A stretch of 64,000 nucleotides of DNA from Planctomycetota bacterium (lineage in GTDB: Bacteria > Planctomycetota > Planctomycetia > Pirellulales > PLA5). Position 1 is the first letter of the stretch; every line of letters starts with the position of its first letter. Shown here one piece after another: positions 1-64,000 of this stretch. Both the position numbers and the translations under genes were made by a program. The notes beneath the pieces were generated by a model. The model saw nothing but the letters and a program-made list of their open reading frames with translations, made no database searches and had not been told where the DNA came from. Where the stretch lies: contig QEVJ01000022.1 of the NCBI GenBank assembly GCA_003576845.1, positions 1-64,000 of the forward strand, written 5' to 3'.

Positions 1-130
1 GATAAGCTTTAAGTTTGGCAGACCGAATTTTCAAGTCAAGCGCCCCCCGGTCGCTGCGGGCATTCGGGGCGCCGTTGGAGCGGCCAGCTTCGGGTCTTGC
101 CTCGTATCCGCGCACGGGCGACCGCGGCGA

Positions 131-3100
131 TCAGTTGCCGCTCGCCGCGACGGCCTCGCCGAGCGACGCCCGATGATTGCGGAGGAATTCGGGGAAGTTG
201 GCCTTGGCCAGGTCTTGTTTGGTCTGGAACCGGATCTTGAGTTGGTCGTAATGCCGGGGCGAGGTGTCGAAATCGCGGCCCGAGCCGAGTTCGAGCACCT
301 GTCCGTAGGCGAAGCGGTTTTTGGGACCGGTGAGGACGAGCTCGACGGCGTGCGGTTTTTTGGTGAGGATGCTCGCCCAGGGGTCTTTCTGGCCGGGGAC
401 GAACACGTGTACCAACTGTTGGTTGTTCCAGAGGAACTGGCCCTCGGGCGCGACTTCGGCGAGCATCTCGCAGAGCTCTTCGAGGACTTCCGGTTCCCAC
501 TCGACGCGCTTGCCGGGTGGGAAACCCTTGCGGGCGAAGTGCCATTTTTGCCCGAGCACTTTCCAGGGCATGATGTCGTCGGGCCGGGTCGCCGCGCGGC
601 CCAAGTAGCTCTCGAAACCCTTGACGGCCCGTTCGAGGAACTGCCAGAACTCGGGCTTGTCGATCTCGGCCCAACTGTGGGCGTGGATCTCGATCTCCTG
701 GAACGGACCCCGCTGGTTCTTGCACTTTACCCGCGGCTCGTTTCCGTAGACGGGCAAGTCGGGCAGCTCGTTGTATGGCCGCAGCGCGAGGTCGGCGATG
801 AGTTTCTCGCGGCTGAACGTATTCTTGGCCGTGCGGAACTTGAGCTTGAGAATCCACGACTCGCCGGTGATGGCATGGAAGAACCAGCCGTCGCTTTTCT
901 TTTCGGCGGCGATTTCGACGACGCTCCGCTCGTTCCAATGGGTGTCGCTGAACTTGCCGAGCGCGTGAATGCGGTCGACGACTTCGGCGAGGATCTTGCC
1001 TTCCCAACGGACCGGTTGCCCGCGGCGATCGACGGCGTCCTGCGTGTGCCAGCGGCGTCCGTCGACTTCCCACGGCATCTTGGCATCGCGGCCGACTTGG
1101 CTGATGTCGAGATCGCCCGCGCGGCGCTCTTCGGCGGCGGCGAAGTCGTGCTCGCGGCGCTCGAGGTAGGGACCGGCGGCGAGGACGGGGGCGAGGGCCT
1201 CGCCGGTGTGGCTGCGGAGTCGGGGGTCGGGATTCGGGATTCGGGATTCGGGGAGTTGCAGATCGGGCGACTTCTTATTCCGCGCGGGTTTCTTGGCGGC
1301 GCCGTTCTTTGCGGGCGGCTTCCATTGTTTGCTGTGGGAGACGATTTGTTCTGGCGTGCCGGTGGCTACGACCAGGCCACCGTCGTCACCGGCTTCGGGA
1401 CCGATTTCGATGATCCAGTCGGCCGTTTTGAGGACGTCGAGATTGTGCTCGATCACCACGACCGTGTTGCCCAAGTCGACGAGCCGATTGAGCACGTCGA
1501 GCAGCTTGGCGAGGTCTTCGAAATGCAAGCCGGTCGTCGGCTCGTCGAGCAGGTAGAGCGTCCGGCCCGTATCCGGCCGGGCGAGCTCCGCGGCGAGCTT
1601 GACGCGCTGGGCCTCGCCGCCGGAGAGCGTCGGCGCGGGTTGGCCGAGCTTCACGTAGTCGAGTCCCACGTCGCAGAGCAATTGCAGCGTGCTGCGAATC
1701 CGCGGGATGTGCTCGAACAGCTTCACCGCGCGGCCGCACGACATGTCGAGCACGTCGGCGATCGATTGCCCGTGAAACCGCACGGCGAGCGTCTCTTCGT
1801 TGTACCGCCGGCCGCGGCAGGCTTCGCATTCGACCCACACGTCCGGCAGGAAGTGCATTTCGATCTTCTTCTGGCCGTTGCCTTCGCAGGCCTCGCAGCG
1901 CCCGCCGGGGACGTTGAAGCTGAACCGCCGCGACGTGAAGCCGCGGACCTTGGCGTCGGGAAGTTGGGAGAACAACATCCGAATCAACTCGAACACGCCG
2001 GTGTACGTCGCCGGGTTCGACGACGGCGAGTTGCCGAGCGGCTGCTGATCGACGCGAATCACCTTGTTGATGTGCTCGATGCCGCGGATCGCGTCGTGCG
2101 CTCCGGGCGTGGTTGCGGCGCGATGCAAGGTGCGCGCGAGCGCGTTGTACAGCACGTCTTCGATGAGCGAGCTCTTGCCGGAACCGGAAACGCCCGCGAC
2201 GGCGGTAAGCGTGCCCAGCGGGATCGACACGGTGACGTTGCGGAGGTTGTTGTGGCGGGCGCCAACGATGGATAGGGACTGGGGGCTGGGGACTGGGGGC
2301 TGGCGGGGGTCGGGATTCGGGATTCGGGATTCGGGGGCGGACGCCTTCGTGCGCGGCGAACGCTTCGCGTTCTTGGCGCTTGCCTGCGGCGAGGCACTTG
2401 TAGCACCGCGACGGTTCTCCGGAATGCCGATGGCTTTCGTGCCCGAAATGTAGGGCCCAGTCACGGAGCCTTGTTGATTTGCCACAGCGCACGGCGGGCC
2501 GCTGGCGACGATTTCGCCGCCGAACTCGCCGGCTTTGGGACCGAAGTCCAACAGCGCGTCGGCCGCGTTGATGACTTCGCGATCGTGCTCGACGACCAGC
2601 AGCGTATTGCCCAAGTCGCGGAGTTTTCTCATCGCGTCGAGCAGCCGGCGGTTGTCGCGCGGGTGCAGGCCGATCGTCGGCTCGTCGAGCACGTACAACA
2701 CGCCGCAAAGTCCGCTGCCGACTTGCGCGGCGAGCCGAATCCGCTGCGCTTCGCCGCCGGAAAGCGTCGGGGTCGGGCGGCCGAGCGTGAGATACTCAAG
2801 TCCCACGTCGACCAGAAACGTCACGCGGTTGGTCACTTCGCGGAGGACCTCGCCGGCGATCTTCCGCTCGCGCGGATTGAGCTTCCACGATTTGACCTCG
2901 TCGAGCAGCTTGCCGAGCGGCAGGCGACACGTTTCGTCGATCGTCCGGCTGCGGAAGCGGACGGCGGCCGAATCGTCGCGCAGCCGACTTCCGCCGCACA
3001 TCGAGCATTCGACCTCGCCGACGAGATGTTCGAGCCGCGTCCGCAACGTCGGCGAGAGCCGCGACGCCTCTTCGAGCGCGGGATACAAACCTTTGTACTG

Positions 3101-6100
3101 AAAACGAAACGCGGGCCGCTCGCCGTCACTCGCCGGCTTGCCCGCCGGGTACACGCCGATCCAATCTTCGCCCAGGCCGTGCATGATGATCCGGCGTTGC
3201 CGCGCGGAAAGCTGATCGAACGGGCGATCGAGCGGAATGCCGGCGTGGGCCGCGAGCGCCCGCACCAGCGCGTCGGCGAGCGGCTGGCCCATTTGCGGCC
3301 AGATGGCGATTGCGCCTTGGGCGAGCGTGAGCTTCGGGCCGTTGAGCAGGGCCGCCGGATTCGCGCCGGTTTGCGTGCCCAATCCTTGGCACGACTCGCA
3401 CCAGCCGATCGAGCTGTTGAACGAGAAATGATGCGGCGTGAGCGGCTCGAAACTGCGCCCGCAACGGTCGCAGGCGTAATGCTGGCTGTGTACCTTCACT
3501 TGCCAGCGCGGCTCCGGCACGTCGTCCTGCGCGAACGCGAGCTTGCATACGCCCTTGCCGACGGCGAGGGCGTTTTCGACGCTGCCGGCGATCCGAGACC
3601 GCCCGCCGCGGTCGATGACGATCCGGTCGATCACCACTTCCACGTCGTGCTTGCGGCGGCGGTCAATCGCCGGCGGATTGTCGAGCGAATGGGTCTGGCC
3701 GTCGACGCGGACGCGGGCGTATCCGTCGGCCCGCAGGTCTTCCCAGAGCGTTTCGTACTTCTCGCCGACTTGAATGTCGACGGGCGCGCAGAGCAGCGCC
3801 TTGGTTCCCGCCGGCTCGGCGACGATCTTGTCGATGATCTCGTCGGCCGACTGCGTGCCGATGGCGATGTCGCAATCGGGGCAGAACGGTTCGCCCAGCC
3901 GCGCGAACAAGATCCGGAGATAGTCGTACACCTCGGTCACGGTGCCCACCGTGGACCGCGGCGTGTGGCCCATGTTCTTTTGCTCGATCGCGATGGCCGG
4001 CGAAAGGCCCTCGATGTGATCGAGCTGTGGCTTCTGCATCTGACCGACGAATTGCCGAGCGTAGGACGAGAGACTTTCGACGTAGCGCCGCTGGCCTTCG
4101 GCGTAGATCGTGTCCATCGCCAGCGAGGTTTTGCCCGAACCGCTCATGCCGCAGCAGACGGTCATCGCGTCGCGAGGGATCGTGACGTCGATGCTTTTGA
4201 GGTTGTGCTGGCGGGCGCCGCGGACGGTGAGCAGGGGTCGGGGGACGGGGGTCAGGGGTCGGGGAGCGGATTCGGGATTCGGGATTCGGGATTCGGGGGC
4301 GCCGCTGCGCGGGTTCTTTGCCGCTGCACCTTGATTGAACACCCTTCGGAGCGACTGACCTGTGTGCGACTTTTCGATTCTCGCGACCTCTTCGGGAGTG
4401 CCCGTGGCGATGATTCTTCCGCCGCCCTCGCCGCCTTCGGGCCCGATGTCGATGATCCAGTCGGCCGTCTTGATGACGTCGAGATTGTGCTCGACGACGA
4501 GGACCGTGTTGCCGGCGTCGACGAAGTTGTGCAGCACCTTGAGCAACATCTCGATGTCGGCAAAGTGCAAGCCCGTTGTCGGCTCGTCGAGCAGGTACAG
4601 CGTCTTGCCGGTGCTGCGCTTGACGAGTTCGCGGGCGAGCTTGACGCGCTGGGCCTCGCCGCCGGAGAGCGTCGGCGAGGGCTGGCCGAGCTTAATGTAA
4701 TCGAGTCCGACATCGTGCAGCGTTTGCAGCTTGTGCCGCACGGACGGCACGTTCTCGAAATGCTCCAATGCCTGCTGCACGTCCATTTCCAGCACGTCGG
4801 CGATCGACTTGCCCTTGAAATGGACTTGCAGCGTTTCGCGGTTGAAGCGTTTTCCTTCGCACACGGGGCAGGTGACCCAGACGTCGGCCAGAAAATCCAT
4901 TTCGAGCTTGTTCGAGCCGTTGCCTTCGCACGCCTCGCAGCGGCCGCCGCTGACGTTGAAGCTGAAGCGGCCCGGCTTGTAGCCGCGCTGCTTCGATTGC
5001 GGAAGCTGCACGTACAGGTCGCGGATGTCGTCGAGCAGTTTGATGTACGTGGCGGGATTCGACCGCGGCGTGCGGCCGATCGGCGATTGGTCGATGGCGA
5101 TCAGCTTATCGAGATGCTGGATGCCTTCGATTCGATCGAATCGGCCGGGCTGTCCTTCGCCGCGGTTGAGGTCGCGGTGCAACGCCTCGACGAGGATATC
5201 ATTGACGAGCGAGCTCTTGCCAGAACCCGAGACGCCGGTGACGCAGACGAAACAGCCGAGCGGAATCTCGGCGTCGACGTTCTTGAGATTGTTGTGGCGC
5301 GCGCCGAGGACCTTGAGCCATTTGCCGTTCTGCGGCCGGCGGGTTTGAGGAATCGCGATTTTCCGTTCGCCGGAGAGATACTTGGCCGTAAGACTCTTCG
5401 TCGCATGGCGAACGTCGTCGATCGACCCGTGGGCGACGACTTCACCGCCGCGGACGCCGGGACCGGGACCGAAGTCGACGAGGTGATCGGCCGCCCGCAT
5501 CGTGTCTTCGTCGTGCTCGACGACGACGACGGTGTTGCCCAGGTCGCGAAGTTGCCGCAGCGTGGCGAGCAGCCGGTCGTTGTCGCGCGGGTGCAGGCCG
5601 ATCGACGGTTCGTCGAGAATGTAGAGCACGCCGACGAGCCCGCAACCGATCTGTCCGGCGAGGCGAATCCGTTGCGATTCGCCGCCGGAGAGCGTCGGCG
5701 CCGTGCGATCGAGCGTCAGGTATTCGAGGCCCACGTTGATGAGGAACCCCAGTCGGCCGCGAATTTCCTTGAGCGCCTCTTCGGCGATCTTCGCCCGCGT
5801 CGCGTCGAATTCGATCTCGGCGAAGAAGTTGGCGGCGTCGCTGATCGCCATGCCGCAGACTTCCGGCAGCGTGCGCGACGGGCGGTCGGCGAACGATGTG
5901 TGGCGCGTGGTCAAGCGGACGCTGCGCGCTTGGGCGTTGAGCCGCTCGCCTTTGCACTCCGGGCACTTCACCACGCTCATGTACTTTTCGAGCTGGCGGC
6001 GCTGCATCTTGCTGCCGGTGCTGCCGTGTTTCTCCATCAACTCGGGGACGAGGCCCTCGAACTTGCCACCCCACATCATGGGCGAGCTGCCCTTGCGCCA

Positions 6101-7363
6101 CGTGAAGGTGATGTGCTCGTCGCCCGTGCCCCAAAGCCAGATGTCGCGGAGCTTCGGGTCGAGATCGCGCCACGGCGTGTCGAGGAGCGTTCCTTCGGCG
6201 AGGCCGAGCTTGCGCTCCATCGTCTCGGCGACGCCGTCGTAGATGTGGCGCTTCCAGCGGCCCATGTCGTCCCACGGACCGAGCAACTCGAACGCGCCTT
6301 TGCGCATCGAGAGCTTATCGTTTGGCACCAAGAGCGCGGGATCGAAGCTGTAAAACTCGCCTAGCCCGTCGCACTTTTGGCACATGCCCTGAGGACTGTT
6401 AAAGCTGAACAACTGCGGACTCGGCGGCTCGAACGACAGGCCGCAGTGCGTGCAGGCGTAGTGGGCGGAAAGGGCGAGGTCGGGGGTCAGGGGTCGGGGG
6501 TCAGGGGTCGGGGAAGGATTCGGGATTCGGGATTCGGGATTCGCGGCGGCTCGCTTCGCTCGCCGGGGCGATGCTGGCGCGGCTTGAGTACGTGGTGCGG
6601 CGTCCGATTCGACGGCCACGATCAAGTTGCCGCTGCCGAGTTTAAGCGCGAGTTCGACGGCTTCGGCGAGTCTTCCTCGCGCGTCGCGGCCCGAGACGAG
6701 GCGGTCGACCACGACCTCGATGTTGTGCCGCATCTGACGGTCGAGTTGCAGATTGTCCGTAAGCTGCACGACGTTGCCGTCGACGCGCGCGCGGACGAAA
6801 CCTTGCTTGAGCAGGTCCTCGAACAGATCGCGATACTCGCCTTTTTGGCCGCGAATGAGCGGGGCGAGGATCGAGTAGCGCGTGCCCTCGGGCAGGTCGG
6901 CGACGCGGGCGATGATCTGATCGGCAGTCTGGGCGGTAATCTCGCGGCCGCAACTTGGACAGTGCCCCGTTCCCGTGCGGGCATAGAGCACGCGGAGGTA
7001 ATCGTAAATCTCCGTGATCGTTCCGACGGTCGACCGCGGGTTCTGGCCGGAAGTCTTTTGTGAGATCGAAATCGACGGACTCAGGCCGGAAATCAAGTCG
7101 ACGTCCGGCTTCGGCATCTGGCCCAAGAACTGCCGGGCGAAGCTGGAAAGGCTTTCGACGTATCGCCGCTGGCCCTCGGCATAGAGCGTGTCGAAGGCGA
7201 GCGAGCTCTTGCCCGAGCCGGACACGCCGGTCAGGCAAATGAGCTTGTTGCGGGGCAAGGAAACGTCGACGGAGCGCAGATTGTGCTCCCGCGCCCCTTT
7301 CACAACGATATCGGCGGCCGGCATGGGCGTGGGGTCGTCCGTGGGTGGCAACTTTGCGGGCAA
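131..7363 (-). CDS. uvrA: Tandem-duplicated UvrA excinuclease ATPase (2410 aa)
   Basis: DNA damage-recognition ATPase of nucleotide excision repair, in a double-length form. Two complete UvrA units are fused (about residues 15-1000 and 1045-2010). Each has two ABC cassettes, giving four Walker A loops (near residues 46, 708, 1070 and 1722), four LSGGE signatures and four Walker B motifs such as YILDEP. All look intact. Cysteine pairs of the zinc modules (CTHCG, CPECKG, CEACEGNG and their counterparts) occur in both units. Normal UvrA is about 940 aa; fused double UvrA proteins are known in planctomycetes. Residues about 2095-2400 are an extra C-terminal region holding two copies of one unknown domain. 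Linkers near residues 274, 1022, 1675 and 2037 are encoded by G-rich genomic repeats and read PESRIPNP. The start was chosen because the first UvrA motif begins about 20 residues later. Confidence 0.97.
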   Translation of the reverse strand: MPAKLPPTDDPTPMPAADIVVKGAREHNLRSVDVSLPRNKLICLTGVSGSGKSSLAFDTLYAEGQRRYVESLSSFARQFLGQMPKPDVDLISGLSPSISISQKTSGQNPRSTVGTITEIYDYLRVLYARTGTGHCPSCGREITAQTADQIIARVADLPEGTRYSILAPLIRGQKGEYRDLFEDLLKQGFVRARVDGNVVQLTDNLQLDRQMRHNIEVVVDRLVSGRDARGRLAEAVELALKLGSGNLIVAVESDAAPRTQAAPASPRRAKRAAANPESRIPNPSPTPDPRPLTPDLALSAHYACTHCGLSFEPPSPQLFSFNSPQGMCQKCDGLGEFYSFDPALLVPNDKLSMRKGAFELLGPWDDMGRWKRHIYDGVAETMERKLGLAEGTLLDTPWRDLDPKLRDIWLWGTGDEHITFTWRKGSSPMMWGGKFEGLVPELMEKHGSTGSKMQRRQLEKYMSVVKCPECKGERLNAQARSVRLTTRHTSFADRPSRTLPEVCGMAISDAANFFAEIEFDATRAKIAEEALKEIRGRLGFLINVGLEYLTLDRTAPTLSGGESQRIRLAGQIGCGLVGVLYILDEPSIGLHPRDNDRLLATLRQLRDLGNTVVVVEHDEDTMRAADHLVDFGPGPGVRGGEVVAHGSIDDVRHATKSLTAKYLSGERKIAIPQTRRPQNGKWLKVLGARHNNLKNVDAEIPLGCFVCVTGVSGSGKSSLVNDILVEALHRDLNRGEGQPGRFDRIEGIQHLDKLIAIDQSPIGRTPRSNPATYIKLLDDIRDLYVQLPQSKQRGYKPGRFSFNVSGGRCEACEGNGSNKLEMDFLADVWVTCPVCEGKRFNRETLQVHFKGKSIADVLEMDVQQALEHFENVPSVRHKLQTLHDVGLDYIKLGQPSPTLSGGEAQRVKLARELVKRSTGKTLYLLDEPTTGLHFADIEMLLKVLHNFVDAGNTVLVVEHNLDVIKTADWIIDIGPEGGEGGGRIIATGTPEEVARIEKSHTGQSLRRVFNQGAAAKNPRSGAPESRIPNPESAPRPLTPVPRPLLTVRGARQHNLKSIDVTIPRDAMTVCCGMSGSGKTSLAMDTIYAEGQRRYVESLSSYARQFVGQMQKPQLDHIEGLSPAIAIEQKNMGHTPRSTVGTVTEVYDYLRILFARLGEPFCPDCDIAIGTQSADEIIDKIVAEPAGTKALLCAPVDIQVGEKYETLWEDLRADGYARVRVDGQTHSLDNPPAIDRRRKHDVEVVIDRIVIDRGGRSRIAGSVENALAVGKGVCKLAFAQDDVPEPRWQVKVHSQHYACDRCGRSFEPLTPHHFSFNSSIGWCESCQGLGTQTGANPAALLNGPKLTLAQGAIAIWPQMGQPLADALVRALAAHAGIPLDRPFDQLSARQRRIIMHGLGEDWIGVYPAGKPASDGERPAFRFQYKGLYPALEEASRLSPTLRTRLEHLVGEVECSMCGGSRLRDDSAAVRFRSRTIDETCRLPLGKLLDEVKSWKLNPRERKIAGEVLREVTNRVTFLVDVGLEYLTLGRPTPTLSGGEAQRIRLAAQVGSGLCGVLYVLDEPTIGLHPRDNRRLLDAMRKLRDLGNTLLVVEHDREVINAADALLDFGPKAGEFGGEIVASGPPCAVANQQGSVTGPYISGTKAIGIPENRRGATSASPQASAKNAKRSPRTKASAPESRIPNPDPRQPPVPSPQSLSIVGARHNNLRNVTVSIPLGTLTAVAGVSGSGKSSLIEDVLYNALARTLHRAATTPGAHDAIRGIEHINKVIRVDQQPLGNSPSSNPATYTGVFELIRMLFSQLPDAKVRGFTSRRFSFNVPGGRCEACEGNGQKKIEMHFLPDVWVECEACRGRRYNEETLAVRFHGQSIADVLDMSCGRAVKLFEHIPRIRSTLQLLCDVGLDYVKLGQPAPTLSGGEAQRVKLAAELARPDTGRTLYLLDEPTTGLHFEDLAKLLDVLNRLVDLGNTVVVIEHNLDVLKTADWIIEIGPEAGDDGGLVVATGTPEQIVSHSKQWKPPAKNGAAKKPARNKKSPDLQLPESRIPNPDPRLRSHTGEALAPVLAAGPYLERREHDFAAAEERRAGDLDISQVGRDAKMPWEVDGRRWHTQDAVDRRGQPVRWEGKILAEVVDRIHALGKFSDTHWNERSVVEIAAEKKSDGWFFHAITGESWILKLKFRTAKNTFSREKLIADLALRPYNELPDLPVYGNEPRVKCKNQRGPFQEIEIHAHSWAEIDKPEFWQFLERAVKGFESYLGRAATRPDDIMPWKVLGQKWHFARKGFPPGKRVEWEPEVLEELCEMLAEVAPEGQFLWNNQQLVHVFVPGQKDPWASILTKKPHAVELVLTGPKNRFAYGQVLELGSGRDFDTSPRHYDQLKIRFQTKQDLAKANFPEFLRNHRASLGEAVAASGN
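1221..1253. repeat. GGGATTC G-rich repeat inside uvrA (copy 1)
   Basis: Tandem GGGATTC heptamers preceded by CGGGGGTC. Four G-runs of at least three, spaced by four bases, fit a G-quadruplex pattern on the plus strand. In uvrA (minus strand) it encodes PESRIPNPDPR at about residues 2037-2048. Confidence 0.9.
2275..2340. repeat. Composite G-rich repeat inside uvrA (copy 2)
   Basis: GGGACTGGGGGCT units followed by CGGGGGTC and three GGGATTC heptamers. It is translated in uvrA as a Pro/Ser-rich linker just before the fourth ABC cassette (about residues 1675-1697). Confidence 0.9.
4234..4299. repeat. Composite G-rich repeat inside uvrA (copy 3)
   Basis: GGGGTCGGGGGAC and GGGGTCAGGGGTC units followed by GGGATTC heptamers. 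It encodes the linker between the two UvrA units (about residues 1022-1044). Confidence 0.9.
6481..6543. repeat. Composite G-rich repeat inside uvrA (copy 4)
   Basis: GGGGGTCAGGGGTC units followed by GGGATTC heptamers. It encodes NPESRIPNPSPTPDPRPLTP (about residues 274-295), just before the zinc-module motif CTHCG. Confidence 0.9.
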
Positions 7364-7598
7364 ACTCCGAATTCTATGAGACTGCGTTTCGGCGGAGCAA
7401 GTCGGGGGCGCGCGGGATTTGACGTGCCGATGCCAGCATTGCCATCGCAGGCAGGGGTTTACCGCGCGAAAAGTTTTCCAAAAACTTAAAGGTCACCGTG
7501 GAATCCGGCCGATAATCGTCCCGCCACGCCGGATTTCGACCCTGCGCGGCGAGCTTGTATGCCCGGGGGGGCAAACCGATGCGCAAAGGCTTCCGGCA

Positions 7599-8807
7599 AT
7601 GTCCTCCCTGCGAACTCATCTGGTCCTGGCGGCGTCGCTCGTGGGCCTGTTAGCGAGCGGTTCCGCCCGCGGCCAGACAACGGCCGCTTCCTCCGGCGGC
7701 CTGTTCGGCGAGCAACGCGATCAATCCGCCGGCCAGTGGCGGGCCGCCCGGTCCACCGCCGTTCCGCCGACTTCGGTCCGTCCGACGAGCTATTCGGAGC
7801 CGGTGCGCGTCGCTCGCGTGAACCGCCCGCGGCCGAACAGTTATCTCAAAAGCAGCCAGGTTTCATCGCCGCGGACCATGACGATTGCCGAACCGGCCGC
7901 GTTGGGAACCGTCGTCGAAGGCGAGTACCTCGTTGACGGCGAGTTCTCGGGAGGAGAAGTCGTTCACGAAGGTGAGATGGTTTACGACGGCGGAGGCGAG
8001 GCGTTTGCCTATGACCGACCGCCACACTGGATGGACAACCTGTGGCTGTTCGCCGGCACGACGGGCTTCAAAGGGCCGATCGACCAGGGTCAGAACGGCA
8101 ACTTCGGCTTCCACGAAGGCGTGAACTACGGAATTCCGTTGTTCTACGACCGCCCGCTCTCGGCGCAAGTCGGCGTGCGGTTCACGCAATCGGATTTCTC
8201 CGGTTCCGAGTTGAGCGACGAGACGCGGCATCAGATGTTCTTCACGGCCGGCGTCTTTCGCCGCGTCGATCACGGCTGGCAACTCGGCGCCGCGTTCGAC
8301 TGGCTCAAGGACGACTACTACACCGAGCTCGACGTGCATCAGCTTCGCGCCGAACTGAGTTGGGTCTCGTCCTGCGGCAATGAATTGGGTTTCATGGCGG
8401 CGTTGAGCACGGCCGACGATCAGCCCGAAGACGCCGGCGCCGCGCCCGACGAGTTCTTCGAGGTCAACGATCAATTCGCGATGTTCCTGCGAATCCCGTT
8501 CGACCGCGGCGGCGACGGCCGCGTCTTCGCCGGAGCGACCAGCGACCGCGACGGGATTTTGGGCGCGGACGTGACGGTGCCGATCAACGCGCGCTGGTCG
8601 CTGCAAGCGGCCGCGACGTATCTAATCCCCGAAGAAAGCAGCAACGCGACGGCCGATCCGCCGGGCCACGTCGGCGAAACCTGGGGTCTCTCCATCGCGC
8701 TCGTCTGGTACCCCGGGCACTGCCCCGTCGAAGGCTACAACCCGTTCAAGCCGCTCTTCAACGTGGCGGATAACACGTCGATGCTGATCGATCGGCGCGC
8801 GGACTAA
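7599..8807 (+). CDS. Secreted beta-barrel-like planctomycete protein (DUF6666-like)
   Basis: Exported protein of 402 aa and unknown function. The chosen ATG starts a clear signal peptide (MSSLRTHLVLAASLVGLLASGSARG) and follows AAAGG; an in-frame start 180 bases upstream would put 60 unrelated residues before it. After a low-complexity stretch, the C-terminal 270 residues are rich in alternating aromatic and glycine patterns (LWLFAGTTGFKG, YGIPLFYDRPLSAQVGVRF), ending GLSIALVWYPG. This looks like an outer-membrane-type beta barrel. From memory it matches the planctomycete family DUF6666. It is convergent with the MBL gene downstream, with a double inverted repeat between them. Confidence 0.8.
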   Translation: MSSLRTHLVLAASLVGLLASGSARGQTTAASSGGLFGEQRDQSAGQWRAARSTAVPPTSVRPTSYSEPVRVARVNRPRPNSYLKSSQVSSPRTMTIAEPAALGTVVEGEYLVDGEFSGGEVVHEGEMVYDGGGEAFAYDRPPHWMDNLWLFAGTTGFKGPIDQGQNGNFGFHEGVNYGIPLFYDRPLSAQVGVRFTQSDFSGSELSDETRHQMFFTAGVFRRVDHGWQLGAAFDWLKDDYYTELDVHQLRAELSWVSSCGNELGFMAALSTADDQPEDAGAAPDEFFEVNDQFAMFLRIPFDRGGDGRVFAGATSDRDGILGADVTVPINARWSLQAAATYLIPEESSNATADPPGHVGETWGLSIALVWYPGHCPVEGYNPFKPLFNVADNTSMLIDRRAD

Positions 8808-8809
8808 TT

Positions 8810-8911
8810 GTAGGTCAGGCACTCCTGTGCCTGACGGCGGCGGCGAATGCAGTCGACGTTCGATGGCCAATCGAACGGCGAATCCGTCAGGCACGGGAGT
8901 GCCTGACCTAC
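8810..8911. repeat. Double hairpin repeat between convergent genes
   Basis: Two copies, in opposite orientation, of GTAGGTCAGGCACTCC followed by GTGCCTGAC. Each is itself a 9-bp hairpin (8814-8835 and 8886-8907), and the pair forms a larger inverted repeat. It lies 3 bases after one stop codon and 17 bases before the opposing one. There is no U-tract. Confidence 0.9.
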
Positions 8912-8927
8912 GCGTTTGGGCGACTGC

Positions 8928-9734
8928 TTACGTCAACGGCACGCGCAGCCCGTCGTAAGCGAGCGCCATTCCTTCCGGCAGCGTCGCGCAGGTCGTCGCG
9001 TGTTCCAGGTCGTGCGACATGTGCGTGAACAGCACGCGGCGCGCCGCCGCACGCTGTCCGGCGGCGATGGCTTGCTGCAAGCTGAAGTGCGTCAGGTGCG
9101 GTTTGTGCCGCAGGGCGCCGAGCACGAGCACGTCGAGCCCGGCAAGCAGCGGCCAGCTTGCGTCCGGGATGTTGCTCACGTCGGTGCAATAGGCGACCTT
9201 GCCGACGCGAAAGCCGAGCACCCCGAGCGTGCCGTGTTCGATGCGAATCGGCGTAACCCGCGCGCCGAGCAGGTCGAACGAGACGTCGCCGATCGTGCGA
9301 ATCTCTAGCCGCGGTACGCTGCCCGTGTGGGGCGAAACCGGTTCGGCAAAGGCGTAGTCGAACGAACGGCGAATCCGCTCCTCGACGCGCGGCTCGCAGT
9401 ACAGCGGCACCGGCCCGCCGAGATAGAACTGAAACAGCCGCAGGTCGTCCAAGCCGAAGATGTGATCGGCGTGCTCGTGCGTGAAGGCGACGGCGTGGAC
9501 GACGCCGATCCGCTCGCGGAGCAATTGCGTCCGCAGGTCGGGCGTGGTGTCGATGAGCAGATTGCCCTCCGGCAAGCCCAAGAGCACGCTGCACCGCGTG
9601 CGGTTATTCCGCGGATCGTCGCTGGTGCAGACGGCGCACCCGCAGCCGATCATCGGCACGCCGACCGATGTCCCCGTGCCGAGAAACACCATCTCGCCCG
9701 TGATGACAGTGGTGGCGGGATGGCGAAAGCTCAT
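8928..9734 (-). CDS. MBL-fold metallo-hydrolase (PhnP-like)
   Basis: Metallo-beta-lactamase-fold phosphodiesterase-type hydrolase, 268 aa, probably cytosolic. The metal-binding motif HEHADH is intact, and FLGTGTSVGVP followed by GCGCAVC resembles PhnP, a cyclic phosphate phosphodiesterase. No phn genes are nearby, so the substrate is unknown. An internal ATG 42 bases downstream (MVFLGTGTS) is an equally plausible start because family members usually begin there. The 153-base gap to the divergent GH71/99-like gene must carry both promoters. Confidence 0.88.
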   Translation of the reverse strand: MSFRHPATTVITGEMVFLGTGTSVGVPMIGCGCAVCTSDDPRNNRTRCSVLLGLPEGNLLIDTTPDLRTQLLRERIGVVHAVAFTHEHADHIFGLDDLRLFQFYLGGPVPLYCEPRVEERIRRSFDYAFAEPVSPHTGSVPRLEIRTIGDVSFDLLGARVTPIRIEHGTLGVLGFRVGKVAYCTDVSNIPDASWPLLAGLDVLVLGALRHKPHLTHFSLQQAIAAGQRAAARRVLFTHMSHDLEHATTCATLPEGMALAYDGLRVPLT

Positions 9735-9887
9735 GGCGCGTAGCGGGTGGAGACGCAGCGAGAACGTGAAGATTGAGTATTCGTGGCCGTCGGGCGAGTG
9801 TCAAGTTGCGCGGCAAATGGCGACGCGACGGGGGCTCGATTATAGTGGGGCATCGAACTCATTGTTCTCGTCTGTCGAGGAAGCATC

Positions 9888-11186
9888 ATGCGATCGCTGC
9901 ATTCTCTTGCCGCTGTCGTTCTCGGTATCGCGGCCGCCACCGCCACCGCCGCGGAGCCTTCGGATCGGAAAGCGCAAACCCGCGTCGACGCCTCGACGCT
10001 TACCGGAAAGATAATGTGCGGTTATCAGGGCTGGTTCGCCGCCGAGGGCGACGCCGCCGGACGCGGTTGGGTGCATTACGGCCGCGGCGGACGCTTCGAG
10101 CCGGGCAGGGCCGCGATCGACCTCTGGCCTGACCTTGCCGAATTCGACGCCGACGAGAAGTTTCCCACCGCGTTTCGCCACGCCGACGGCAGCGTCGCCC
10201 ACGTGTTTAGCTCGACGAATTCCAAAACCGTCGATCGCCACTTCCGCTGGATGCGCGAATACGGTACCGACGGCGTGTTCGTGCAACGATTTGCCGTCGA
10301 AACGTTCGGCGAGAAGAACCTCGCCCAGTGCAACGCGGTGCTCGATCGTTGCCGGACGTCGGCCAACGAGCACGGCCGGGCCTATGCCGTGATGTACGAT
10401 CTTTCCGGCCTGCGCGACGGGCAGATGGATCGCGTGATCGACGATTGGAAGCGTCTGGTAGACCAGCGCAAGCTCACGCGCGATGCGAACGACAAAGCCT
10501 ATCTGCACCACCGCGGCAAGCCCGTCGTCGCCGTCTGGGGCCTCGGCTTCAACGACGGTCGGCGATACACGCTCGAAGAATGTGCGCGGCTCGTGCAATT
10601 CCTGAAAGACGATCCCAAATACGGCGGCCTGACCGTCATGCTCGGCGTGCCGACCGGCTGGCGGACGCTCGATGCCGACTGTGTCAAGGACGAGAAGCTG
10701 CACGATATCGTCCGCGCGGCGGACATTGTCAGCCCGTGGACGGTGGGCCGCTATATCTCGCCGAAGACGGCGATCGAACACGCCGAGCGGCGGTGGAAGC
10801 CCGACATCGCCTGGTGCCGCGAGAACGGCAAGGAGTATCTGCCGGTCGCGTTCCCCGGGTTCAGTTGGCACAACCTCAAGGGAAATGCTCCGCTCGACCA
10901 GATTCCGCGGCTCAAGGGCCAGTTCCTGTGGACGCAATACGTAGAAGCCAAGAAACTCGGCGCGACGATGCTCTATCAGGCGATGTTCGACGAAATGGAC
11001 GAAGGCACGGCGATCTTCAAGTGCACGAACGACCCGCCGGCGGGCGCGAGCAAGTTTCTGACCTACGAAGGCTTGCCGACGGACCATTATCTCTGGCTGA
11101 CCGGGATGGGTGGGCGACTGTTGCGCGGAGAAGTCGATGCCGGCGAAACGATGCCGCGACGGGAGGCAAGGCCGGCGAAGAAGTAG
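9888..11186 (+). CDS. Glycoside hydrolase family 71/99-like secreted protein
   Basis: Predicted exported carbohydrate-active enzyme of 432 aa. It has an N-terminal signal peptide (MRSLHSLAAVVLGIAAATATA) followed by KIMCGYQGWFAAEGD and the acidic and aromatic motifs typical of GH71/99-like proteins (WMREYGTDGVFVQRF, KPVVAVWGLGFNDGR, QYVEAKKLGATMLYQAMFDE). The substrate cannot be inferred from sequence; related families act on mannans and alpha-glucans. It stands alone, without transport or regulatory genes around it. Confidence 0.85.
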   Translation: MRSLHSLAAVVLGIAAATATAAEPSDRKAQTRVDASTLTGKIMCGYQGWFAAEGDAAGRGWVHYGRGGRFEPGRAAIDLWPDLAEFDADEKFPTAFRHADGSVAHVFSSTNSKTVDRHFRWMREYGTDGVFVQRFAVETFGEKNLAQCNAVLDRCRTSANEHGRAYAVMYDLSGLRDGQMDRVIDDWKRLVDQRKLTRDANDKAYLHHRGKPVVAVWGLGFNDGRRYTLEECARLVQFLKDDPKYGGLTVMLGVPTGWRTLDADCVKDEKLHDIVRAADIVSPWTVGRYISPKTAIEHAERRWKPDIAWCRENGKEYLPVAFPGFSWHNLKGNAPLDQIPRLKGQFLWTQYVEAKKLGATMLYQAMFDEMDEGTAIFKCTNDPPAGASKFLTYEGLPTDHYLWLTGMGGRLLRGEVDAGETMPRREARPAKK

Positions 11187-11451
11187 CGCGGCGCGTCGGC
11201 ACGCTCGACAGGCATACTTGTGCGAACCGACGCGCGCTGAGCCGGCGGGTCTCACTCCGGGGATGTGGCCGACAAGTCGACCCAATGCGGCGAAGTCTGC
11301 CACACCGTAGCCGACGGTCGTGACTCAGGGTGCCCCACCGGGTTACAATAGAGGCGTCGCGAAGGCGACTCCCTTGTGGCGTTTTTCGCCCTCGCTGTCC
11401 TCCGCCCGTCATACTCCCGCCTCGACATTCCCGCCGTTGGAGAGTGCGAAT

Positions 11452-14400
11452 ATGATTCGCCTGCGTTCACCTCGTAAGTGTCTTTCGATCTCGGCATCGG
11501 TATTGGGATTGTTCGCCTTCGTGTCCATCGGTCGCGCCGACGACCCCAAGATCGATTTCGGCCGCAAGATCCGTCCGCTCCTCGCCGAGAACTGCTTCCA
11601 CTGCCACGGTCCCGACGAGAAGACGCGCGAGGCGGGCCTGCGGCTCGACACCCACGACGGGTTGCTCGCCGAACTGGACTCCGGCGAGACGGCCGTCGTC
11701 CCCGGCGACGCGGCCAAGAGCGCGCTCTTCGCGCGGATAACCGCCGACGATCCGGACGCCCGCATGCCGCCCGAGGAAACGAAGAAGAAGCTTACGCCCG
11801 AGCAAATCGACCTCATCAAGCAGTGGATCGACCAAGGGGCGAAGTGGGACGAGCACTGGTCGTTCGTCGCGCCGAAGCGCCCGCCGCTGCCCGACGTGTC
11901 CGACAAGTCTTGGCCGCGAAACGAGATCGACCGGTTCGTTCTCGCGCGGCTCGAAAGAGAGAAACTGTCGCCGTCGAAGCCGGCCGAGAAGGTGGCGCTC
12001 CTTCGCCGCGCGACCTACGATTTGACCGGCTTGCCGCCGACGCCGGCCGAAGTCGACGCCTTTCTCGCCGACGACTCCGACGAAGCCTACGCTCGCGTCG
12101 TCGATCGCCTGCTCGATTCTCAGCGGTACGGCGAGCATATTGCCCGCGAGTGGCTCGATGCGGCCCGCTACGGCGACACGCACGGGCTGCACCTGGACAA
12201 TTACCGCGAGATGTGGCCCTACCGCGATTGGGTCATCAAGGCGTTCAACCGCAACATGCCCTTCGACCAGTTCACGATCGAGCAGCTTGCCGGTGATTTG
12301 TTGCCCGGCGCCACGCGCGACCAGATCGTCGCCACCGGTTTCAACCGCTGCAACGTCACGACCAGCGAAGGCGGAGCGATCGATGCCGAGTACCTCATCC
12401 ACTACACGAACGACCGCGTGTCGACCGTAGGAACCGTCTGGATGGGCCTAACGCTCGGCTGCGCCGTGTGCCACGATCACAAGTTCGATCCCGTCAGTCA
12501 AAAGGACTTCTATCAGCTCACCGCGTTCTTCAACAGCCTCGACGGACCGGTGATGGACGGCAACTCGAAGAACCCCGCGCCGGTCGTCAAGGTCGCCAGC
12601 GACGAACAATTGGCGCAAATGGCGGCGCTCGACGAGCAAATCGACGAGACGGCCAAGACGCTCAGCGCGGACAACGCCGAAGTCGACCGAGCACAAGCCG
12701 AATGGGAAGCGAGTCTCGCCGCGAAGCCGGAAGGCGACGTGAAGTGGACTGTGCTCAACGCCAAGTCGTACACCTCGCGCGGCAAGGCGAACCTCGCCAA
12801 GCTCGAAGACAACTCGATTCTCGCCAGCGGCGAAAACCCGGCGCAAGAGGTGTACGAGATCGTCGCCGACTTACCCGCCGAGCCCGTCGCGGCCGTCCGC
12901 CTCGAAGCGCTCACCGATCCGTCGCTCCCCGAGGGCGGCGCGGGCCGCAGCCCGAACGGCAACGTCGTGCTCAGCGAGTTCGAAATCGAAACCTCGCCCG
13001 CCGGTGCGGCGGACAACTGGCAGAAGGTCAAACTCGTCGGCGCGTGGGCCGATTTCGAGCAGCCCGACGGCAATTTCAAGATTGCGAACGCGATCGACGG
13101 CAATCGCAACACCGGTTGGGCCATCGGCGGACACCTCAAACGCGAGAACCGCGTAGCGATGTTCCGTCCCGAGAAGCCGCTCGGCGACGGCAAATCGCCA
13201 AACCTCATCAAGGTGCGTCTGCGGCACCAATCCGTGTTCGGCCAGCACCAGTTTGGACGGATTCGCCTGTCGGTCACGTCGGCCGCCGCGATTCCGCAGC
13301 TTCACGACTCGACCGTTCCACCGGCGATCAAGGCCATCGTCGCCATCGCCCCCGGCCAGCGCACTGCGGCCCAGCAGACCGAGCTCCGCGACCACTATCG
13401 CAAGTCCGTCTCGCAAGACGCCGCGATCGTAAAGGCTCGCGAGGAAATCGCCAAACTCCGCGAGCGTCGCGCTGCCATGGACAACGCGCTGCCGATCACG
13501 CTCGTCTGGAAGGAAATGGCCAAGCCGCGCCAGGCTCACGTCCTCTATCGCGGCGAGTACGACAAGCCGCGCGACCCCGTCGAGCGGCAAACGCCCGCCG
13601 CGCTGCCGCCGCTCGTCGTCGAGGAAGGCGCGTTGCCGACGCGGCTCGACCTCGCCCGCTGGCTCGTCGCGCCCGAGCACCCGCTCACCGCCCGCGTGAC
13701 CGTCAATCGGATGTGGCAGCATTATTTCGGCACGGGCCTGGTCGAATCGAGCGAAGACTTCGGCACGCAAGGCATGCAGCCGTCGCATCCGGAGCTGCTC
13801 GATTGGCTCGCGGTCGAATTCCGCGAGACGGGCTGGGACGTAAAGCGGATGCAAAAGCTCATCGTCATGTCGGCGACGTATCGCCAAGACTCGAAGATCG
13901 GCCGCGAACTGCTCGCTCGCGACCCGAAGAACCGCCTGCTCGCCCGCGGACCGAGATATCGGATGGATGCCGAGATGGTCCGCGACACGGCCCTGTTCGT
14001 CGGCAACCTGCTCGGCGGCGACATTGGCGGCCCGAGCGTGAAAACGTATCAACCGCCGGGAATCTGGGAAGCCGTCGGCTATACCGACAGCAACACCAAG
14101 AACTTCCAGCGCGACACCGGCGCCGCGCTCTATCGCCGCAGCATGTACACGTTCTGGAAGCGCACGGCCCCGCCGCCGGCGATGACGACGCTCGACGCGC
14201 CGTCGCGCGAGACCTGCACGGTCCGCCGCACCCGGACGAACACCCCGCTCGCCGCACTCGCGCTGATGAACGACGAGCAGTTCGTCGAAGCCTCGCGGCA
14301 TCTGGCGGAGCGCGTCATCCTCGAAGGCGGTCCGAGCGACGCCGACCGCGCGACGTATCTCTTCCGCCTCGCCACCGCTCGCAAGCCGAACGACGCGGAG

Positions 14401-14589
14401 CTGTCGGTGCTGCTCGAAACGCTTGCTAAACATCAAGCGACGTTCGCGGCCGACGAAGAAGCCGCGAAAAAACTAATCGCAGTCGGCGAATCGAAACCCC
14501 GCCAAGGTCTCGACGCCAAACAAGTCGCCGCCTGGGCAATGGTGGCGAATCTGGTGCTGAATCTGGATGAGGTGTTGACGAAGGGATAG
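11452..14589 (+). CDS. PSCyt1-DUF1549-DUF1553 planctomycete cytochrome protein
   Basis: Large secreted protein (1045 aa) of the planctomycete PSD1 and cytochrome C family. The ATG follows GGAGAG and opens a signal sequence ([19 protein letters not shown]). A c-type heme motif CFHCH lies at residues 48-52. DUF1549 follows ([14 protein letters not shown] onward, including [14 protein letters not shown]), then an inserted beta-sandwich-like region, and DUF1553 fills the C-terminus ([22 protein letters not shown] onward). The role is unproven; members are usually paired with a DUF1501 protein. Here that partner is 2.6 kb away at 17185, separated by two minus-strand genes. Confidence 0.95.
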
Positions 14590-14626
14590 TCCGATTTCGC
14601 GCCTGCGAGGAACGCCAATCGAAACT

Positions 14627-14717
14627 CATCTGCGGTCATCGGCGCAATCTGTGGATGATTCCTTCACAACTTTCCTCTTGTCGACAGTTCGTGGGTTATC
14701 CACAGATGGCGCAGATG
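14627..14717. repeat. Inverted repeat between convergent genes
   Basis: Left arm 14627-14656 contains CATCTGCG, CGGCGCAATCTGTGGAT; right arm 14698-14717 reads ATCCACAGATGGCGCAGATG. The arms pair imperfectly. The element fills the gap between the PSD1 gene and the opposing alpha/beta hydrolase. Confidence 0.75.
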
Positions 14718-14763
14718 AATGCCGGTCGAGGCGATATACGACTCGACCGACGACGGGCCCATC

Positions 14764-15540
14764 TTATTCATCCCGAAGGAACCGAACGGCCGCTTCCGCA
14801 AACTCAGCCGGCTTCTCCCACGGCACCATGTGTCCGCAGTTCTCGATCACTTCCAGCCGCGCGTTCGGCAGTTCGCGGGCGTAGGCTTCGCCGTGCGTCA
14901 GGGGGATGAGCTTGTCTTGCCGGCCCCAAAGCACGAGCGCCGGTTGCGCGATGCGCCAGAGATGTTGCCGCAGCCGCGGGTTGTGCAGATACGGATTCCA
15001 ACCGACGCGCGCCGTCGCTTCGCGAGCCTTTAGCCAGAGGTAAATCCGCGGATCGTCGAGCGACTCCGGCATCGCCTCGTTCACGGCCGGGCCGGCGGGA
15101 TCGAAGAACAGCAGCTTGCGGAGCTTCGCCAGGTCGTCGATGAACAGTTCCGCCATCGGCGAACCCGGCACGTGCAAGCCCGCCGCCGCCGTCAGCACCA
15201 GCTTGCTCGCCAACTGCGGTCGCAACACCGACATTTCGCACGCGATCCACGCCCCCAGCGAGAACCCGACGACCGGCACGGCGGACAGCTTTAGCTCGGC
15301 GAACAGATCGATGTAGTGCCACGCCAGGTCCTGGATGTCGCGAATCGTTTCCAGCCCTTCCGACGAATCGAAGCCGGGGTGCGCCGGCAGATAGACCGTA
15401 AACCGCTCGGCGAGCATCGCGTGAAACGGCGCCCATTGCGTCTCGCCGCCCGCGCTGTGCAGGTAAACGAGCGGCGGGCCGTCGCCGCCGACGGTGACCT
15501 GCGTGCGGCGGCCGCGAATTTCGTGGAAGGTGGTTTTCAT
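14764..15540 (-). CDS. Alpha/beta fold hydrolase
   Basis: Cytosolic alpha/beta hydrolase, 258 aa. The nucleophile elbow is GFSLGAW, the likely acid is in LWGRQDKLIP and the histidine in ENCGHMVPWEKP, so the triad looks complete. The start MKTTFHEIRG was chosen because the reading frame upstream is made of repeat DNA (CCCGAAT heptamers ending 8 bases before the ATG). The substrate is unknown. The gene lies 230 bases downstream of the luciferase-like oxidoreductase on the same strand and may be co-transcribed with it. Confidence 0.9.
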   Translation of the reverse strand: MKTTFHEIRGRRTQVTVGGDGPPLVYLHSAGGETQWAPFHAMLAERFTVYLPAHPGFDSSEGLETIRDIQDLAWHYIDLFAELKLSAVPVVGFSLGAWIACEMSVLRPQLASKLVLTAAAGLHVPGSPMAELFIDDLAKLRKLLFFDPAGPAVNEAMPESLDDPRIYLWLKAREATARVGWNPYLHNPRLRQHLWRIAQPALVLWGRQDKLIPLTHGEAYARELPNARLEVIENCGHMVPWEKPAEFAEAAVRFLRDE

Positions 15541-15548
15541 CGGGGCGC

Positions 15549-15566
15549 GGGATTCGGGATTCGGGG
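15549..15566. repeat. GGGATTC repeat upstream of a start codon (copy 5)
   Basis: Two and a half GGGATTC units whose edge is 8 bases upstream of the ATG of the minus-strand alpha/beta hydrolase gene, where a ribosome-binding site would be expected. Confidence 0.85.
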
Positions 15567-15585
15567 AATGCGTCGCCGCGGAGTT

Positions 15586-15692
15586 GGAGATAATTGTGAA
15601 TGGAAAATCGTGACTTGTGAATTGTGAGTGGCACGGACGGCGCCTGCGCCGTTCATGCATTCACAATTCACCACTTTCCATTCACCATTCTC
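15586..15692. repeat. AT-rich ATTGTGAATGG hairpin repeat
   Basis: ATTGTGAATGG-type units on the left are mirrored by CCATTCAC and TTCACAATTCACC units on the right. A perfect 7-bp GC hairpin (ACGGCGC, loop CT, GCGCCGT; 15637-15652) sits in the centre. Base composition differs sharply from the flanking genes. Confidence 0.8.
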
Positions 15693-15693
15693 C

Positions 15694-15790
15694 CCAACCT
15701 CTAACCTCCAACCTCTAACCTCCAACCTCTAACCTCCAACCTCTAACCTCCAACCTCTAACCTCCAACCTCTAACCTCCAACCTCTAACC
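15694..15790. repeat. 14-bp tandem repeat, about seven copies
   Basis: CCAACCTCTAACCT repeated head to tail 6.9 times without variation. The other strand reads AGGTTAGAGGTTGG. It overlaps the 3' end of the oxidoreductase gene and supplies its last residues (LEVGG) and stop codon. Confidence 0.97.
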
Positions 15791-16892
15791 GGGCAAACGT
15801 CGTCATGTTCTTGCGCGTCAGATCGGCGGGCAGGGTGCCGAGTTGGAACAGACCGAGCAGGTTGCCGACGCCGAGCTCTTTCGCGTACTCGGCGATTTTT
15901 TGGCGGACCGTCGCCGGGCTGCCGACGATGGCGTACGCGCCGCGCTCGATGTCGTCGCGCGATTTTGCGTTGCTCAGAAACGAGCCGAGGGCTTTGTGGA
16001 TGCCCGCGATCGACCGAATGCTCGTGTAACCCGGCGGCAGCACAACCAGGCCCTTGAGCAAGTGATGGGCGAAGTAGAACAAGTGCTTCTCGTACTCCGC
16101 CCAAGCCTGCTCGTCGGTCTCGGCGACGTAGATGGGGCACAACCACCCAAGCTGATACGGCGACGCCGTGTAGCCGTTCTTCTCGCAGGCCTCGCGAAAG
16201 GCGTCGAAATTCTTGCGGAAGAAGTCGATGTGGAAGTAGGGAATGCCCATGTAGCCGAAGCGGCGGGCGGCGACGAGCTCGATCGTCTCCTTGCTCCCCG
16301 CGCCGGGAATCCAGATCGTCGGATGCGGCTGTTGGATCGGCCGCGGCCAGGGATTCACGTACTTGAGCTTCCAATGCTCTCCATAATGCTCGAACGGTCC
16401 CGGCTCGGTCCACGCCCGCAGAACGAGGTCCATCGCCTCGTGGAACATGCTCCGGGCGAACGTGGGATTGACGGTGAAGCTGTAATACTCCGGCCCGCCG
16501 CCGACGACGAGCCCCGCAATGAGCCGCCCGCCGCTGATGACGTCGATCATCGCGAATTCTTCCGCGACGCGCGTCGGCGGGTTGTAGAGCGGCAGTGCAT
16601 TGCCGATCACGGCGATCTTCACCCGCTTCGTTTGCCGCGCGAGAATCGCGCCCATCAAGTTCGGGCTGGGCATCGTGCCGTAGGCGTTTTGATGATGTTC
16701 GTTGACGCACACGCCGTCGAAGCCGAGCTCCTCGGCCAGGACCAACTCGTCGAGATAGCGGTTGTAGAGCGCGTGCCCGTGCTGCGGGTCGTACATCGAG
16801 TTCGGCAGCCACGTCCACGCGGTCTCGTACCGGTCGCCAAAATCGGCCGGCAGCCGGTCCCAAGGCATGAGGTGAAAGGCGAAAAACTGCAT
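15771..16892 (-). CDS. LLM-class flavin-dependent oxidoreductase
   Basis: Luciferase-like monooxygenase family enzyme, 373 aa, expected to use reduced flavin. Family motifs are LAEELGFDGVCVNEHHQNAY, EEFAMIDVISGGRLIAGLVVGGG and HPTIWIPGAGSKETIELVA. The start MQFFAFHLMPW is the canonical family N-terminus; an in-frame start 111 bases upstream would add unrelated residues. The extreme C-terminus (LEVGG) and the TAG stop come from the 14-bp tandem repeat, so the native end of the protein has been replaced or extended by repeat DNA. The substrate is unknown. Confidence 0.92.
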   Translation of the reverse strand: MQFFAFHLMPWDRLPADFGDRYETAWTWLPNSMYDPQHGHALYNRYLDELVLAEELGFDGVCVNEHHQNAYGTMPSPNLMGAILARQTKRVKIAVIGNALPLYNPPTRVAEEFAMIDVISGGRLIAGLVVGGGPEYYSFTVNPTFARSMFHEAMDLVLRAWTEPGPFEHYGEHWKLKYVNPWPRPIQQPHPTIWIPGAGSKETIELVAARRFGYMGIPYFHIDFFRKNFDAFREACEKNGYTASPYQLGWLCPIYVAETDEQAWAEYEKHLFYFAHHLLKGLVVLPPGYTSIRSIAGIHKALGSFLSNAKSRDDIERGAYAIVGSPATVRQKIAEYAKELGVGNLLGLFQLGTLPADLTRKNMTTFARLEVGG

Positions 16893-17184
16893 GAGTGTCC
16901 CGGGCGAGCGAACGTTCGCGTGGCGATCGAGTGAATCCGGCGAATCTGGCCGAATTTCGGCCCTCAGTTTGTCAAAACGCCAATCTGCCCGCAAGGAGTG
17001 CATTCGGCGCGCGGAACCGCCCAGGGTGCGCTCGAAATTCGGTAAGAACGAGGGCGATTTTCCGCTGCAAACGGGACCAGAGCGCTAGGGCCGCCAGTGC
17101 TCGGCGGGTAAAATGCAGACAAGGCGTTGCACCTCGGCACACGCCGCTGCACGGTATCTCCCACCGCGAACCTCCCGCCTCGCC

Positions 17185-18672
17185 ATGGACCCGCGAACCG
17201 AACATCTGCTGCTGCAGACCCGCCGTCATTTGTTGACCCAAGGCATCCACGCCGCCGGAGCGGCGGCGCTGGCGACCATCATGGGCCGCGGCGCACTTGC
17301 TACCGATGGCGCCGCCGCTTCGGCGCCTGCGGCCGCGCCGACGCGGAAAGGCGGCCTTCCCGGCTTGCCGCATCATCCGCCGACCGCCAAGCGGTTCATC
17401 TACTTGTTCATGAACGGCGGTCCGTCCCAGATGGACTTGTACGACTACAAGCCGGAGATGGACAAGCTCTTCGACAAGGACTTGCCCGACAGCGTGCGGA
17501 TGGGGCAGCGAATCACGACGATGACCTCGGGTCAAGCGCGGTTTCCGATCGCGCCGTCGATGTTCAAGTTCGCGCAGCACGGGCAATGCGGCCGCTGGGT
17601 GAGCGAGCTTCTGCCGCACACGGCAAGAGTCGTCGACGACTTGGCGTTTATGTACTCGGTGCACACCAACGCGATCAATCACGACCCGGCCGTGACGTTC
17701 ATTCAGACGGGCCGCGAGTTGCCCGGCTGGCCGAGCCTCGGCTCGTGGCTCACCTATGGTCTGGGCAGCGAAACCGAAAACCTGCCGAACTACGTCGTGA
17801 TGACGCCCTCGTGGTCGGCGAAGCGCCCGGCGCAGGCGTTGTATCAGCGGCTCTGGAGTTCCGGCTTCTTGCCGCCGAACTTGCAAGGCGTCGCGCTCCG
17901 GGCCAAAGGCGATCCCGTCTTGTTTCTCAAAGATCCGCCGGGCGTCGACTCCAGGACCCGCCGCGACATGCTCGACGGACTCTCGAAGCTCAACGAGATG
18001 CACCACGACGCGGTGGGCGATCCCGAAACGGCGGCCCGCATCGCGCAGTACGAAATGGCGTTTCGCATGCAATCGTCCGTGCCCGAGCTCACCGACTTGT
18101 CGAAAGAGCCAAAGCACGTGCTCGACCTGTACGGTCCCGAAGTGACGACGCCGGGGACGTTCGCGGCGAGTTGCTTGCTCGCCCGGCGCTTGGCGGAACG
18201 CGGCGTGCAGTGCATCCAGCTCTTTCATCGCGACTGGGACCAGCACGGCGATCTGCCCGGCGATCTGCGGTTGCAGTGCCGCGATGTCGATCATGCGACG
18301 CGGGGCTTGATCGAAGACCTCAAGCAGCGCGACATGCTCAAGGACACGATCATCGTCTGGGGCGGCGAATTCGGCCGCACGATCTATTGCCAGGGCGGTT
18401 TATCGCGAACGGATTACGGCCGCGATCATCATCCGCGATGCTTCACGATGTGGATGGCCGGCGGCGGAATCCAAGGCGGCCGTTCGATCGGCCAGACCGA
18501 CGACTTCAGCTACAACATCGTCAAAGACCCGGTGAAGATCGCCGACATCAACAACACGATCCTGCACTGCCTCGGTATCGACACGCAGCGGTTTTCGGTG
18601 AAGCACCAGGGACTCGACGCCCGAGTGACGGGCGTCGAGCCGTGCCGGGTGCTCAAGGAGTTCTTGGCGTAA
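17185..18672 (+). CDS. DUF1501 domain protein (sulfatase-like, secreted)
   Basis: DUF1501 family protein of 495 aa. The N-terminus carries a twin-arginine-like signal ([10 protein letters not shown] followed by [12 protein letters not shown]). Family motifs are [50 protein letters not shown] and [18 protein letters not shown]. The fold is alkaline phosphatase/sulfatase-like. These proteins usually accompany DUF1549/DUF1553 cytochromes in planctomycetes and are thought to function with them in the periplasm. The start was chosen because it begins the conserved N-terminus [14 protein letters not shown]. Confidence 0.95.
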
Positions 18673-18905
18673 GCGGCGACTGGCTGCGTTCCTATTCTGT
18701 GGGTCAGGCCAAGCGGCAAACGGCGAGACGTTCTCGAATCACTCGCGCCGCACTGGCCTGATAGTTCGTTCGACCAACCTGACGCTTGTCAGGGCGGCGC
18801 GGGCAACGCGGGTCGAAAATGGCAACGTGGTCTCCCGCTTGCCCTAACCTACGAAAGCGGTTTACGGGATCGGTTTTTGCGGTTGGTTTTCGGGACAAGA
18901 GATCG

Positions 18906-19574
18906 ATGTGCGGTCGCTTTACGCTTCGTGCCCGGATGCAGGTGTTGGTCAAGCAGTTTCGGCTGGACGCGGCCGTGCCGGTTCGCCCGCGGTACAACAT
19001 CGCGCCGACGCAGGACGTGCCCGTGGTCCGCACGACGCCGGATGGGCAGCGGGAACTCGTGATGCTGCGCTGGGGATTGGTGCCGAGTTGGGCCGACGAC
19101 CTGGCCATCGGCAACCGGATGATTAACGCCCGCGGCGAAACTGTGGCCGAGAAGCCGTCGTTTCGGTCGGCTCTCAAAAAGCGGCGGTGCGTCGTCGTCG
19201 CCGATGGGTACTACGAGTGGAAGAAGACCGGCAAGGCGAAACAGCCGTACCTGTTCCACTTCGACGACGACCGGCCGTTTGCGTTCGCCGGGCTTTGGGA
19301 GCGTTGGTCGAAAGGCGGTGAGCCGCTCGAAACGTGTACGGTCATTACCACCACGGCGAGTCCGCTCGCGTCGTTGGCTCACGATCGAATGCCGACGATC
19401 CTCGAAGGACCGGCGCTCGACATCTGGCTCGATCCGGAAGTTACCGACTCAGCGGCACTAACGGGCTTTCTCCAGCCCTTCGCGCACGACGGCTTCGTCG
19501 CCACGCCGGTGAGCACGCTCGTGAACAGCCCGGCGAACGAGGACCCGCGGTGCGTGGAAGAAACTGCGGTGTAA
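18906..19574 (+). CDS. SOS response-associated peptidase (YedK/HMCES)
   Basis: Abasic-site sensor that crosslinks to single-stranded DNA through its N-terminal cysteine, 222 aa. The essential MCGRF start gives Cys2 after Met removal, which fixes the start codon. The other conserved residues are visible: Asn in MINARGET, Glu in DGYYEWKK and His in SLAHDRMP. With uvrA and mfd it is the third DNA-repair gene in the window, but the three are not adjacent. Confidence 0.96.
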   Translation: MCGRFTLRARMQVLVKQFRLDAAVPVRPRYNIAPTQDVPVVRTTPDGQRELVMLRWGLVPSWADDLAIGNRMINARGETVAEKPSFRSALKKRRCVVVADGYYEWKKTGKAKQPYLFHFDDDRPFAFAGLWERWSKGGEPLETCTVITTTASPLASLAHDRMPTILEGPALDIWLDPEVTDSAALTGFLQPFAHDGFVATPVSTLVNSPANEDPRCVEETAV

Positions 19575-19731
19575 GCGACGCTGGCAGAATGCCCCGTCGA
19601 CGGCGACGGGACTCGGGGGAATTGACCGATTTCGTGGACTTTGCGGGGCGTTTGGCAAAGCTGGCGACGTGACTTGGCCGATGGAAACGGATAGACTTAG
19701 ATATTGCTATTCCGGAACGCGAGGTGACGCG

Positions 19732-20088
19732 ATGATCGGCCGACGCTTGCTATCCGTGCTGGCACTGGTGGGACTTTTGTGCCTGTTTGCCGGCGAGGTC
19801 AATGCGCAGTCGCCGCGGGGAATCGGCGGGTATTCGGGCCGTTATCAGCCGTCCCGGCCGACCGTGAGTCCTTATCTGAACCTCTTTGAGCCGCGGCGGG
19901 GACCGATTCCCAACTATCACCTCTACGTGCGGCCGATCTTGCAGCAACAACAGATCAACGCTCAGCAAAGCGCGGCCGTGCAGCAGATCCAACAGGGTTT
20001 GCAGCAGACGCAGACGACCGTCCAGGGGCCGACCGGTATCGGCGCGGGCTTCCGGAACTTCTCGCACTATTACACCGGGCTGCGGTAA
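19732..20088 (+). CDS. Small exported glutamine-rich protein
   Basis: Exported protein of 118 aa and unknown function. A good Shine-Dalgarno (GAGGTGA) precedes the ATG, and a typical signal peptide follows (MIGRRLLSVLALVGLLCLFAGEVNA). The mature part has Arg/Pro-rich and then Gln-rich stretches (ILQQQQINAQQSAAVQQIQQ) and ends GFRNFSHYYTGLR. No enzymatic motif is present. Confidence 0.75.
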   Translation: MIGRRLLSVLALVGLLCLFAGEVNAQSPRGIGGYSGRYQPSRPTVSPYLNLFEPRRGPIPNYHLYVRPILQQQQINAQQSAAVQQIQQGLQQTQTTVQGPTGIGAGFRNFSHYYTGLR

Positions 20089-20199
20089 GCGGGCTTCGGC
20101 CGGCGTCCGTTGTACGCTTGTGGGATTTGCGATTGATCCCGCGCGTTTGCGTCACCCGTCTCTTCGCCGGTCGGTTCAGCAGCGGAACGCCCCACGGCT

Positions 20200-20275
20200 C
20201 GTAGCGGAAGTCGCAAGACTTCCGACGGTGGCCGTCAATTGACAAGACGTCGTAAGTCTGGCGACTTCCGCTACG
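20200..20275. repeat. 22-bp inverted repeat
   Basis: Arms 20200-20221 (CGTAGCGGAAGTCGCAAGAC and two more bases) and 20254-20275 pair with one mismatch. The element lies in the 427-base gap before the polysaccharide-export gene; the rest of that gap shows nothing recognisable. Confidence 0.9.
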
Positions 20276-20515
20276 GTGCATTGCGCGATCGCGGCGGCGG
20301 CGCGACGGCAAACTTTGCCGATTAAGTTGCCCTTTCCGGCAGATTTGATTGAGCGAATGGGGCAAAGCTTGCCGATGAGTCCATCGAACGGGGTGTGGCG
20401 CGTCCACGTGCGTCCACACGAACCCGTTTCCGAGGTCGAGCCGCAACACACGGCCCGCCGCGGCGCCCGTCGCCGAATTCGCAGCCAATTTCGCAGCATA
20501 CCGGGGATGGAACCC

Positions 20516-21760
20516 ATGCCTTCGCGTATCCGCATCGACGTAGTGACGGTAACTTGCCTGGCCGCGGGGCTGAGTTTCGCCTTGGCCGGGTGTCAGCCCA
20601 TGACGCCCAAGACAAGTGCGACCGCGGCGCTCGGTACGGCAACCCATCCCGCCGCCAAGTTCACCGCCGCAAAGCCCGGCGCCGGAACCCACAGTCCCTA
20701 TGCGAACTCGGGCATGCCGACGATCGCGGGCAACGGCGTGGTTCGCGCATCGTTCCAGTCTCCTGGAGAAGGCCCGATGCCGGAGAAAGTCACGACCGCG
20801 ACGGTCGCGCCGACGCCGATGGCGTCGGTTCCGCGCGAACTGACGAAAGTGATTCTGCCCGATTATCGCATCGAGCCGCCGGACATCATTCAGATCGACG
20901 CGATTCACATCGCTCCCAAGGCGCCGTATCGGTTGCGGGCGTTCGACACGCTCGTCGTGACGGTGCCTGCGGCCCTTCCCGATGCGCCGATTTCCGCGGC
21001 ATACACCATCGAGCCGGGCGGGATGATCGATTTCGGCGCGCCGTACGGCCGCGTGCGGGTGCTCAATATGACCGTCGAAGAAGCGGATGCGGCGATTGAG
21101 AAGCATCTCGCCGAGCAGCTCAACGATCCTAAGGCGTCGGTCAGCCTCGGCGATATCGCCGCCAAACAACAAATCTCCGGTCAACACCTCGTCGGCATGG
21201 ACGGCAAAGTAACGCTCGGCAGCTACGGCAAAGTGCAGGTCGTCGGCATGACGGTCGCGGAGGCCAAACTGGCGATCGAACGGCACTTGTCGCAGACGCT
21301 GGAACAACCGGAAGTTTCGGTCGACGTGTTCGCCTTCAACAGCAAAGTGTTTTACATCATCACGCAGGGCGCGGGCCAAGGCGACGGCGTGGCTCGGTTC
21401 CCGGTGACGGGCAACGACACCGTGCTCGACGCGATCTCGCTGATCAACGGACTCGCGCCCACGTCGTCGACGCGGATTTGGGTCGCACGGCCCGGGCGCG
21501 ATTTCTCCGGCTGCCATCAGATTCTGCCGGTCGACTGGTACATGATCACGCAATGCGGCGATACGCAAACGAATTATCAACTGTTGCCGGGCGACCGCGT
21601 GTACGTCGCCGAAGACCGGCTGATGTCGATCGACACGTGGCTCGGCAAGGCGCTGGCGCCTTGGGAACGGATCTTCGGCTTCGTGTCGCTGGGAACGAGC
21701 ACGGTTTCGAGCGTGACGTTCTTCAAGGAACAAGGACAACGCGGCTTTGGCGGATTCTAG
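20516..21760 (+). CDS. Polysaccharide biosynthesis/export lipoprotein (Wza-like)
   Basis: Outer-membrane polysaccharide export protein, 414 aa. A lipobox (FALAGC) predicts a lipoprotein. The poly-export domain is visible (DYRIEPPDIIQID onward, TIEPGGMIDFGAPYGRVRVLNMTVEEADAAIEKHL), followed by a second soluble-ligand-binding beta-grasp-like unit (VDVFAFNSKVFYIITQGAG onward). An in-frame ATG nine bases upstream is possible, but GGATGG is better spaced to the chosen one. It is followed by a second lipoprotein and a NusG paralogue, a context common for exopolysaccharide loci, though no glycosyltransferase is in view. Confidence 0.92.
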   Translation: MPSRIRIDVVTVTCLAAGLSFALAGCQPMTPKTSATAALGTATHPAAKFTAAKPGAGTHSPYANSGMPTIAGNGVVRASFQSPGEGPMPEKVTTATVAPTPMASVPRELTKVILPDYRIEPPDIIQIDAIHIAPKAPYRLRAFDTLVVTVPAALPDAPISAAYTIEPGGMIDFGAPYGRVRVLNMTVEEADAAIEKHLAEQLNDPKASVSLGDIAAKQQISGQHLVGMDGKVTLGSYGKVQVVGMTVAEAKLAIERHLSQTLEQPEVSVDVFAFNSKVFYIITQGAGQGDGVARFPVTGNDTVLDAISLINGLAPTSSTRIWVARPGRDFSGCHQILPVDWYMITQCGDTQTNYQLLPGDRVYVAEDRLMSIDTWLGKALAPWERIFGFVSLGTSTVSSVTFFKEQGQRGFGGF

Positions 21761-21898
21761 AAGAGCAATGCCGCGTTCGTCCCTTCGGCTACAAAACACC
21801 CAACGGGACCTCATTCGCAGTTTCTTGCATGCCGCCCCGGGGCATAAGTTCGATCGCAACGCCAAATGCACAGGCACGCACGACATAAGGGCCGTACC

Positions 21899-22600
21899 AT
21901 GAAGATCATGCCATGCCTTCGTCCCCAACTTAGCGCGGCCGTGCTGGCCGTGTTGTGCGTCGGCGCGACGAGCGGTTGCCGAGTGTTGACCGTTCCGTGG
22001 GAACACCCGACGGCGTTCAAGAAGACGCCGGTTTGCGATTCGGAGGGCCCGTGCGGCGACGGTTGCTACGTTCCTCCACCGCCGACGATCAACTCCGATT
22101 GCTATGGCTTCCGGTTTACGTGTTGGCATCCTTGGCCCGAGCATTGCCAGCCGCAATGCAATGGCGAAGGCGATTGCTTGCCGCTAGAACAAACGCCCGT
22201 CGCGCCCCCGCCGACGATGATGCCGGAGACGCCGATGCCTGCGGAGCCGCCAACCGCTCCGATGCCGGGCGGCGCGGAAGGACAGACGACGATGCGGCGA
22301 AATGAAGCGCCGTACCGGGCGGCGCAACCCTTGCCGCCGCTGCGCGATCTGTCGCGGCCGGCGTATTCGGCGCCGACGACGGTTCACGCCAATCCCGCAC
22401 CGCCGAATTACGGCTACATGAGCGCCGTGGCCGAATCGAGCGGGGCGAAGCGCGACGATTCCGTGCGGCCGGCAAGCAGCGTTACGCGGCTGCGGCGCCC
22501 GGAGACGATGAACGATACGCCGAGCGATGGTGGGCACGATCGCGCGACTCAAACGCAACGCGATCCGACGCGCGACGGGCTCGAGCGGTTCCGGTGGTAG
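21899..22600 (+). CDS. Proline-rich lipoprotein
   Basis: Lipoprotein of 233 aa and unknown function. The signal sequence ends in the lipobox VGATSGC. The first half of the mature protein is cysteine-rich (CDSEGPCGDGCYVPPPP, CQPQCNGEGDC); the second half is low-complexity Pro/Ala/Thr. It lies 138 bases downstream of the polysaccharide-export gene and could be an accessory envelope protein. The ATG chosen is the one starting the signal peptide. Confidence 0.75.
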   Translation: MKIMPCLRPQLSAAVLAVLCVGATSGCRVLTVPWEHPTAFKKTPVCDSEGPCGDGCYVPPPPTINSDCYGFRFTCWHPWPEHCQPQCNGEGDCLPLEQTPVAPPPTMMPETPMPAEPPTAPMPGGAEGQTTMRRNEAPYRAAQPLPPLRDLSRPAYSAPTTVHANPAPPNYGYMSAVAESSGAKRDDSVRPASSVTRLRRPETMNDTPSDGGHDRATQTQRDPTRDGLERFRW

Positions 22601-23342
22601 GCGGCTTAATCCGTCGACACCGACCGCCGGCGCGGCAACGGCGGCTGTGAACTGTATGCATTGCACAAGCTGCGTTTGTCGTGAACTGCCGAGTGTGCGT
22701 TGATGGGGGCGAAAACCCCAATAATGCCAAGTCCGCTTCTAAAATCGGCACGCCGCAGCGTGACGGCAGCGCGGGGCCGTGTCAAATCTTCGTCAGGGAA
22801 TTCCGCGAATTCCGTGATTCCGCCCGCTTGCCGATTTTTCTGAGTCCATCCGGGGGCGGAGCGAGTTATAAGTTGCGTGGTGGGAGCGTTTCTTTCTGCG
22901 CGCGAGTTACCCGGCGGTTGCGGCGTCCACGACGATCGGCAGCCGCGAGAAATGACGGGTAACGCAACGCTAGGCGTCGCGCTGAATGGTTCCACGATTT
23001 CCTGGTCGTTTTGTTGTCCGAAACGTCCGTGAAAAGCAATCTACTGTGGTGAACGCGCACGTTGCATTTATGGTCTTTTATGTGTTTTTTCGATACCGCG
23101 CAGGAGGTTTTCGTGACGATTGCACCAATGGCGTCACCTTCCTTTTTGGTGGCTGCCGCGGTGGCTTTTCTGCGTAACCCTGGAGAGTAACCCATCATTT
23201 AATGAGCAACCGCGGCCGACCTACTTGGGCGAGAAGGTCGCTGCGCGTGGCGGGCTTGCTTGAAGCGTTTCCAGCAATTGGACGGCAACGCAATGTCAGC
23301 GACAGGGATGCACCATGACGATACTTTCAAGAGATCCTACCC
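22601..23342. other. 742-base intergenic region upstream of the NusG paralogue
   Basis: No conventional gene is visible. The region is less GC-rich than its flanks around 22980-23110. It contains one short reading frame with a strong Shine-Dalgarno (23113-23190). It may hold the promoter and a long leader of the NusG-like gene. Confidence 0.5.
23113..23190 (+). CDS. Possible 25-aa leader peptide
   Basis: A GTG codon lies 5 bases after a perfect AGGAGG (23102-23107) and opens 25 codons ending in TAA. The peptide is hydrophobic in the middle (SPSFLVAAAVAFLRN). It lies 152 bases upstream of a transcription-antitermination gene, so a leader or a small membrane peptide is possible. Its length allows chance occurrence. 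Confidence 0.3.
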   Translation: MTIAPMASPSFLVAAAVAFLRNPGE

Positions 23343-23954
23343 ATGCCATTTCTCGCTCTGGAACCGTCCGTTTTTCCGGCGAATTTGCTTACAGAGGTCG
23401 GCCGCACGGTTAACGGCCGTACCTGGTGGGTGATGTACACCAAATCGCGCCAGGAAAAAGCCCTGGTGCGAACGCTGGGCGCACAACAGGTTCCGCACTA
23501 CTTGCCGCTCGTGGCCCGCGAACAGCTCGTGCGCGGACGGCCGGTGACGTCGTATGTCCCGGTCTTCCCGAGCTACGTCTTCGTCTACGGCAGTGTCGCG
23601 GAACGCGAACAGTGCCTGAAGACGAACCGCGTGTGCCAGGTTTTGCCGGTCGCCAATGGTCCCGAGTTGTGCGAAGACCTCGCGAGCGTGCAGACGATGA
23701 TCGAGGCGGGCTGTCCGCTCACCGTCGAGTCGCGGCTCGAACCGGGCCATTGGGTGCGCGTGCGTAGCGGGCCGCTCGAAGGCTTGGAAGGCACGATTCT
23801 CAAGCGCAAGCGGCAGACGCGGCTCGTCGTCGCCGTGCGAATGCTGCAACAGGGCGTATCCGTCGAGATCAGCGACTATCTGGTCGAGCCGATCGCCGCG
23901 CCGGTGTGGCTGAATATGCCGGCGGATCCCAGCTTCAGCCCGCTCCATGCGTAA
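23343..23954 (+). CDS. Specialised NusG-family transcription factor (RfaH/UpxY/LoaP type)
   Basis: NusG paralogue of 203 aa. The NGN domain starts at WWVMYTKSRQEKALVRTL (about residues 28-125) with the family motif VFPSYVFVY. A KOW motif follows (GHWVRVRSGPLEGLEGTI). Housekeeping NusG normally sits with secE and ribosomal genes; this one is isolated and follows export lipoproteins, which fits an operon-specific antiterminator for surface polysaccharide genes. Its targets are not shown by the sequence. Confidence 0.9.
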   Translation: MPFLALEPSVFPANLLTEVGRTVNGRTWWVMYTKSRQEKALVRTLGAQQVPHYLPLVAREQLVRGRPVTSYVPVFPSYVFVYGSVAEREQCLKTNRVCQVLPVANGPELCEDLASVQTMIEAGCPLTVESRLEPGHWVRVRSGPLEGLEGTILKRKRQTRLVVAVRMLQQGVSVEISDYLVEPIAAPVWLNMPADPSFSPLHA

Positions 23955-23965
23955 GAAATCGTCGG

Positions 23966-24079
23966 GTGGGTCGAACGAAGTGAGGCACAGCGGCTGCGGC
24001 GTTTTGGTCGTACCTCGTTGGTCCGGTTGCCGTCAAATTGCGCGGCGGTCCCCGGTGGGCCTCACTTCGTTCGACCCAC
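23966..24079. repeat. GTGGGTCG dispersed repeat, inverted pair
   Basis: Copy 23966-23988 (GTGGGTCGAACGAAGTGAGG) and its inverse 24055-24079 (CCTCACTTCGTTCGACCCAC) face each other between the NusG-like gene and the opposing kinase-like gene. Each is also a short imperfect palindrome. Confidence 0.9.
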
Positions 24080-24110
24080 GTTACGACAACTGACTCACGG
24101 CAATCACGGC

Positions 24111-25745
24111 TCAGCGCTTGATCGCTGCGCTAAGCACGCGACAAGCCGCGTCCAGTTGCAGGTCCAGCGCGTCGGTCGTCTCGATCGCATGCGAGTTCAC
24201 GCCGGGCGGATTCGGCTCTTCGCCTTCGATCTGCTGCCGCAGCGTTTCGATGCTCGCGTCCGATTCGGAGTGGTCCACGGCGGCGCGTTGGGCGATCCGC
24301 CGCTCGGCGATCTCCAGCGGACACCGACAATCGAGCACGGCCAGAGTGGCGCCGTGGCGCGATGCCAATTCCACGACGGCGGCGCGCGAGGTGGTCGTGA
24401 GGAACGTGCCGTCGACGACCACCGACTGGCGCTGGCGCAATCGCTCGCACGCCTGCGCGAGCATCGCGTCGTATACCATGCGACGAGCGGCCGTCGTGTA
24501 GCAGCCTTGGCCGTAGGCGGCCTGCGTCACGGCGGGAAAAAGCTGCTTGCGGACAACGTCGGTTTGCAGATGGGCAATGCCAAGCTTTTCGGCGAGCGCC
24601 GCCGCGAGCGTCGACTTGCCGGTTCCGCTAAGCCCGCGGACAACGATGCATATCGGCCGCGCGAGCGGCTTCGAAACGGCGTCGGCCAGGTCGAGATACG
24701 CTTTGGCGACGGCAAGTTCCGCGCTCCGCTCTCCCTCGGGAAGTTGCGCGGCGCGGAGCGCGGCGACCTTGGCGCGGACGCACGCGCGATAGGCTTGGTA
24801 GAACGCCCAAAGTCCGGCGGGCGGTTGGTCCGTCGTGCCTTCTTGATAGGCCGCAATGAGCGCGTCGGCGAGTGCGGCGGCGCCGATCCGGCGAAGCTCC
24901 ATCGCTAGAAATGCGATCTCGTCGGCAATATCGAGCGTCCGCAGGTCGCGGCTGAACGCGAGGCAATCGATGACGTCGGGCTCGGGGACGAAATAGACGT
25001 GTTCCGGCCGCAGATCGCCGTGACCTTGAACGATTCGCCCGGCGGCGACGCGATCTTCGAACCAGGTCCGTCGCAAGGCAAGCGTCGTGAGCTGTGCGGC
25101 GTGAACCCGCTCGACGAGACAATGCGGCAAACCGTGTTCGCCGCGCGACAACTCGGCCAAATTGTCGCGCACGTGGCGCTCGACGGCGGCAAGATACTCG
25201 TCCACCGTCAAGGCGCTGCGCGGCGCCGTCGCATAATATCGGACAAGCGTCGCCGCGAGCGATCGCACGTGACATACCGCCGCTTCTCCACGGGCGACGA
25301 GCGATTCCAAAGTCCGGTCGGCCGGCAAGCGCCGCATCTTGACGGCCCAGTCGACGATCGTGCCTTGCTCGCTGGCGGCGACGCGCTCGCCGATGCACAC
25401 GCCGCCGCTCGTTAGCCGCCACACCGGTTGTGCCGCAACATAAACGTCGCCGGCTAGTGGACGATTGAGCTCGACTTCCGCGCGGCACTCGTCGCGGCGG
25501 CGGTCGACCGTGCTGAAGTCGACGAACGCGAACTTCACTGGCTTGAGGAGCTTGTAAACGACGTCGCGACAGAGGAAAACGTGCGAGAGGTGCGTTTCGA
25601 CGTGTTCGACGTGTTCTACGTCCGACGGGTTACCGGAGGGTCGGGTGGATGTCGCACGGCCAAGAAACGCCGAGACTTCCTCGGGAGTCGCCGGACGGCC
25701 GCCATTCCCGGCATCGGCGGAAGGATTGCGATCGACGAGTGCCAT
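24111..25745 (-). CDS. Aminoglycoside phosphotransferase-like / P-loop kinase fusion
   Basis: Two-domain protein of 544 aa. Residues about 1-330 resemble APH-type kinases, with HGDLRPEHVYF as the catalytic loop and DIADEIAFLAMEL following. Residues about 350-544 form a P-loop kinase (GLSGTGKSTLA; VVVDGTFLTTTSRAAVVELA) of the gluconate/zeta-toxin-like AAA_33 type. Fusions of this design are widespread and poorly characterised; the substrate is unknown. The start MALVDRN was chosen over one 111 bases upstream because the added residues are Arg/Pro-rich and unlike the family. Confidence 0.88.
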   Translation of the reverse strand: MALVDRNPSADAGNGGRPATPEEVSAFLGRATSTRPSGNPSDVEHVEHVETHLSHVFLCRDVVYKLLKPVKFAFVDFSTVDRRRDECRAEVELNRPLAGDVYVAAQPVWRLTSGGVCIGERVAASEQGTIVDWAVKMRRLPADRTLESLVARGEAAVCHVRSLAATLVRYYATAPRSALTVDEYLAAVERHVRDNLAELSRGEHGLPHCLVERVHAAQLTTLALRRTWFEDRVAAGRIVQGHGDLRPEHVYFVPEPDVIDCLAFSRDLRTLDIADEIAFLAMELRRIGAAALADALIAAYQEGTTDQPPAGLWAFYQAYRACVRAKVAALRAAQLPEGERSAELAVAKAYLDLADAVSKPLARPICIVVRGLSGTGKSTLAAALAEKLGIAHLQTDVVRKQLFPAVTQAAYGQGCYTTAARRMVYDAMLAQACERLRQRQSVVVDGTFLTTTSRAAVVELASRHGATLAVLDCRCPLEIAERRIAQRAAVDHSESDASIETLRQQIEGEEPNPPGVNSHAIETTDALDLQLDAACRVLSAAIKR

Positions 25746-25955
25746 CGTGTCGGCCCACCCTTGCCTCACGAGGAACGGTCGGGGTCGAACAGGGAACGCC
25801 GCGCATGGATGCCGATGTCTCGGCAATCGCAGCGGGCGAATCCGCACAGCAACCATGCGCCCAAGCGCTCGAAATGAAGACCGCGCGCTTTTGGTTACGC
25901 GGAAACCTTCGATTTGCCACGACCCGCCAACGCATCAAATTGCTTGGATGGCAGT

Positions 25956-27374
25956 TCAGCGGATCGGCGTGCCGGCAGCGCCCGCCTCCGCGAGTTCCTG
26001 CGGTGGGCCGTCGAAGATCGTCCACACCGGGATGTTGGCCCGTAGCTTCAGAAGATACTCCTTGATCGCGCGATCCGTTTTCTGTTTTTTGATCGTCTCG
26101 CGGATGTCGACCTGGGCTTCGACGAACGGCCGCTTGGAGTCTTCCTTGCGCTCCACGACGCGGACGATGTGAAAGCCCGTGGGGCCTTCGATGATCTTGC
26201 TCATCTGGCCGACGGGCAGCGTAAACAGGGCCTGATCCATTTCTGCCGAAGCATGGCTGCCGCGGGTGGTCCAGTCGCGAGCGCCGCCGTTCGACGCCGT
26301 CGCGCCTTGCGATTGTTCCTTGGCGACCTGGGCAAACGAAGCCTCTCGCGCCCACACGCGATTCCCCATGTCCGCCAGCGCCCGCCAGGCGTCGGCCTTC
26401 GTCGGGAACTCCTCGAAACGGACCATTAATTCTTCCCAGCGAGCCTGGGCCTTGATGGCGAATTCGTCCGCGTGGTCGCGGTAGTACGCCAGCATGTCGT
26501 CGTGCGTGACTTCGGGTTCGAAGTTTACCTCGCGGCGAATCCACTCCTGCATAATGCTCCGCTCGAAGTACATCTTCCGCTGGCGGGCGAGCGACGAGCC
26601 GCTTTGCTTGAGCATCTCGTCGAGTTCGTGCGTGGTCGAGACCTTCGCCTGCTCGAACAGATTTTTGAGCTGCGACTTGTCGAATTGCTCGTTCATCGAC
26701 TTCTCGATCTTCGGGATCGCCTCGGGCGGCAATTCACGGCGAGCGACCGTTACGACGAGCTTCTGGTCGATCAAGTTGTTGATCGCCAGGCGAATGAGCT
26801 TTTCGCGCTCGCGGTCGACTTCGTGCGGCTTGATGATCCCGTCGCGAAGCCGCGACGCAAGCTGCTGATTCACCGGACCGAGAACGTCGGCGACGAGAAT
26901 GACCTCGGGTCCGACGCGGGCAATCGGTTGAGCCGCCAAGAGCGGATCGGGATTCTCGCCGAACGGATTGTCGGATCGCGGGCGGTTTGCCGGGCCATTC
27001 GACGCGGCGGGTTGATTTGGCGCGCCGTTATTCGCGGTCCGATATGACGGCGCGTCATCGCGGCGCTCGTAGGGCACATCGCGCTGGGCAACTCGCGGAG
27101 CTTGGGCGACGTTGGGAGCGTACTGCGATCGTGACGGCTGTGGCTGGCGAGGATCGATCGCGCGTTCGGTTCGCAGCGGCTGCGTCGGCGTGCCGCCAAC
27201 GCTCTCCGGCGGCGGAGCAAGTCCCGGACGCGACTGGAACGGATCGACCGGCTCGGCGCGATCGCCGAACGCGGGGAGAGAAAACTGCGCGGCGGCAGGC
27301 GAGCCGATCGCGCCCGCCACGAATAGCGCCAGCGCACCGAGGACGGCCCGGCGAATACTCAGCGATTTGGCCAC
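25956..27374 (-). CDS. SurA-like peptidylprolyl isomerase
   Basis: Periplasmic chaperone/prolyl isomerase, 472 aa. A signal peptide (LGALALFVAGAIGSPAAA) precedes a 100-residue low-complexity linker. A SurA-type N-terminal chaperone domain follows (RVGPEVILVADVLGPVNQQL through MQEWIRREVNFEPEVTHDDM), then a parvulin domain (ARWEELMVRFEEFPTKADA through GPTGFHIVRVVERKEDSKRP). It probably assists outer-membrane protein folding. The start matches the signal peptide. The gene lies 113 bases downstream of mfd on the same strand. Confidence 0.92.
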   Translation of the reverse strand: MAKSLSIRRAVLGALALFVAGAIGSPAAAQFSLPAFGDRAEPVDPFQSRPGLAPPPESVGGTPTQPLRTERAIDPRQPQPSRSQYAPNVAQAPRVAQRDVPYERRDDAPSYRTANNGAPNQPAASNGPANRPRSDNPFGENPDPLLAAQPIARVGPEVILVADVLGPVNQQLASRLRDGIIKPHEVDREREKLIRLAINNLIDQKLVVTVARRELPPEAIPKIEKSMNEQFDKSQLKNLFEQAKVSTTHELDEMLKQSGSSLARQRKMYFERSIMQEWIRREVNFEPEVTHDDMLAYYRDHADEFAIKAQARWEELMVRFEEFPTKADAWRALADMGNRVWAREASFAQVAKEQSQGATASNGGARDWTTRGSHASAEMDQALFTLPVGQMSKIIEGPTGFHIVRVVERKEDSKRPFVEAQVDIRETIKKQKTDRAIKEYLLKLRANIPVWTIFDGPPQELAEAGAAGTPIR

Positions 27375-27487
27375 GCACGGTTTCCGGTTCGAGGTCGCGA
27401 GCCACGTGATCGTAAGTTCGGCGGCAACAGCGCAGCGTCCACGCAGGCCTCGAACAGGACGAAGTGGGGCGGGATTATAGGAACCGC

Positions 27488-30400
27488 TTACGTCAACTGC
27501 AACAGCGCTTTCGCGGCCGAAAGAACCTGCTCGCTCGACTGGATTCCGTCGGCCAGCGGCAAGTACGCGGACCGTTCGTCGACGACCCGGAGGCGGCCGC
27601 GGCTCTTCTTGGCCAGTTCATCGATCTTCGCCCGCCAGCGATACGTGAGCACGAGATACCGATCTTCCACGTGGACCTGCTCGATCCGCCAGCGCGCCGC
27701 CGCCAATCGTAAGTCGACCAGCGAAAGCAACCGCTCGACCGGATCGGGAATTGGCCCGAAACGGTCGAGCAATTCGGCCCGAAAGTCGGCCAGTTCCTCC
27801 CCGGCGGCGATCCGCCCGAGACGCCGATAGAGATCGATCTTGAGCCGCATATCGCCGACGTACTCGCGCGGAAAAAACGCCTCGACCGGCAGATCGACGT
27901 TGACCTCCGGCGATTCGCGCAGCGGCATCTGCTTGAGCCGGCGGACGGCCTGGTCCAGCAACTGACAATACAACTCGTAGCCGACGGCGGCGATGTGGCC
28001 GCTTTGCTGTGTACCGAGCAAGTTGCCCGCCCCGCGGATTTCGAGATCGCGCATCGCGATGGCGAACCCGGAGCCGAGCCGGCTGAACTCTTCGATCGCC
28101 CGCAAACGCCGTGCGGCGACCGGCGATAGGTGCTTCCGCGGATCGACGAGCAGGTAGCAATACGCGCGATGCTTGTAGCGTCCGACCCGGCCGCGAAGCT
28201 GGTGCAAATCGGCCAGGCCGTAGCGGTCGGCGTCGTCGATGAAGATCGTGTTGGCGTTGGGAATGTCGAGGCCGCTTTCGATGATCGTCGTCGCCAGCAG
28301 AATGTCGTACTTCTTCTCGACGAAGTCGAGCATCACCCGTTCGAGCTTGCCCTCGGGCATCTGGCCGTGGCCGATGACGATTTTCGCCTCGGGCACGATC
28401 TCGCGCAAGCGCTGGGCCACGGACTCGATGTCGGCGATGCGGTTGTGGACGAAATACACCTGCCCCTCGCGGCTCAGTTCGCGGAGGACGGCGTGGCGCA
28501 CGATCGTTTCGTCGAAGCGCGTCACCCGCGTTTCCACCGCGATGCGATCGTCCGGGGGCGTTTCGAGGTTTGAAATGTCGCGGACGCCGAGCAACGACAT
28601 GTGCAGCGTCCGCGGAATGGGCGTGGCCGTCATCGTGAGCACGTCGACCGTTTGCCGCAGCGTCTTGAGCTTCTCTTTTACTTCGACGCCGAACCGCTGC
28701 TCTTCGTCGATGACGACCAGACCGAGGTTGAAGAACGACACGTCGACCGACGCGAGGCGATGCGTGCCGACGACGATGTCGATTCCGCCGGCAGCCAAAC
28801 CCGCGACGGCGTCCCGCTGCTCCTTGTCGGTGCAGAAACGGCTCAAGCGGGCAATCGTGAAGGGAAAGGCCGCCATCCGCGCACTGAGAGTCCGATAGTG
28901 TTGTTCGACGAGCACGGTGGTCGGCGCAAGAATCGCGGCTTGATAGCCGTTCTCGACCGCCTTGAACACGGCGCGCATCGCCACTTCGGTCTTGCCGAAT
29001 CCAACGTCGCCGCAGAGTAGGCGGTCCATTGATCGGGCGCGCTGCATGTCGGCCTTGATCGCGTCGATGGCCACGAGCTGGTCCGGCGTTTCGCGATAGG
29101 GAAACGCGGCGTCGAATTCGCGCTGCCACGAAGTATCCGGCGCGAAGGCAATGCCCGGCCGAGCGGCGCGGGCGGCTTGTAGGTCGAGCATGTCGACCGC
29201 CAGGTCGACGACGGCTTGTTCCGCCGCCTTTTTCTGCTTGAGCCACGTCGCGCCACCGATCTTGGCGAGCCGGGGCCGCGTTTTCGTGCCGCCGATGTAC
29301 TTCTGAACGAGGTTGATCTTCGACGCGGGGACGAATATCCGCGTTCCTTCGTCGAATTCGACCTCCAAATGCTCTTCCGCGTGGCCGTCGGCCTTTTCGA
29401 GCATCTTGAGGCCGCGATACCGCCCGATGCCGTGTGCCAGGTGGACGATCAGGTCGCCTTCGTTGAGGTCGAGGAAGCTGTCGATCGCGCGGCCGAGCCG
29501 GCGGCGCGAAGGGCGATCGATTTCCGCCCGTTGGAAGAGTTCTCCCCCGCTGAGCAGCACGAGCCGCTCGCGCACGAGCCGAAAACCCGCGTGCAGATGG
29601 CCCACGACCATCCGAATCGCGCCTTCGCCGGCCAGGCGCGTGTCGGCGAAGACTTCGGCCAGTCGCTCGGCTTCGGCGTCGGTGCGGCAGACGACCGCGA
29701 CCTTCTGGCCGCGGCCGACGATGTCGAGTTCGGTTCTGACGCGGTTGATGTCCCCGCTCAAACGCTCGACCGATTCGACCGGCAGCCGGAAATAGGCCTC
29801 GGCGACGTGACTGGTCACGCCGCCCGTGCCCACTGATACGGACTCCATCGACGCGCAGCCGAACTTGAACAACTCCGCCATCACGGCGGTGGCCGAATGG
29901 TAGGCCTGCGGATCCTCGACCCGTTCCAGAAAGTGTCGGGCTTGCTCGTCGATCTCGCCCGGCTCGACGAGCAGCGTCCACGTGTCGGCGGGCAGGTAGA
30001 TCGAGAGATGTTCGCGGTCGGGCGCGGAGCCGCTGAGCATTGTCACATCGACGGCGTCGAGCGCAGCGAGGCTCCGCTGGCCCGCTACGTCGAACCGGCG
30101 GATCGACTCGATCGTGTCGCCGAATAGCTCGATCCGCACCGGCTCGTACCAATCGGGCGCGAAGATGTCGAGGATGCCGCCGCGGGACGCGAACTCGCCG
30201 GGAAGCTCGACGGCGCTCGTCGCGTGAAACCCGCGCTCGACGAGCCAAGCGAGCAGATCGTTCACGTCGAGCTCATCGCCGACCCGCAACCGCCGCGTAT
30301 CGCGGGCCAACCGCGAAGGCAACGGCGCCGGCTGAAGCAGGCTCTGAATGCTAGTGACGATGATCTTCGGCGCAAGACTAGCGACCGGCTCAACGACGTC

Positions 30401-30805
30401 TGAATTCCCCAGCCCCCAGCCCCCAGCCCCCAGTCCCTGTTCCAGCAGCTTGAGCAACCGCAACCGGTCGCCATAAATCTCATCGTGCAACACCCGCTCG
30501 CCCGGCTCGGCTTCCCAAGCAGGGAACTTCTCGATGGCCGCCCGCGTGAACAGCGACAGATCGTCGGCAAAGGCGTCGATATCCGCCGCATGAGGACAAA
30601 CGACGAGCACGGGACCAGACGAGCGGTGGGCCAGCGCCGCCGCGGCGAGCGCGCGCGACGATCCCCAGGCTCCGTCGATCGTGGCCTCCCGGCGCTGGCC
30701 GAGAAACTCGACGATCCGCTCAAAGCCGTCGGCGGTACCAAGCCGCCCGGCAAGCAATAACAGCTCTTCCCCGGCGGCCGCCTCCGTTGCAGCCTGTGCA
30801 TTCAT
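27488..30805 (-). CDS. mfd: Transcription-repair coupling factor Mfd
   Basis: ATP-dependent translocase that removes stalled RNA polymerase and recruits UvrA, 1105 aa, near the usual length. In order: UvrB-homology region (residues about 20-330), CarD-like polymerase-interaction domain (LNEGDLIVHLAHGIGRYRGL, about 455), helicase Walker A (GDVGFGKTEVAMRA, about 600), DEEQ box (VVIDEEQRFGV, about 700), and the TRCF regulatory domain at the C-terminus. Residues 124-134 (GLGAGGWGLGN) are encoded by a CCCCCAG-type genomic repeat and look like an insertion. Confidence 0.97.
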   Translation of the reverse strand: MNAQAATEAAAGEELLLLAGRLGTADGFERIVEFLGQRREATIDGAWGSSRALAAAALAHRSSGPVLVVCPHAADIDAFADDLSLFTRAAIEKFPAWEAEPGERVLHDEIYGDRLRLLKLLEQGLGAGGWGLGNSDVVEPVASLAPKIIVTSIQSLLQPAPLPSRLARDTRRLRVGDELDVNDLLAWLVERGFHATSAVELPGEFASRGGILDIFAPDWYEPVRIELFGDTIESIRRFDVAGQRSLAALDAVDVTMLSGSAPDREHLSIYLPADTWTLLVEPGEIDEQARHFLERVEDPQAYHSATAVMAELFKFGCASMESVSVGTGGVTSHVAEAYFRLPVESVERLSGDINRVRTELDIVGRGQKVAVVCRTDAEAERLAEVFADTRLAGEGAIRMVVGHLHAGFRLVRERLVLLSGGELFQRAEIDRPSRRRLGRAIDSFLDLNEGDLIVHLAHGIGRYRGLKMLEKADGHAEEHLEVEFDEGTRIFVPASKINLVQKYIGGTKTRPRLAKIGGATWLKQKKAAEQAVVDLAVDMLDLQAARAARPGIAFAPDTSWQREFDAAFPYRETPDQLVAIDAIKADMQRARSMDRLLCGDVGFGKTEVAMRAVFKAVENGYQAAILAPTTVLVEQHYRTLSARMAAFPFTIARLSRFCTDKEQRDAVAGLAAGGIDIVVGTHRLASVDVSFFNLGLVVIDEEQRFGVEVKEKLKTLRQTVDVLTMTATPIPRTLHMSLLGVRDISNLETPPDDRIAVETRVTRFDETIVRHAVLRELSREGQVYFVHNRIADIESVAQRLREIVPEAKIVIGHGQMPEGKLERVMLDFVEKKYDILLATTIIESGLDIPNANTIFIDDADRYGLADLHQLRGRVGRYKHRAYCYLLVDPRKHLSPVAARRLRAIEEFSRLGSGFAIAMRDLEIRGAGNLLGTQQSGHIAAVGYELYCQLLDQAVRRLKQMPLRESPEVNVDLPVEAFFPREYVGDMRLKIDLYRRLGRIAAGEELADFRAELLDRFGPIPDPVERLLSLVDLRLAAARWRIEQVHVEDRYLVLTYRWRAKIDELAKKSRGRLRVVDERSAYLPLADGIQSSEQVLSAAKALLQLT
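30407..30437. repeat. CCCCCAG repeat inside mfd (copy 6)
   Basis: Four CCCCAGC-type units. On the mfd coding strand this is GGGACTGGGGGCTGGGGGCT, the same module seen at 2275 in uvrA. It is translated as GLGAGGWGLG within the N-terminal region. Confidence 0.85.
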
Positions 30806-31004
30806 GTTGAGGGAATTCTAATGCCGTCGCACGCGACGGCAAAGGAAGGTTCGCGCCGGGTAGGGCAAGGCATCGTCGCGGCTTTGCGGTCGACGCTTGG
30901 AAAGTTATGCTGCAATGGGTTGCGTCGAGCGGCGCACCGGTTCGGCGTATCGGCACTTTGGCCCCGCGCCAACCTTAGCACCCCGTTGAAAAAGGCGTTC
31001 CGAG

Positions 31005-31078
31005 CTGTAGGAGGCGAATCCTTTCGCCGACACCCTCGGAGAAAACGTCGAATCGGCAAAAGGATTCGCCTCCGACAG
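31005..31078. repeat. 26-bp inverted repeat of the CTGTAGGAGGCGAATC family (copy 1)
   Basis: Left arm 31005-31030 begins CTGTAGGAGGCGAATCCTTT; right arm 31053-31078 is its reverse complement with two mismatches. It sits in the 324-base gap between divergent mfd and hemH, ending 51 bases before the hemH start. Nothing else was recognised in the gap. Confidence 0.93.
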
Positions 31079-31129
31079 CGCTATTTGAACGGGCTTTTAG
31101 GCGATTTCCCCAAGCAGGACCGCAGTCCC

Positions 31130-32167
31130 GTGAGCGAACCGTACGATGCCGTCCTAGTCGTGGGGTTCGGCGGTCCCGAGGGACCGGACGAGGTCCTGCC
31201 GTTTCTGGAGAACGTCCTCCGCGGAAAGAACGTGCCGCGCGAGCGAATGCTCGAAGTCGCCGCGCATTACGACCACTTCGGCGGGGTCAGCCCGCTCAAC
31301 GGGCAAGTGCGGGCGTTGCTGGCCACGCTCGTGGCAAAGCTCAACGAGCGTGGGCCGCGACTGCCGGTTTACTGGGGCAATCGCAACTGGCATCCGATGC
31401 TCCCGGATGCCCTCGCTCAAATGCGCGACGACGGCGTCCAGCGGGCGATCGCCTTGGTCCTGGCCGCGTACAGCTCCTACTCAAGCTGCCGGCAATACCG
31501 CGAGGATATCGCGCGAGCACAGGCCGAAGTCGGCGCGGGGGCGCCGCAGGTCGACAAGATTCGCGCGTTCTACAACCATCCGCTGTTCGTCGAGATGTGG
31601 ACGGAGCGGCTCGCGGCGGCGCTGGCGAAGATTGCGGCCGAGCGCCGCGGCGCGGCCGAATTGATTTATTGCGCGCACAGCATTCCCGCCGCCATGGCGG
31701 CGAGTTGCGATTACGAGCCGCAGTTGCTCGAAGCTTGCCGGCTCGTGAGCGACGCGGCGGGGCGGCCCGAGTGGAAGCTCGTCTATCAAAGCCGCAGCGG
31801 CCCGCCGAGTCAGCCGTGGCTTGGGCCCGACGTTTGCGATTACCTCCGCGAATTGCACGCGGCAAAGCAACCGGCCGACGTTGTGATCGCGCCCATCGGG
31901 TTCTTGTCTGACCATATAGAAGTGCTCTACGACCTCGACACCGAGGCGCAAGCCGTCTGCGACGCGCTGGGCATGAACCTCGTCCGCGCGGCAACGCCCG
32001 GAACGCATCCGAAGATGATCGAAATGTATCGCTTGCTGATCGAAGAGCGCGTCGGTCCGAACCCGGTGCGGTTGGCGCTGGGCAATCGCGGGCCGTGCCA
32101 CGATATTTGCCCGGAGGATTGCTGTCCGCCGGGGCGGCCCCCGCTGTCTTCGCCGGAAACAAAATGA
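31130..32167 (+). CDS. hemH: Ferrochelatase
   Basis: Inserts ferrous iron into a porphyrin at the end of heme synthesis; 345 aa. Family motifs are AVLVVGFGGPEGPDEVLPFL, AYSSYSSCRQYREDI, the catalytic histidine in YCAHSIPAAMA and the acidic GFLSDHIEVLYDLDTEA. The GTG start was chosen because it immediately precedes the conserved N-terminus (SEPYDAVLVVGFGG); the frame is open far upstream through repeat DNA. The C-terminus carries four cysteines (CHDICPEDCC), which might bind an iron-sulfur cluster as in some ferrochelatases. Confidence 0.95.
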   Translation: MSEPYDAVLVVGFGGPEGPDEVLPFLENVLRGKNVPRERMLEVAAHYDHFGGVSPLNGQVRALLATLVAKLNERGPRLPVYWGNRNWHPMLPDALAQMRDDGVQRAIALVLAAYSSYSSCRQYREDIARAQAEVGAGAPQVDKIRAFYNHPLFVEMWTERLAAALAKIAAERRGAAELIYCAHSIPAAMAASCDYEPQLLEACRLVSDAAGRPEWKLVYQSRSGPPSQPWLGPDVCDYLRELHAAKQPADVVIAPIGFLSDHIEVLYDLDTEAQAVCDALGMNLVRAATPGTHPKMIEMYRLLIEERVGPNPVRLALGNRGPCHDICPEDCCPPGRPPLSSPETK

Positions 32168-32180
32168 GCGGGGGCGCGGA

Positions 32181-32870
32181 ATGCGGCGACGAGCGGTGGT
32201 TGGCGCGGTGGTCGTAATAGCGCTTGCCGCACTGGCGTGGCGGCTTCGCGAATCGCTTACGCTCGACAACCTCGTCGCCAACGAGCGAGCGGTCCGCGAG
32301 TTCGTCGATGCCCGTTGGCTTTTGGCGCTGGCCGCGGCATTTGCGATTTACGTCGGCGTAACGGCATCTTCGTTGCCGGTGGCGACGGCGTTGACGCTGG
32401 TTTACGGCTGGCTGTTCGGATTCTGGCCCGCGGTCGTGCTCGTCAGCTTCGCCTCGACGGCCGGGGCGACCGTCGCGTTTCTGTCGAGTCGGTTTCTCGT
32501 CGGCGATTGGGTCCAATCGCGGTACGGCGAGCGGCTCTTGCGGTTCAACGAAATGCTCGCTCGCGAAGGCGCGTACTACCTGTTCGCCCTGCGCCTGGCG
32601 CCCTATGTGCCGTTCGTCGTCGTTAATCTCGTCATGGGTCTGACGCAAATGAAGGTTCGCACGTTCTGGTGGGTCAGCCAGCTCGGCATGCTGCCGGCGA
32701 CGGCCGTGTACGTTTCCGTCGGAGCAAGCCTGTCCGGCCCACGCGAGATTCAAGAGCGCGGACTCGCGGGCATCATCACCTGGCAACTCGCGGCAGCGCT
32801 GGTCGCACTTGGTCTCTTGCCGATCGTGGGCCACGCGATTTCACGCCGCCTCCGAAACGACAAGCGCTGA
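32181..32870 (+). CDS. TVP38/TMEM64 (VTT domain) membrane protein
   Basis: Integral membrane protein of the DedA/VTT superfamily, 229 aa, with about five hydrophobic segments. The family signature is GWLFGFWPAVVLVSFASTAGATVAFLSSRFLVGDW followed by FALRLAPYVPFVVVNLVMGLT (quoted in two parts: FGFWPAVVLVSFASTAGATV, then FALRLAPYVPF). Members are implicated in lipid scrambling or membrane homeostasis. It starts 13 bases after hemH and is probably co-transcribed with it. Confidence 0.92.
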   Translation: MRRRAVVGAVVVIALAALAWRLRESLTLDNLVANERAVREFVDARWLLALAAAFAIYVGVTASSLPVATALTLVYGWLFGFWPAVVLVSFASTAGATVAFLSSRFLVGDWVQSRYGERLLRFNEMLAREGAYYLFALRLAPYVPFVVVNLVMGLTQMKVRTFWWVSQLGMLPATAVYVSVGASLSGPREIQERGLAGIITWQLAAALVALGLLPIVGHAISRRLRNDKR

Positions 32871-32883
32871 GACGCTCGGGTGC

Positions 32884-32963
32884 CACTGCTGGCCTGTCCA
32901 GCAGTGAGGATCGCCGTTCGACTTTGGGTTGCGAATCGCACTGCTGCACGAGCCGGCAGTGGC
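32884..32963. repeat. CACTGCTGG hairpin repeats between convergent genes
   Basis: Hairpin 32884-32906 (CACTGCTGG, loop CCTGT, CCAGCAGTG) and a second, looser copy at 32939-32961 (CACTGC ... GCAGTG). They fill the 104-base gap between the TVP38 gene and the opposing propeller gene. Confidence 0.85.
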
Positions 32964-32974
32964 CCCGCCCAAGA

Positions 32975-34255
32975 TTACTCTTTTCGCCCGACATGCAAGC
33001 AGCGAAGCACGCTCGCATCGCGCACGTACAAGCGGCCACCCGCGAGCGCCGGAATCGCCCGCGCGGTTCCGTCGAGCACCTTCGCCATCGCGAGCGGCTT
33101 GAACTTGTCCTTCGCCGGCTTGAACAGCACGAGGGTTCCGTCGTCTTTCAGGGCCAGGCATTTTCCGTCGGCGGCGATGACATGGGCGACGCCAAAACCG
33201 TCCTCCGACCACAGCACGCGCCCCGTCTTGGCATCGACCGCCCGCAAATGAGCCGGCGGTTGATCGGCCCTGCCGTCGCAGCCGTAGAGCACGCCGTCGA
33301 CGTAGACGCAGGTCGTGTACTGACTCGCCATCGCGTTGCCGCCGCTCCAGAGCGGCGTCGCGCGATCCTTCTCGATCGTCGCCATGACCGCGCCGATGCC
33401 ATAGCTCGCGGTTACGAACACGTTGCCGTCGCACACGAGCGGCACAGCGGCGTTGACCGTCGGTCCGCGCTTGCCGAACGCAAACCGGAACCGCTCCTTC
33501 CCGTCGGCCGGATCGAGTGACACGACGTGATAGCGCGTGACGAAGATCGCGTGCCGCACGCCGGCCGCGGTCGCGGCGATCGGCGCGGAGTAGCTTGCGG
33601 GGTCTTCGTCCGTCTGCCAGACGGTCTTGCCGTTGTCGAGGCGAAACGCCACGATCCCGGCTCCGCGCCGCCCGCCGACGTTCACGAGGAGTTTGCCGTC
33701 TTCGACGAGCGGTGTGCTTCCAGCGCCGAAGTAGCTTTCCGGGACGGCGAACTCCTCGGCCAGATGGCGGACCCAGATTTCCTTGCCGGAGTCGAGCGCT
33801 ACGCAAAACAATTCGCCATCCGCGCCGAGGCAGAACACGCGCCCGTCGTGGATCACCGGAGTCGCCCGCGGCCCGTCGTCTTCGGAGATCGTGCTCACGT
33901 ATCGGGTCGGCCGGGCGTGTCGCCAGAGCGGCTTGCCGGTCGCCGCGTCGAGTGCTTCGACGGCCTGCTCGTCGCCTTCGCGGTGAAACAGAATCGCCGT
34001 CCCGTCCGCGACGGAGATCGACGCGAAACCGCGTCCGACCGCCCGCTCCCAAACGACCTTTGGGCCATCCTTCGGCCAGGCCTCGGAGAGCCGCTCGTCC
34101 TTGGCCGCGTGGCCGTTGCGGTCGGGTCCGAGAATTTGCGGCCAATCTCCCGCCCAAGCCGTCCCGCCGGACGCGAGACCGCCAATCGCTATCCCACCGA
34201 GGAGCGTGGCACGATGAACCAATTCGCCTAGACGCCAAACTCCGCGGCCTGTCAT
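32975..34255 (-). CDS. PQQ-binding-like beta-propeller secreted protein
   Basis: Exported eight-bladed propeller protein, 426 aa. GGGAGG precedes the ATG, and a signal peptide (LLGGIAIGGLASGGTAWA) is followed by the family start GDWPQILGPDRNG. Repeated blade motifs include VEALDAATGKPLW, FCVALDSGKEIWV, VAFRLDNGKTVWQ and AVDAKTGRVLWSEDG. It lacks any recognisable dehydrogenase active site, so it probably binds ligands or acts as a scaffold, as is common in planctomycetes. Confidence 0.9.
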   Translation of the reverse strand: MTGRGVWRLGELVHRATLLGGIAIGGLASGGTAWAGDWPQILGPDRNGHAAKDERLSEAWPKDGPKVVWERAVGRGFASISVADGTAILFHREGDEQAVEALDAATGKPLWRHARPTRYVSTISEDDGPRATPVIHDGRVFCLGADGELFCVALDSGKEIWVRHLAEEFAVPESYFGAGSTPLVEDGKLLVNVGGRRGAGIVAFRLDNGKTVWQTDEDPASYSAPIAATAAGVRHAIFVTRYHVVSLDPADGKERFRFAFGKRGPTVNAAVPLVCDGNVFVTASYGIGAVMATIEKDRATPLWSGGNAMASQYTTCVYVDGVLYGCDGRADQPPAHLRAVDAKTGRVLWSEDGFGVAHVIAADGKCLALKDDGTLVLFKPAKDKFKPLAMAKVLDGTARAIPALAGGRLYVRDASVLRCLHVGRKE

Positions 34256-34396
34256 AATCCCAACCTCCCGGTAGAATGCAGTGTTCCGATGGCGCAAGTG
34301 AAATGCGTTGCTTCACGGCGTGCAACGGCGACGATTGTAAGCTCGCCAAGCAAGGATTGCAGCCGCGACACATCGCGTATCGGCCCAAACCGTTGG

Positions 34397-34421
34397 GTGG
34401 GTCGAACGAAGTGAGGCCCAC
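34397..34421. repeat. GTGGGTCG dispersed repeat (copy 3)
   Basis: Single copy beginning GTGGGTCGAACGAAGTGAGG and ending CCCAC, in the gap between two divergent genes. Confidence 0.9.
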
Positions 34422-34522
34422 CGCGCCGGACCGCCCACGGATACATTCCCGATTCCCTGCCGGCGTCGCCGGTTCGCCTGTCCTCCGTTCCTTCCGACGA
34501 CATTCGTATCCAGGTTGCTTGC

Positions 34523-35974
34523 GTGGCCCGCAAATCGCGATTCTTCCTGAAAAAGCGTGGCAACCGCCGCACGGGTTCGGCCGACGCCGCGCGGTTCGGC
34601 GAAGCGGCCATGTCCTTTGCCCTGCTCGCCGTTGGCGCGGCGGGGCTGTGGGCCGTGCTGAGCTGGTGGATCGTGCCCCATTGGCAGGCGGACTACGACT
34701 TCGTGGAAACGGTGGGCACGATCGTCGACGCCCGTATCGAGGAAACGCAAGTCGCGGCCCTGGACAAGCCCGTGTATCGCGCCCGGTTCGAGGTCGAATA
34801 CGAATTCGACGGCGTCAAACGGCGGGTGTGGACGCTGAGCGCGTCGAACGATTACTCCGCCGACCGCGCCGACGAGGAGCGCGTGCTCGAACGATTCGCG
34901 ATCGGCGAGCAGTATCCCGCCTGGTTCGCGCCGCGCGATCCCGAGCGCGTCGTGCTCCAGCGCGGCGGGAACTGGTGGATCTGGCTGCTGCTGGTGATTC
35001 CGGTCCCGTTTATCACGATCGGCGCCCGCGGTCTGGTTTATACGGTCATGAATTGGCGCACGTCGAGCGAGCGCCGCGCGGCGCCCGCTCGCTCGAAGCA
35101 AAGCGAGCCGCGCATCGCGGCCGGCCACGAGCAGGACGCCGAGAGCCGCGACGACGACGCGGCGCCCGCGGCACAGATTGCGCTGCCTACCGTGCCGCTG
35201 GCGGAAAATCTGACCAACAGCCCCGGCACGCATCTCGCCTATCGGCTGCCGATGTCGAGCGAGTCGAGTTGGCGGCTGTTCGGCGCGGTGCTGTTTTGCG
35301 TGCTCTCGGCCGGCGTTACGGCTGCGTGTATCTGGCTGGCGATTGCAGCGCACGTCCGCGCCGATGCCGATTGGCTGCTCGATTTGTCGATTCTGCCTCT
35401 GGGCGGCGTCACGGCCTGGTCCGCGGTGCTCGTCGCGCGCCAGTGGACCGTGTCCAATGCCGTCGGGCCGACGATGGTGGAAATCGCCGACCATCCGCTG
35501 TTTCCCGGCGAGACGTGCGAGCTGATGGTGCTCCAATCTGGCCGGCTGGCCGTGAATTGGCTCGAAGCTACGCTGTTCTGTACGGAGCAGGCCTCTTATC
35601 AGCAAGGGACGGACATTCGCAGCGAATCGGCCGTCGTGTGGCGCGAACGCGTCTTGCGGTGCGAGCGGTTTCGCATCGACGACGATCAGCCGTTTCAGCG
35701 CAAGTGCTTGTTTACCGTTCCGGGTTCGGCGATGCACTCGCTGTGTTGCCCTTCGAACGAGATCCGCTGGAGCATCGTGGTGCGCGGCGAGGCGGAAGGC
35801 TGGCCGATCTTCGAGCGCTCTTTCCCGATCGTCGTCTATCCGCCGCGGACGCCGGCCCTCGTCGAACGCCGCGCCGCTCGAGGCCGGCTGAACGGGCACG
35901 CCGTCGCGGCCGGTTCGAGCACGGCCTTGCGGACCGGCACAAACGGTTCCGCCGCGAAAGGAGACGCGGCATGA
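34523..35974 (+). CDS. DUF3592 membrane protein with a soluble beta-domain
   Basis: Membrane protein of 483 aa and unknown function. The first half is a DUF3592 unit: one TM segment (MSFALLAVGAAGLWAVLSWW), an extracytoplasmic domain (VGTIVDARIEE through AWFAPRDPERVVLQRGG) and a second TM (WWIWLLLVIPVPFITIGARG). After a charged linker, two more TM segments precede a C-terminal beta-sandwich-like domain (VEIADHPLFPGETCELMVLQ onward) that recalls arrestin-like folds. GTG is the best start in view. Its stop overlaps the next ATG by four bases. Confidence 0.8.
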   Translation: MARKSRFFLKKRGNRRTGSADAARFGEAAMSFALLAVGAAGLWAVLSWWIVPHWQADYDFVETVGTIVDARIEETQVAALDKPVYRARFEVEYEFDGVKRRVWTLSASNDYSADRADEERVLERFAIGEQYPAWFAPRDPERVVLQRGGNWWIWLLLVIPVPFITIGARGLVYTVMNWRTSSERRAAPARSKQSEPRIAAGHEQDAESRDDDAAPAAQIALPTVPLAENLTNSPGTHLAYRLPMSSESSWRLFGAVLFCVLSAGVTAACIWLAIAAHVRADADWLLDLSILPLGGVTAWSAVLVARQWTVSNAVGPTMVEIADHPLFPGETCELMVLQSGRLAVNWLEATLFCTEQASYQQGTDIRSESAVVWRERVLRCERFRIDDDQPFQRKCLFTVPGSAMHSLCCPSNEIRWSIVVRGEAEGWPIFERSFPIVVYPPRTPALVERRAARGRLNGHAVAAGSSTALRTGTNGSAAKGDAA

Positions 35975-36489
35975 ACGAGCCTCTCGTCAGCATCGCGCTC
36001 AAGGCGTACACGCGGATCTTCGCGCCCGGCGACGAATTGATCGCCGACTTTCAGATCGACGCGGTCGCGCCGCACGAAGTCGAGGCGGTCGAAGCGTCCG
36101 TCCTCTGGTACACGGAGGGCAAAGGCGACGAGGATCTGGGCGTGCACTGCTTCAAGCGTTTCGACGGCGTGCGCGATCCCGTGCCGCTGCACGAGCTGCG
36201 GTCGATCTCGACCACGCTGCCAGAAAGCCCGCTGAGCTACGACGGCCGCATCGTCAAGATTCGCTGGTGCGTTCGCGTCCGTGCGTTCCTTTCGCGCGGG
36301 CGGTACGTGGTCGCGGATCAGTGGTTTCAACTCGGCAACGTGCCCAGTCCGCGGCAAGTGTTCGAGGAAGAATCGGCGGGCGATGCGGCGGCCGGCGACC
36401 GACCGGACGAGGTGCAACGCGGCGCCAAAGGCGACGTCCGGGCGACGAAGGACGCCGATGCCCGCGCTTCGGCGGCGGCCATCTTCTGA
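35971..36489 (+). CDS. Arrestin-like soluble protein
   Basis: Cytosolic protein of 172 aa. It starts in an ATGA overlap with the DUF3592 gene, with AAAGGAG seven bases upstream, so the two are translationally coupled. The pattern LKAYTRIFAPGDELIADFQI then ISTTLPESPLSYDGRIVKIR resembles arrestin/Spo0M beta-sandwiches; this is inference from pattern. The last 45 residues are a charged, probably disordered tail. The C-terminal domain of the preceding protein shows a similar pattern, suggesting the two may pair. Confidence 0.7.
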   Translation: MNEPLVSIALKAYTRIFAPGDELIADFQIDAVAPHEVEAVEASVLWYTEGKGDEDLGVHCFKRFDGVRDPVPLHELRSISTTLPESPLSYDGRIVKIRWCVRVRAFLSRGRYVVADQWFQLGNVPSPRQVFEEESAGDAAAGDRPDEVQRGAKGDVRATKDADARASAAAIF

Positions 36490-36509
36490 TCGGCGCGAGG
36501 CGAGCGGCT

Positions 36510-37187
36510 ATGCAGCGCGAGGCCCCGCCACCGGCGAACGAGCCCGTCGCGAACGGCGCCGCGGATCGGCCCGCGTCCAATCCGTTTTCAACGCGGCACG
36601 TGCGGCCCGGCGCGATTCCCTATTTCTTTCCCGACGGCACGACGCTCGAAACGCTCGTCGAGCGGCTCGCGGCGAGCGGCTGGCAAGGCGAAGTCGTCGG
36701 CCCGCACGGCAGCGGCAAGTCGACGCTGCTTGCGGCGCTCGTCCCGTGTATCGAGCGTACCGGTCGCCGGGTCGCCATTTATCGTTTGCACGAAGGCGAG
36801 CGCCGCCTGCCCGCGACGCCGCGCGACATGCACGCACTTGCCGCCAATGACGTCGTAGCGGTCGACGGTTACGAGCAGTTGCCGGGTTGGCGACAGTGGT
36901 TGCTTCGCCGGTCGTGCACGCGCCGCGGAATCGGACTCTTGGCCACGACGCACGCGCCGACGGGCTTGCCGCTGTTGTGGCAAACGTCGGTCGACCTTGC
37001 GTCGCTCGAACGCGTCGTCGCGCACGCGCTTGCGTCGCAATCGCGACTTGAGCCGGCAATCGGCCGCGAGGAGATTGCGGCCGCGCTCGCGGCTCATCCC
37101 ACGAATGCCCGCGAAGCGCTCTTCGCGCTTTATGACGCGGTCGAACGCCGGCGGCGCGACGCGCTCCCTGGCGAGCCGCTGCCTTGA
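36510..37187 (+). CDS. P-loop ATPase of the DUF3592 cassette
   Basis: Predicted ATP-binding protein of 225 aa. Walker A is GPHGSGKSTLLAAL; a Walker B-like strand is NDVVAVDGYEQL. It starts 20 bases after the arrestin-like gene in the same operon. The short length and the single ATPase core without an ABC signature suggest an AAA-like or STAND-type regulator rather than a transporter subunit. The chosen ATG is the last one before the family-like region; upstream extension would overlap the previous gene. Confidence 0.75.
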   Translation: MQREAPPPANEPVANGAADRPASNPFSTRHVRPGAIPYFFPDGTTLETLVERLAASGWQGEVVGPHGSGKSTLLAALVPCIERTGRRVAIYRLHEGERRLPATPRDMHALAANDVVAVDGYEQLPGWRQWLLRRSCTRRGIGLLATTHAPTGLPLLWQTSVDLASLERVVAHALASQSRLEPAIGREEIAAALAAHPTNAREALFALYDAVERRRRDALPGEPLP

Positions 37188-37490
37188 GTTCGAACTCTGC
37201 CGCGACACGGCAAAGTCTGCCAGCAACGATTGCACGGGTCGTATGGCATCGCTTCCGCGCGATTGGAGGCGGAAATTCTTACCCGGCTTTCCCCGATTAC
37301 CCGCGCGAATCGACCCGACCGACAGGACGCAAAACTTTAGCAAAAGTCGGCGCCGCGTTCGTGCTTTTGTTGCGATTGCGACGTAGGATTCTTGGAAGCG
37401 GCGCACGTCGCCGCGCGGTCGCGATCCATTTCGGCGCGCCGCACACCCAACATCCGATCGCCGCAAGTCTTCGCCGCGGGGAGCGAAACC

Positions 37491-38402
37491 ATGTCGCACG
37501 TTGGCTCGTTCACTTGGACCACGAAGTTGCTCGCCGCGGCGATCGTGCTCGCCGGCGCGGCAACGGCGGACGCGGCGTGGTGGTCCGGAACTTACTACCC
37601 GGCGTATCGCTCGTCGTACTACCGCTATCAGCCGTACTATGCCTATTACGGCGCGGCGTATGCTCCGGCGCCCGCCGTTGCCGCGCCTGCGGTGGCCGCG
37701 CCGGCCGTTGTTCCCGCCGTGTGCCAGGCGTGCCGGCCGGTGTGCGGCACGACCGTGCAACGCGTGTGCAGCTACGTTCCGCAAACGACGTATCAAGTCG
37801 CCTACCGCGACGTGCCGGTCACGAGCTATCACCCCGTCACGACGGTCGATCACTGTTCCGGCTGCGCATGGACGAGCTATCGCCCGGTGACGACGTGTAC
37901 GCGGCAAGCATATTACGTGCCGCAGACGACGTATCGACCGGTGTGCACGAACGTCGCGATTTCGACGGCGCCTGCGGTTGCTTACTATGCGGCGCCGGTG
38001 GCGGTTGCCGCAGCGCCTGCGGCAAGTGCTTGCTGCCCTGGCACGGCGACCGCGGTCGCGCCCGCCGCAGTCGCGCCGGCGACCGTCGTGCCTTCAGCGC
38101 CTGCGTCGCCGGCCCCGAGCGGGTCCGACATTCCGGCGCCGGCCATCGAGCCGAGCGAAGCGGTTCCGAACGCCTCGGGTCAGTCGATCCTCAACGAAAC
38201 GCAAACCCGCACGACGCCGCCGCCGCAAGTTCAGCCGACGCAAGGCTGGAAATTCGGCGGCCCAGCGCCGACCGAAGCGGCCCCGCGCGACCGGACCGCG
38301 ATGGCCGCGGACGCAGCGCCATCGTATCGGCCGGTCAATCTCACGAAGCCGGCGATTCAACCCGCCGCCTCCACCGCCGACGCCTGGCGCCCCGTGCGCT
38401 AA
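37491..38402 (+). CDS. Exported Tyr/Ala/Pro-rich repetitive protein
   Basis: Exported protein of 303 aa with a signal peptide (LLAAAIVLAGAATADA). The mature part begins with a tyrosine-rich segment (YYPAYRSSYYRYQPYYAYYG), then repeats of the type YVPQTTYQVAYRDVPVTSY separated by Cys-containing spacers (CQACRPVCG, CSGCAW), then a long Ala/Pro/Val region. Proteins of this design are common in planctomycetes and presumably lie at the cell surface. The 303-base gap upstream shows nothing recognisable. Confidence 0.75.
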   Translation: MSHVGSFTWTTKLLAAAIVLAGAATADAAWWSGTYYPAYRSSYYRYQPYYAYYGAAYAPAPAVAAPAVAAPAVVPAVCQACRPVCGTTVQRVCSYVPQTTYQVAYRDVPVTSYHPVTTVDHCSGCAWTSYRPVTTCTRQAYYVPQTTYRPVCTNVAISTAPAVAYYAAPVAVAAAPAASACCPGTATAVAPAAVAPATVVPSAPASPAPSGSDIPAPAIEPSEAVPNASGQSILNETQTRTTPPPQVQPTQGWKFGGPAPTEAAPRDRTAMAADAAPSYRPVNLTKPAIQPAASTADAWRPVR

Positions 38403-38403
38403 C

Positions 38404-38447
38404 TTAGCCCCCGGTGCCATTTAGCCCCCGGTGCATACACCGGGAGC
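38404..38447. repeat. TTAGCCCCCGGTG hairpin repeat (copy 1)
   Basis: A partial unit (38404-38417) is followed by a full unit (38419-38447): ATTTAGCCCCCGGTG, spacer, CACCGGGAGC. It forms a hairpin right after the stop codon of the exported protein. Confidence 0.85.
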
Positions 38448-38691
38448 AATCGGCGCGTTTCGGCGAACGCACGTGCCCTCCGCGCACCGCCGCGACGTTC
38501 TCCAGTCGCGTACACGGCATTTCGCCGCGCGCCCTATCCATTTGCGCCAAGCGACGTTACGTCGCCGTAGGAGCGTCCGCGTCTCCTTGACAGCGGGGGT
38601 CGCAAGAATAGAATCACGAAGGCTTGAATCGCCGAGGATTTTGCGCCACCGCGACGTCGGCGCGGTACGCCCGTCACCGAGGATTTCCGAG

Positions 38692-39225
38692 ATGAAATGC
38701 CAAAAGTGCGACAAGCTCGCCACATTTCATATCACGGAGCTGACCGGTGGACCCGGCGGCGCTCTCGTCGAGCTCCACCTTTGCGAGGACCACGCCCGCC
38801 AGTATTTGACCCAAGCCGACGACTCGCCGGACGAAAAGCAAAGCATGGCCGGGGCGCTTGCCCAACAGCTTCAAGTCGGCCAGACGGCGGAGGAGCTTTC
38901 GCGGCTCGACCGCCAGGCTTGCCCCGTTTGCGGGATCACGTTTTACGAGTTCCGCAGCAAGGGCCGCCTCGGCTGTCCGCACGATTACACGTGCTTCGAA
39001 AAGGAGCTGATGCCGCTCATCGCCAATATCCACGGCGAGACCGAGCACATCGGCAAGACGCCCAAACGGGCTCCGCAACAAACCGAAAACCGCACGAAGC
39101 TGATCCGCCTCCGCCGCGAAATGAAGGAAGCCGTCGCCGCTGAGGAATACGAACGCGCCACCGAACTCCGCGACCAAATCAAGCGCATCGAACAAGGTCT
39201 GGAATCGGCAGCCGAGGAAAAGTAG
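38692..39225 (+). CDS. mcsA: McsA-like zinc and UVR-motif activator protein
   Basis: Activator of the protein-arginine kinase McsB, 177 aa. N-terminal zinc-binding pairs CQKCDK and CEDH are followed by CPVCG and CPHDYTCF. The C-terminus holds a UVR motif (EYERATELRDQIKRIE). The start fixes the first CxxC pair at residues 3-6. mcsB follows 197 bases later on the same strand with a repeat hairpin between them. In Firmicutes the pair works with CtsR and ClpC; neither is in this window. Confidence 0.92.
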   Translation: MKCQKCDKLATFHITELTGGPGGALVELHLCEDHARQYLTQADDSPDEKQSMAGALAQQLQVGQTAEELSRLDRQACPVCGITFYEFRSKGRLGCPHDYTCFEKELMPLIANIHGETEHIGKTPKRAPQQTENRTKLIRLRREMKEAVAAEEYERATELRDQIKRIEQGLESAAEEK

Positions 39226-39235
39226 GTCGAAGTTA

Positions 39236-39359
39236 AGAATGCAAAATGCAGAATGAAAAATGAAAAATGAGGAATGCGATGACGAACGCAAGATGACGAC
39301 CGAGCTTGACAGCATTCTGCATTCTTCATTTTGCATTCTTCATTCTGCCTTCTGCATTT
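39236..39359. repeat. AT-rich GAATGCAGAATG hairpin repeat between mcsA and mcsB
   Basis: Units such as GCAGAATGAAAAATGAAAAA on the left are mirrored by GCATTCTTCATTTTGCATTC on the right, with a 35-base spacer. It resembles the elements near 49440 and 60150. Confidence 0.88.
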
Positions 39360-39422
39360 CCTCCGCGCCTCTGCTCCTTTGCGGTTGAAATTCGCCAGGA
39401 ATTGGAAAGGAACGAGTCCGCC

Positions 39423-40508
39423 GTGAATCTGCCGCTCGAAGAACTGGTGCATCGTTCGGGCGAGTGGCTGCGCGGCACCGGTCCGGAGTCGGACATCGTC
39501 ATCAGCAGCCGTATCCGCCTCGCCCGCAACCTCGCGGATTTTCCGTTCATCCGCCGCGCGAGCGATGCCGACAAGGCGCAGATCGAACGCATTCTCCGCG
39601 AGACGACCGCCAAGCTCGACGATGTCGGCGATCTCGCGTACTACGACGTGCAGGGCCTCGAAGGACTCGATCGCCAGTTTCTCGTCGAGCGGCACCTCAT
39701 CAGTCGCGAACACGCCGACAACGAAGGCGCCCGCGGCGTGGCGATCGACCATAGCGAGCGCGTCAGCCTGATGGTCAACGAAGAGGACCACTTGCGGATC
39801 CAGGTGATGCACAGCGGGCTCGATCTCGACTCGGCCTGGGCAGAGATCGACCGCGTCGACGACCAAATCGAATCGAAGGTTACGTACGCCTTCCATCCCA
39901 AGCTCGGTTATCTGACGGCCTGCCCCACGAACGTCGGCACGGGCTTGCGCGTGAGCGTCATGCTCCACCTGCCCGCGTTGGTGGTCACGCGGCAGATCGA
40001 AAAGGTCTTCCGCAGCTTGCAGAAGATCAGCCTGGCCGTCCGCGGTCTGTACGGCGAAGGCTCGCAGGCGATGGGCGATTTCTACCAGATATCCAACCAG
40101 CTTACGCTCGGCCGCACCGAAGAGGACCTCGTCAAGCAAGTCGCCGACATCGTGCCCGTGCTGATCGACTACGAGCGTAAAGCCCGCGAGTTTTTGGTGA
40201 AGGAAAGCCACAAAGACCTGCACGACCGCGTGAGCCGGGCGTACGGCATCCTTTGCACGGCGCAGAAGATCAGCAGCGAAGAGACGATGCACCTGCTCTC
40301 CAGCGTCCGCATGGGTGTGAACCTTGGCCTGATCAAGGACGTCGAAATGGCGTCGATCAACCAGTTGTTCATCCACACGCAGCCGGCCCATTTGCAGAAG
40401 CTTCGCGGCATGGAGCTGAGCACGTCGGACCGAAACGTGGAGCGGGCGATGTACCTAAGGCAGATGCTCGCCAAACGCAGCGGCAACGGGGATCCGGCGG
40501 CGAACTAG
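39423..40508 (+). CDS. mcsB: Protein arginine kinase McsB
   Basis: ATP:guanido phosphotransferase-fold kinase that phosphorylates protein arginines to mark substrates for Clp proteolysis; 361 aa. Motifs seen are VISSRIRLARNLADFPF, NEEDHLRIQVMHSG and CPTNVGTGLRVSVMLHLPAL. The GTG start was chosen because it directly precedes the conserved N-terminus (LPLEELVHRSGEWLRG) and has AAAGGA upstream; the frame is open further upstream only through repeat DNA. Confidence 0.95.
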   Translation: MNLPLEELVHRSGEWLRGTGPESDIVISSRIRLARNLADFPFIRRASDADKAQIERILRETTAKLDDVGDLAYYDVQGLEGLDRQFLVERHLISREHADNEGARGVAIDHSERVSLMVNEEDHLRIQVMHSGLDLDSAWAEIDRVDDQIESKVTYAFHPKLGYLTACPTNVGTGLRVSVMLHLPALVVTRQIEKVFRSLQKISLAVRGLYGEGSQAMGDFYQISNQLTLGRTEEDLVKQVADIVPVLIDYERKAREFLVKESHKDLHDRVSRAYGILCTAQKISSEETMHLLSSVRMGVNLGLIKDVEMASINQLFIHTQPAHLQKLRGMELSTSDRNVERAMYLRQMLAKRSGNGDPAAN

Positions 40509-40678
40509 CTTCGTTTACGACGTTTGGCTTGGTTTCTTACACACAGAGGGCACGGAGGGCACGGAGAAGGTCGCCATGATGCTCCGCATGATGGATGGCG
40601 GCGAATGTTGAGATGGTTAACCTTGCGGCCGACGAACGGTTCGCATCGTAGGTGGTCACAGTTCCGTCGAGGTCGACA

Positions 40679-41248
40679 ATGAACGCGAGGCGAAGATTTG
40701 CCGGCGCTGCGGCTTTATGTGCGTGCATGATGCCCGGCACATTTGCATCCCGTGCGTTTTCCGCCGAGGGCATCGATCCCGTTACGCTCATGGCCATCGG
40801 CGACGACGAATCGGACTACGTCGTGTTCGACCACGTCGCCGACCCGGCAAGAGCGACGCGGCTGCGGTTCGTCGGCGTGGCGCAAAGCCGGCAGCCGGGC
40901 TACGACTATCCGGTCGGCATTTCGCTGGCGTTTGTCGTGCCGACGGGGGAATTCCGTTACGACTATTATCCGAATCCTTACGATTGGCATTACTCGTTGC
41001 CGCAGCCGACCGAGGGCGGCGAGTACGTCAGCGTACCGATCGACATTTCATACGAGCTGCCATTTTCGCCGGAGCGCGTCGGCATGTTCGTCGAAGGTTA
41101 CGGACCGGCGGATCGTTCGTTCGTCGAGGGCACGTTCTTTCACACCGTGGTTCCTGAGCCGTCAGCAGTGGTGCTCGCCCTGGGCGTGCTAACGGTCGGT
41201 GTTCCGTTGGCGTGGCGTCGTTTTCACTCACCTCGCGCAGCCGAATGA
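40679..41248 (+). CDS. PEP-CTERM sorting-signal protein
   Basis: Secreted protein of 189 aa. A signal sequence (AGAAALCACMMPGTFASRAFSA) precedes a beta-rich domain of unknown function. The C-terminus is a full PEP-CTERM signal: VPEPSAVVLALGVLTVGVPL followed by the basic cluster AWRR. It is expected to be processed by an exosortase, none of which is in the window. CGAGG precedes the chosen ATG. Confidence 0.88.
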   Translation: MNARRRFAGAAALCACMMPGTFASRAFSAEGIDPVTLMAIGDDESDYVVFDHVADPARATRLRFVGVAQSRQPGYDYPVGISLAFVVPTGEFRYDYYPNPYDWHYSLPQPTEGGEYVSVPIDISYELPFSPERVGMFVEGYGPADRSFVEGTFFHTVVPEPSAVVLALGVLTVGVPLAWRRFHSPRAAE

Positions 41249-41340
41249 GCCGTATTTCGCTCGACCCGTCCTACGTTCTGCGTTTGACTCACTGTGCGGT
41301 CGACTTCCGAATGCTTCTTTTGGGCGAGGACCGAATACAT

Positions 41341-41523
41341 ATGAAACTGTCCTTGAATATGGGAATCTGGATCCCGTTCGTCATCAGCGTTGCCGTCGTA
41401 GCGTGGAACGAGTTCGTGGTACCGCCGGGCGAGCGCTATCCTTTCTTGTCGACGCTGCCATTTTTGTTTACCGGTGTGGTGTTTTCCAGAGTTCTTGCCG
41501 AATTGAGGAAGCGCGACACTTAG
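41341..41523 (+). CDS. Small two-TM membrane protein
   Basis: Predicted membrane protein of 60 aa with two hydrophobic segments (IWIPFVISVAVVAWNEFVV and FLSTLPFLFTGVVFSRVL) around a short loop. GAGGA lies ten bases before the ATG. An in-frame ATG at 41245 overlaps the previous stop and would add 32 residues without a good Shine-Dalgarno. Function unknown. Confidence 0.55.
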   Translation: MKLSLNMGIWIPFVISVAVVAWNEFVVPPGERYPFLSTLPFLFTGVVFSRVLAELRKRDT

Positions 41524-41532
41524 CCGCGGTTG

Positions 41533-41557
41533 GTAGGCCGCACTTCGTTCGGCCCAC
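41533..41557. repeat. Divergent GTGGGTCG-family repeat (copy 4)
   Basis: A variant reading GTAGGCCGCACTTCGTTCGG and ending CCCAC, ten bases after the small membrane-protein stop. Confidence 0.75.
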
Positions 41558-41643
41558 CCCATGTGCGCCGAGAGTAACAAATGCGGGCGTGCTTGTCGGT
41601 TCGACGTTGAAACTGGCGTTTGGCACATTGCCCGCGGTGTGTT

Positions 41644-41657
41644 CTCCGGGGGCTAAG
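41644..41657. repeat. Half-unit of the TTAGCCCCCGG repeat
   Basis: CTCCGGGGGCTAAG matches one arm of the hairpins at 38419 and 51203. It lies 29 bases upstream of mqnE. Confidence 0.6.
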
Positions 41658-41685
41658 TGACGTTGTGACTTATTGAGGGTGTTGG

Positions 41686-42882
41686 ATGATCGTTGTATCC
41701 CGCGAACAGCCCGTGATGGCTGCGATTCGCTCGAAGGTCGAAGCCGGCGAGCGGCTTTCGTTCGAGGATGGGTTGTATTTGTCTCGGCCGGACGTGCCGC
41801 TGGGCGAGGTGGCGGAGCTTGCCAACCTCGTCCGCGAACGGAAGAACGGGAATCTCGCCTTCTACAACATCAATACGCACCTCAACGCGACGAACGTCTG
41901 CGTCTATCGCTGCTCGTTCTGCGCCTTCCGCGCCGATTTGCGGGACGAGCGCGGATATTTGATGTCGGACGAGCAGATCCTCGCCCGCGGGCAAGAGGCG
42001 ATGGATATCGGCGCGACGGAAATGCACATCGTCGGCGGCTTGCACCACCAGATGAAGTACGACTGGTATGTGCATCTCGTGCGGCTGTTGCACGAAGCAT
42101 TTCCGCGGCTGCATCTGAAGGCGTGGACCGCGGTCGAAATCCACTGGTTCGCCCACATGACGAAGAAGCCGTATCGGGCGATTCTCGAAGATATGCTCGC
42201 TGCGGGCTTGGGTTCGATGCCCGGCGGCGGGGCGGAGATTTTTCATCCCGAGGTGCGGCGGCAGATTTGCGAGCACAAGGCCGACGCCACGCCGTGGCTC
42301 GAAATTCATCGCACGGCCCACGAGCTCGGCCTGCGAACGAACGCCACGATGCTCTACGGGCACATCGAGAACGCCTATCACCGCATCGACCATTTGCTGC
42401 GGCTCCGCGAGCTTCAGGATGAGACCGGCGGCTTCCAGACGTTCATCCCGCTCGCTTTCCACCCCGACAACACGCGGCTCGACCACATCAAGAAATCCTC
42501 CGCGCCGACGGACCTGCGGACGATGGCGGTGAGCCGGCTGATGCTCGACAACTTCGACCACGTGAAGGCATATTGGATCATGCTCGGCGTCGAAACGGCG
42601 CAGGTGGCGCTGTCCTACGGCGCGGACGATCTCGACGGAACCGTGCGGCACGAGCTCATCTATCACGACGCGGGAGCGAAAACGCCCGAGGCGCTGTCGG
42701 TCGAGGAAATTCGGCGGCTGATCGTCGAGGCCGGGCGGGAGCCGGTGGAGCGGGATACGCTGTACAACCGCGTGGTGAGGACCGGGGCTGGGGACTGGGG
42801 AATAGGGGTCGGGGGTCAGGGGTCGGGGGTCGGGGAGAATGCGGGGGTCGGGATTCGGGATTCGGGATTCGGGGGCCAGTAG
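41686..42882 (+). CDS. mqnE: Aminofutalosine synthase (radical SAM)
   Basis: First committed radical-SAM step of the futalosine route to menaquinone; 398 aa. The cluster motif CVYRCSFCAF is intact, with HLNATNVC before it and GGLHHQMKYDWY and AWTAVEIHWFAHMTKKP as family motifs. The last 33 residues (about 366-398, RTGAGDWGIGVGGQGSGVGE and on) are glycine-rich and encoded entirely by G-rich genomic repeats, so the native C-terminus has been replaced or extended. No other menaquinone gene is adjacent. Confidence 0.95.
   Translation: MIVVSREQPVMAAIRSKVEAGERLSFEDGLYLSRPDVPLGEVAELANLVRERKNGNLAFYNINTHLNATNVCVYRCSFCAFRADLRDERGYLMSDEQILARGQEAMDIGATEMHIVGGLHHQMKYDWYVHLVRLLHEAFPRLHLKAWTAVEIHWFAHMTKKPYRAILEDMLAAGLGSMPGGGAEIFHPEVRRQICEHKADATPWLEIHRTAHELGLRTNATMLYGHIENAYHRIDHLLRLRELQDETGGFQTFIPLAFHPDNTRLDHIKKSSAPTDLRTMAVSRLMLDNFDHVKAYWIMLGVETAQVALSYGADDLDGTVRHELIYHDAGAKTPEALSVEEIRRLIVEAGREPVERDTLYNRVVRTGAGDWGIGVGGQGSGVGENAGVGIRDSGFGGQ
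42783..42877. repeat. Composite G-rich repeat at the 3' end of mqnE (copy 7)
   Basis: GGGGCTGGGGACT, then GGGGTCGGGGGTCAGGGGTC units, then three GGGATTC heptamers. It has the same module order as the uvrA copies, but here the G-rich strand is the coding strand, giving VGIRDSGFGG instead of PESRIPNP. The stop codon lies just beyond. Confidence 0.9.
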
Positions 42883-42933
42883 TGGACAGTGGGCAATGCT
42901 GTACCCGTTCCTCACTGCGGCGAAGAGTTCTGT

Positions 42934-43179
42934 ATGGACAACGAACCACACGACGTGGCAGATACTGACCGCGAGCGGATTGCCCGGTTGGAGCGGTCCG
43001 TTTGGTGGCTGAAAGCCGCGGTCATCGGACTGCTGTGTTGCGTTCTGTTTCCGGTCGTCGCCAGCGTGACCTTTGGCGTGCTGTTCGTCGTCGGCGTTGC
43101 CGGAGGGACGGTCGCCTTCATCGTTGGCGTCATGTGCCTGCTCGAATGGTGGTTTGGCCGCAGCCGGGCCGAGCCGTAA
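42934..43179 (+). CDS. Small membrane protein with two TM segments
   Basis: Protein of 81 aa. An acidic, polar N-terminus containing a short possible coiled coil (DRERIARLERSVWWLKAAV) is followed by two hydrophobic segments (VIGLLCCVLFPVVASVTFGV and VAGGTVAFIVGVMCLLEWWF). Function unknown. It starts 51 bases after mqnE. Confidence 0.6.
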   Translation: MDNEPHDVADTDRERIARLERSVWWLKAAVIGLLCCVLFPVVASVTFGVLFVVGVAGGTVAFIVGVMCLLEWWFGRSRAEP

Positions 43180-43357
43180 GCGCGAAGTCAACAGATTCCA
43201 GATCAACGGGATGCCGGCACGCCTCGCTGGTTGGGATTCGACGCTTGGAAACGGGGCATTTTGTCCGTCGGCCGCGAACCAATTGCCGCATGCGTGCGTC
43301 GTGTAGGTGTCGCGCGTGTGAAAACGGCGGTTTTCGTGGGTGCGGCGAGTTTTTCTC

Positions 43358-43386
43358 TTGCCGCGATTGCGGATTGTGAGTTAAAT
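43358..43386 (+). promoter_or_regulatory. Candidate sigma-70 promoter for the structured RNA
   Basis: TTGCCG (43358-43363), a 17-base spacer and TTAAAT (43381-43386). A second, weaker pair with the same TTGCCG and spacing (43436-43441 and 43459-43464, ATAAAT) lies closer to the structured region. The surrounding 300 bases show no convincing gene. Confidence 0.35.
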
Positions 43387-43505
43387 GCAGTTAGACGTAT
43401 CGCGCTTACGCGGCGCGATGGACTAGAGGCCCGATTTGCCGGTCGCTTCTTCTGGCGAATAAATGCCCGGCGTCGGGGAGGTTCTAGTGGAAAGGAGGTG
43501 GTCCT

Positions 43506-43547
43506 TTGAGTTGTATCTGTAAGAGCCAGCGAGGTGGTTGCGGCTGA
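43506..43547 (+). CDS. Possible 13-aa cysteine-rich peptide
   Basis: TTG preceded at seven bases by AGGAGG (43493-43498) opens a frame reading MSCICKSQRGGCG and then TGA. The Shine-Dalgarno lies in the P1 helix of the candidate RNA, so translation could be gated by folding. The peptide may be fortuitous. Confidence 0.2.
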   Translation: MSCICKSQRGGCG

Positions 43548-43649
43548 GGATAGCCGGCGGGCTGCCCAGCCTCGACGCAAGTCGTCCCGGCAGCCACCCA
43601 ACTCGTATGAGGATCACCTAAAAAACGATCCTAACAGCGAGCAACAAAA

Positions 43650-43696
43650 CGGGCCTGGTCACCCTTCGCGGCGGCCAGGCCCGTGCTTTTTTCCCG
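43650..43696 (+). terminator. Intrinsic terminator
   Basis: Stem ACGGGCCTGG / CCAGGCCCGT (10 bp; 43649-43658 and 43675-43684), a 16-base loop and then GCTTTTTTC. It is the only classical Rho-independent terminator noticed in the window. Confidence 0.85.
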
Positions 43697-43911
43697 CATC
43701 GTGGAACTCTCGGCGGCCTTGGGTCGTCTATCTCCACGTGCATCGCGTCGTGCTGCGTTCTCTGCCGCAAGGCGAGCCGGCGACTGGTTCGCCCCGCGAG
43801 TCCCCCGCTTGTCCGCTGCGCTCGCGGTGCGCGCCGGATACGATGTCGACAACATTTCGTGTGCGAAGAACCGCGTTACCCAACCCCGCTCCGATTCGAG
43901 GAATCCCTGCC

Positions 43912-44502
43912 ATGAAAACCGCCTGCCGATCGGTCGTTTTTTCCGCCGCAATCTTGTCCGCCGCCGCGTCGCTCGTTGCGTGCGACAGGCCGACGAATGC
44001 ATCCGCCAATCAAGCCGGCGAGAAGAGGCCGACCGCTGCCGACCTCGCCGTCCATAAGCCGCTTGCGGCGCTGATCGCCGAGGCGGACGCGCTGGTCCTG
44101 TACGAAGGCCTGCCGCACCAGCTTTGGGAAAGTGACCTGCTTGCGTCGGAGAAGGCGTCCAAGAAAACGGTCGCGCTGCACGACTATCCATTCTACGCCG
44201 ACGCGATCGCAGCCGACGGCGACGACGCGAAAACGTTGACGGCGATTTTGTCCGACGCCAAGTCGCTCACGCCCTACGCCGGTCCCAAACGCTGCGGCGG
44301 GTTTCATCCCGACTGGTGCCTCGAATGGCAAGCCGGCGGCGAAAAAGTACAATGCCAACTCTGCTTCGGCTGCCAGGAAGTGAAGTTTTTTTCGACCAAG
44401 CATGTGTTGCACGCTGACCTGTCGGCCGCGGCGTCCGAGCGACTCGCATCGGTCCTCAAGGATTACCGCGAGCAACGGCCGCAGCGCGCTCGCGAGCAAT
44501 GA
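43912..44502 (+). CDS. Cysteine-rich lipoprotein
   Basis: Lipoprotein of 196 aa and unknown function, with lipobox ASLVAC. The mature C-terminal half has a conserved-looking cysteine cluster (CGGFHPDWCLEW, CQLCFGCQEVKFF), possibly for metal or disulfides. The frame is open for 378 bases upstream across the terminator, so the ATG at the signal peptide was chosen. The gene lies 215 bases after the structured RNA and could be controlled by it. Confidence 0.8.
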   Translation: MKTACRSVVFSAAILSAAASLVACDRPTNASANQAGEKRPTAADLAVHKPLAALIAEADALVLYEGLPHQLWESDLLASEKASKKTVALHDYPFYADAIAADGDDAKTLTAILSDAKSLTPYAGPKRCGGFHPDWCLEWQAGGEKVQCQLCFGCQEVKFFSTKHVLHADLSAAASERLASVLKDYREQRPQRAREQ

Positions 44503-44570
44503 TATGCGAGTAGCGCGCGATTTGCGCGGTTCGTCGCCGCGGCGTCGCTGTTTGTCGCTGGTTATTTGAA

Positions 44571-44593
44571 GGCGCGCGAAGATTACGCGCGCC
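44571..44593. repeat. Perfect hairpin between convergent genes
   Basis: GGCGCGCG, loop AAGATTA, CGCGCGCC, eight perfect pairs. It is placed in the 110-base gap between the lipoprotein gene and the opposing nuclease gene, with no U-tract. Confidence 0.9.
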
Positions 44594-44612
44594 CTGACGC
44601 CGTTACGCGGAA

Positions 44613-45611
44613 TTACTCCTCGTGGTCTTCGGCGGCGGTGGGGTTTGCCGGGGGACCTTTGTAGAGCTTGCGGCTGAGATTCTGCTGGAACGGCGTCCAG
44701 GCGCTGTCGACGTTCGGGTCGTCGCGCATCAGTTGGTCGAAGCTGTGCAATTTCGCGTCCAGGTCGTCGATGTGCGAGAGCGCGACCGCTTCGAGCGTCA
44801 TCGGCAACTTTGGGCTGCCGAATTCGTAGCTGCCGTGGTGGCTGAGGATCATGTGCTTGATCCGCAGCACCGTTTCATGGGGAATGGGTTGACCCGAGAG
44901 GCGTTCGGCCTCGCGGACCTTGGCGTCGAGGATGCCCGCGCCCATGACGAGGTGGCCGATCAACTGCCCTTCGTCGGTATAGCCGAAATCGCGCTCGTAG
45001 CTTAGCTCGTCGATCTTGCCGACGTCGTGCAGAAAGACTCCGACGCGGAGCACTTCGGCATCGACCTGCGGGTACAGGTCGGCGATGCGGCGAGTGACTT
45101 CGAGCATGTTCACCACGTGTTCGAGCAATCCGCCGCGATAGGCGTGGTGATTCTTCACCGCGGCGGGCGCCGCGGTGAACTTCCGCATGAACGCTTCGTC
45201 GAGCAGGAAGCAATCGACGAGATTCCGCAAATGCGGATTGCGGACCTCGCGGAGCAGCTCGGTGAGGCGGACGGTGAGCTGGTCGATCTGCCGATTGCTG
45301 ACGCGGAGGAAATCTTCCTCGTTGACCGTCGACGGCGCGACCCGGTCGATCGACGTGACGATGAGCTGCATGTCGCCGTTGTAAAGCTGGGCCGTGCCCG
45401 TGACGCTGACGTAATCCCCGTTGTCGAAGTTGCGGTACACCTGATCGTTGGCGTTCCACATCATGCCGTTGATCGAGCCGCTGCGATCGACGAGTTGGAC
45501 CTGCAAGTACAGATTCCCGTTGCGGTTGGGACGCAATTGCTTGTTGCAGGCCAGGAAGATCTGATCGACCTGTTCCTTGGGGGCGAGTTGACTGACGAAC
45601 CGACGAGACAT
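44613..45611 (-). CDS. YhaM-like 3'-5' exoribonuclease (OB fold + HD domain)
   Basis: Predicted exoribonuclease of 332 aa. An OB-type nucleic-acid-binding domain (YLQVQLVDRSGSINGMMWNA through MQLIVTSIDRV) is followed by an HD domain (HHAYRGGLLEHVVNMLEV, then VFLHDVGKIDEL and ILSHHGSYEFGSP). This matches the YhaM family of RNA-processing enzymes. The ATG encoding MSRRFVSQ follows AAAGGG; the TTG codon just upstream is less likely. It is convergent with the lipoprotein gene. Confidence 0.92.
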   Translation of the reverse strand: MSRRFVSQLAPKEQVDQIFLACNKQLRPNRNGNLYLQVQLVDRSGSINGMMWNANDQVYRNFDNGDYVSVTGTAQLYNGDMQLIVTSIDRVAPSTVNEEDFLRVSNRQIDQLTVRLTELLREVRNPHLRNLVDCFLLDEAFMRKFTAAPAAVKNHHAYRGGLLEHVVNMLEVTRRIADLYPQVDAEVLRVGVFLHDVGKIDELSYERDFGYTDEGQLIGHLVMGAGILDAKVREAERLSGQPIPHETVLRIKHMILSHHGSYEFGSPKLPMTLEAVALSHIDDLDAKLHSFDQLMRDDPNVDSAWTPFQQNLSRKLYKGPPANPTAAEDHEE

Positions 45612-45745
45612 CAAAACCCTTTCGGCGAACGGACGGCGATGCGTATTGGCGCGTGCTAAGGGAGCCAGAGTTTACGGTCGAATTCCCCGGGCGGCAAGTT
45701 AGCGGCTTGTGAGCCTCGGTGCAGAGTCGCGGCACACGCGCGCTT

Positions 45746-46138
45746 CTAAAACGGAACGTTGCCGACGGGGGAAATCACCGCGTCGGCAGTTCCGATGGTT
45801 TCGTCGGTCCCGAGAGCCGCTTCGATGCCATTGAGCACCCTGTCCCAACCAGTTACGCAACGTTCCGCATCCCGAAAGAGCGCGAGCAACGTGGACCACC
45901 TTTCGTCGTCGCCCTGAGTAGCCGACCAACTTCCCACGACTTGCCCTTCGGGGCTCGTCACGGAAACGAATACTTCGTCGGGTTCCGCCTGGGGAGAAAA
46001 ATAACCGATGTCGACCCCTCCGCTGGGCAATCGTACGCCGTAGCGATTCTCGCCACTTCGCAGCCAATTCACGCGATTTGCCCGCGACTTCGCCAAGAGG
46101 CGCTCGCAGATGTTCAGAATCTTTTCGTCGGGAATCAC
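45746..46138 (-). CDS. Hypothetical protein coupled to an upstream membrane protein
   Basis: Soluble protein of 130 aa, not recognised. Its GTG start overlaps the upstream TGA (GTGA), and AAGGAG lies eight bases before, so translation is coupled. The sequence is mixed alpha/beta (EKILNICERLLAKSRANRVN, YGVRLPSGGVDIGYFSPQAE) without catalytic motifs. Co-expression with the membrane protein suggests a complex. No homologue came to mind. Confidence 0.65.
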   Translation of the reverse strand: MIPDEKILNICERLLAKSRANRVNWLRSGENRYGVRLPSGGVDIGYFSPQAEPDEVFVSVTSPEGQVVGSWSATQGDDERWSTLLALFRDAERCVTGWDRVLNGIEAALGTDETIGTADAVISPVGNVPF

Positions 46139-46617
46139 GGTTGGTTCTCCTTGTTGCCCGCGAACGGCCCGCAAACTGAGTCGATCGCCCCGTGCAGGCG
46201 TCGCAAGTAATTGTCGAACTTGGAGCGCACAAACCTGCTTTTTCCGGCGCTGGTTCGGCGACAAGCCACGCTCCATTGCCGGGCGGCAGTAGCAACGTCG
46301 GCGTACGTTCCGGCATTCAGTCCATCGGACACCAGTGCCATCTGACTCAATTGTTCGGCGAGATCGTCGAATCGCATTGCAGCGCGATCCCAACACTCGC
46401 CATCGACGAACATTCGCAACTCCGAGAGAAATCGGCGCAGATTCGCGGCCACATATTGACGGAATTGATCCCGATTCTGGGACAACATGCGTTCGGCGGC
46501 CTTTCGCGCGGCTTCCGCGACCGTTGCCGTCTTGCGAATCTGAAAGATCGCCAGCCACAACGACGCAATCGTGATCGCGAAGCCCGCCAGATTCATGATG
46601 TCGCGCCATTCCACCAT
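46135..46617 (-). CDS. Hypothetical single-TM coiled-coil protein
   Basis: Protein of 160 aa with one N-terminal TM segment (IMNLAGFAITIASLWLAIFQ) and a helical cytoplasmic part (RKTATVAEAARKAAERMLSQ onward). The reading frame is open to 46695, so a start 78 bases upstream (MYRCILCG) is possible; neither start has a strong Shine-Dalgarno. It overlaps the next gene by four bases. The two-gene unit is unrecognised; membrane anchor plus soluble partner is a design shared with small signalling or defence modules, but nothing specific supports that. Confidence 0.65.
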   Translation of the reverse strand: MVEWRDIMNLAGFAITIASLWLAIFQIRKTATVAEAARKAAERMLSQNRDQFRQYVAANLRRFLSELRMFVDGECWDRAAMRFDDLAEQLSQMALVSDGLNAGTYADVATAARQWSVACRRTSAGKSRFVRSKFDNYLRRLHGAIDSVCGPFAGNKENQP

Positions 46618-46729
46618 TGCAAAGCTCGGTGCGCGTGTGTTCGTGTCCCTCGCAAGTGAGAGAGTGATGATACCGCAAAGGATACATCTGTACAATATCC
46701 GCGAGGCGCGCCGTCGACAAATCGACGAA

Positions 46730-48043
46730 TTACCAAGAGCCGAGCGTCACTTTGACCTTCATCGGCTTCGCAGCCGATTCCGGCGATTCCGACGCCGTGG
46801 CGCGGACAATCTCCATCTCCACCGTTTCCCCGCCGACTTTCTCGGAAATCGCGCCGGTGAGTTCGGTGAAGTCGCCGATCGGCTTGCCGTCGAACGACAC
46901 GACGACGTCATACTCGCGAATGCCTGCCTTGGCGGCGGCCGAATCGGGCTGGACGGTGCTAACGACGCACGGCTGCTCACCGCGTGAGCCGCTCACGCCG
47001 AGCAGCGCACCGCCGCGGCGGTCGATCTCGGCGTTCGGCAGGGCCGTCGCCAGCTTGGCGGCGCCGGCGGCCGATATCTTGGTGCCGTACAGGTGAATGA
47101 ACTGGGCGTTCGAGAACTTGGCAAGCGTGTCGACCGAGGCGTCGGAGATCGGGGTGTGCTTCACGACAATCCACGCCGCGGACGAGAATCCGGCCAGATG
47201 CGCGAGCCCGGCGTCCGTCACTTTGGTGCGACGCAATTCGATGCGCTGCACGCTCGCGGCCGAAGCGCCTTTGAGCTGTGCCAGCCAATCGTCCGTAATC
47301 TGCTCGCCGGCCAAGACGATTTGACGAGCTTCGTCGATGCGGCGAAGCAATCGCAGGTCTTCGGCCTTGCCGGTGAATTTTTCGGAGATTTCGATCGTTC
47401 CGGGATAGTAGGCCGTCGTACTGCCAGGGCCGACGATCACTCCCCCCCGGGCCATGAACACCGCGCCGCCGCCGACGCCGGCGCCGACGAGTATCGGCCC
47501 GTCGTACTCCTCCGGATCGCCGCGGTCGACGACCGTCGCGCCCAATTCGCGCAGCCGCTCCTTCGCCCGATGCTGGCTGGCGATCTTCATGCCGACGAGG
47601 ACGCTCTTGGCGCGCTCGGCCGTTCTTGATTCGCCGGCGGCGAGCGATTCGATCGCTCCGAACGCCGCTTCTTCGGTTTCGGAATCGAGGGCGCAGCCCA
47701 ACTCCTTGAGCGCGGCGAGCGCCCGAAACGCAGTTTCCAAATTCTCGCCGGCAGCCGCCTTGGCGAGCGGCGCGATCGCCGACACCCCTCCGCGCGAGAG
47801 TCGGCGCGTCGCTTCCTGGCGGACCCGATACTCATCGTGGTCCAACTCGGCAATCAACCGGGCAACGTCGCCGGGGGACAGTTCCTTGGCGGCGGGAGTT
47901 AGCGAACCGCCCTGCCCGCGGACCGCAGCCGAAAGCGACACGGAAACGATGACCGCCGCGGCGAAGACGCACGCGCCTTGGCCGCGGCGCCGGTTTCCAA
48001 TCCAACGATCAGCTACGGGAGCGTGTGCAAGCATCGACGGCAT
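46730..48043 (-). CDS. Secreted HEAT/LRR-like protein with C-terminal PDZ domain
   Basis: Exported protein of 437 aa. After a signal sequence (ACVFAAAVIVSVSLSAAVRG) come HEAT-like helices (ARLIAELDHDEYRVRQEATR through AKSVLVGMKIAS), a glycine-rich stretch, leucine-rich-repeat-like units (VQRIELRRTKVTDAGLAHLA, ISDASVDTLAKFSNAQFIHL) and a PDZ domain (CVVSTVQPDSAAAKAGIREY, DVVVSFDGKPIGDF). There is no protease domain, so it probably mediates protein interactions. This domain mix is common in planctomycetes. The 357-base gap upstream to asd shows no features. Confidence 0.82.
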   Translation of the reverse strand: MPSMLAHAPVADRWIGNRRRGQGACVFAAAVIVSVSLSAAVRGQGGSLTPAAKELSPGDVARLIAELDHDEYRVRQEATRRLSRGGVSAIAPLAKAAAGENLETAFRALAALKELGCALDSETEEAAFGAIESLAAGESRTAERAKSVLVGMKIASQHRAKERLRELGATVVDRGDPEEYDGPILVGAGVGGGAVFMARGGVIVGPGSTTAYYPGTIEISEKFTGKAEDLRLLRRIDEARQIVLAGEQITDDWLAQLKGASAASVQRIELRRTKVTDAGLAHLAGFSSAAWIVVKHTPISDASVDTLAKFSNAQFIHLYGTKISAAGAAKLATALPNAEIDRRGGALLGVSGSRGEQPCVVSTVQPDSAAAKAGIREYDVVVSFDGKPIGDFTELTGAISEKVGGETVEMEIVRATASESPESAAKPMKVKVTLGSW

Positions 48044-48400
48044 TCTACCAAAATCGCCTCGGCCCGGTCGACAATCCAGCGTCCGTATTATACGACAAAA
48101 GCCGCTCGCACGCGAAACGGCAATCCCGTTGCCCCCGCTAGAGACGGTTGGGTTGGCGTCGCGCGGACTTTCCGAGCCTGCGAACCTGCGTCGTTTGATT
48201 GCGGTCCGTTGTCAAAGTGATATTGCCCTTGGCGGCGGGTAAACTAAGTTAAGGGTTTTGATCGTCCGGCGCCGCGAGCCGATTACGTTCGCAAGGACGT
48301 TTGTGGCGACGCTTGCGGCGTCCTTCGCTCCGCCCGCGGGTCAGGCGAGCGATTTTTTCGTGCCGCTCTCGGCGGCGGTTCCTAACGGGGAGTTGGTCCG

Positions 48401-49417
48401 GTGTTTGACACGATTGCGGTGGTCGGGGCTACGGGGAATGTTGGGCGGATTATTCTGGATTTGCTCGAAGCGCGCGAGTTTCCGGCCCGCCGCGTCAAGT
48501 TTTTGGCCTCGAAGCGTTCCGCCGGCAAGACCGTCCGCTTTCGGGGCGAGGAGCATCCCGTCGAAACGCTCTGCCCCGGGTCGTTCGACGGCGTCGAGCT
48601 TGCCATTGGCAGCACGCCGGACGAAGTGGCCCGCGATTTCGTTCCCTGGGCGGTCGAGCGCGGCTGCGTCGTGATCGACGAAAGCGGCTACTGGCGGATG
48701 GACCCGCAGGTCCCGCTCGTCATTCCCGAGGTGAATCCCGACGCCGTCGATTCGCACCAAGGGATCATTTCCAGCCCGAATTGCTCGACCACGCAGATGG
48801 TCTTGGCCCTCAAGCCGCTGCACGACGCCGGCCGCGTCCGCCGCGTCGTGGTCAGCACGTACCAGGCCACCAGCGGCGCGGGCCTTGCCGCGTCGCAAGA
48901 ACTCGAGAACGCCACGCACATGAAGCTCCACGGCCAGGAGCACAAGCCCGAGCAATTCGCCCACCCGATCGCGTTCAACCTGATTCCGCAGATCGGTTCG
49001 GCGAAGCACGAGGGCTACACGTCCGAAGAAATGAAGATGGTCCACGAGACGCACAAAATTCTCGGCGACGACACGATTGCGATCTGCCCGACGTGCATCC
49101 GCGTGCCCGTGACCAACTGCCATAGCGAGAGCATCCTCGTCGAGACCGAGCGGAAAGTGACGGTCGACGAGGCGCGAAAGCTGTTTGCCGCGATGCCGGG
49201 CGTGGTGGTGGTCGACGATCTTCCCGCCAAGAGCTATCCGATGCCGAAGACGTGCGACAATCGCGACGAAGTATTCATCGGCCGCATTCGCGAAGACTTG
49301 TCCAGCCCCAACGGCCTGGCGTTCTGGTGCGTGAGCGACAACCTCCGCAAAGGCGCGGCGACGAACGCGGTGCAGATTGCCGAGTTGCTGGCGGGGAAAA
49401 TGGCGGCGGCGAAGTAA
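48401..49417 (+). CDS. asd: Aspartate-semialdehyde dehydrogenase
   Basis: NADPH-dependent reduction of aspartyl phosphate in the lysine/methionine/threonine pathway; 338 aa, normal length. The NADP-binding motif GATGNVG is at the N-terminus, the catalytic cysteine lies in SSPNCSTTQM and the substrate-binding histidine in CHSESILVE. The GTG start directly precedes the conserved N-terminus (FDTIAVVGATG), with GGGGAG eight bases upstream. Confidence 0.96.
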   Translation: MFDTIAVVGATGNVGRIILDLLEAREFPARRVKFLASKRSAGKTVRFRGEEHPVETLCPGSFDGVELAIGSTPDEVARDFVPWAVERGCVVIDESGYWRMDPQVPLVIPEVNPDAVDSHQGIISSPNCSTTQMVLALKPLHDAGRVRRVVVSTYQATSGAGLAASQELENATHMKLHGQEHKPEQFAHPIAFNLIPQIGSAKHEGYTSEEMKMVHETHKILGDDTIAICPTCIRVPVTNCHSESILVETERKVTVDEARKLFAAMPGVVVVDDLPAKSYPMPKTCDNRDEVFIGRIREDLSSPNGLAFWCVSDNLRKGAATNAVQIAELLAGKMAAAK

Positions 49418-49433
49418 CGGGGCGGGAATGGTG

Positions 49434-49545
49434 GATGGAAAATGGTGAATTGTGAATTGTGAATGGATTGCTTCATTCACATTCGCTCGATTCGCATTCT
49501 CGTTCGCCATTCACAACTCGCTATTTACCATTCACAATTCTGCCC
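49434..49545. repeat. AT-rich ATTGTGAATGG hairpin repeat
   Basis: GGAAAATGGTGAATTGTGAA units after asd are mirrored by CCATTCACAACTCGC and TTTACCATTCACAATTC at 49507-49540. It has the same composition as 15586-15692. Confidence 0.85.
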
Positions 49546-49554
49546 GGGACGCCG

Positions 49555-49579
49555 GTGGGCCTCACTTCGTTCGACCCAC
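49555..49579. repeat. GTGGGTCG dispersed repeat (copy 5)
   Basis: Inverse orientation, containing CCTCACTTCGTTCGACCCAC; it ends 26 bases before the lipoate-ligase-like gene start. Confidence 0.9.
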
Positions 49580-49605
49580 TCTATGAAAACGCGCACCGTA
49601 CGAAC

Positions 49606-50388
49606 ATGCGCACCGTTCGCTTGATCGTCGACGAACCCGGCGATGGCGCGTGGAACATGGCCGTCGACGACGTGCTGCTCGCTGCCGCGGCCGAACGCGG
49701 CGAGGCCACGCTACGGTTCTACGGTTGGTCGCCGGCGACGCTCTCGCTGGGCTATTTCCAGGCGTTCGACGCGCGGGAGCAGCACCCGCCGAGCAGACAC
49801 TGCCCGGTCGTTCGCCGGGCCAGCGGCGGCGGGGCAATCGTGCACGACCGCGAGCTGACCTATTCGCTTGCCCTGCCGTACGAGCATTGGCGCGAGCACG
49901 GCCGAACCGGCCTTTATTCGTTGGTGCACCGATCGCTCTGCGAAGCACTCGTGGCCGTCGGGATCGAGCACGCACGCATGATCGGCGACGACAACGCCAA
50001 GCTGAACGAACGCAAGCCGGCCGAGCCGCCGTTTCTCTGCTTCGAGCGGCGGACGGAATTCGATGTCGTCCTGTCGCCGCCCGGGACCGACGCCCCACAA
50101 GCAGCGAAGATCGCCGGCAGCGCCCAACGCAGCTTGCATCGGGCCGTGTTGCAGCACGGCAGCATCCTGCTGGCTCGTTCGGAGTTCGCGCCGTCGCTGC
50201 CGGGCATCTCCGAAATCGCAGGCACTCCGGCCGACGGTTCGCGGCTGGTTGCGGCGTGGTTGCCCCGGCTCGCCGCACAACTCGACGCGGCATGGTCGCC
50301 CGACGAAGGTTTCGCCGATTCCGCAAAAGAAGCGATTCTGGCCGCGGCGGAGAAGTTCCGGTCCGACGATTGGCTTCGTCGGCGATAA
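49606..50388 (+). CDS. Lipoate--protein ligase family protein
   Basis: Member of the biotin/lipoate A/B ligase fold family, 260 aa. Motifs are NMAVDDVLL, the substrate-loop VVRRASGGGAIVHDRELTYS and the lysine region AAKIAGSAQRSLHRAVLQHG. It could transfer or attach lipoate or octanoate to E2 or GcvH domains; LplA, LipM and LipL types cannot be separated here. The ATG encoding MRTVRLIVDEPG was chosen, since the frame upstream crosses repeat DNA. Confidence 0.9.
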   Translation: MRTVRLIVDEPGDGAWNMAVDDVLLAAAAERGEATLRFYGWSPATLSLGYFQAFDAREQHPPSRHCPVVRRASGGGAIVHDRELTYSLALPYEHWREHGRTGLYSLVHRSLCEALVAVGIEHARMIGDDNAKLNERKPAEPPFLCFERRTEFDVVLSPPGTDAPQAAKIAGSAQRSLHRAVLQHGSILLARSEFAPSLPGISEIAGTPADGSRLVAAWLPRLAAQLDAAWSPDEGFADSAKEAILAAAEKFRSDDWLRRR

Positions 50389-50552
50389 CGGGCTTCACCG
50401 TGCTATTCACCAGAGGCGTTTCGTCAGTGGCTTTTCGTCAGAGGTATTTCCCCGCATTCGCGCGCCGATTACATTGGAATAGAAGGGTTCGATCGCGTTT
50501 CGAGGACGGCGTCGAGGCCACAGCGGCCCGCGCGTCGACGGCGGAGAAGGCC

Positions 50553-51188
50553 ATGAAAACCAAGCTCAAAGTGCTCAACAGCAAAAGCGCCGGCAAGGAA
50601 CTGCCGGTCGCCGTGGATCAGTTCTTGATCGGCCGCGACGCGTCGTGCCAGCTTCGGCCAGGGAGCGACGCCATCGCGATGAAGCACTGCCAACTCACCC
50701 GCCGCGAAGGCGGATTCTGGGCCAAAGACCTCGGCAGCGACACCGGCACGTTCGTTAACGGCCAGAAGGTCGCCGGCGAGGTCGAGCTCAAGCCGGGCGA
50801 CAAGCTCCGCGTCGGCCCGCTCGAATTCGAGGTCCAGATCGAATATGAAATCGGCGGCCAGCGGGCGGAGAAGGTCAAAGACGTTCGCGATGCCGCCGCC
50901 CGGGTGGTCAAAAAGGCCGACAAGGAATTCGACATCGACAGCCTGCTCTCCGGCGCCGACGACGAAGAAGACGAGCAGCCCCGCAGCAAGCAGTTCGACA
51001 TCAACGAGATCACGTCCGCCTTGGAAGCCGAAAAGGAAGCCGAACGGGCGGCCCGCGAAGCCGCGGAACTCAAGAAATCCGGCGGCAAGAAATTCGGCAA
51101 ACTCCCGAAGAAAGAAGAAGAGCACGGCCCCGCCAAGGACACCCGCGACGCGGCCAACGAGATGCTGCGGAAGATGTTCAAGAAATAG
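50553..51188 (+). CDS. FHA domain protein
   Basis: Forkhead-associated phosphothreonine-binding protein of 211 aa. The FHA core occupies residues about 20-95: FLIGRDASCQLRPGSDAIAM, then KHCQL, DLGSDTGTFVNGQ and LKPGDKLRVGPLEFEV. The remaining 115 residues are highly charged and probably helical or disordered, rich in Glu, Lys and Ala. GGAGAAGG precedes the ATG. It could link Ser/Thr kinase signalling to another component; no kinase is in the window. Confidence 0.9.
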   Translation: MKTKLKVLNSKSAGKELPVAVDQFLIGRDASCQLRPGSDAIAMKHCQLTRREGGFWAKDLGSDTGTFVNGQKVAGEVELKPGDKLRVGPLEFEVQIEYEIGGQRAEKVKDVRDAAARVVKKADKEFDIDSLLSGADDEEDEQPRSKQFDINEITSALEAEKEAERAAREAAELKKSGGKKFGKLPKKEEEHGPAKDTRDAANEMLRKMFKK

Positions 51189-51202
51189 GGGCTGGAGGCG
51201 TC

Positions 51203-51231
51203 ATTTAGCCCCCGGTGAATACACCGGGGGC
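51203..51231. repeat. TTAGCCCCCGGTG hairpin repeat (copy 2)
   Basis: Perfect 10-bp hairpin GCCCCCGGTG / CACCGGGGGC after ATTTA, 15 bases downstream of the FHA gene stop. It matches the unit at 38419. Confidence 0.88.
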
Positions 51232-51449
51232 AATGTGCTCTCCACCGCAAATCTTCCGCACCCTCGCCGAACCGCCCAGCAAATCGCCCCGCGAGCGCCG
51301 CGTGAACCTTTCCCGCCCTCCGCGGCACCAACCATACCCCCGAACCCTCCCCGCCGAAATCTCGCGAGACGCCCTGAAACCACCGCCTGCCGCCAGCGGT
51401 AATAACCAGTAAGCGGCGAGGACGGCTTCGACCTGAGGAACCCGCGGCA

Positions 51450-52013
51450 GTGCCGGACGACGTTGCAGCACTTGTCGAGCTTTGCCTTGCCGGCGACCAG
51501 GCGGCGATGGCTGAGCTCGTGCGCCGATATCAGGGCCAGGTGTTCGCTTTGTGCTATCGGATGCTCGGCGACCGGCAAGACGCCGAGGACATGGCTCAAG
51601 AGACGTTCGTCCGCGTGCTCCGCAGCCTCGAACGCTGGGACAACACCCGGCATTTTGAGCCGTGGCTCCTGGCGATCGCCGGCAACCGCTGCCGGACGCT
51701 GCTCGCCACGCGCAAACGCCGCCCGGATACGTCGCCGATCGTCGCCGATGTCCCCGCCCGTGGGTACGACGCGGAAGATCAGGCCCTGCGATCCCTGTCC
51801 GAAGAGGTCTCGCTCGGCTTGGCCGACATCCGCGCCGAATACCGCCAGGCGTTTTTGATGTTCCACCAACACGAAATGAGTTACGGCGACATCGCCGCGT
51901 CGCTCGACTGTCCGCTGGGAACGGTCAAGACGTGGATTCATCGAGCCAGACGCGAATTGATCGACCATTTGCGATTGCGAGGAATTGTTGAGGGAACCAG
52001 CCATGCGGTGTGA
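51450..52013 (+). CDS. ECF-type sigma factor
   Basis: RNA polymerase sigma factor, 187 aa. Region 2 is YQGQVFALCYRMLGDRQDAE followed by DMAQETFVRVLRSL. Region 4 is MSYGDIAASLDCPLGTVKTW followed by IHRARREL. Regions 1 and 3 are absent, as in ECF sigmas. The GTG start has GAGGA upstream. The next gene, an anti-sigma factor, overlaps it by 11 bases, so the pair is coupled and probably controlled by release of the sigma from the membrane protein. Confidence 0.95.
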   Translation: MPDDVAALVELCLAGDQAAMAELVRRYQGQVFALCYRMLGDRQDAEDMAQETFVRVLRSLERWDNTRHFEPWLLAIAGNRCRTLLATRKRRPDTSPIVADVPARGYDAEDQALRSLSEEVSLGLADIRAEYRQAFLMFHQHEMSYGDIAASLDCPLGTVKTWIHRARRELIDHLRLRGIVEGTSHAV

Positions 52014-52653
52014 CGCTTTCGAAGACCGGTTGCAGCATTTGCTCGACGAGCGGCAATGTCCCGAGGACGACGCCCTCTTGGCCGAGCATGCCGCCGACTG
52101 TCCGCATTGCCGCGACGTGCTCGACGCCCAGGCCGGCCTCTTCGACACGGTCCGCGACTGGTCCGTCGCCAATTTGGAAGTAGATCTCGTTGACCGCGTC
52201 GTCGATCGCGTTGTCTCCCGCGCGACCGTTGGCACGGCATCCGTTCGCGTAGCTGCTTCTCGCAGTTGGTGGCAGACCGCCTCCGGTCGCTGGACCGCGC
52301 TCGCCGTCGCCGCCGCGCTCGTCCTGGTCGCCTGGAAGGGCATCGACCGCTTCGCTCCGCGCACGGCGAATGACTCGTCCCCATCCGCCGTCGACCCGGG
52401 CCACACCGCGCAAAACGTCCGCGAGCCGCGACAACGCACTCCCAATGCCCCGCTCGAATTCGGCCCGCTCGCCCGCAAAGCCGCCGAAGACCTCGGCTCG
52501 CGCCTCGCCCTCGGCGTCCACTATCTCCATCGCGGTCGCACCGCCGTCACCGATGCCCTCCGCGGCCAGCTTTCCCGCAAGCCCGACGCAGCGCCCGGCG
52601 AACGGTCGTCGTCGTTCTTGTTCAGCGCCGCGTCGCGGTTGGCCATCGGCTAG
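52003..52653 (+). CDS. Membrane-anchored zinc-binding anti-sigma factor
   Basis: Cognate anti-sigma factor, 216 aa. The N-terminal ZAS motif is visible (AEHAADCPHCRDVL, H-x3-C-x2-C), a single TM segment follows (WTALAVAAALVLVAWKGI) and the rest is probably periplasmic. The ATG has GAGGGA upstream and lies inside the sigma gene. The last four bases overlap the end of the opposing PEP-CTERM gene, leaving no room for a terminator. Confidence 0.9.
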   Translation: MRCDAFEDRLQHLLDERQCPEDDALLAEHAADCPHCRDVLDAQAGLFDTVRDWSVANLEVDLVDRVVDRVVSRATVGTASVRVAASRSWWQTASGRWTALAVAAALVLVAWKGIDRFAPRTANDSSPSAVDPGHTAQNVREPRQRTPNAPLEFGPLARKAAEDLGSRLALGVHYLHRGRTAVTDALRGQLSRKPDAAPGERSSSFLFSAASRLAIG

Positions 52654-53870
52654 TGAATTCGCGAGCGGCGCGTTTCGCTTCGGCGACAAAGCACCATCGC
52701 CAGGCCGAAACCCGCGAGGCTCGCCGCCAGCAATCGCGAACCCGGTTCCGGGACGCTCACCGCCCCGCCCGCCGACAGCCCCGTCCCGGCCGCGCTCAGG
52801 TGTGCCTGCAAAATCGCGAGGTCCGCCAGCGACACCCGCTGATCCGCGTTGAAATCGCCGTGCGACCACAGCACGCCGTTCCCCGTCATGCCATAATTCG
52901 CGGCCAGAATCGCCGCGTCCGCCCGATTCACCCGCTCGTCACTATTCGCATCGCCGGGCAGCGGCAGCGACGAATCGCCGCCGATCGCAATCGCGGTCGG
53001 CTCGGGAAGTCCCGTCACGACGTCCTCGAAATACGGCAAAATCCCCGACATCGACGTGCGCTGAATCTTGCCGGAACCGAAATCGGTCCAATACACGTGC
53101 TGCCGCTCGAAATCGAGCGCCACGCCATACGGCAGTTCGAGTCCGCCCAAGATCAACCGCTGATGCTCGCCGTTGAGGTCGGAGAGCGCAATCTGCCCGT
53201 CGCCGCCGCCGGGACTAAGCTTCCGCGAGTCGGCCCAGTACACGTTGCCGCCTTCGGGATCGACCGCCACGCCCATCGGCTTGCCGAGTCCGCCGACGAT
53301 CCCTTCCACGTTCGAGCCGTCGAGATTCGCCTTGCCGATCCCGCCGTTATAGAGCGAATCGAGCAGCGGATTGACGTAGCTGAAATACAGCTTCCCGCCG
53401 CGCGGATCGACGGCAATGCCCGCAATCTCGGAAATCCAATCGCCGCGCACGATCTGCTTGGCATCGCTCCCGTCGCGCCGGGCCATGTAGATCGCGCTCG
53501 GCGTGAGTGTGTCTCCCAAATCGGTCCAATAGATGTTCCCGTGCAGGGCGTCGATCGCCGCGCCGGCCGGATTGGGCAACTTGTCGGCGAGCGTCTTGAA
53601 CTCGCCGCCCCGTGTGCCGCCGTCGCGAATCACGCCGCCGGGAAACGGCGCTCCCAAGGGCAGCACGTCCGACCAGACGAGCCGCCTCGCCGCGGGATCG
53701 ACCGCGATCCCCCGCGTCTCGAACGTGTCGTACAGAAACACCGGCGCATCGCGATCGGAAACGAGCGCCTGAATCCCGACCGCGTCGTTCCAGAACAAAT
53801 CCGCCGCGCAAACCCACCGCGGCCCGCAAAACGTCGTACCCGCTAGAAGCATCAAGAACGCGCGAAACAT
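52650..53870 (-). CDS. PEP-CTERM beta-propeller with dockerin-like repeats
   Basis: Secreted protein of 406 aa. A signal peptide (FLMLLAGTTFCGPRWVCAA) is followed by YWTD-type propeller repeats (GNVYWADSRKLS, QHVYWTDFGSGKIQRTSMSG), then two EF-hand dockerin-like repeats (GDANSDERVNRADAAILAAN, GDFNADQRVSLADLAILQAH) and a PEP-CTERM signal (VPEPGSRLLAASLAGFGLAM plus CRRSETRR). It is likely a surface-exposed or sorted binding protein. Confidence 0.92.
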   Translation of the reverse strand: MFRAFLMLLAGTTFCGPRWVCAADLFWNDAVGIQALVSDRDAPVFLYDTFETRGIAVDPAARRLVWSDVLPLGAPFPGGVIRDGGTRGGEFKTLADKLPNPAGAAIDALHGNIYWTDLGDTLTPSAIYMARRDGSDAKQIVRGDWISEIAGIAVDPRGGKLYFSYVNPLLDSLYNGGIGKANLDGSNVEGIVGGLGKPMGVAVDPEGGNVYWADSRKLSPGGGDGQIALSDLNGEHQRLILGGLELPYGVALDFERQHVYWTDFGSGKIQRTSMSGILPYFEDVVTGLPEPTAIAIGGDSSLPLPGDANSDERVNRADAAILAANYGMTGNGVLWSHGDFNADQRVSLADLAILQAHLSAAGTGLSAGGAVSVPEPGSRLLAASLAGFGLAMVLCRRSETRRSRIH

Positions 53871-54331
53871 GGCCCGCCTCCTTCAGCAAGCAACCTCCAT
53901 TATCCCATCAAGCAACTCCGCATCGCTCGCCGGCGCCCGACAGCAAACGGCGCTTCTTCGAGCCGCCAATCCGGACTCGCGCCCTCAAACCGCGCCAGCA
54001 CACCTCCAAAACGGCGCCGGGTTGTCGCGAACCGCGCCAGCAATCGCTCGCCGTTCTCTCAAAAAACGCGAGAAGTGTTGAATAATTCCCTCTTCCGAGC
54101 GGTATGACCCGCGTCCCAGCTCCCGCACGGCAACCCATCCGCGCAGCATCAACGATAAAGGCTACTGCCCGAGCGCCTCGTTCGCCCGCGTCATTTTACC
54201 AGACGCCCAAGCCCGTTAATACGAAGAATTTGACACCCCGGCAAGAAATCGCCAGCGACCGAGCAGCGATCGAGCAGCGATCGAGGATGCGCCCCCGCCG
54301 TAGGGCGATACGAGGAGCGACGGTCGCGCGA
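53871..54331. other. 461-base intergenic region with no gene seen
   Basis: Upstream of the propeller gene and downstream of the next PEP-CTERM gene. Short direct repeats of GAGCAGCGATC occur near 54260. No promoter, RNA or gene was recognised. Confidence 0.6.
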
Positions 54332-55105
54332 TCACGTCCCGCAGAGCAATCGCCCGCGCCGCCACGCCCCCGCCAATCCGACCGCTGCTGCGATGCTCGC
54401 CAGCGTCAGCGTCGACGGCTCCGGCACTTCGTGGATGTAGTACGACGGATCGAAGCCCGAAAGGCCCGGATTGATGACCGCACTTTCGGTATAGTCCCAC
54501 GTGATCGTCGCGCCGCCGAACAGGCTTTGGAAATAGATCGAAAGGTCGTCGCCCAGCGGCCCGCCGACGCCGTTCGTCCCCGTCGTCGAGGCGACGAACC
54601 AACTCGTCGCGCTCGGGTCGGTGCTCGTCGTGCCGAGGGCCAGGCCGAACCAATAATTCCCGGCCGGCAGCGCGAAGTTCGGCACGTCCACGTCGAAGCC
54701 CCACACCGGCGCTCCGCCTTGCGTAAACGACGTGGCGAACGGCGAGACCGTGCCGCTCCCGGAATAGAGCAGCGTGCCGCCGACGTTGTGCGACATGCCC
54801 GTGCGGATCTCCCAATAGGCCGTGTCGATCACCGTCCCCGCGACCGTGCCGAACGAATGAAAATGCCCGCCGACCGTGTCGACGATGCCTCCGCCCGCGC
54901 CGGGCGTCCACGTGAAGTTGTCGTACGTCAGGGCGAGTTCCTGATTGCTGTTCGAGTTGTTCTCTGTGTACTGCGGCCAGGCCGTCGCCGCCGTGTAAGG
55001 ATCGCCTGAGTACCAATCGGCCAAGGAAGGACGCGCGGCAACCGACAAACCCAGCAGAACGATGCCCCCGGATAGCGACGCGAAGAATCGGACACGAAGT
55101 TTCAC
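54332..55105 (-). CDS. PEP-CTERM sorting-signal protein
   Basis: Secreted protein of 257 aa. A signal peptide (FFASLSGGIVLLGLSVAARPSLA) precedes a beta-rich Gly/Thr/Ser domain without catalytic motifs, and a C-terminal PEP-CTERM signal (VPEPSTLTLASIAAAVGLAG plus AWRRGR). It is unlike the neighbouring propeller protein except for the sorting tail. The 357 bases to the divergent protease gene show nothing recognisable beyond space for two promoters. Confidence 0.88.
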   Translation of the reverse strand: MKLRVRFFASLSGGIVLLGLSVAARPSLADWYSGDPYTAATAWPQYTENNSNSNQELALTYDNFTWTPGAGGGIVDTVGGHFHSFGTVAGTVIDTAYWEIRTGMSHNVGGTLLYSGSGTVSPFATSFTQGGAPVWGFDVDVPNFALPAGNYWFGLALGTTSTDPSATSWFVASTTGTNGVGGPLGDDLSIYFQSLFGGATITWDYTESAVINPGLSGFDPSYYIHEVPEPSTLTLASIAAAVGLAGAWRRGRLLCGT

Positions 55106-55462
55106 GAGCGGACTCCTAAAAAACCCAAGGAACCGGGAAAAGCAACGGCAATCGAGCCAACGTCCGGTCAGCTAAGCGAACGATTCGCCATTCGCGAACG
55201 AACTCGGAAATCGCCGCCGTTCCTCCAGCATAGTCGAAGCCGTTCCTCCTGTCGAAAAAACGCAGACTTTGGGCTGTGGTGCCGGCGTCCGGGTTGGCGA
55301 CTGCGGCGAACCCACCGGCTACGTCGGTTTCCGCGGAGTTGGCGGGGGTCTTGATTGTTTCCACCCGGCCACCGTGGTAGCATGAACAAAATCGCGCCGA
55401 ATTGCGACCCAACCGGGCGGGATCGGCGTTTAGAGAGATAACGGCACGTTGTCCGCGGGGAG

Positions 55463-56740
55463 ATGCGAACGATGGCGATCGGCGTGGTATGTCCGGAGTG
55501 CGGCTACGCGTTCTCGGTGCGCGACGAGTACGCCGGGAAGCGCGGAAAATGCCCGCAATGTGGCGGGACTTTCCGCGCTCAAGCCAGCGATCGGGACGAG
55601 ATGCCCGTCATCGCCACGAACGGCTCGCGAAATGGCTCGCACGGCGGGCGGAACGGGACGGCGGCCCGTCCGTCGTTTGCCGGCGTGGCGGTTTCGGCTC
55701 CTGCCGCAGCGGCCGCAACTTCCGTCGCGGGAAGTTATGCCGCGCGGCGGCGTTCCGGCGGGATGCCGACGTGGGGTTGGATCGCGCTCGGCGCGATGCT
55801 CCTGGCAGCCGGTGGTTCCATTGCCGGCGCGTGGATGCTCTCGCCCGACCCGGCCGCGATCAAGAAGACCGTTAAGGAGCGAATCGCCAAGGCGGACAAG
55901 GCCCTCAAGAAGGTCGAAAACGCGGTTCTCAACTCGCTCGACGACGCGGAAGACAAACTGCCCGACGTCGAGAAACAAATCGACGAATTCGCCCGGCCGA
56001 AGACGCTTGAGGAGGATGTAATTCCCGGCGTGGTCAAGGTTCTGAGCGTGCAAGGCGGACTGACGCGCGGCCACGGTACCGGCTGGCTGATCAACGACCA
56101 GCATTGGATCGCGACGAATCACCACGTGGTCGAGGGTTGCGAATCGCTCTACATCCAGACGGCCGACGGCAAGAAGCACGACATCGAAGGCGTCATCGCC
56201 GACAAGAAAGAGTGGGACCTCGCGATTATCAAGCCGACGAAGTTGATCGAAGGGGGCAAGCCGCTGAAGATCGCGCCGAACGACGGCTCTTATTTGCCCA
56301 ACGCCGGCGACAAAGTGTGGGCGGTCGGCAACCCCGCCACACACTTATTCACCGTTTCCCGCGGGATCATTTCCCGCCGCGTTTCGCAGCGGCAACTGAT
56401 CAGCGAGGCGAATCAGCTCGACACGTCGTTTTACGCCGATCCGGAGCGGGACATCATGTGGATTCAGCACGACGCCCGCATCTTTCCCGGCAATAGCGGC
56501 GGTCCGCTCTTGGACGAGCATTTTCGCGTGATCGGCGTCAACACGGCCGGAATCATGGTAATGCTCGAGCGGGAGATCGAGCGGGCCAAAGAAGAGGCGC
56601 GCGCCAAGCGCGACCGCCGCGGGCCCAAGGTAACGCCCACGCTCGCGTTGGCGAGCAACAGCATGTACATCCTGGAACTCATGGCCCAAAACGCCGACGG
56701 GAAGGTGAAGCCGTTCTCGTCGATTAGCGAGGGGCATTGA
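55463..56740 (+). CDS. Zinc-ribbon membrane-anchored trypsin-like protease 1
   Basis: Serine protease of 425 aa. A zinc ribbon (C10, C13, C30, C33) opens the protein. One TM segment (about 103-125) and a helical stalk (AIKKTVKERIAKADKALKKV) follow, then an S1/HtrA-like domain. The triad is visible: H221 in TNHHVV, D252 in EWDLAIIKP and S345 in GNSGGPLL. No PDZ follows. The ribbon should be cytosolic and the protease outside. It is the first of three tandem paralogues. Confidence 0.93.
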   Translation: MRTMAIGVVCPECGYAFSVRDEYAGKRGKCPQCGGTFRAQASDRDEMPVIATNGSRNGSHGGRNGTAARPSFAGVAVSAPAAAAATSVAGSYAARRRSGGMPTWGWIALGAMLLAAGGSIAGAWMLSPDPAAIKKTVKERIAKADKALKKVENAVLNSLDDAEDKLPDVEKQIDEFARPKTLEEDVIPGVVKVLSVQGGLTRGHGTGWLINDQHWIATNHHVVEGCESLYIQTADGKKHDIEGVIADKKEWDLAIIKPTKLIEGGKPLKIAPNDGSYLPNAGDKVWAVGNPATHLFTVSRGIISRRVSQRQLISEANQLDTSFYADPERDIMWIQHDARIFPGNSGGPLLDEHFRVIGVNTAGIMVMLEREIERAKEEARAKRDRRGPKVTPTLALASNSMYILELMAQNADGKVKPFSSISEGH

Positions 56741-56829
56741 TTAGTTTTGATTCCGCGTCCGGCTCCTCGACGCCCGGTTGTCCCGCGGCGCCCTGGACCG
56801 GTCGCGTCGTCGGTTTGGATCGCTCGACC

Positions 56830-58095
56830 ATGTCCATTCGCGTAACCTGTCCGCAGTGCCAACACGCCTTCGCCGTCCGCGACGAATACGCGGGCAAGCG
56901 CGGCAAATGTCCGCAGTGCGGCGGCATCTTCGTCGCGGAAGCCGGCGCGCCCGCGGCGGAACAGATTCCCGTGCTGGCCGTCGGCGGCGCGAACGGGGCT
57001 TCGCGCGGCCGCCGTAACGGCGTCGCGGTCGAATCTTTGCCGGCAGTTCACGTGGCGGCGACTTCGTCGGCGCGGACGGATGCCGGCGCTGCGACGTCGG
57101 TCGGCGCGTACGCCGCGCGGCGGCGTTCCGGTGGAATGCCCATGTGGGGTTGGATCGCGCTCGGCGTCATGCTCCTGGCGGCGGGCGGCTCCGTTGCCGG
57201 CGCGTGGATGCTCTCTCCCGACCCCGCGGCGATCAAGAAGACCGTCAAGGAGCGAACCGCCAAAGCCGACAAGGCCCTCAAGAAAGTCGAAAACGCGGTT
57301 CTCAACTCGCTCGACGACGCGGAAGACAAGCTGCCCGACGTCGAGAAGCAGATCGACGAATTCGCCCGGCCGAAGACGCTCGACGAGGACGTAATTCCCG
57401 GCGTCGTGAAGGTGTTGAACGTGCAGGGCGGCGGTCCTCGCGGCAGCGGCACGGGCTGGATCTTCAACGATCAGCATTGGATCGCCACGAACCATCACGT
57501 CGTCGCGGGCTGCGAATCGCTCTACGTCCAAACCGCCGACGGCAAAAAGCACGACATCGAAGGCGTCATCGCCGACAAGAAAGAATGGGACTTGGCGATT
57601 CTCAAGCCCACAAAGCTCATTCCCGGAGCCAAGGTGCTCAAGATCGCGCCCAACGACGGCTCGTATCTGCCGAACGCGGGCGACAAGGTGTGGGCGATCG
57701 GCAACCCGGCTTCGCACATGTTCACGGCGACGCACGGAATCATCACCCGCCGCGTTTCGCAGCGACAACTGATCAGCGAAGCGAGCCAGACCGACACCGC
57801 GTTCTATGCCGATCCCGAGCGCGACATCATGTGGATCGAGCACGACGCCCGAATATTTCCGGGCAACAGCGGCGGCCCGCTCCTGGACGAGCATTTTCGC
57901 GTGATCGGCGTGAACACGCTTCTGGAAATGTTGCCTTTGGAGCGGTCGATCGAAAAGGCCAAGAAAGAACGCCAGCCCGTGAGGCTTTCACCGACATTCG
58001 GCCTGGCGAGCAACAGCATGTACATCCTCGAACTGATCGCCAATCACTCCGACGGGAAGGTCAAGCCGTTCTCGTCGATCAGCGACGGCGATTAA
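56830..58095 (+). CDS. Zinc-ribbon membrane-anchored trypsin-like protease 2
   Basis: Close paralogue of the preceding gene, 421 aa, 89 bases downstream on the same strand. The same order holds: zinc ribbon (C7, C10, C27, C30), TM segment, stalk almost identical to protease 1, and protease domain with H223, D254 and S347. The linker after the ribbon differs most. The chosen ATG begins the ribbon (MSIRVTCPQC). It is a recent duplication judged by near-identical stalk and ARIFPGNSGGPLLDEHFRVI. Confidence 0.93.
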   Translation: MSIRVTCPQCQHAFAVRDEYAGKRGKCPQCGGIFVAEAGAPAAEQIPVLAVGGANGASRGRRNGVAVESLPAVHVAATSSARTDAGAATSVGAYAARRRSGGMPMWGWIALGVMLLAAGGSVAGAWMLSPDPAAIKKTVKERTAKADKALKKVENAVLNSLDDAEDKLPDVEKQIDEFARPKTLDEDVIPGVVKVLNVQGGGPRGSGTGWIFNDQHWIATNHHVVAGCESLYVQTADGKKHDIEGVIADKKEWDLAILKPTKLIPGAKVLKIAPNDGSYLPNAGDKVWAIGNPASHMFTATHGIITRRVSQRQLISEASQTDTAFYADPERDIMWIEHDARIFPGNSGGPLLDEHFRVIGVNTLLEMLPLERSIEKAKKERQPVRLSPTFGLASNSMYILELIANHSDGKVKPFSSISDGD

Positions 58096-58125
58096 GTTCC
58101 GCACCACTTGCCGAGTTCCCAATCG

Positions 58126-58199
58126 CTGTAGGAGGCGAATCCTTTCGCCGACGGCAGTGGCAAGCAGTTACTATCGGCGAAAGGACTCGCCTCCTACAG
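58126..58199. repeat. 26-bp inverted repeat of the CTGTAGGAGGCGAATC family (copy 2)
   Basis: Arms 58126-58151 and 58174-58199 differ by one base. It separates protease 2 from the pseudoprotease gene, ending 47 bases before its start. Confidence 0.95.
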
Positions 58200-58246
58200 A
58201 ACTCCCGACAATCCATCCGATTCGACTTCGTTCAGGAAGCTTCGTC

Positions 58247-60148
58247 ATGGCCATCAGCGTCACCTGCCCCGAGTGCGAGCATTCGTTTTCCGTCCGCGAC
58301 GAGTATGCCGGAAAACGCGGGAAGTGTCCCAAGTGCGGCGGCGTATTTCGCGCGGAACCGGCCGAGCCGGCGATCGGCGTTGGCATGCCGGCGGTGCTGG
58401 CCGCGCGGAGCGGCGTTTCGCTCGGCAAATCGGGATCGACCAACGGCGGCTTCGCCCTCGACACGGCCGCCCCAGCCCCGGTTCCCGCTCCGGCCGGAAA
58501 GAAAGCCGGCGGCGGCAAGAAGCGAAAGGCGGCCCACGGCGGCGGAACGCCCATGCCCCTCGGCGCTTGGATCGCGCTCGCCGTGATCGCGCTGGCCGGG
58601 TTCTCGGGCGGCGGGTTCATCTACATGTCGCGCGGCAGCGAGGCCGTCAAAATCGCCGAGAACGTCGACGACGGCAGCGAAGCCAAGAAGATCGAACAAG
58701 ACCTGCGCGATCGGATCAAGGAACTCGAAGGCGAAATCGCCGGGCTCAAGACGAGCCTCGCCAATGCCGAAAAGTCGATCGGCACGAAGCCCAAGGAAAA
58801 GACCCCGCTCGGCGAAATCGAAAAACGGATCATTCCCGGCGTCGTCAAGATCATTCCTTACATCAACGATCAACCGCAGCAAACGACGGCGACGGGCTTC
58901 TTCGTGAACGACAAACAACTCGTCGCCACGAGCTATCAGGCATGCGAGGGCGCGACCAAGCTCGCTATCAAGCTACCCACCGGTACCGAGTATGAAATCG
59001 AAGGCATCGTCGCCGCCGACGAGAAGCAAGGCATTGTCATCCTCAAGCCCAAGTCCGAAATGCCGGGCGTGCAGCCGCTCAAGTTCGCCGAAAGCCCGAC
59101 GCTCAGCCGCGGCGACACGGTCTACGCCATCGGCAACCCGGGCAAGCAGGAATTCACCACCTCGCGCGGCACGATCACGCGGGTCATTACCCAAGACCAG
59201 TACGTCACCGAAAAGCCGATGTTCGACGTCGAATTCACCCGCGGCTCGTCCGTGAGCACGTCGTTCATCGAGCACGACGCCCGGATTTTTCCCGGCGACT
59301 ACGGCGGACCGCTGTTGAACGAGAACCTCGACGTGATCGGCATGAACCAGTTGCTGGTGACGATGGTTATGAACGACGGGCGGACGATCGTACAGACGTT
59401 CGGTGCAGCCGAGGAGATCAAGCACATCAAGGCGCTCGCCGACAAGGCGACCGCCACGATCATTCCCTATCCGCCCGCGAGGCCGAAGAAATCCCCAAGC
59501 GGCAAGCCCGAAGAAAAGAAGGGCGAAGAAGAGAAGCCGAAAGACGGCGAAGCCAAGCCCGGCGAAGACCCCGACGCTCCCAAGGACGGCGAGGGCGACG
59601 ACGACGAGGGCAAGCCGGCCGCTGGCGATCTAGCGGGTAAGATCGACGCGCTGCACAAGGAATGCGACGCCTTCGGTTGGAAGCCGAAGTCGAAAGAGCA
59701 GTTTGCAAAGCTCTGCGAGGTTTCGGGCCGCATCACCGACGCGTTGCTGCTCGACGACGGAGACGACGAAAAGGAAGCCGCAGGCGAAGCGGTCAAGAAA
59801 GTCGTGACCAGCCTCGGCGAGGCCAAATGGGAAGCCGGCGACATCGAGCTGGTCAACACGTTCGCCGCCGCGGCCAAGCCGACCGAGGACGCCGGCATTT
59901 GCTTCGTGGGCAAAGTCCTGGGCGCCAGCAATTTTAACGGATCGCCGTCGTTGATCTTTCACATCGAAGGCACGGAATCCGCCGCCATCGTGCCCTCGGA
60001 AAAAGTCAATGAAGTTCCCAAGGACACGCGCGGCATCGTCCTCGGCAAATTCGCCTCGGAGAGCAGACCGGGCCTTAAGAACCCTGACGGCGGCTCGGAG
60101 TACTCGGGAATCATCGTGCAGAGCAAGATGCTCGTTCCGCTCGAATAA
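58247..60148 (+). CDS. Pseudoprotease paralogue with extra C-terminal domain
   Basis: Third paralogue, 633 aa. The zinc ribbon (C7, C10, C27, C30), TM segment (about 106-127) and helical stalk are kept. All three catalytic positions are replaced: His by Q231 (ATSYQACEG against ATNHHVVEG), Asp by G262 (KQGIVILKP) and Ser by Y352 (FPGDYGGPLL against FPGNSGGPLL). The fold around them is conserved. After a Lys/Glu/Pro-rich linker (about 430-490), a further domain of about 140 residues is unique to this copy (DALHKECDAFGWKPKSKEQF onward). It probably binds rather than cuts, and might regulate its neighbours. Confidence 0.9.
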   Translation: MAISVTCPECEHSFSVRDEYAGKRGKCPKCGGVFRAEPAEPAIGVGMPAVLAARSGVSLGKSGSTNGGFALDTAAPAPVPAPAGKKAGGGKKRKAAHGGGTPMPLGAWIALAVIALAGFSGGGFIYMSRGSEAVKIAENVDDGSEAKKIEQDLRDRIKELEGEIAGLKTSLANAEKSIGTKPKEKTPLGEIEKRIIPGVVKIIPYINDQPQQTTATGFFVNDKQLVATSYQACEGATKLAIKLPTGTEYEIEGIVAADEKQGIVILKPKSEMPGVQPLKFAESPTLSRGDTVYAIGNPGKQEFTTSRGTITRVITQDQYVTEKPMFDVEFTRGSSVSTSFIEHDARIFPGDYGGPLLNENLDVIGMNQLLVTMVMNDGRTIVQTFGAAEEIKHIKALADKATATIIPYPPARPKKSPSGKPEEKKGEEEKPKDGEAKPGEDPDAPKDGEGDDDEGKPAAGDLAGKIDALHKECDAFGWKPKSKEQFAKLCEVSGRITDALLLDDGDDEKEAAGEAVKKVVTSLGEAKWEAGDIELVNTFAAAAKPTEDAGICFVGKVLGASNFNGSPSLIFHIEGTESAAIVPSEKVNEVPKDTRGIVLGKFASESRPGLKNPDGGSEYSGIIVQSKMLVPLE

Positions 60149-60240
60149 ATGCAGAATGCAGAATGATGAATGCAAGATGACGCGGCGCGCGAACAATGCC
60201 GCCAGTCATTCTGCATTCTTCATTTTGCCTTTTGCATTTC
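60147..60240. repeat. AT-rich GAATGCAGAATG hairpin repeat between convergent genes
   Basis: AAATGCAGAATGCAGAATGA units are mirrored by TCATTCTGCATTCTTCATTT. It fills the entire gap between the pseudoprotease gene and the opposing sigma factor gene. Confidence 0.88.
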
Positions 60241-60243
60241 CCC

Positions 60244-61104
60244 TTACGGCCCAATCCCTTCGGCCAACCGGTTGAGCGCCTCGGTCTCGATCTGCCGCAC
60301 GCGCTCCCGCGTGAGTCCCAGCGACTCGCCGATTTCCTTCAGCGTCCGCGGCTCGTGGTTGTCCAGCCCGAACCGCATCTTCAGCACCGTCGCCTCGCGC
60401 TCGTTCATCGTTCCGAGCATCGCCAGCACGTGGGTCAGCGCGTCGCTTTCGATCATCTCGTCTTCCGGCGTCCGCAGATTCTCGTCCATCACGATCTCGC
60501 CCAGCGACCAGCCAGCCTCGGGCTGATCGTTCTGCGGGGCGGAGTTGTAGATGTGAATCGCCTTCTTGATGATCGGCAGCTTCTTCTTCGGCAGGCCGAG
60601 CACGCGGGCGACCTCTTCCGGCGTCGGCGTGCGGCCCATTTCTTCGGTAAGCCGCGCGCTCGCCCGCCGCCATTTCGATAGCAGCTCAACCATGTACGCT
60701 GGTATCCGGATCGTCTTGGCCGAGTTGATGAGCGCCCGCTTGATCGACTGCTTGATCCAATAGCTCGCGTAGGTCGAAAACCGCGTCCCCATCCCGGGAT
60801 CGAAGCCCTCGACCGCGCGGAGCAAGCCGAGGTTGCCTTCCTCGATCAGGTCTTGCAGGTTCAAGCCCTTGCCCGTGTAGCCGCGGGCGATGTTCACGAC
60901 GAGCCGCAAGTTCGCCCGCACCATCCGATCGCGGGCCCGCAGATCGCCCTGGCCGATCGCAATCGCCAGTTCTTGCTCGTCGTCGGCGGTGAGCAGCGCC
61001 GTCTCGTTGATCTCGCGCAGGTACGATTCGAGCGGCGTCTGCACGGCGCCGGCCGAACGGCGGCGAGAGGGCGAATCGCTGCGGCGACGGGAAGTACGGG
61101 GCAT
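60244..61104 (-). CDS. Sigma-70 family factor (RpoD-related)
   Basis: Sigma factor of 286 aa with regions 1.2 to 4. Region 1.2 is TPLESYLREINETALLTADD; region 2 has RLVVNIARGYTGKGLNLQDL and GTRFSTYASYWIKQSIKRAL; region 4.2 is EPRTLKEIGESLGLTRERVR. There is no region 1.1, and the length is closer to group 2 sigmas than to the housekeeping one. The start encoding MPRTSRRRS is probable; the frame extends 111 bases upstream without a better start. Upstream is a 640-base gap containing an inverted repeat. Confidence 0.92.
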   Translation of the reverse strand: MPRTSRRRSDSPSRRRSAGAVQTPLESYLREINETALLTADDEQELAIAIGQGDLRARDRMVRANLRLVVNIARGYTGKGLNLQDLIEEGNLGLLRAVEGFDPGMGTRFSTYASYWIKQSIKRALINSAKTIRIPAYMVELLSKWRRASARLTEEMGRTPTPEEVARVLGLPKKKLPIIKKAIHIYNSAPQNDQPEAGWSLGEIVMDENLRTPEDEMIESDALTHVLAMLGTMNEREATVLKMRFGLDNHEPRTLKEIGESLGLTRERVRQIETEALNRLAEGIGP

Positions 61105-61458
61105 AGGGTGCTCGTCGGGTCGTTCGAGGAAACTGCGGCCGCGCCGCGGCGTCGCTGGGCCAATAACGGGCGTGTCGAAAACACGGTCGCCGTTCGGGCC
61201 GCTCGCGTGGGCCACCGGCGAATCTCAGCTCGTCCCGTCGCGTCGCTGTCCGCCGGTCGCAAATGAAAACAACAACTCCGAGAGGACTATCGACGCGCGG
61301 CCGCGCGGCTCTGCATTTCCCCGTCGCCGCAACCGCCTGTTGCGCCTTTGACTTACGTTCCGGCGATGACGATAACGCTTGCCGCGCCGCCGGTTGCTAT
61401 GGCAGTATTGAAATTCAAGTCGCCGCCTTTCTTCCACGGTGCAACGGCGCCCCGATCT

Positions 61459-61529
61459 GTAGGAGGCGAATCCCTTCGCCGACGGGTCGGTTGCGGGCGC
61501 CAATCGGCGAAAGGATTCGCCTCTTATGG
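61459..61529. repeat. 26-bp inverted repeat of the CTGTAGGAGGCGAATC family (copy 3)
   Basis: Arms 61459-61484 and 61504-61529 pair with a few mismatches. It lies in the 640-base gap between the divergent sigma factor and SH3-protein genes; nothing else was recognised there. Confidence 0.92.
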
Positions 61530-61744
61530 ATCGGAACAGCTTCCCAAGCGCCAGCCTTACGGTCGCCATAATCGCGCCATGCGGACGCATTGCCCTTGAG
61601 CCGTCGGCCCGGTTTGGCTAGAAGTCGCCGGCGCCGATTTAGCGCCCCCATTTCCGCGGCGTTCACGTCCCTTCGGCCCCGGCAAACGCCGCGATTGCAG
61701 CGTCGCTTGCCCGGCTTCGCCAAATTGCCGCGCGGAGAATCGTC

Positions 61745-63199
61745 ATGCCCTCCGTCCGACACACGCAATCGACTTTTCTCGCCTTCGTCCTCGCGGTCCT
61801 CGCGGTGCTCGTGCCCGGCATCGCGTCGTCGCTCGCCAGCGCCGCCGGACGCTTCCCTTATACCGCACAAGTGGCCGCCCCGCAGGCACAATTCCGCTCC
61901 GGTCCCGGCGAGAGTTTCTACGCCACGAGCGACGCGAACGAGGGCGATCTCGTCGAGGTCTATCACGAAGACGGCGATTGGTCCGCCGTCCGCCCGCCGC
62001 GCGGCAGTCACTCTTGGGTCTCGGCAAAGCTCCTCAAGCTCCCCGCGACGCTCCACTTTCAAGCCGGCGTCGACCTCGAATCGCCCGTGCCCGTCGAAGT
62101 CGGCGTGGCGAACGCGCCCGCGTACATCGGCAGCGCCGTGACGGGCGACCGCGACGCGGTGGCCGTCCGGCTCGACGCCGGCGAACGGGTGTACGTCCTT
62201 TCCGCCGAACCGACCGAAGGCCAGACGTGGATCAAGATCGCCCCGCCGTCCGGCGAGTTTCGCTGGATCGAGACAAAGCACCTCAAACCAAAGGCCGCGG
62301 ACTCGGTCGCGCAACAAGCCGCGATCGTACCTCCCGCCGATGCTTCCGCCGATACGGCTCCCGTCACCGACGCTGCCCACACCGACGACGAAGCGACCTT
62401 GGCGGCCGCCGAAGAGCCGGACGCCGAAGCGGCCACAAACGAGTCGGCCGATGCAAAGCCGTCCGGCGCTTCCACTGCCAAGCCGTCGGTCAAACCATCG
62501 GCCAAGGCGGCAACCGGCCCGTCGCATCCGGCCCGCGGCTTTTGGACGCAGCTTCAAGCGCTCGAAATGGAGCTGAGCATGACGGTCGCCAGCGAACCGA
62601 AGGGTTGGCGATTCGACGACATCCGCCGCGATGCGCAGAACCTGTACGACGGCGCGAAGTCCGACGAAGAGTACGACGCGGCCCGATATCTGCTCGCCAA
62701 GCTCGCGCAGTTCGAGTCGGTGCGCCGCGAGCGGACCGATCTGGACGACCGCATCGCGCGCCGCCAGGCGAGCCAGGCAACCGCTGCTCCAACGCCTGCA
62801 ACCGCAGCCGTGGCCGCCGCCAACCCCGCTCGCCCGCGAACGTCGCTCGCCGGCCCACCCCCGCGCGCGACCGCCAACGCAAACGCGACCGCCGCGCCGG
62901 GTGCATCGCCTCCCGCCGCCGGCACGCAAGCTCCCGCCGCAGTCGACGATAGCCGCTACGACGCCGCGGGCCGCCTCGTCGCAATTCCCACCCGCCGCGC
63001 CGGCGCGCCGTCCTACGCCATCGTCGACGAGCGGAACAACGTCCGGCAATACGTCTCGCCCGCCCCGAACGTAAATCTTCAGCCTTACGTCGGCCGCACC
63101 GTCGGCATCACGGGCGTCGCCGGCCCATCCCCCGACAGCACCCGCGGCCACGTCATGGCCAAGCGGATCGACGTCCTCGACGCCCCCGTCCGCCGCTAG
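61745..63199 (+). CDS. Secreted SH3-like domain protein
   Basis: Exported protein of 484 aa. A signal peptide (FLAFVLAVLAVLVPGIASSLASA) is followed by a bacterial SH3-type unit (AQFRSGPGESFYATSDANEG, DWSAVRPPRGSHSWVSAKLL) and a second, more divergent one (AVRLDAGERVYVLS, WIKIAPPSGEFRWIETKHL). A long Ala/Pro-rich region follows, then a short C-terminal module (YVGRTVGITGVAGPSPDSTR) resembling OB-like repeats. It probably binds cell-wall or envelope components. Confidence 0.85.
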   Translation: MPSVRHTQSTFLAFVLAVLAVLVPGIASSLASAAGRFPYTAQVAAPQAQFRSGPGESFYATSDANEGDLVEVYHEDGDWSAVRPPRGSHSWVSAKLLKLPATLHFQAGVDLESPVPVEVGVANAPAYIGSAVTGDRDAVAVRLDAGERVYVLSAEPTEGQTWIKIAPPSGEFRWIETKHLKPKAADSVAQQAAIVPPADASADTAPVTDAAHTDDEATLAAAEEPDAEAATNESADAKPSGASTAKPSVKPSAKAATGPSHPARGFWTQLQALEMELSMTVASEPKGWRFDDIRRDAQNLYDGAKSDEEYDAARYLLAKLAQFESVRRERTDLDDRIARRQASQATAAPTPATAAVAAANPARPRTSLAGPPPRATANANATAAPGASPPAAGTQAPAAVDDSRYDAAGRLVAIPTRRAGAPSYAIVDERNNVRQYVSPAPNVNLQPYVGRTVGITGVAGPSPDSTRGHVMAKRIDVLDAPVRR

Positions 63200-63271
63200 C
63201 GAACCGCACCAATCCGCGGTCTAATTGCTCGCGTCGCCAGGCGCGATGCGTCGCATCGTAGGGTGTGTTGA

Positions 63272-63304
63272 TCTCCCGAATCCCGAATCCTGAATCCCGA
63301 CCCC
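63272..63304. repeat. CCCGAAT repeat abutting a start codon (copy 8)
   Basis: CTCCCGAATCCCGAATCCTG and further units end directly at the TTG start of the cupin gene. Confidence 0.85.
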
Positions 63305-63634
63305 TTGAATTCCTACTTCCTCACCCGCCCCGACTGCTCCCGCCACACGATCTTCCCCGGCGTCGACATTTTCACCGCCGCGGGCGAGAATCTCATGCTC
63401 TCGCTGGTCGAGTTCGAGCCGCACGCCGTCGTCGAGCCGCACAGCCACCCGCACGAGCAAATGGGCATGCTCCTCGAAGGCGAACTCACCTTCACCATCG
63501 GCGGCCAAACCCGCAAGGTCGTCCCCGGCGAAATGTGGCGCATCCCCGGCAACGTAGTCCACAGCGCCACCGCCGGCCCAACCAAAGTCAAAGCCCTCGA
63601 CGTCTTCTGCCCAGTCCGCGACGATTATCGCTAA
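63305..63634 (+). CDS. Small cupin-domain protein
   Basis: Single-domain cupin of 109 aa. Motif 1 is PHSHPHEQMGMLLEGELTFT and motif 2 PGEMWRIPGNVVHSA, with metal-binding His and Glu residues present. Its function cannot be narrowed (isomerase, dioxygenase or sensor). TTG is the only start upstream of the conserved region; it touches a CCCGAAT repeat, so no Shine-Dalgarno is visible. Confidence 0.85.
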   Translation: MNSYFLTRPDCSRHTIFPGVDIFTAAGENLMLSLVEFEPHAVVEPHSHPHEQMGMLLEGELTFTIGGQTRKVVPGEMWRIPGNVVHSATAGPTKVKALDVFCPVRDDYR

Positions 63635-63649
63635 CGGTGAACGCGAACC

Positions 63650-63720
63650 AGGCGCGAAACCAGCCTCCGTCCCAACATTCACCATTCACAACTCACCATT
63701 TACCATTCACAATTCGCGAC
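63650..63720. repeat. AT-rich CCATTCACAATTC repeat
   Basis: ATTCACCATTCACAACTCAC and CCATTTACCATTCACAATTC units between the cupin gene and the last gene. It corresponds to one arm of the elements at 15586 and 49434. Confidence 0.8.
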
Positions 63721-63734
63721 AATCCTCGATCCTT

Positions 63735-63759
63735 CCCCGAATCCCGAATCCCGAATCCC
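63735..63759. repeat. CCCGAAT repeat abutting a start codon (copy 9)
   Basis: CCCCGAATCCCGAATCCCGA and more, ending at the ATG at 63760. No separate ribosome-binding site can be seen. Confidence 0.88.
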
Positions 63760-64000
63760 ATGCCCGCCAACCACCTCAAGCTAGCCGTCCTCGCCGGCGA
63801 CGGCACCGGTCCCGAAGTCGCCGCCGAAGGTCTCAAAGTCCTGGCCGCCATCGCCAAGCTCGAAGGCTTCACCTACGAGCTGACCCACTTCGACTGGGGC
63901 GGCAATCGCTATCTCCGCACGGGCGAAACCCTCCCGCCCGGCGGCGTCGACGAGCTTCGCAAGTTCGACGCGATCTACCTGGGCGCCGTCGGCCATCCCG
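63760..64000 (+). CDS. Isopropylmalate/isocitrate dehydrogenase family, partial
   Basis: The first 80 codons of a beta-decarboxylating dehydrogenase; the gene is cut by the window edge. The N-terminus has the family motif AVLAGDGTGPEVAAEGLKVL, then FDWGGNRYLRTGETLP and FDAIYLGAVGHP. Isopropylmalate, isocitrate and tartrate dehydrogenases share this start, so the substrate is open. The start codon directly follows a CCCGAAT repeat. Confidence 0.85.
   Translation, partial: MPANHLKLAVLAGDGTGPEVAAEGLKVLAAIAKLEGFTYELTHFDWGGNRYLRTGETLPPGGVDELRKFDAIYLGAVGHP

Follow-up and report, generated by a model that had tools for sequence, protein, structure and literature searches.

A conserved, apparently stand-alone structured RNA of Planctomycetota with a mini-ORF behind an extended Shine-Dalgarno sequence: a candidate translation-gated RNA

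Dual-function small RNAs, such as SgrS/SgrT, SR1/SR1P and RNAIII/hld, and leader-peptide attenuators are the nearest described kinds to the planctomycete RNA reported here. The dual-function RNAs, which include VcdRP, reported to encode 29 residues (PMC8672173), resemble it in being stand-alone structured RNAs with a terminator and a short translated ORF; however, the planctomycete ORF is far shorter (10-18 codons), has a full-length Shine-Dalgarno sequence (SD) and sits within the core fold, flanked by two hairpins whose loops appear complementary, and the RNA ranges over a phylum. Attenuators of the trpL type share with it a short ORF that has its end in one of a pair of helices excluding each other and is followed by an intrinsic terminator, but no regulated gene follows the planctomycete RNA, which is where this comparison fails, and its helices P2 and P3 form no part of the terminator. 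GACG tetraloops take part in gammaretroviral RNA dimerisation and packaging (PMC516450), and those hairpins are like ours in being able to pair through CG/CG, whereas the contact which we propose is intramolecular and bacterial and, in the type found in the window's own class, would comprise three pairs with a C-G/U-A exchange. The Rhodopirellula-1 motif was listed as a candidate structured RNA of Planctomycetes and Proteobacteria, with a table entry that classes it as cis-regulatory and gives no Rfam accession (Weinberg 2010, PMC2864571). A cis gene is lacking for our RNA, and 150 Pseudomonadota genomes yielded no strong match to it; this comparison is with the table description alone, and the two are possibly identical. 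tmRNA and 6S RNA are also widespread single-copy structured RNAs, and tmRNA too has a short ORF. However, tmRNA has a tRNA-like domain and a tag ORF lacking an SD, which does not describe this locus with its strong SD, and in the same genome (G000) tmRNA is a separate locus (C119:76374-76732) with no match here. 6S identity was likewise rejected, with no RF00013 match at the locus or elsewhere in that genome, from which 6S may be absent or in which it may be too diverged for the Rfam model.

The window, by which we mean the whole stretch of DNA that was analysed, comprises 64,000 nucleotides of a Planctomycetota assembly (contig QEVJ01000022.1), and the features of the RNA all lie on its plus strand. 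A preliminary description had placed a structured RNA which it could match to no family, with its own terminator, at 43471-43697, resting it on three helices which are all present in the sequence: P1, AGGTGGTCCT/AGGATCACCT (43496-43505/43610-43619), GAGTTG/CAACTC (43508-43513/43599-43604) and P2, GGTGGTTGC/GCAGCCACC (43533-43541/43590-43598). These exceed chance, since positions 43491-43625 folded at -63.6 kcal/mol compared with -43.7 +/- 3.9 kcal/mol for shuffled sequences (z -5.1; 0/200 shuffles equal), and the whole of the earlier interval also folded better than its shuffles (z -4.1). Rfam 15 at the gathering threshold gave no matches in the window or in 20 homologous loci, and down to E 10 the window gave only chance-level matches; no description of the RNA was found in the literature searched, chiefly open-access papers. 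We conclude that the structure is genuine and conserved and belongs to none of the Rfam 15 families. The earlier interval does hold a structured RNA, with its 5' limit set about 80 nt too late: in an extended alignment the conserved unit begins at ~43393 and is ~300 nt long (43393-43692), and the added 5' part contains two further conserved structures, HP1 and P0. From 5' to 3' the order is promoter-like site, HP1, P0, SD, ORF, P3, P2 and terminator.

The blastn comparison of the earlier interval with 58 genomes of the same order returned partial matches in many families, mainly to ~43480-43567. Covariance models, a route which the preliminary description had proposed, were built from 17 sequences (R1) and from 50 diverse sequences (R2). 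R1 matched 119/392 Planctomycetota genomes and R2 189/394, nearly always in single copy, and compensatory changes were found in HP1, P0, P2 and P3. Within the window's class R2 matched 89/100 genomes (34/40 in the window's order and 55/60 in the remainder of the class), and the remaining matches fell in other Planctomycetota classes. The best score among 150 Pseudomonadota control genomes was 27.1 bits, several of these matches covering short stretches, and all of the 150 planctomycete matches listed scored at least 33.9 bits; matches scoring between these two values are unreliable taken singly. R2 found nothing in approximately half of the planctomycete genomes sampled, for which absence and divergence are both possible. 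A strict pattern found no copy in viral contigs, and the sole match of an exact 18-mer in genome contigs was rejected as an unrelated gammaproteobacterial site, from a genome with no R2 match. Taken across genomes, these matches indicate a single-copy RNA gene spread over much of Planctomycetota, in several classes.

A promoter-like site at 43358-43386 (TTGCCG at 43358-43363, 17 nt, TTAAAT at 43381-43386) predicts a transcription start near 43393. The window's own -10 is weak; relatives have TTGYCR-16/17-AANAAT-like sites 8-14 nt 5' of HP1, and sigma-70-like sites scoring at least 8/12 precede HP1 in 24/61 homologues, compared with 4.0 expected. At the 3' end is the strong intrinsic terminator reported earlier (43649-43692; ACGGGCCTGG...CCAGGCCCGT then T6, 14 pairs), which is missed by a scan restricted to loops of 8 nt or less and is otherwise the strongest in the window, the other matches having poorer stems or T tracts. 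Terminator-like hairpins lie 40-240 nt from the stop codon in 46/64 homologues (1.2 expected). Another terminator-like hairpin (43308-43347; 17 pairs then AGTTTTTCT) lies just 5' of the promoter-like site and, belonging to the previous unit, would set the RNA gene apart from the gene upstream. An all-vs-all comparison of flanking ORFs at 41 loci found no neighbour family in common beyond small groups of relatives. Promoter-like sites, terminators and the lack of a conserved neighbour together argue for an independent transcription unit, transcription itself being something that we infer.

Because no flanking gene is conserved, we regard the locus as a stand-alone RNA gene and not as the leader of the gene at 43912. 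The preliminary description had offered both a trans-acting RNA and a leader of that gene; a stand-alone, possibly trans-acting RNA fits, and the leader is rejected on synteny, with neighbouring genes varying among families and a terminator following in 46/64 homologues. The more general possibility of a downstream-gene leader or attenuator, in which a leader peptide would stall the ribosome and the terminator would be regulated, could draw on a leader-peptide-like ORF, mutually exclusive helices and a terminator, which are the classic parts of such a system, but with no conserved downstream gene among the 41 loci and no Pfam match for the 43912 gene we consider it very unlikely.

The next gene downstream (43912-44499) encodes a predicted secreted or lipoprotein-like protein. 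It is followed on the minus strand (44613-45614) by a gene for an OB-fold and HD-domain protein with a YhaM-like exoribonuclease organisation. Upstream, 41686-42882 encodes a radical SAM protein with a CofH/MqnC C-terminal region, similar to those of the menaquinone (futalosine) pathway, and the 3' end of this gene runs into low-complexity repeats (GSGVGENAGVGIRDSGFGGQ). Further upstream, 39339-40505 encodes an ATP:guanido phosphotransferase (McsB-like) with an uncertain start codon, the 5' region of which overlaps a repeat stretch (CILHFAFFILPSAF) that is probably a REP-like element.

The most constrained part of the RNA contains an extended SD of 14 nt (AAAGGAGGTGGTCC, 43491-43504), which pairs, with one G-U, with GGATCACCTCCTTT, the sequence in which 16S rRNA usually ends. 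Within it AGGAGGTG is invariant in 50 aligned homologues sampled from the phylum, and loci extracted from the order have the near-invariant SD AAGGAGGTG. No second site like this long SD occurs in the assembly, the 16S 3' end of which also escapes the pattern used; complete genomes show that pattern at a few sites besides the RNA, presumably including 16S copies. An abundant RNA which sequesters or buffers small subunits through its full-length SD, with the ORF merely permitting recycling, would account for the invariance of AGGAGGTG across the phylum sample and for a motif, AAAGGAGGTG(A/G)TCC, which matches the whole 16S tail and has no second site in the assembly. We nevertheless think such a 30S sponge improbable: a single gene copy would face thousands of ribosomes, and HP1-P3, P2 and a stop codon placed just before P3 would have no role in a pure sponge.

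The SD is followed by a short ORF at 43506-43547 (TTG start, 13 codons, TGA stop; peptide MSCICKSQRGGCG), which the preliminary description had missed. Homologous ORFs have 10-18 codons, begin with TTG, GTG or ATG, as a rule 12 nt from where GGAGG begins, and most often end in SQRGGxx before the stop codon. An ORF between the SD and P3 is present in 60/61 homologues compared with 6.6 expected, a count that is inflated because the homologue set was partly selected for having the ORF. Among 65 thinned homologues the start codons GTG, TTG and ATG were used 40, 15 and 10 times and the stop codons TAG, TGA and TAA 25, 20 and 20 times. TGT codons occurred 52 times in frame versus 6 and 11 times in the other frames, with Cys mostly at residue 2 to 7, AGT codons occurred 44 times in frame versus 5 and 1, and indels within the ORF were mostly multiples of 3 nt. 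With three start codons, three stops and in-frame Cys and Ser codons in use, the comparison indicates a sequence constrained as an ORF, and on the same comparative basis the ORF appears to be translated. The +2 frame carries a stop codon in 55/65 homologues, mostly a TAG inside TGTAGT-like stretches. A GGUGGCU-like stretch is kept in the RNA and is read as RGG, RWL or KGL depending on the clade; because clades read it differently, being translated would seem to matter more than the exact peptide.

The strongest alternative to a translation-gated RNA is that the locus is a very small mRNA, with a 10-18-residue Cys/Ser/Arg/Gly-rich peptide as its product and RNA structure setting the amount made. 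The ORF is kept in nearly all homologues, its TGT and AGT codons are strongly in frame even though Cys itself ranges over residue 2 to 7, and SQRGG is kept across most of the window's class. Against this, the peptides diverge strongly among classes (MSCICKSQRGGCG, MCSHNQRWLA, MTNCDCTKGLHA and MCHRPRRPLT), the reading frame across the conserved GGUGG stretch varies, 20/65 homologues have no Cys, and a 13-codon message needs less 5' and 3' structure than is present here. We judge the peptide explanation unlikely, at a level that still calls for it to be taken seriously.

The ORF is flanked by hairpins whose stems vary in concert. HP1 (43398-43420; TATCGCGCT[TACGC]GGCGCGATG), the 5' hairpin, varies in its base pairs, with several alternatives at each position of the stem among 31 class members; partner swapping gave 0/2000 permutations as good, a control which is biased because the hairpins were picked by energy. 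For the long stem P0 (43422-43488; ACTAGA at 43422-43427 with TCTAGT at 43483-43488, CCCGA/TCGGG and an inner GCCGG/CCGGC), which ends just 5' of the SD, the windows were not chosen by energy and again 0/2000 permutations were as good; variants such as ACAAG/CTTGT (L007) and ACTGAAG/CTTTAGT (L015) illustrate the covariation. Directly after the stop codon lies P3 (43552-43563; AGCC[GGCG]GGCT), with a G(A/G)CG tetraloop, 91% of cells paired and a covariation of 0.577 versus 0.303 when shuffled (0/500 as high; slid controls at most 0.21).

We propose that the CGC of the HP1 loop pairs with the P3 loop. In the type found in the window's own class, where the HP1 loop is 5-9 nt long and contains the triplet, CGC occurs with a P3 loop GCG (n = 36) and CGU with ACG (n = 16), giving 52 Watson-Crick triplets in which the third pair exchanges between C-G and U-A, with one clear exception (L009). 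In most other classes both hairpins end in a GACG-type loop, so that the contact would shrink to two pairs, CG/CG. On the RNA's own tree the loops exchange several times, with three independent pairs on supported branches, and the test falls short of significance because there are too few supported independent changes. The two loops look complementary, and a kissing contact of 2-3 base pairs between them is likely. A conventional antisense sRNA which acts through an exposed loop, with the ORF secondary, would be consistent with the promoter-like site, the terminator and the single copy, and small ORFs are reported to be common among sRNAs (PMC5521070), but the most constrained bases belong to the SD, the ORF start and stop, P3 and P2 and leave no free seed, and the HP1 and P3 loops appear to be satisfied by one another. 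We regard this explanation as having little chance of being correct.

P2 pairs the last codons of the ORF with a strand downstream, enclosing the stop codon and P3. It covaries (partner swap 0/2000 permutations, windows not chosen by energy) and exceeded 95% of shuffles in 18/25 homologues of other classes versus 10/35 of the window's class; in the 17-sequence alignment its covariation was equalled by 8/500 shuffles. An alternative hairpin, GGCTGCC/GGCAGCC (43561-43594; ~43560-43567 with 43588-43595), was equalled in covariation by 0/500 shuffles, a result limited to the window's order, for which 17 sequences were aligned. It uses the 3' strand of P2 and part of P3 and so excludes both. Mutually exclusive helices with a common strand, overlapping the ORF, are predicted here as in an attenuator, and comparison points to this pair around the ORF end and P3 as the conserved switch-like feature.

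The preliminary description had put its switch elsewhere, in P1 and the strand GGATCACCT, which was read as the core of the 16S 3' end, with AGGAGG in the partner strand and GATCC (43627-43631) able to displace the helix. All three motifs are present. P1 joins the 3' half of the SD to an anti-SD strand, and GGATCACC, the complement of the second half of the SD, occurs in similar form in 12/36 class members compared with 0.19 expected and in 0/28 other homologues, whereas pairing of the SD with downstream sequence is overall little above chance. P1 is therefore real but a local elaboration, the 16S-like strand has no meaning of its own beyond complementing the SD of the ORF, and SD sequestration was rejected as a conserved core. 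The GATCC displacement does not hold as it was proposed: the 3' hairpin CTCG+AGGATC/GATCCT+CGAG (43602-43641), visible directly in the sequence, would tie up the anti-SD strand and so leave the SD free, and a comparable hairpin of at least 5 pairs was found in 5/36 class members. Of the three original helices P2 covaries, P1 is kept in part of the class, and GAGTTG/CAACTC was rejected as a core helix, being absent in the congener L002. The GNRA hairpin noted earlier lies in a small insert, confined among the aligned homologues to the window's genus (L001, L002), and was rejected as a core element.

We tentatively favour, while stopping short of calling it probable, a translation-gated and probably trans-acting stand-alone RNA, its fold built around a mini-ORF with a near-maximal SD. 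Comparison of the homologues supports the conserved unit, its helices, the ORF and the stand-alone context; from these we infer translation, closed and open shapes, ribosome gating and action in trans. Without a ribosome the RNA would be closed, with P2 pairing the last ORF codons to the 3' part and P3 lying just 3' of the stop codon with its loop kissing that of HP1; in the window's lineage P1 would additionally cover half of the SD. Once captured by the entire tail of its 16S rRNA, a 30S subunit would translate as far as the stop codon, which would melt P2 and P3 and free the kissing contact; the GGCAGCC strand so released would, in the window's order, be taken up by the GGCUGCC/GGCAGCC hairpin. 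The RNA probably changes shape when a ribosome reads the mini-ORF, since melting of P2 and P3 would give it one translated and one untranslated shape. The main signal would be this shape rather than the peptide, and it would report the availability of competent 30S subunits or the capacity for initiation, although any such sensing of 30S subunits is conjectural. Its in-frame Cys and S/G/R-rich composition point to a possible role for the peptide, against a reading in terms of shape only. A bolder form of the translation-gated reading makes the RNA a phylum-wide sensor of ribosome state, with translation of the mini-ORF by 30S subunits with an intact 16S tail as its sole input, release of the HP1-P3 contact as its output and action in trans; this we think doubtful. 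To our knowledge, no free-standing translation sensor of such a kind has been described.

The relation of this RNA to the Rhodopirellula-1 motif, considered here from its table description, bears on any claim of first discovery (PMC2864571). The RNA occurs across several classes of Planctomycetota and outside all curated families. Single-copy RNAs conserved over a whole phylum form a small group, usually with central roles (tmRNA, RNase P, SRP and 6S), and the Planctomycetota have an unusual cell biology and little RNA annotation. The combination of a maximal ribosome-binding site with a mini-ORF between apparently kissing hairpins leads to a testable proposal, namely that these bacteria may possess a free-standing RNA which reads translation itself.

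Follow-up and report, generated by a model that had tools for sequence, protein, structure and literature searches.

A predicted HtrA-like pseudoprotease encoded in tandem with two triad-bearing paralogues in Pirellulales

Introduction

Inactive serine protease homologues are a known kind of prokaryotic protein, with 42 of 966 counted as inactive in 91 genomes (PMC2605481). Bacterial pseudoproteases that work with active partners have seldom been documented, and the main studied case that was found is MamO/MamE. MamO promotes the proteolysis carried out by MamE without any catalysis of its own, and the C-terminal domain of MamO is required for this; in magnetotactic bacteria, pseudoproteases have evolved more than once (PMC4794232). 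In Planctomycetes, the literature search found no work on duplicated trypsin-like serine protease genes.

The window analysed here is the whole stretch of 64,000 nucleotides at the start of contig QEVJ01000022.1, which belongs to a Planctomycetota bacterium of the order Pirellulales. It contains three tandem genes on the plus strand, A, B and C, which encode one set of membrane-anchored trypsin-like proteases. The kind of protein represented by C is already known; the arrangement is the new part.

Comparison with known protease families

The trio resembles MamO/MamE in the HtrA-type domain, the loss of catalysis after duplication or redundancy, the presence of an active relative as a partner (proposed for C) and a dead copy that carries a C-terminal domain (PMC4794232). 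MamO differs in having Thr at the nucleophile position with His and Asp present (H116, D149), a C-terminal domain that is a TauE-like transporter and a metal-binding protease domain (PMC4794232), whereas the trio features an uncharacterised C-terminal domain, an N-terminal Zn-ribbon and two active copies lacking the tail. The score of C against the MamO model NF040961 was 18.5 bits with a cut-off of 800, which places C outside that family; C has a single transmembrane (TM) helix near the N-terminus and a C-terminal domain with no meaningful Pfam match.

Proteases of the MarP type (NF033740) likewise have a membrane anchor followed by a trypsin-like domain, but the scores of the trio (B 74 bits, A 66 and C a weak 33) lie far under the 250-bit cut-off, and the Zn-ribbon of the trio and the C-terminal domain of C set it apart. 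The protease domain is homologous to that of HtrA/DegP/DegQ (TIGR02037; C 66 bits, A 96 bits), though these scores are under the curated cut-off of 416 bits, and the Pfam search found no match to a PDZ domain after the protease domain in A, B or C. The full-length Pirellulales proteases composed of Zn-ribbon, TM helix, trypsin-like domain and C-terminal domain (for example loci L032, L033 and L037) have the domain order of C and a homologous C-terminal domain; they differ from C by a single family copy per locus, an intact H-D-S triad and the lack of a charged linker. Protein C belongs to this family by its domain order and by its nesting in the midpoint-rooted tree, and such single-copy relatives represent the state before the trio.

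Organisation of the trio

The features of the locus are collected in Table 1. Pfam Trypsin_2 is matched by A, B and C alike, and each protein begins with an MJ0042-like Zn-ribbon with four Cys and has a single TM helix, as judged by hydropathy. The Zn-ribbon would lie inside and the protease domain outside the membrane. The gene for C starts with ATG at 58247 and encodes 633 amino acids, with the stop at 60148. Scans for promoters and terminators gave matches at the level of shuffled sequence and carry no information on an operon.

Table 1. Features of the trio in the window
Feature	Position	Strand	Description
Protein A	55472..56740	+	MJ0042-type Zn-ribbon, TM helix, helical stalk, trypsin-like domain; H218/D249/S342 intact; no C-terminal domain
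Protein B	56830..58095	+	Architecture as A; H223/D254/S347 intact; no C-terminal domain
Protein C	58247..60148	+	Zn-ribbon, TM helix, helical stalk, dead trypsin-like domain, charged linker, C-terminal domain
A TM-stalk tract	55736..56035	+	91% DNA identity to B 57109-57408; probable gene conversion
C Zn-ribbon, residues 1-37	58247..58357	+	Cys 7, 10, 27 and 30 all retained
C predicted TM helix, residues 103-127	58553..58627	+	Hydropathy
C helical stalk, residues 128-190	58628..58816	+	27% identity to A stalk; helicity judged from sequence alone
C dead trypsin-like (HtrA-type) domain, residues 191-393	58817..59425	+	Pfam Trypsin_2 E 1.8e-20; PDB HtrA matches
C Q231, catalytic His position	58937..58939	+	CAG; R in orthologue
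C G262, catalytic Asp position	59030..59032	+	GGC; orthologue retains D
C Y352, catalytic Ser position (PGDYGGP)	59300..59302	+	TAC; orthologue likewise Y
C post-Ser segment, residues 371-393	59357..59425	+	23/23 identical between two species; 13% identity to A
C charged linker, residues 412-460	59480..59626	+	10 Lys, 9 Glu, 7 Asp and 8 Pro in 49; confined to C and its orthologue
C C-terminal domain	59627..60145	+	Homologous to domain of active full-length relatives; no Pfam or PDB match

The 300-base tracts encoding the TM helix and stalk of A and B are closer to each other within the genome (91% DNA identity) than to their orthologues (about 69-77%), and the stalks of A and B in the second species, genome G001, demonstrate a similar pattern. 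This indicates probable repeated gene conversion between the A and B stalks, with C left out. The stalk of C is so distant from that of A, and lies outside the conversion, that it lends no support to an assembly of the trio by way of a shared stalk and speaks against a direct partnership of C with A and B.

Loss of the catalytic triad

The initial annotation had described the replacement of all three catalytic residues of C (H to Q231, D to G262, S to Y352) beside two tandem paralogues with an intact triad. Re-alignment of A, B and C reproduced the same replacements, and the H-D-S residues are present in both A and B; the motifs HDARIFPG, GGPLL and YAIGNP, which flank the lost residues, are still found in C. 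No alternative alignment restored the triad: when a profile of the two C proteins is aligned to HtrA/DegQ chains of solved structure, Q231, G262 and Y352 fall opposite the catalytic residues. The one orthologue of C that was found reads R/D/Y at the three positions.

An error of sequencing or assembly was considered and rejected, as replacing Ser (AGC) by Tyr (TAC) requires changes at two bases and the syntenic orthologue of the second species carries TAC as well.

The loss is less complete in the orthologue (R/D/Y) than in the window (Q/G/Y). The only change common to both C proteins is that of Ser to Tyr, the His position being different (Q vs R). Since Tyr occupies the Ser position in both, the simplest reading of the sequences is that this replacement is older than the split of the two species; the Asp appears to have been lost later, in the lineage of the window only.

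Outside the trio, the H-D-S triad is kept in 51 of the 53 homologues included in the tree of 59. The two exceptions are independent: one reads H-D-G (genome G041) and the other Q-D-N (genome G161). The former (L019, 253-2619) has Gly at the Ser position (GGNGGGP) and retains His and Asp, and a relative in genome G069 is intact. The latter, a pseudoprotease (L085, 1899-3185), sits on a long branch, has no C-terminal domain and is the sole family gene on the stretch read. Like C, it has lost His and Ser, in a separate event within the same protein family, and it differs in being a solo gene without the domain. With no active family neighbour on that stretch, it indicates that the pairing of a pseudoprotease with an active copy is not obligatory. 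A family gene of genome G188 (L068) has an in-frame TAG between its two halves; there are intact relatives in the genus.

Distribution and phylogeny

Genome G001 (contig JAJDEG010000215.1, MAG OFTM264) carries A, B and C in unchanged order. They are followed by counterparts of the convergent sigma-70 gene (91% identical) and of the SH3-like protein gene (62%) that come after the trio in the window. A and B of this genome have H-D-S, and its C has R-D-Y. As to the survey of other Pirellulales proposed in the initial annotation, the trio is no general trait of the order: it is conserved and syntenic in a second species of the same bacterial family, and occurs in only 2 of the 396 genomes of the order, a set in which the family is represented by two genomes only. 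Outside the family, no trio was found among these 396 genomes. Among the named genomes searched for further relatives, C was found only on the OFTM264 contig.

In the tree of homologues, rooted at midpoint, proteins A, B and C of both species are monophyletic (support 100/99), and the two C proteins pair with the same support (100/99). The trio is nested in a clade of 17 rows with full-length active members (support 96/88 under the midpoint root). The stem of C is long (0.92 vs 0.37 for A+B).

The C-terminal domain of C had been regarded as unique to it and newly gained, which proved incorrect. The domain occurs in 32 homologues, counted as complete proteins, from other bacterial families, and 31 of them have an intact triad. 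Nine homologues of other bacterial families, none of them a C sequence, gave a profile that matches C (E 3e-16) and the C orthologue (E 4e-26) and matches neither A nor B; an hhalign comparison of the domain of C with that of active full-length homologues gave 99.4%. The profile search detected the domain in 19 of 97 genomes, at the sites of protease-family proteins; across the genomes covered by that search, no protein outside this protease family was found to carry this uncharacterised domain. Sequence searches of Pfam and PDB gave no meaningful match. The trio forms one clade nested among full-length active proteins, which argues for loss of the domain from A and B rather than its gain by C. 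The most economical history suggested by the sequences is that the gene was duplicated in this bacterial family, A and B lost the C-terminal domain, and C kept the domain and lost catalysis. The charged linker, by contrast with the domain, is an acquisition of C, as had been proposed; it is present only in C and its orthologue.

A tandem pair of a different composition was observed in genome G171 (L101). Its first copy (3498-4976) has the Zn-ribbon, the TM helix and the C-terminal domain and lacks the protease domain; the second (4980-6470) has the protease and C-terminal domains and lacks the Zn-ribbon. That a copy lacking the protease domain immediately precedes one that has it is in favour of a function of the non-catalytic modules separable from cutting.

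Selection on protein C

Between the two species, dN and dS are 0.31 and 0.76 for C (dN/dS about 0.4), 0.16 and 1.05 for A, and 0.18 and 1.02 for B. The dead domain of C has dN 0.19 and dS 0.73 (dN/dS 0.26), and the C-terminal domain, with dN 0.50, dS 0.93 and 41% identity between the species, ranks with the most weakly conserved regions of the protein. The His and Asp loops are identical at 18 of 31 positions in C vs 55 of 62 in A+B (p 0.001), and residues 371-393 at 23 of 23 in C vs 51 of 72 in A+B (p 0.003); both p values are only indicative, as the limits of the segments were chosen after viewing the alignment and the constraint figures come from a single species pair. Residues 341-393 of C are identical at 51 of 53 positions. 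By homology to HtrA, residues 371-393 come after the GNSGGP loop and presumably lie near the substrate pocket.

These comparisons show a shift of constraint in C, from the relaxed catalytic loops to an invariant segment after the dead Ser. It is well supported that C evolves under purifying selection and is not a decaying gene. Judged from its sequence, C qualifies as a pseudoprotease, with the protease fold retained, the catalytic residues replaced and the whole maintained by selection.

Possible role of protein C

A binding or regulatory role beside the active copies was the proposal of the initial annotation. The shifted constraint fits this proposal; a regulatory tie to A and B is something that we infer. 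The reading that we tentatively prefer, at somewhat short of even confidence and by analogy with MamO, is that C is a selected, catalytically dead, membrane-anchored HtrA-like pseudoprotease which may serve as a non-cutting partner, recruiting substrate for A and B or switching them.

Under this preferred reading, the ancestor would have been a single-copy active protein with a Zn-ribbon, a TM helix, a trypsin-like domain and a C-terminal domain, and its gene would have been duplicated within the bacterial family of the window. On this history A and B kept catalysis and dropped the C-terminal domain. C kept the domain, and its nucleophile changed from Ser to Tyr ahead of the divergence of the two species; its His and Asp loops relaxed, with Asp lost in the window lineage alone, and the conserved charged linker was acquired. 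C might hold a peptide or a protein through the face around the dead Ser and, at the outer membrane surface of the cell's anchoring membrane, recruit substrate for A and B or switch them, much as MamO does for MamE. Against this reading count the diverged stalk of C, the weak conservation of the C-terminal domain that C retained, the solo pseudoprotease of G161 and the sample of two species behind the constraint figures. The trio offers an independent planctomycete case, with the order of events partly readable (Ser lost ahead of the divergence, Asp later).

A rather doubtful possibility is that C works as a binding protein without catalysis, in a role of its own and with no tie to A and B, where the dead domain holds a ligand, the Zn-ribbon or the C-terminal domain relays a signal across the membrane and the tandem position is a relic of duplication. 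The diverged stalk of C outside the A/B gene conversion, the solo pseudoprotease of G161 and the G171 copy that has the Zn-ribbon, TM helix and C-terminal domain with no protease domain all agree with it, but both species have kept the three genes side by side in one and the same order, and the G171 copy directly precedes an active one.

Slightly less probable, and unlikely on the whole, is a version where catalysis and the C-terminal domain are partitioned: A and B cut, and C, with the domain and a new binding face on the dead active site, is an obligatory non-catalytic subunit, so that the trio does the job of one protein elsewhere.

It is improbable that C is a substrate trap or an inhibitor, reducing proteolysis by tying up either substrates or the A/B assembly. 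Competitive inhibition is one way in which pseudoenzymes are known to work (PMC10211241), and the fold motifs and the post-Ser region are retained and strongly conserved in C; however, Tyr at the Ser position and the relaxed His and Asp loops may obstruct the usual pocket for substrate, and the conserved segment of C is unlike that of A and B, which gives no reason to expect shared substrates.

Functionless drift of a duplicate on its way out is still harder to accept: the faster evolution of C, the stepwise loss of the triad positions and the low identity of the C-terminal domain would suit it, but a reading frame of more than 630 codons is open in both species, the dN/dS ratio and the near-identity of residues 341-393 oppose it, and the 23-residue segment is invariant in C and not common to A and B.

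Activity of C through migrated or alternative residues is scarcely credible, as the nucleophile is absent from the Ser position in both species, Gly replaces Asp in the window and the catalytic loops are relaxed, against which stands only a His that, in the orthologue alone, immediately precedes the position of the lost catalytic His.

Other observations in the window

Two further genes were noted by eye. The minus strand at 131-7363 holds an open frame of 2410 amino acids, in which two UvrA-like proteins appear to be fused head to tail, followed by an extra C-terminal stretch. The C-terminal part of the product of the gene at 49650-51188 on the plus strand (start coordinate provisional) includes an FHA-like domain and an acidic tail.
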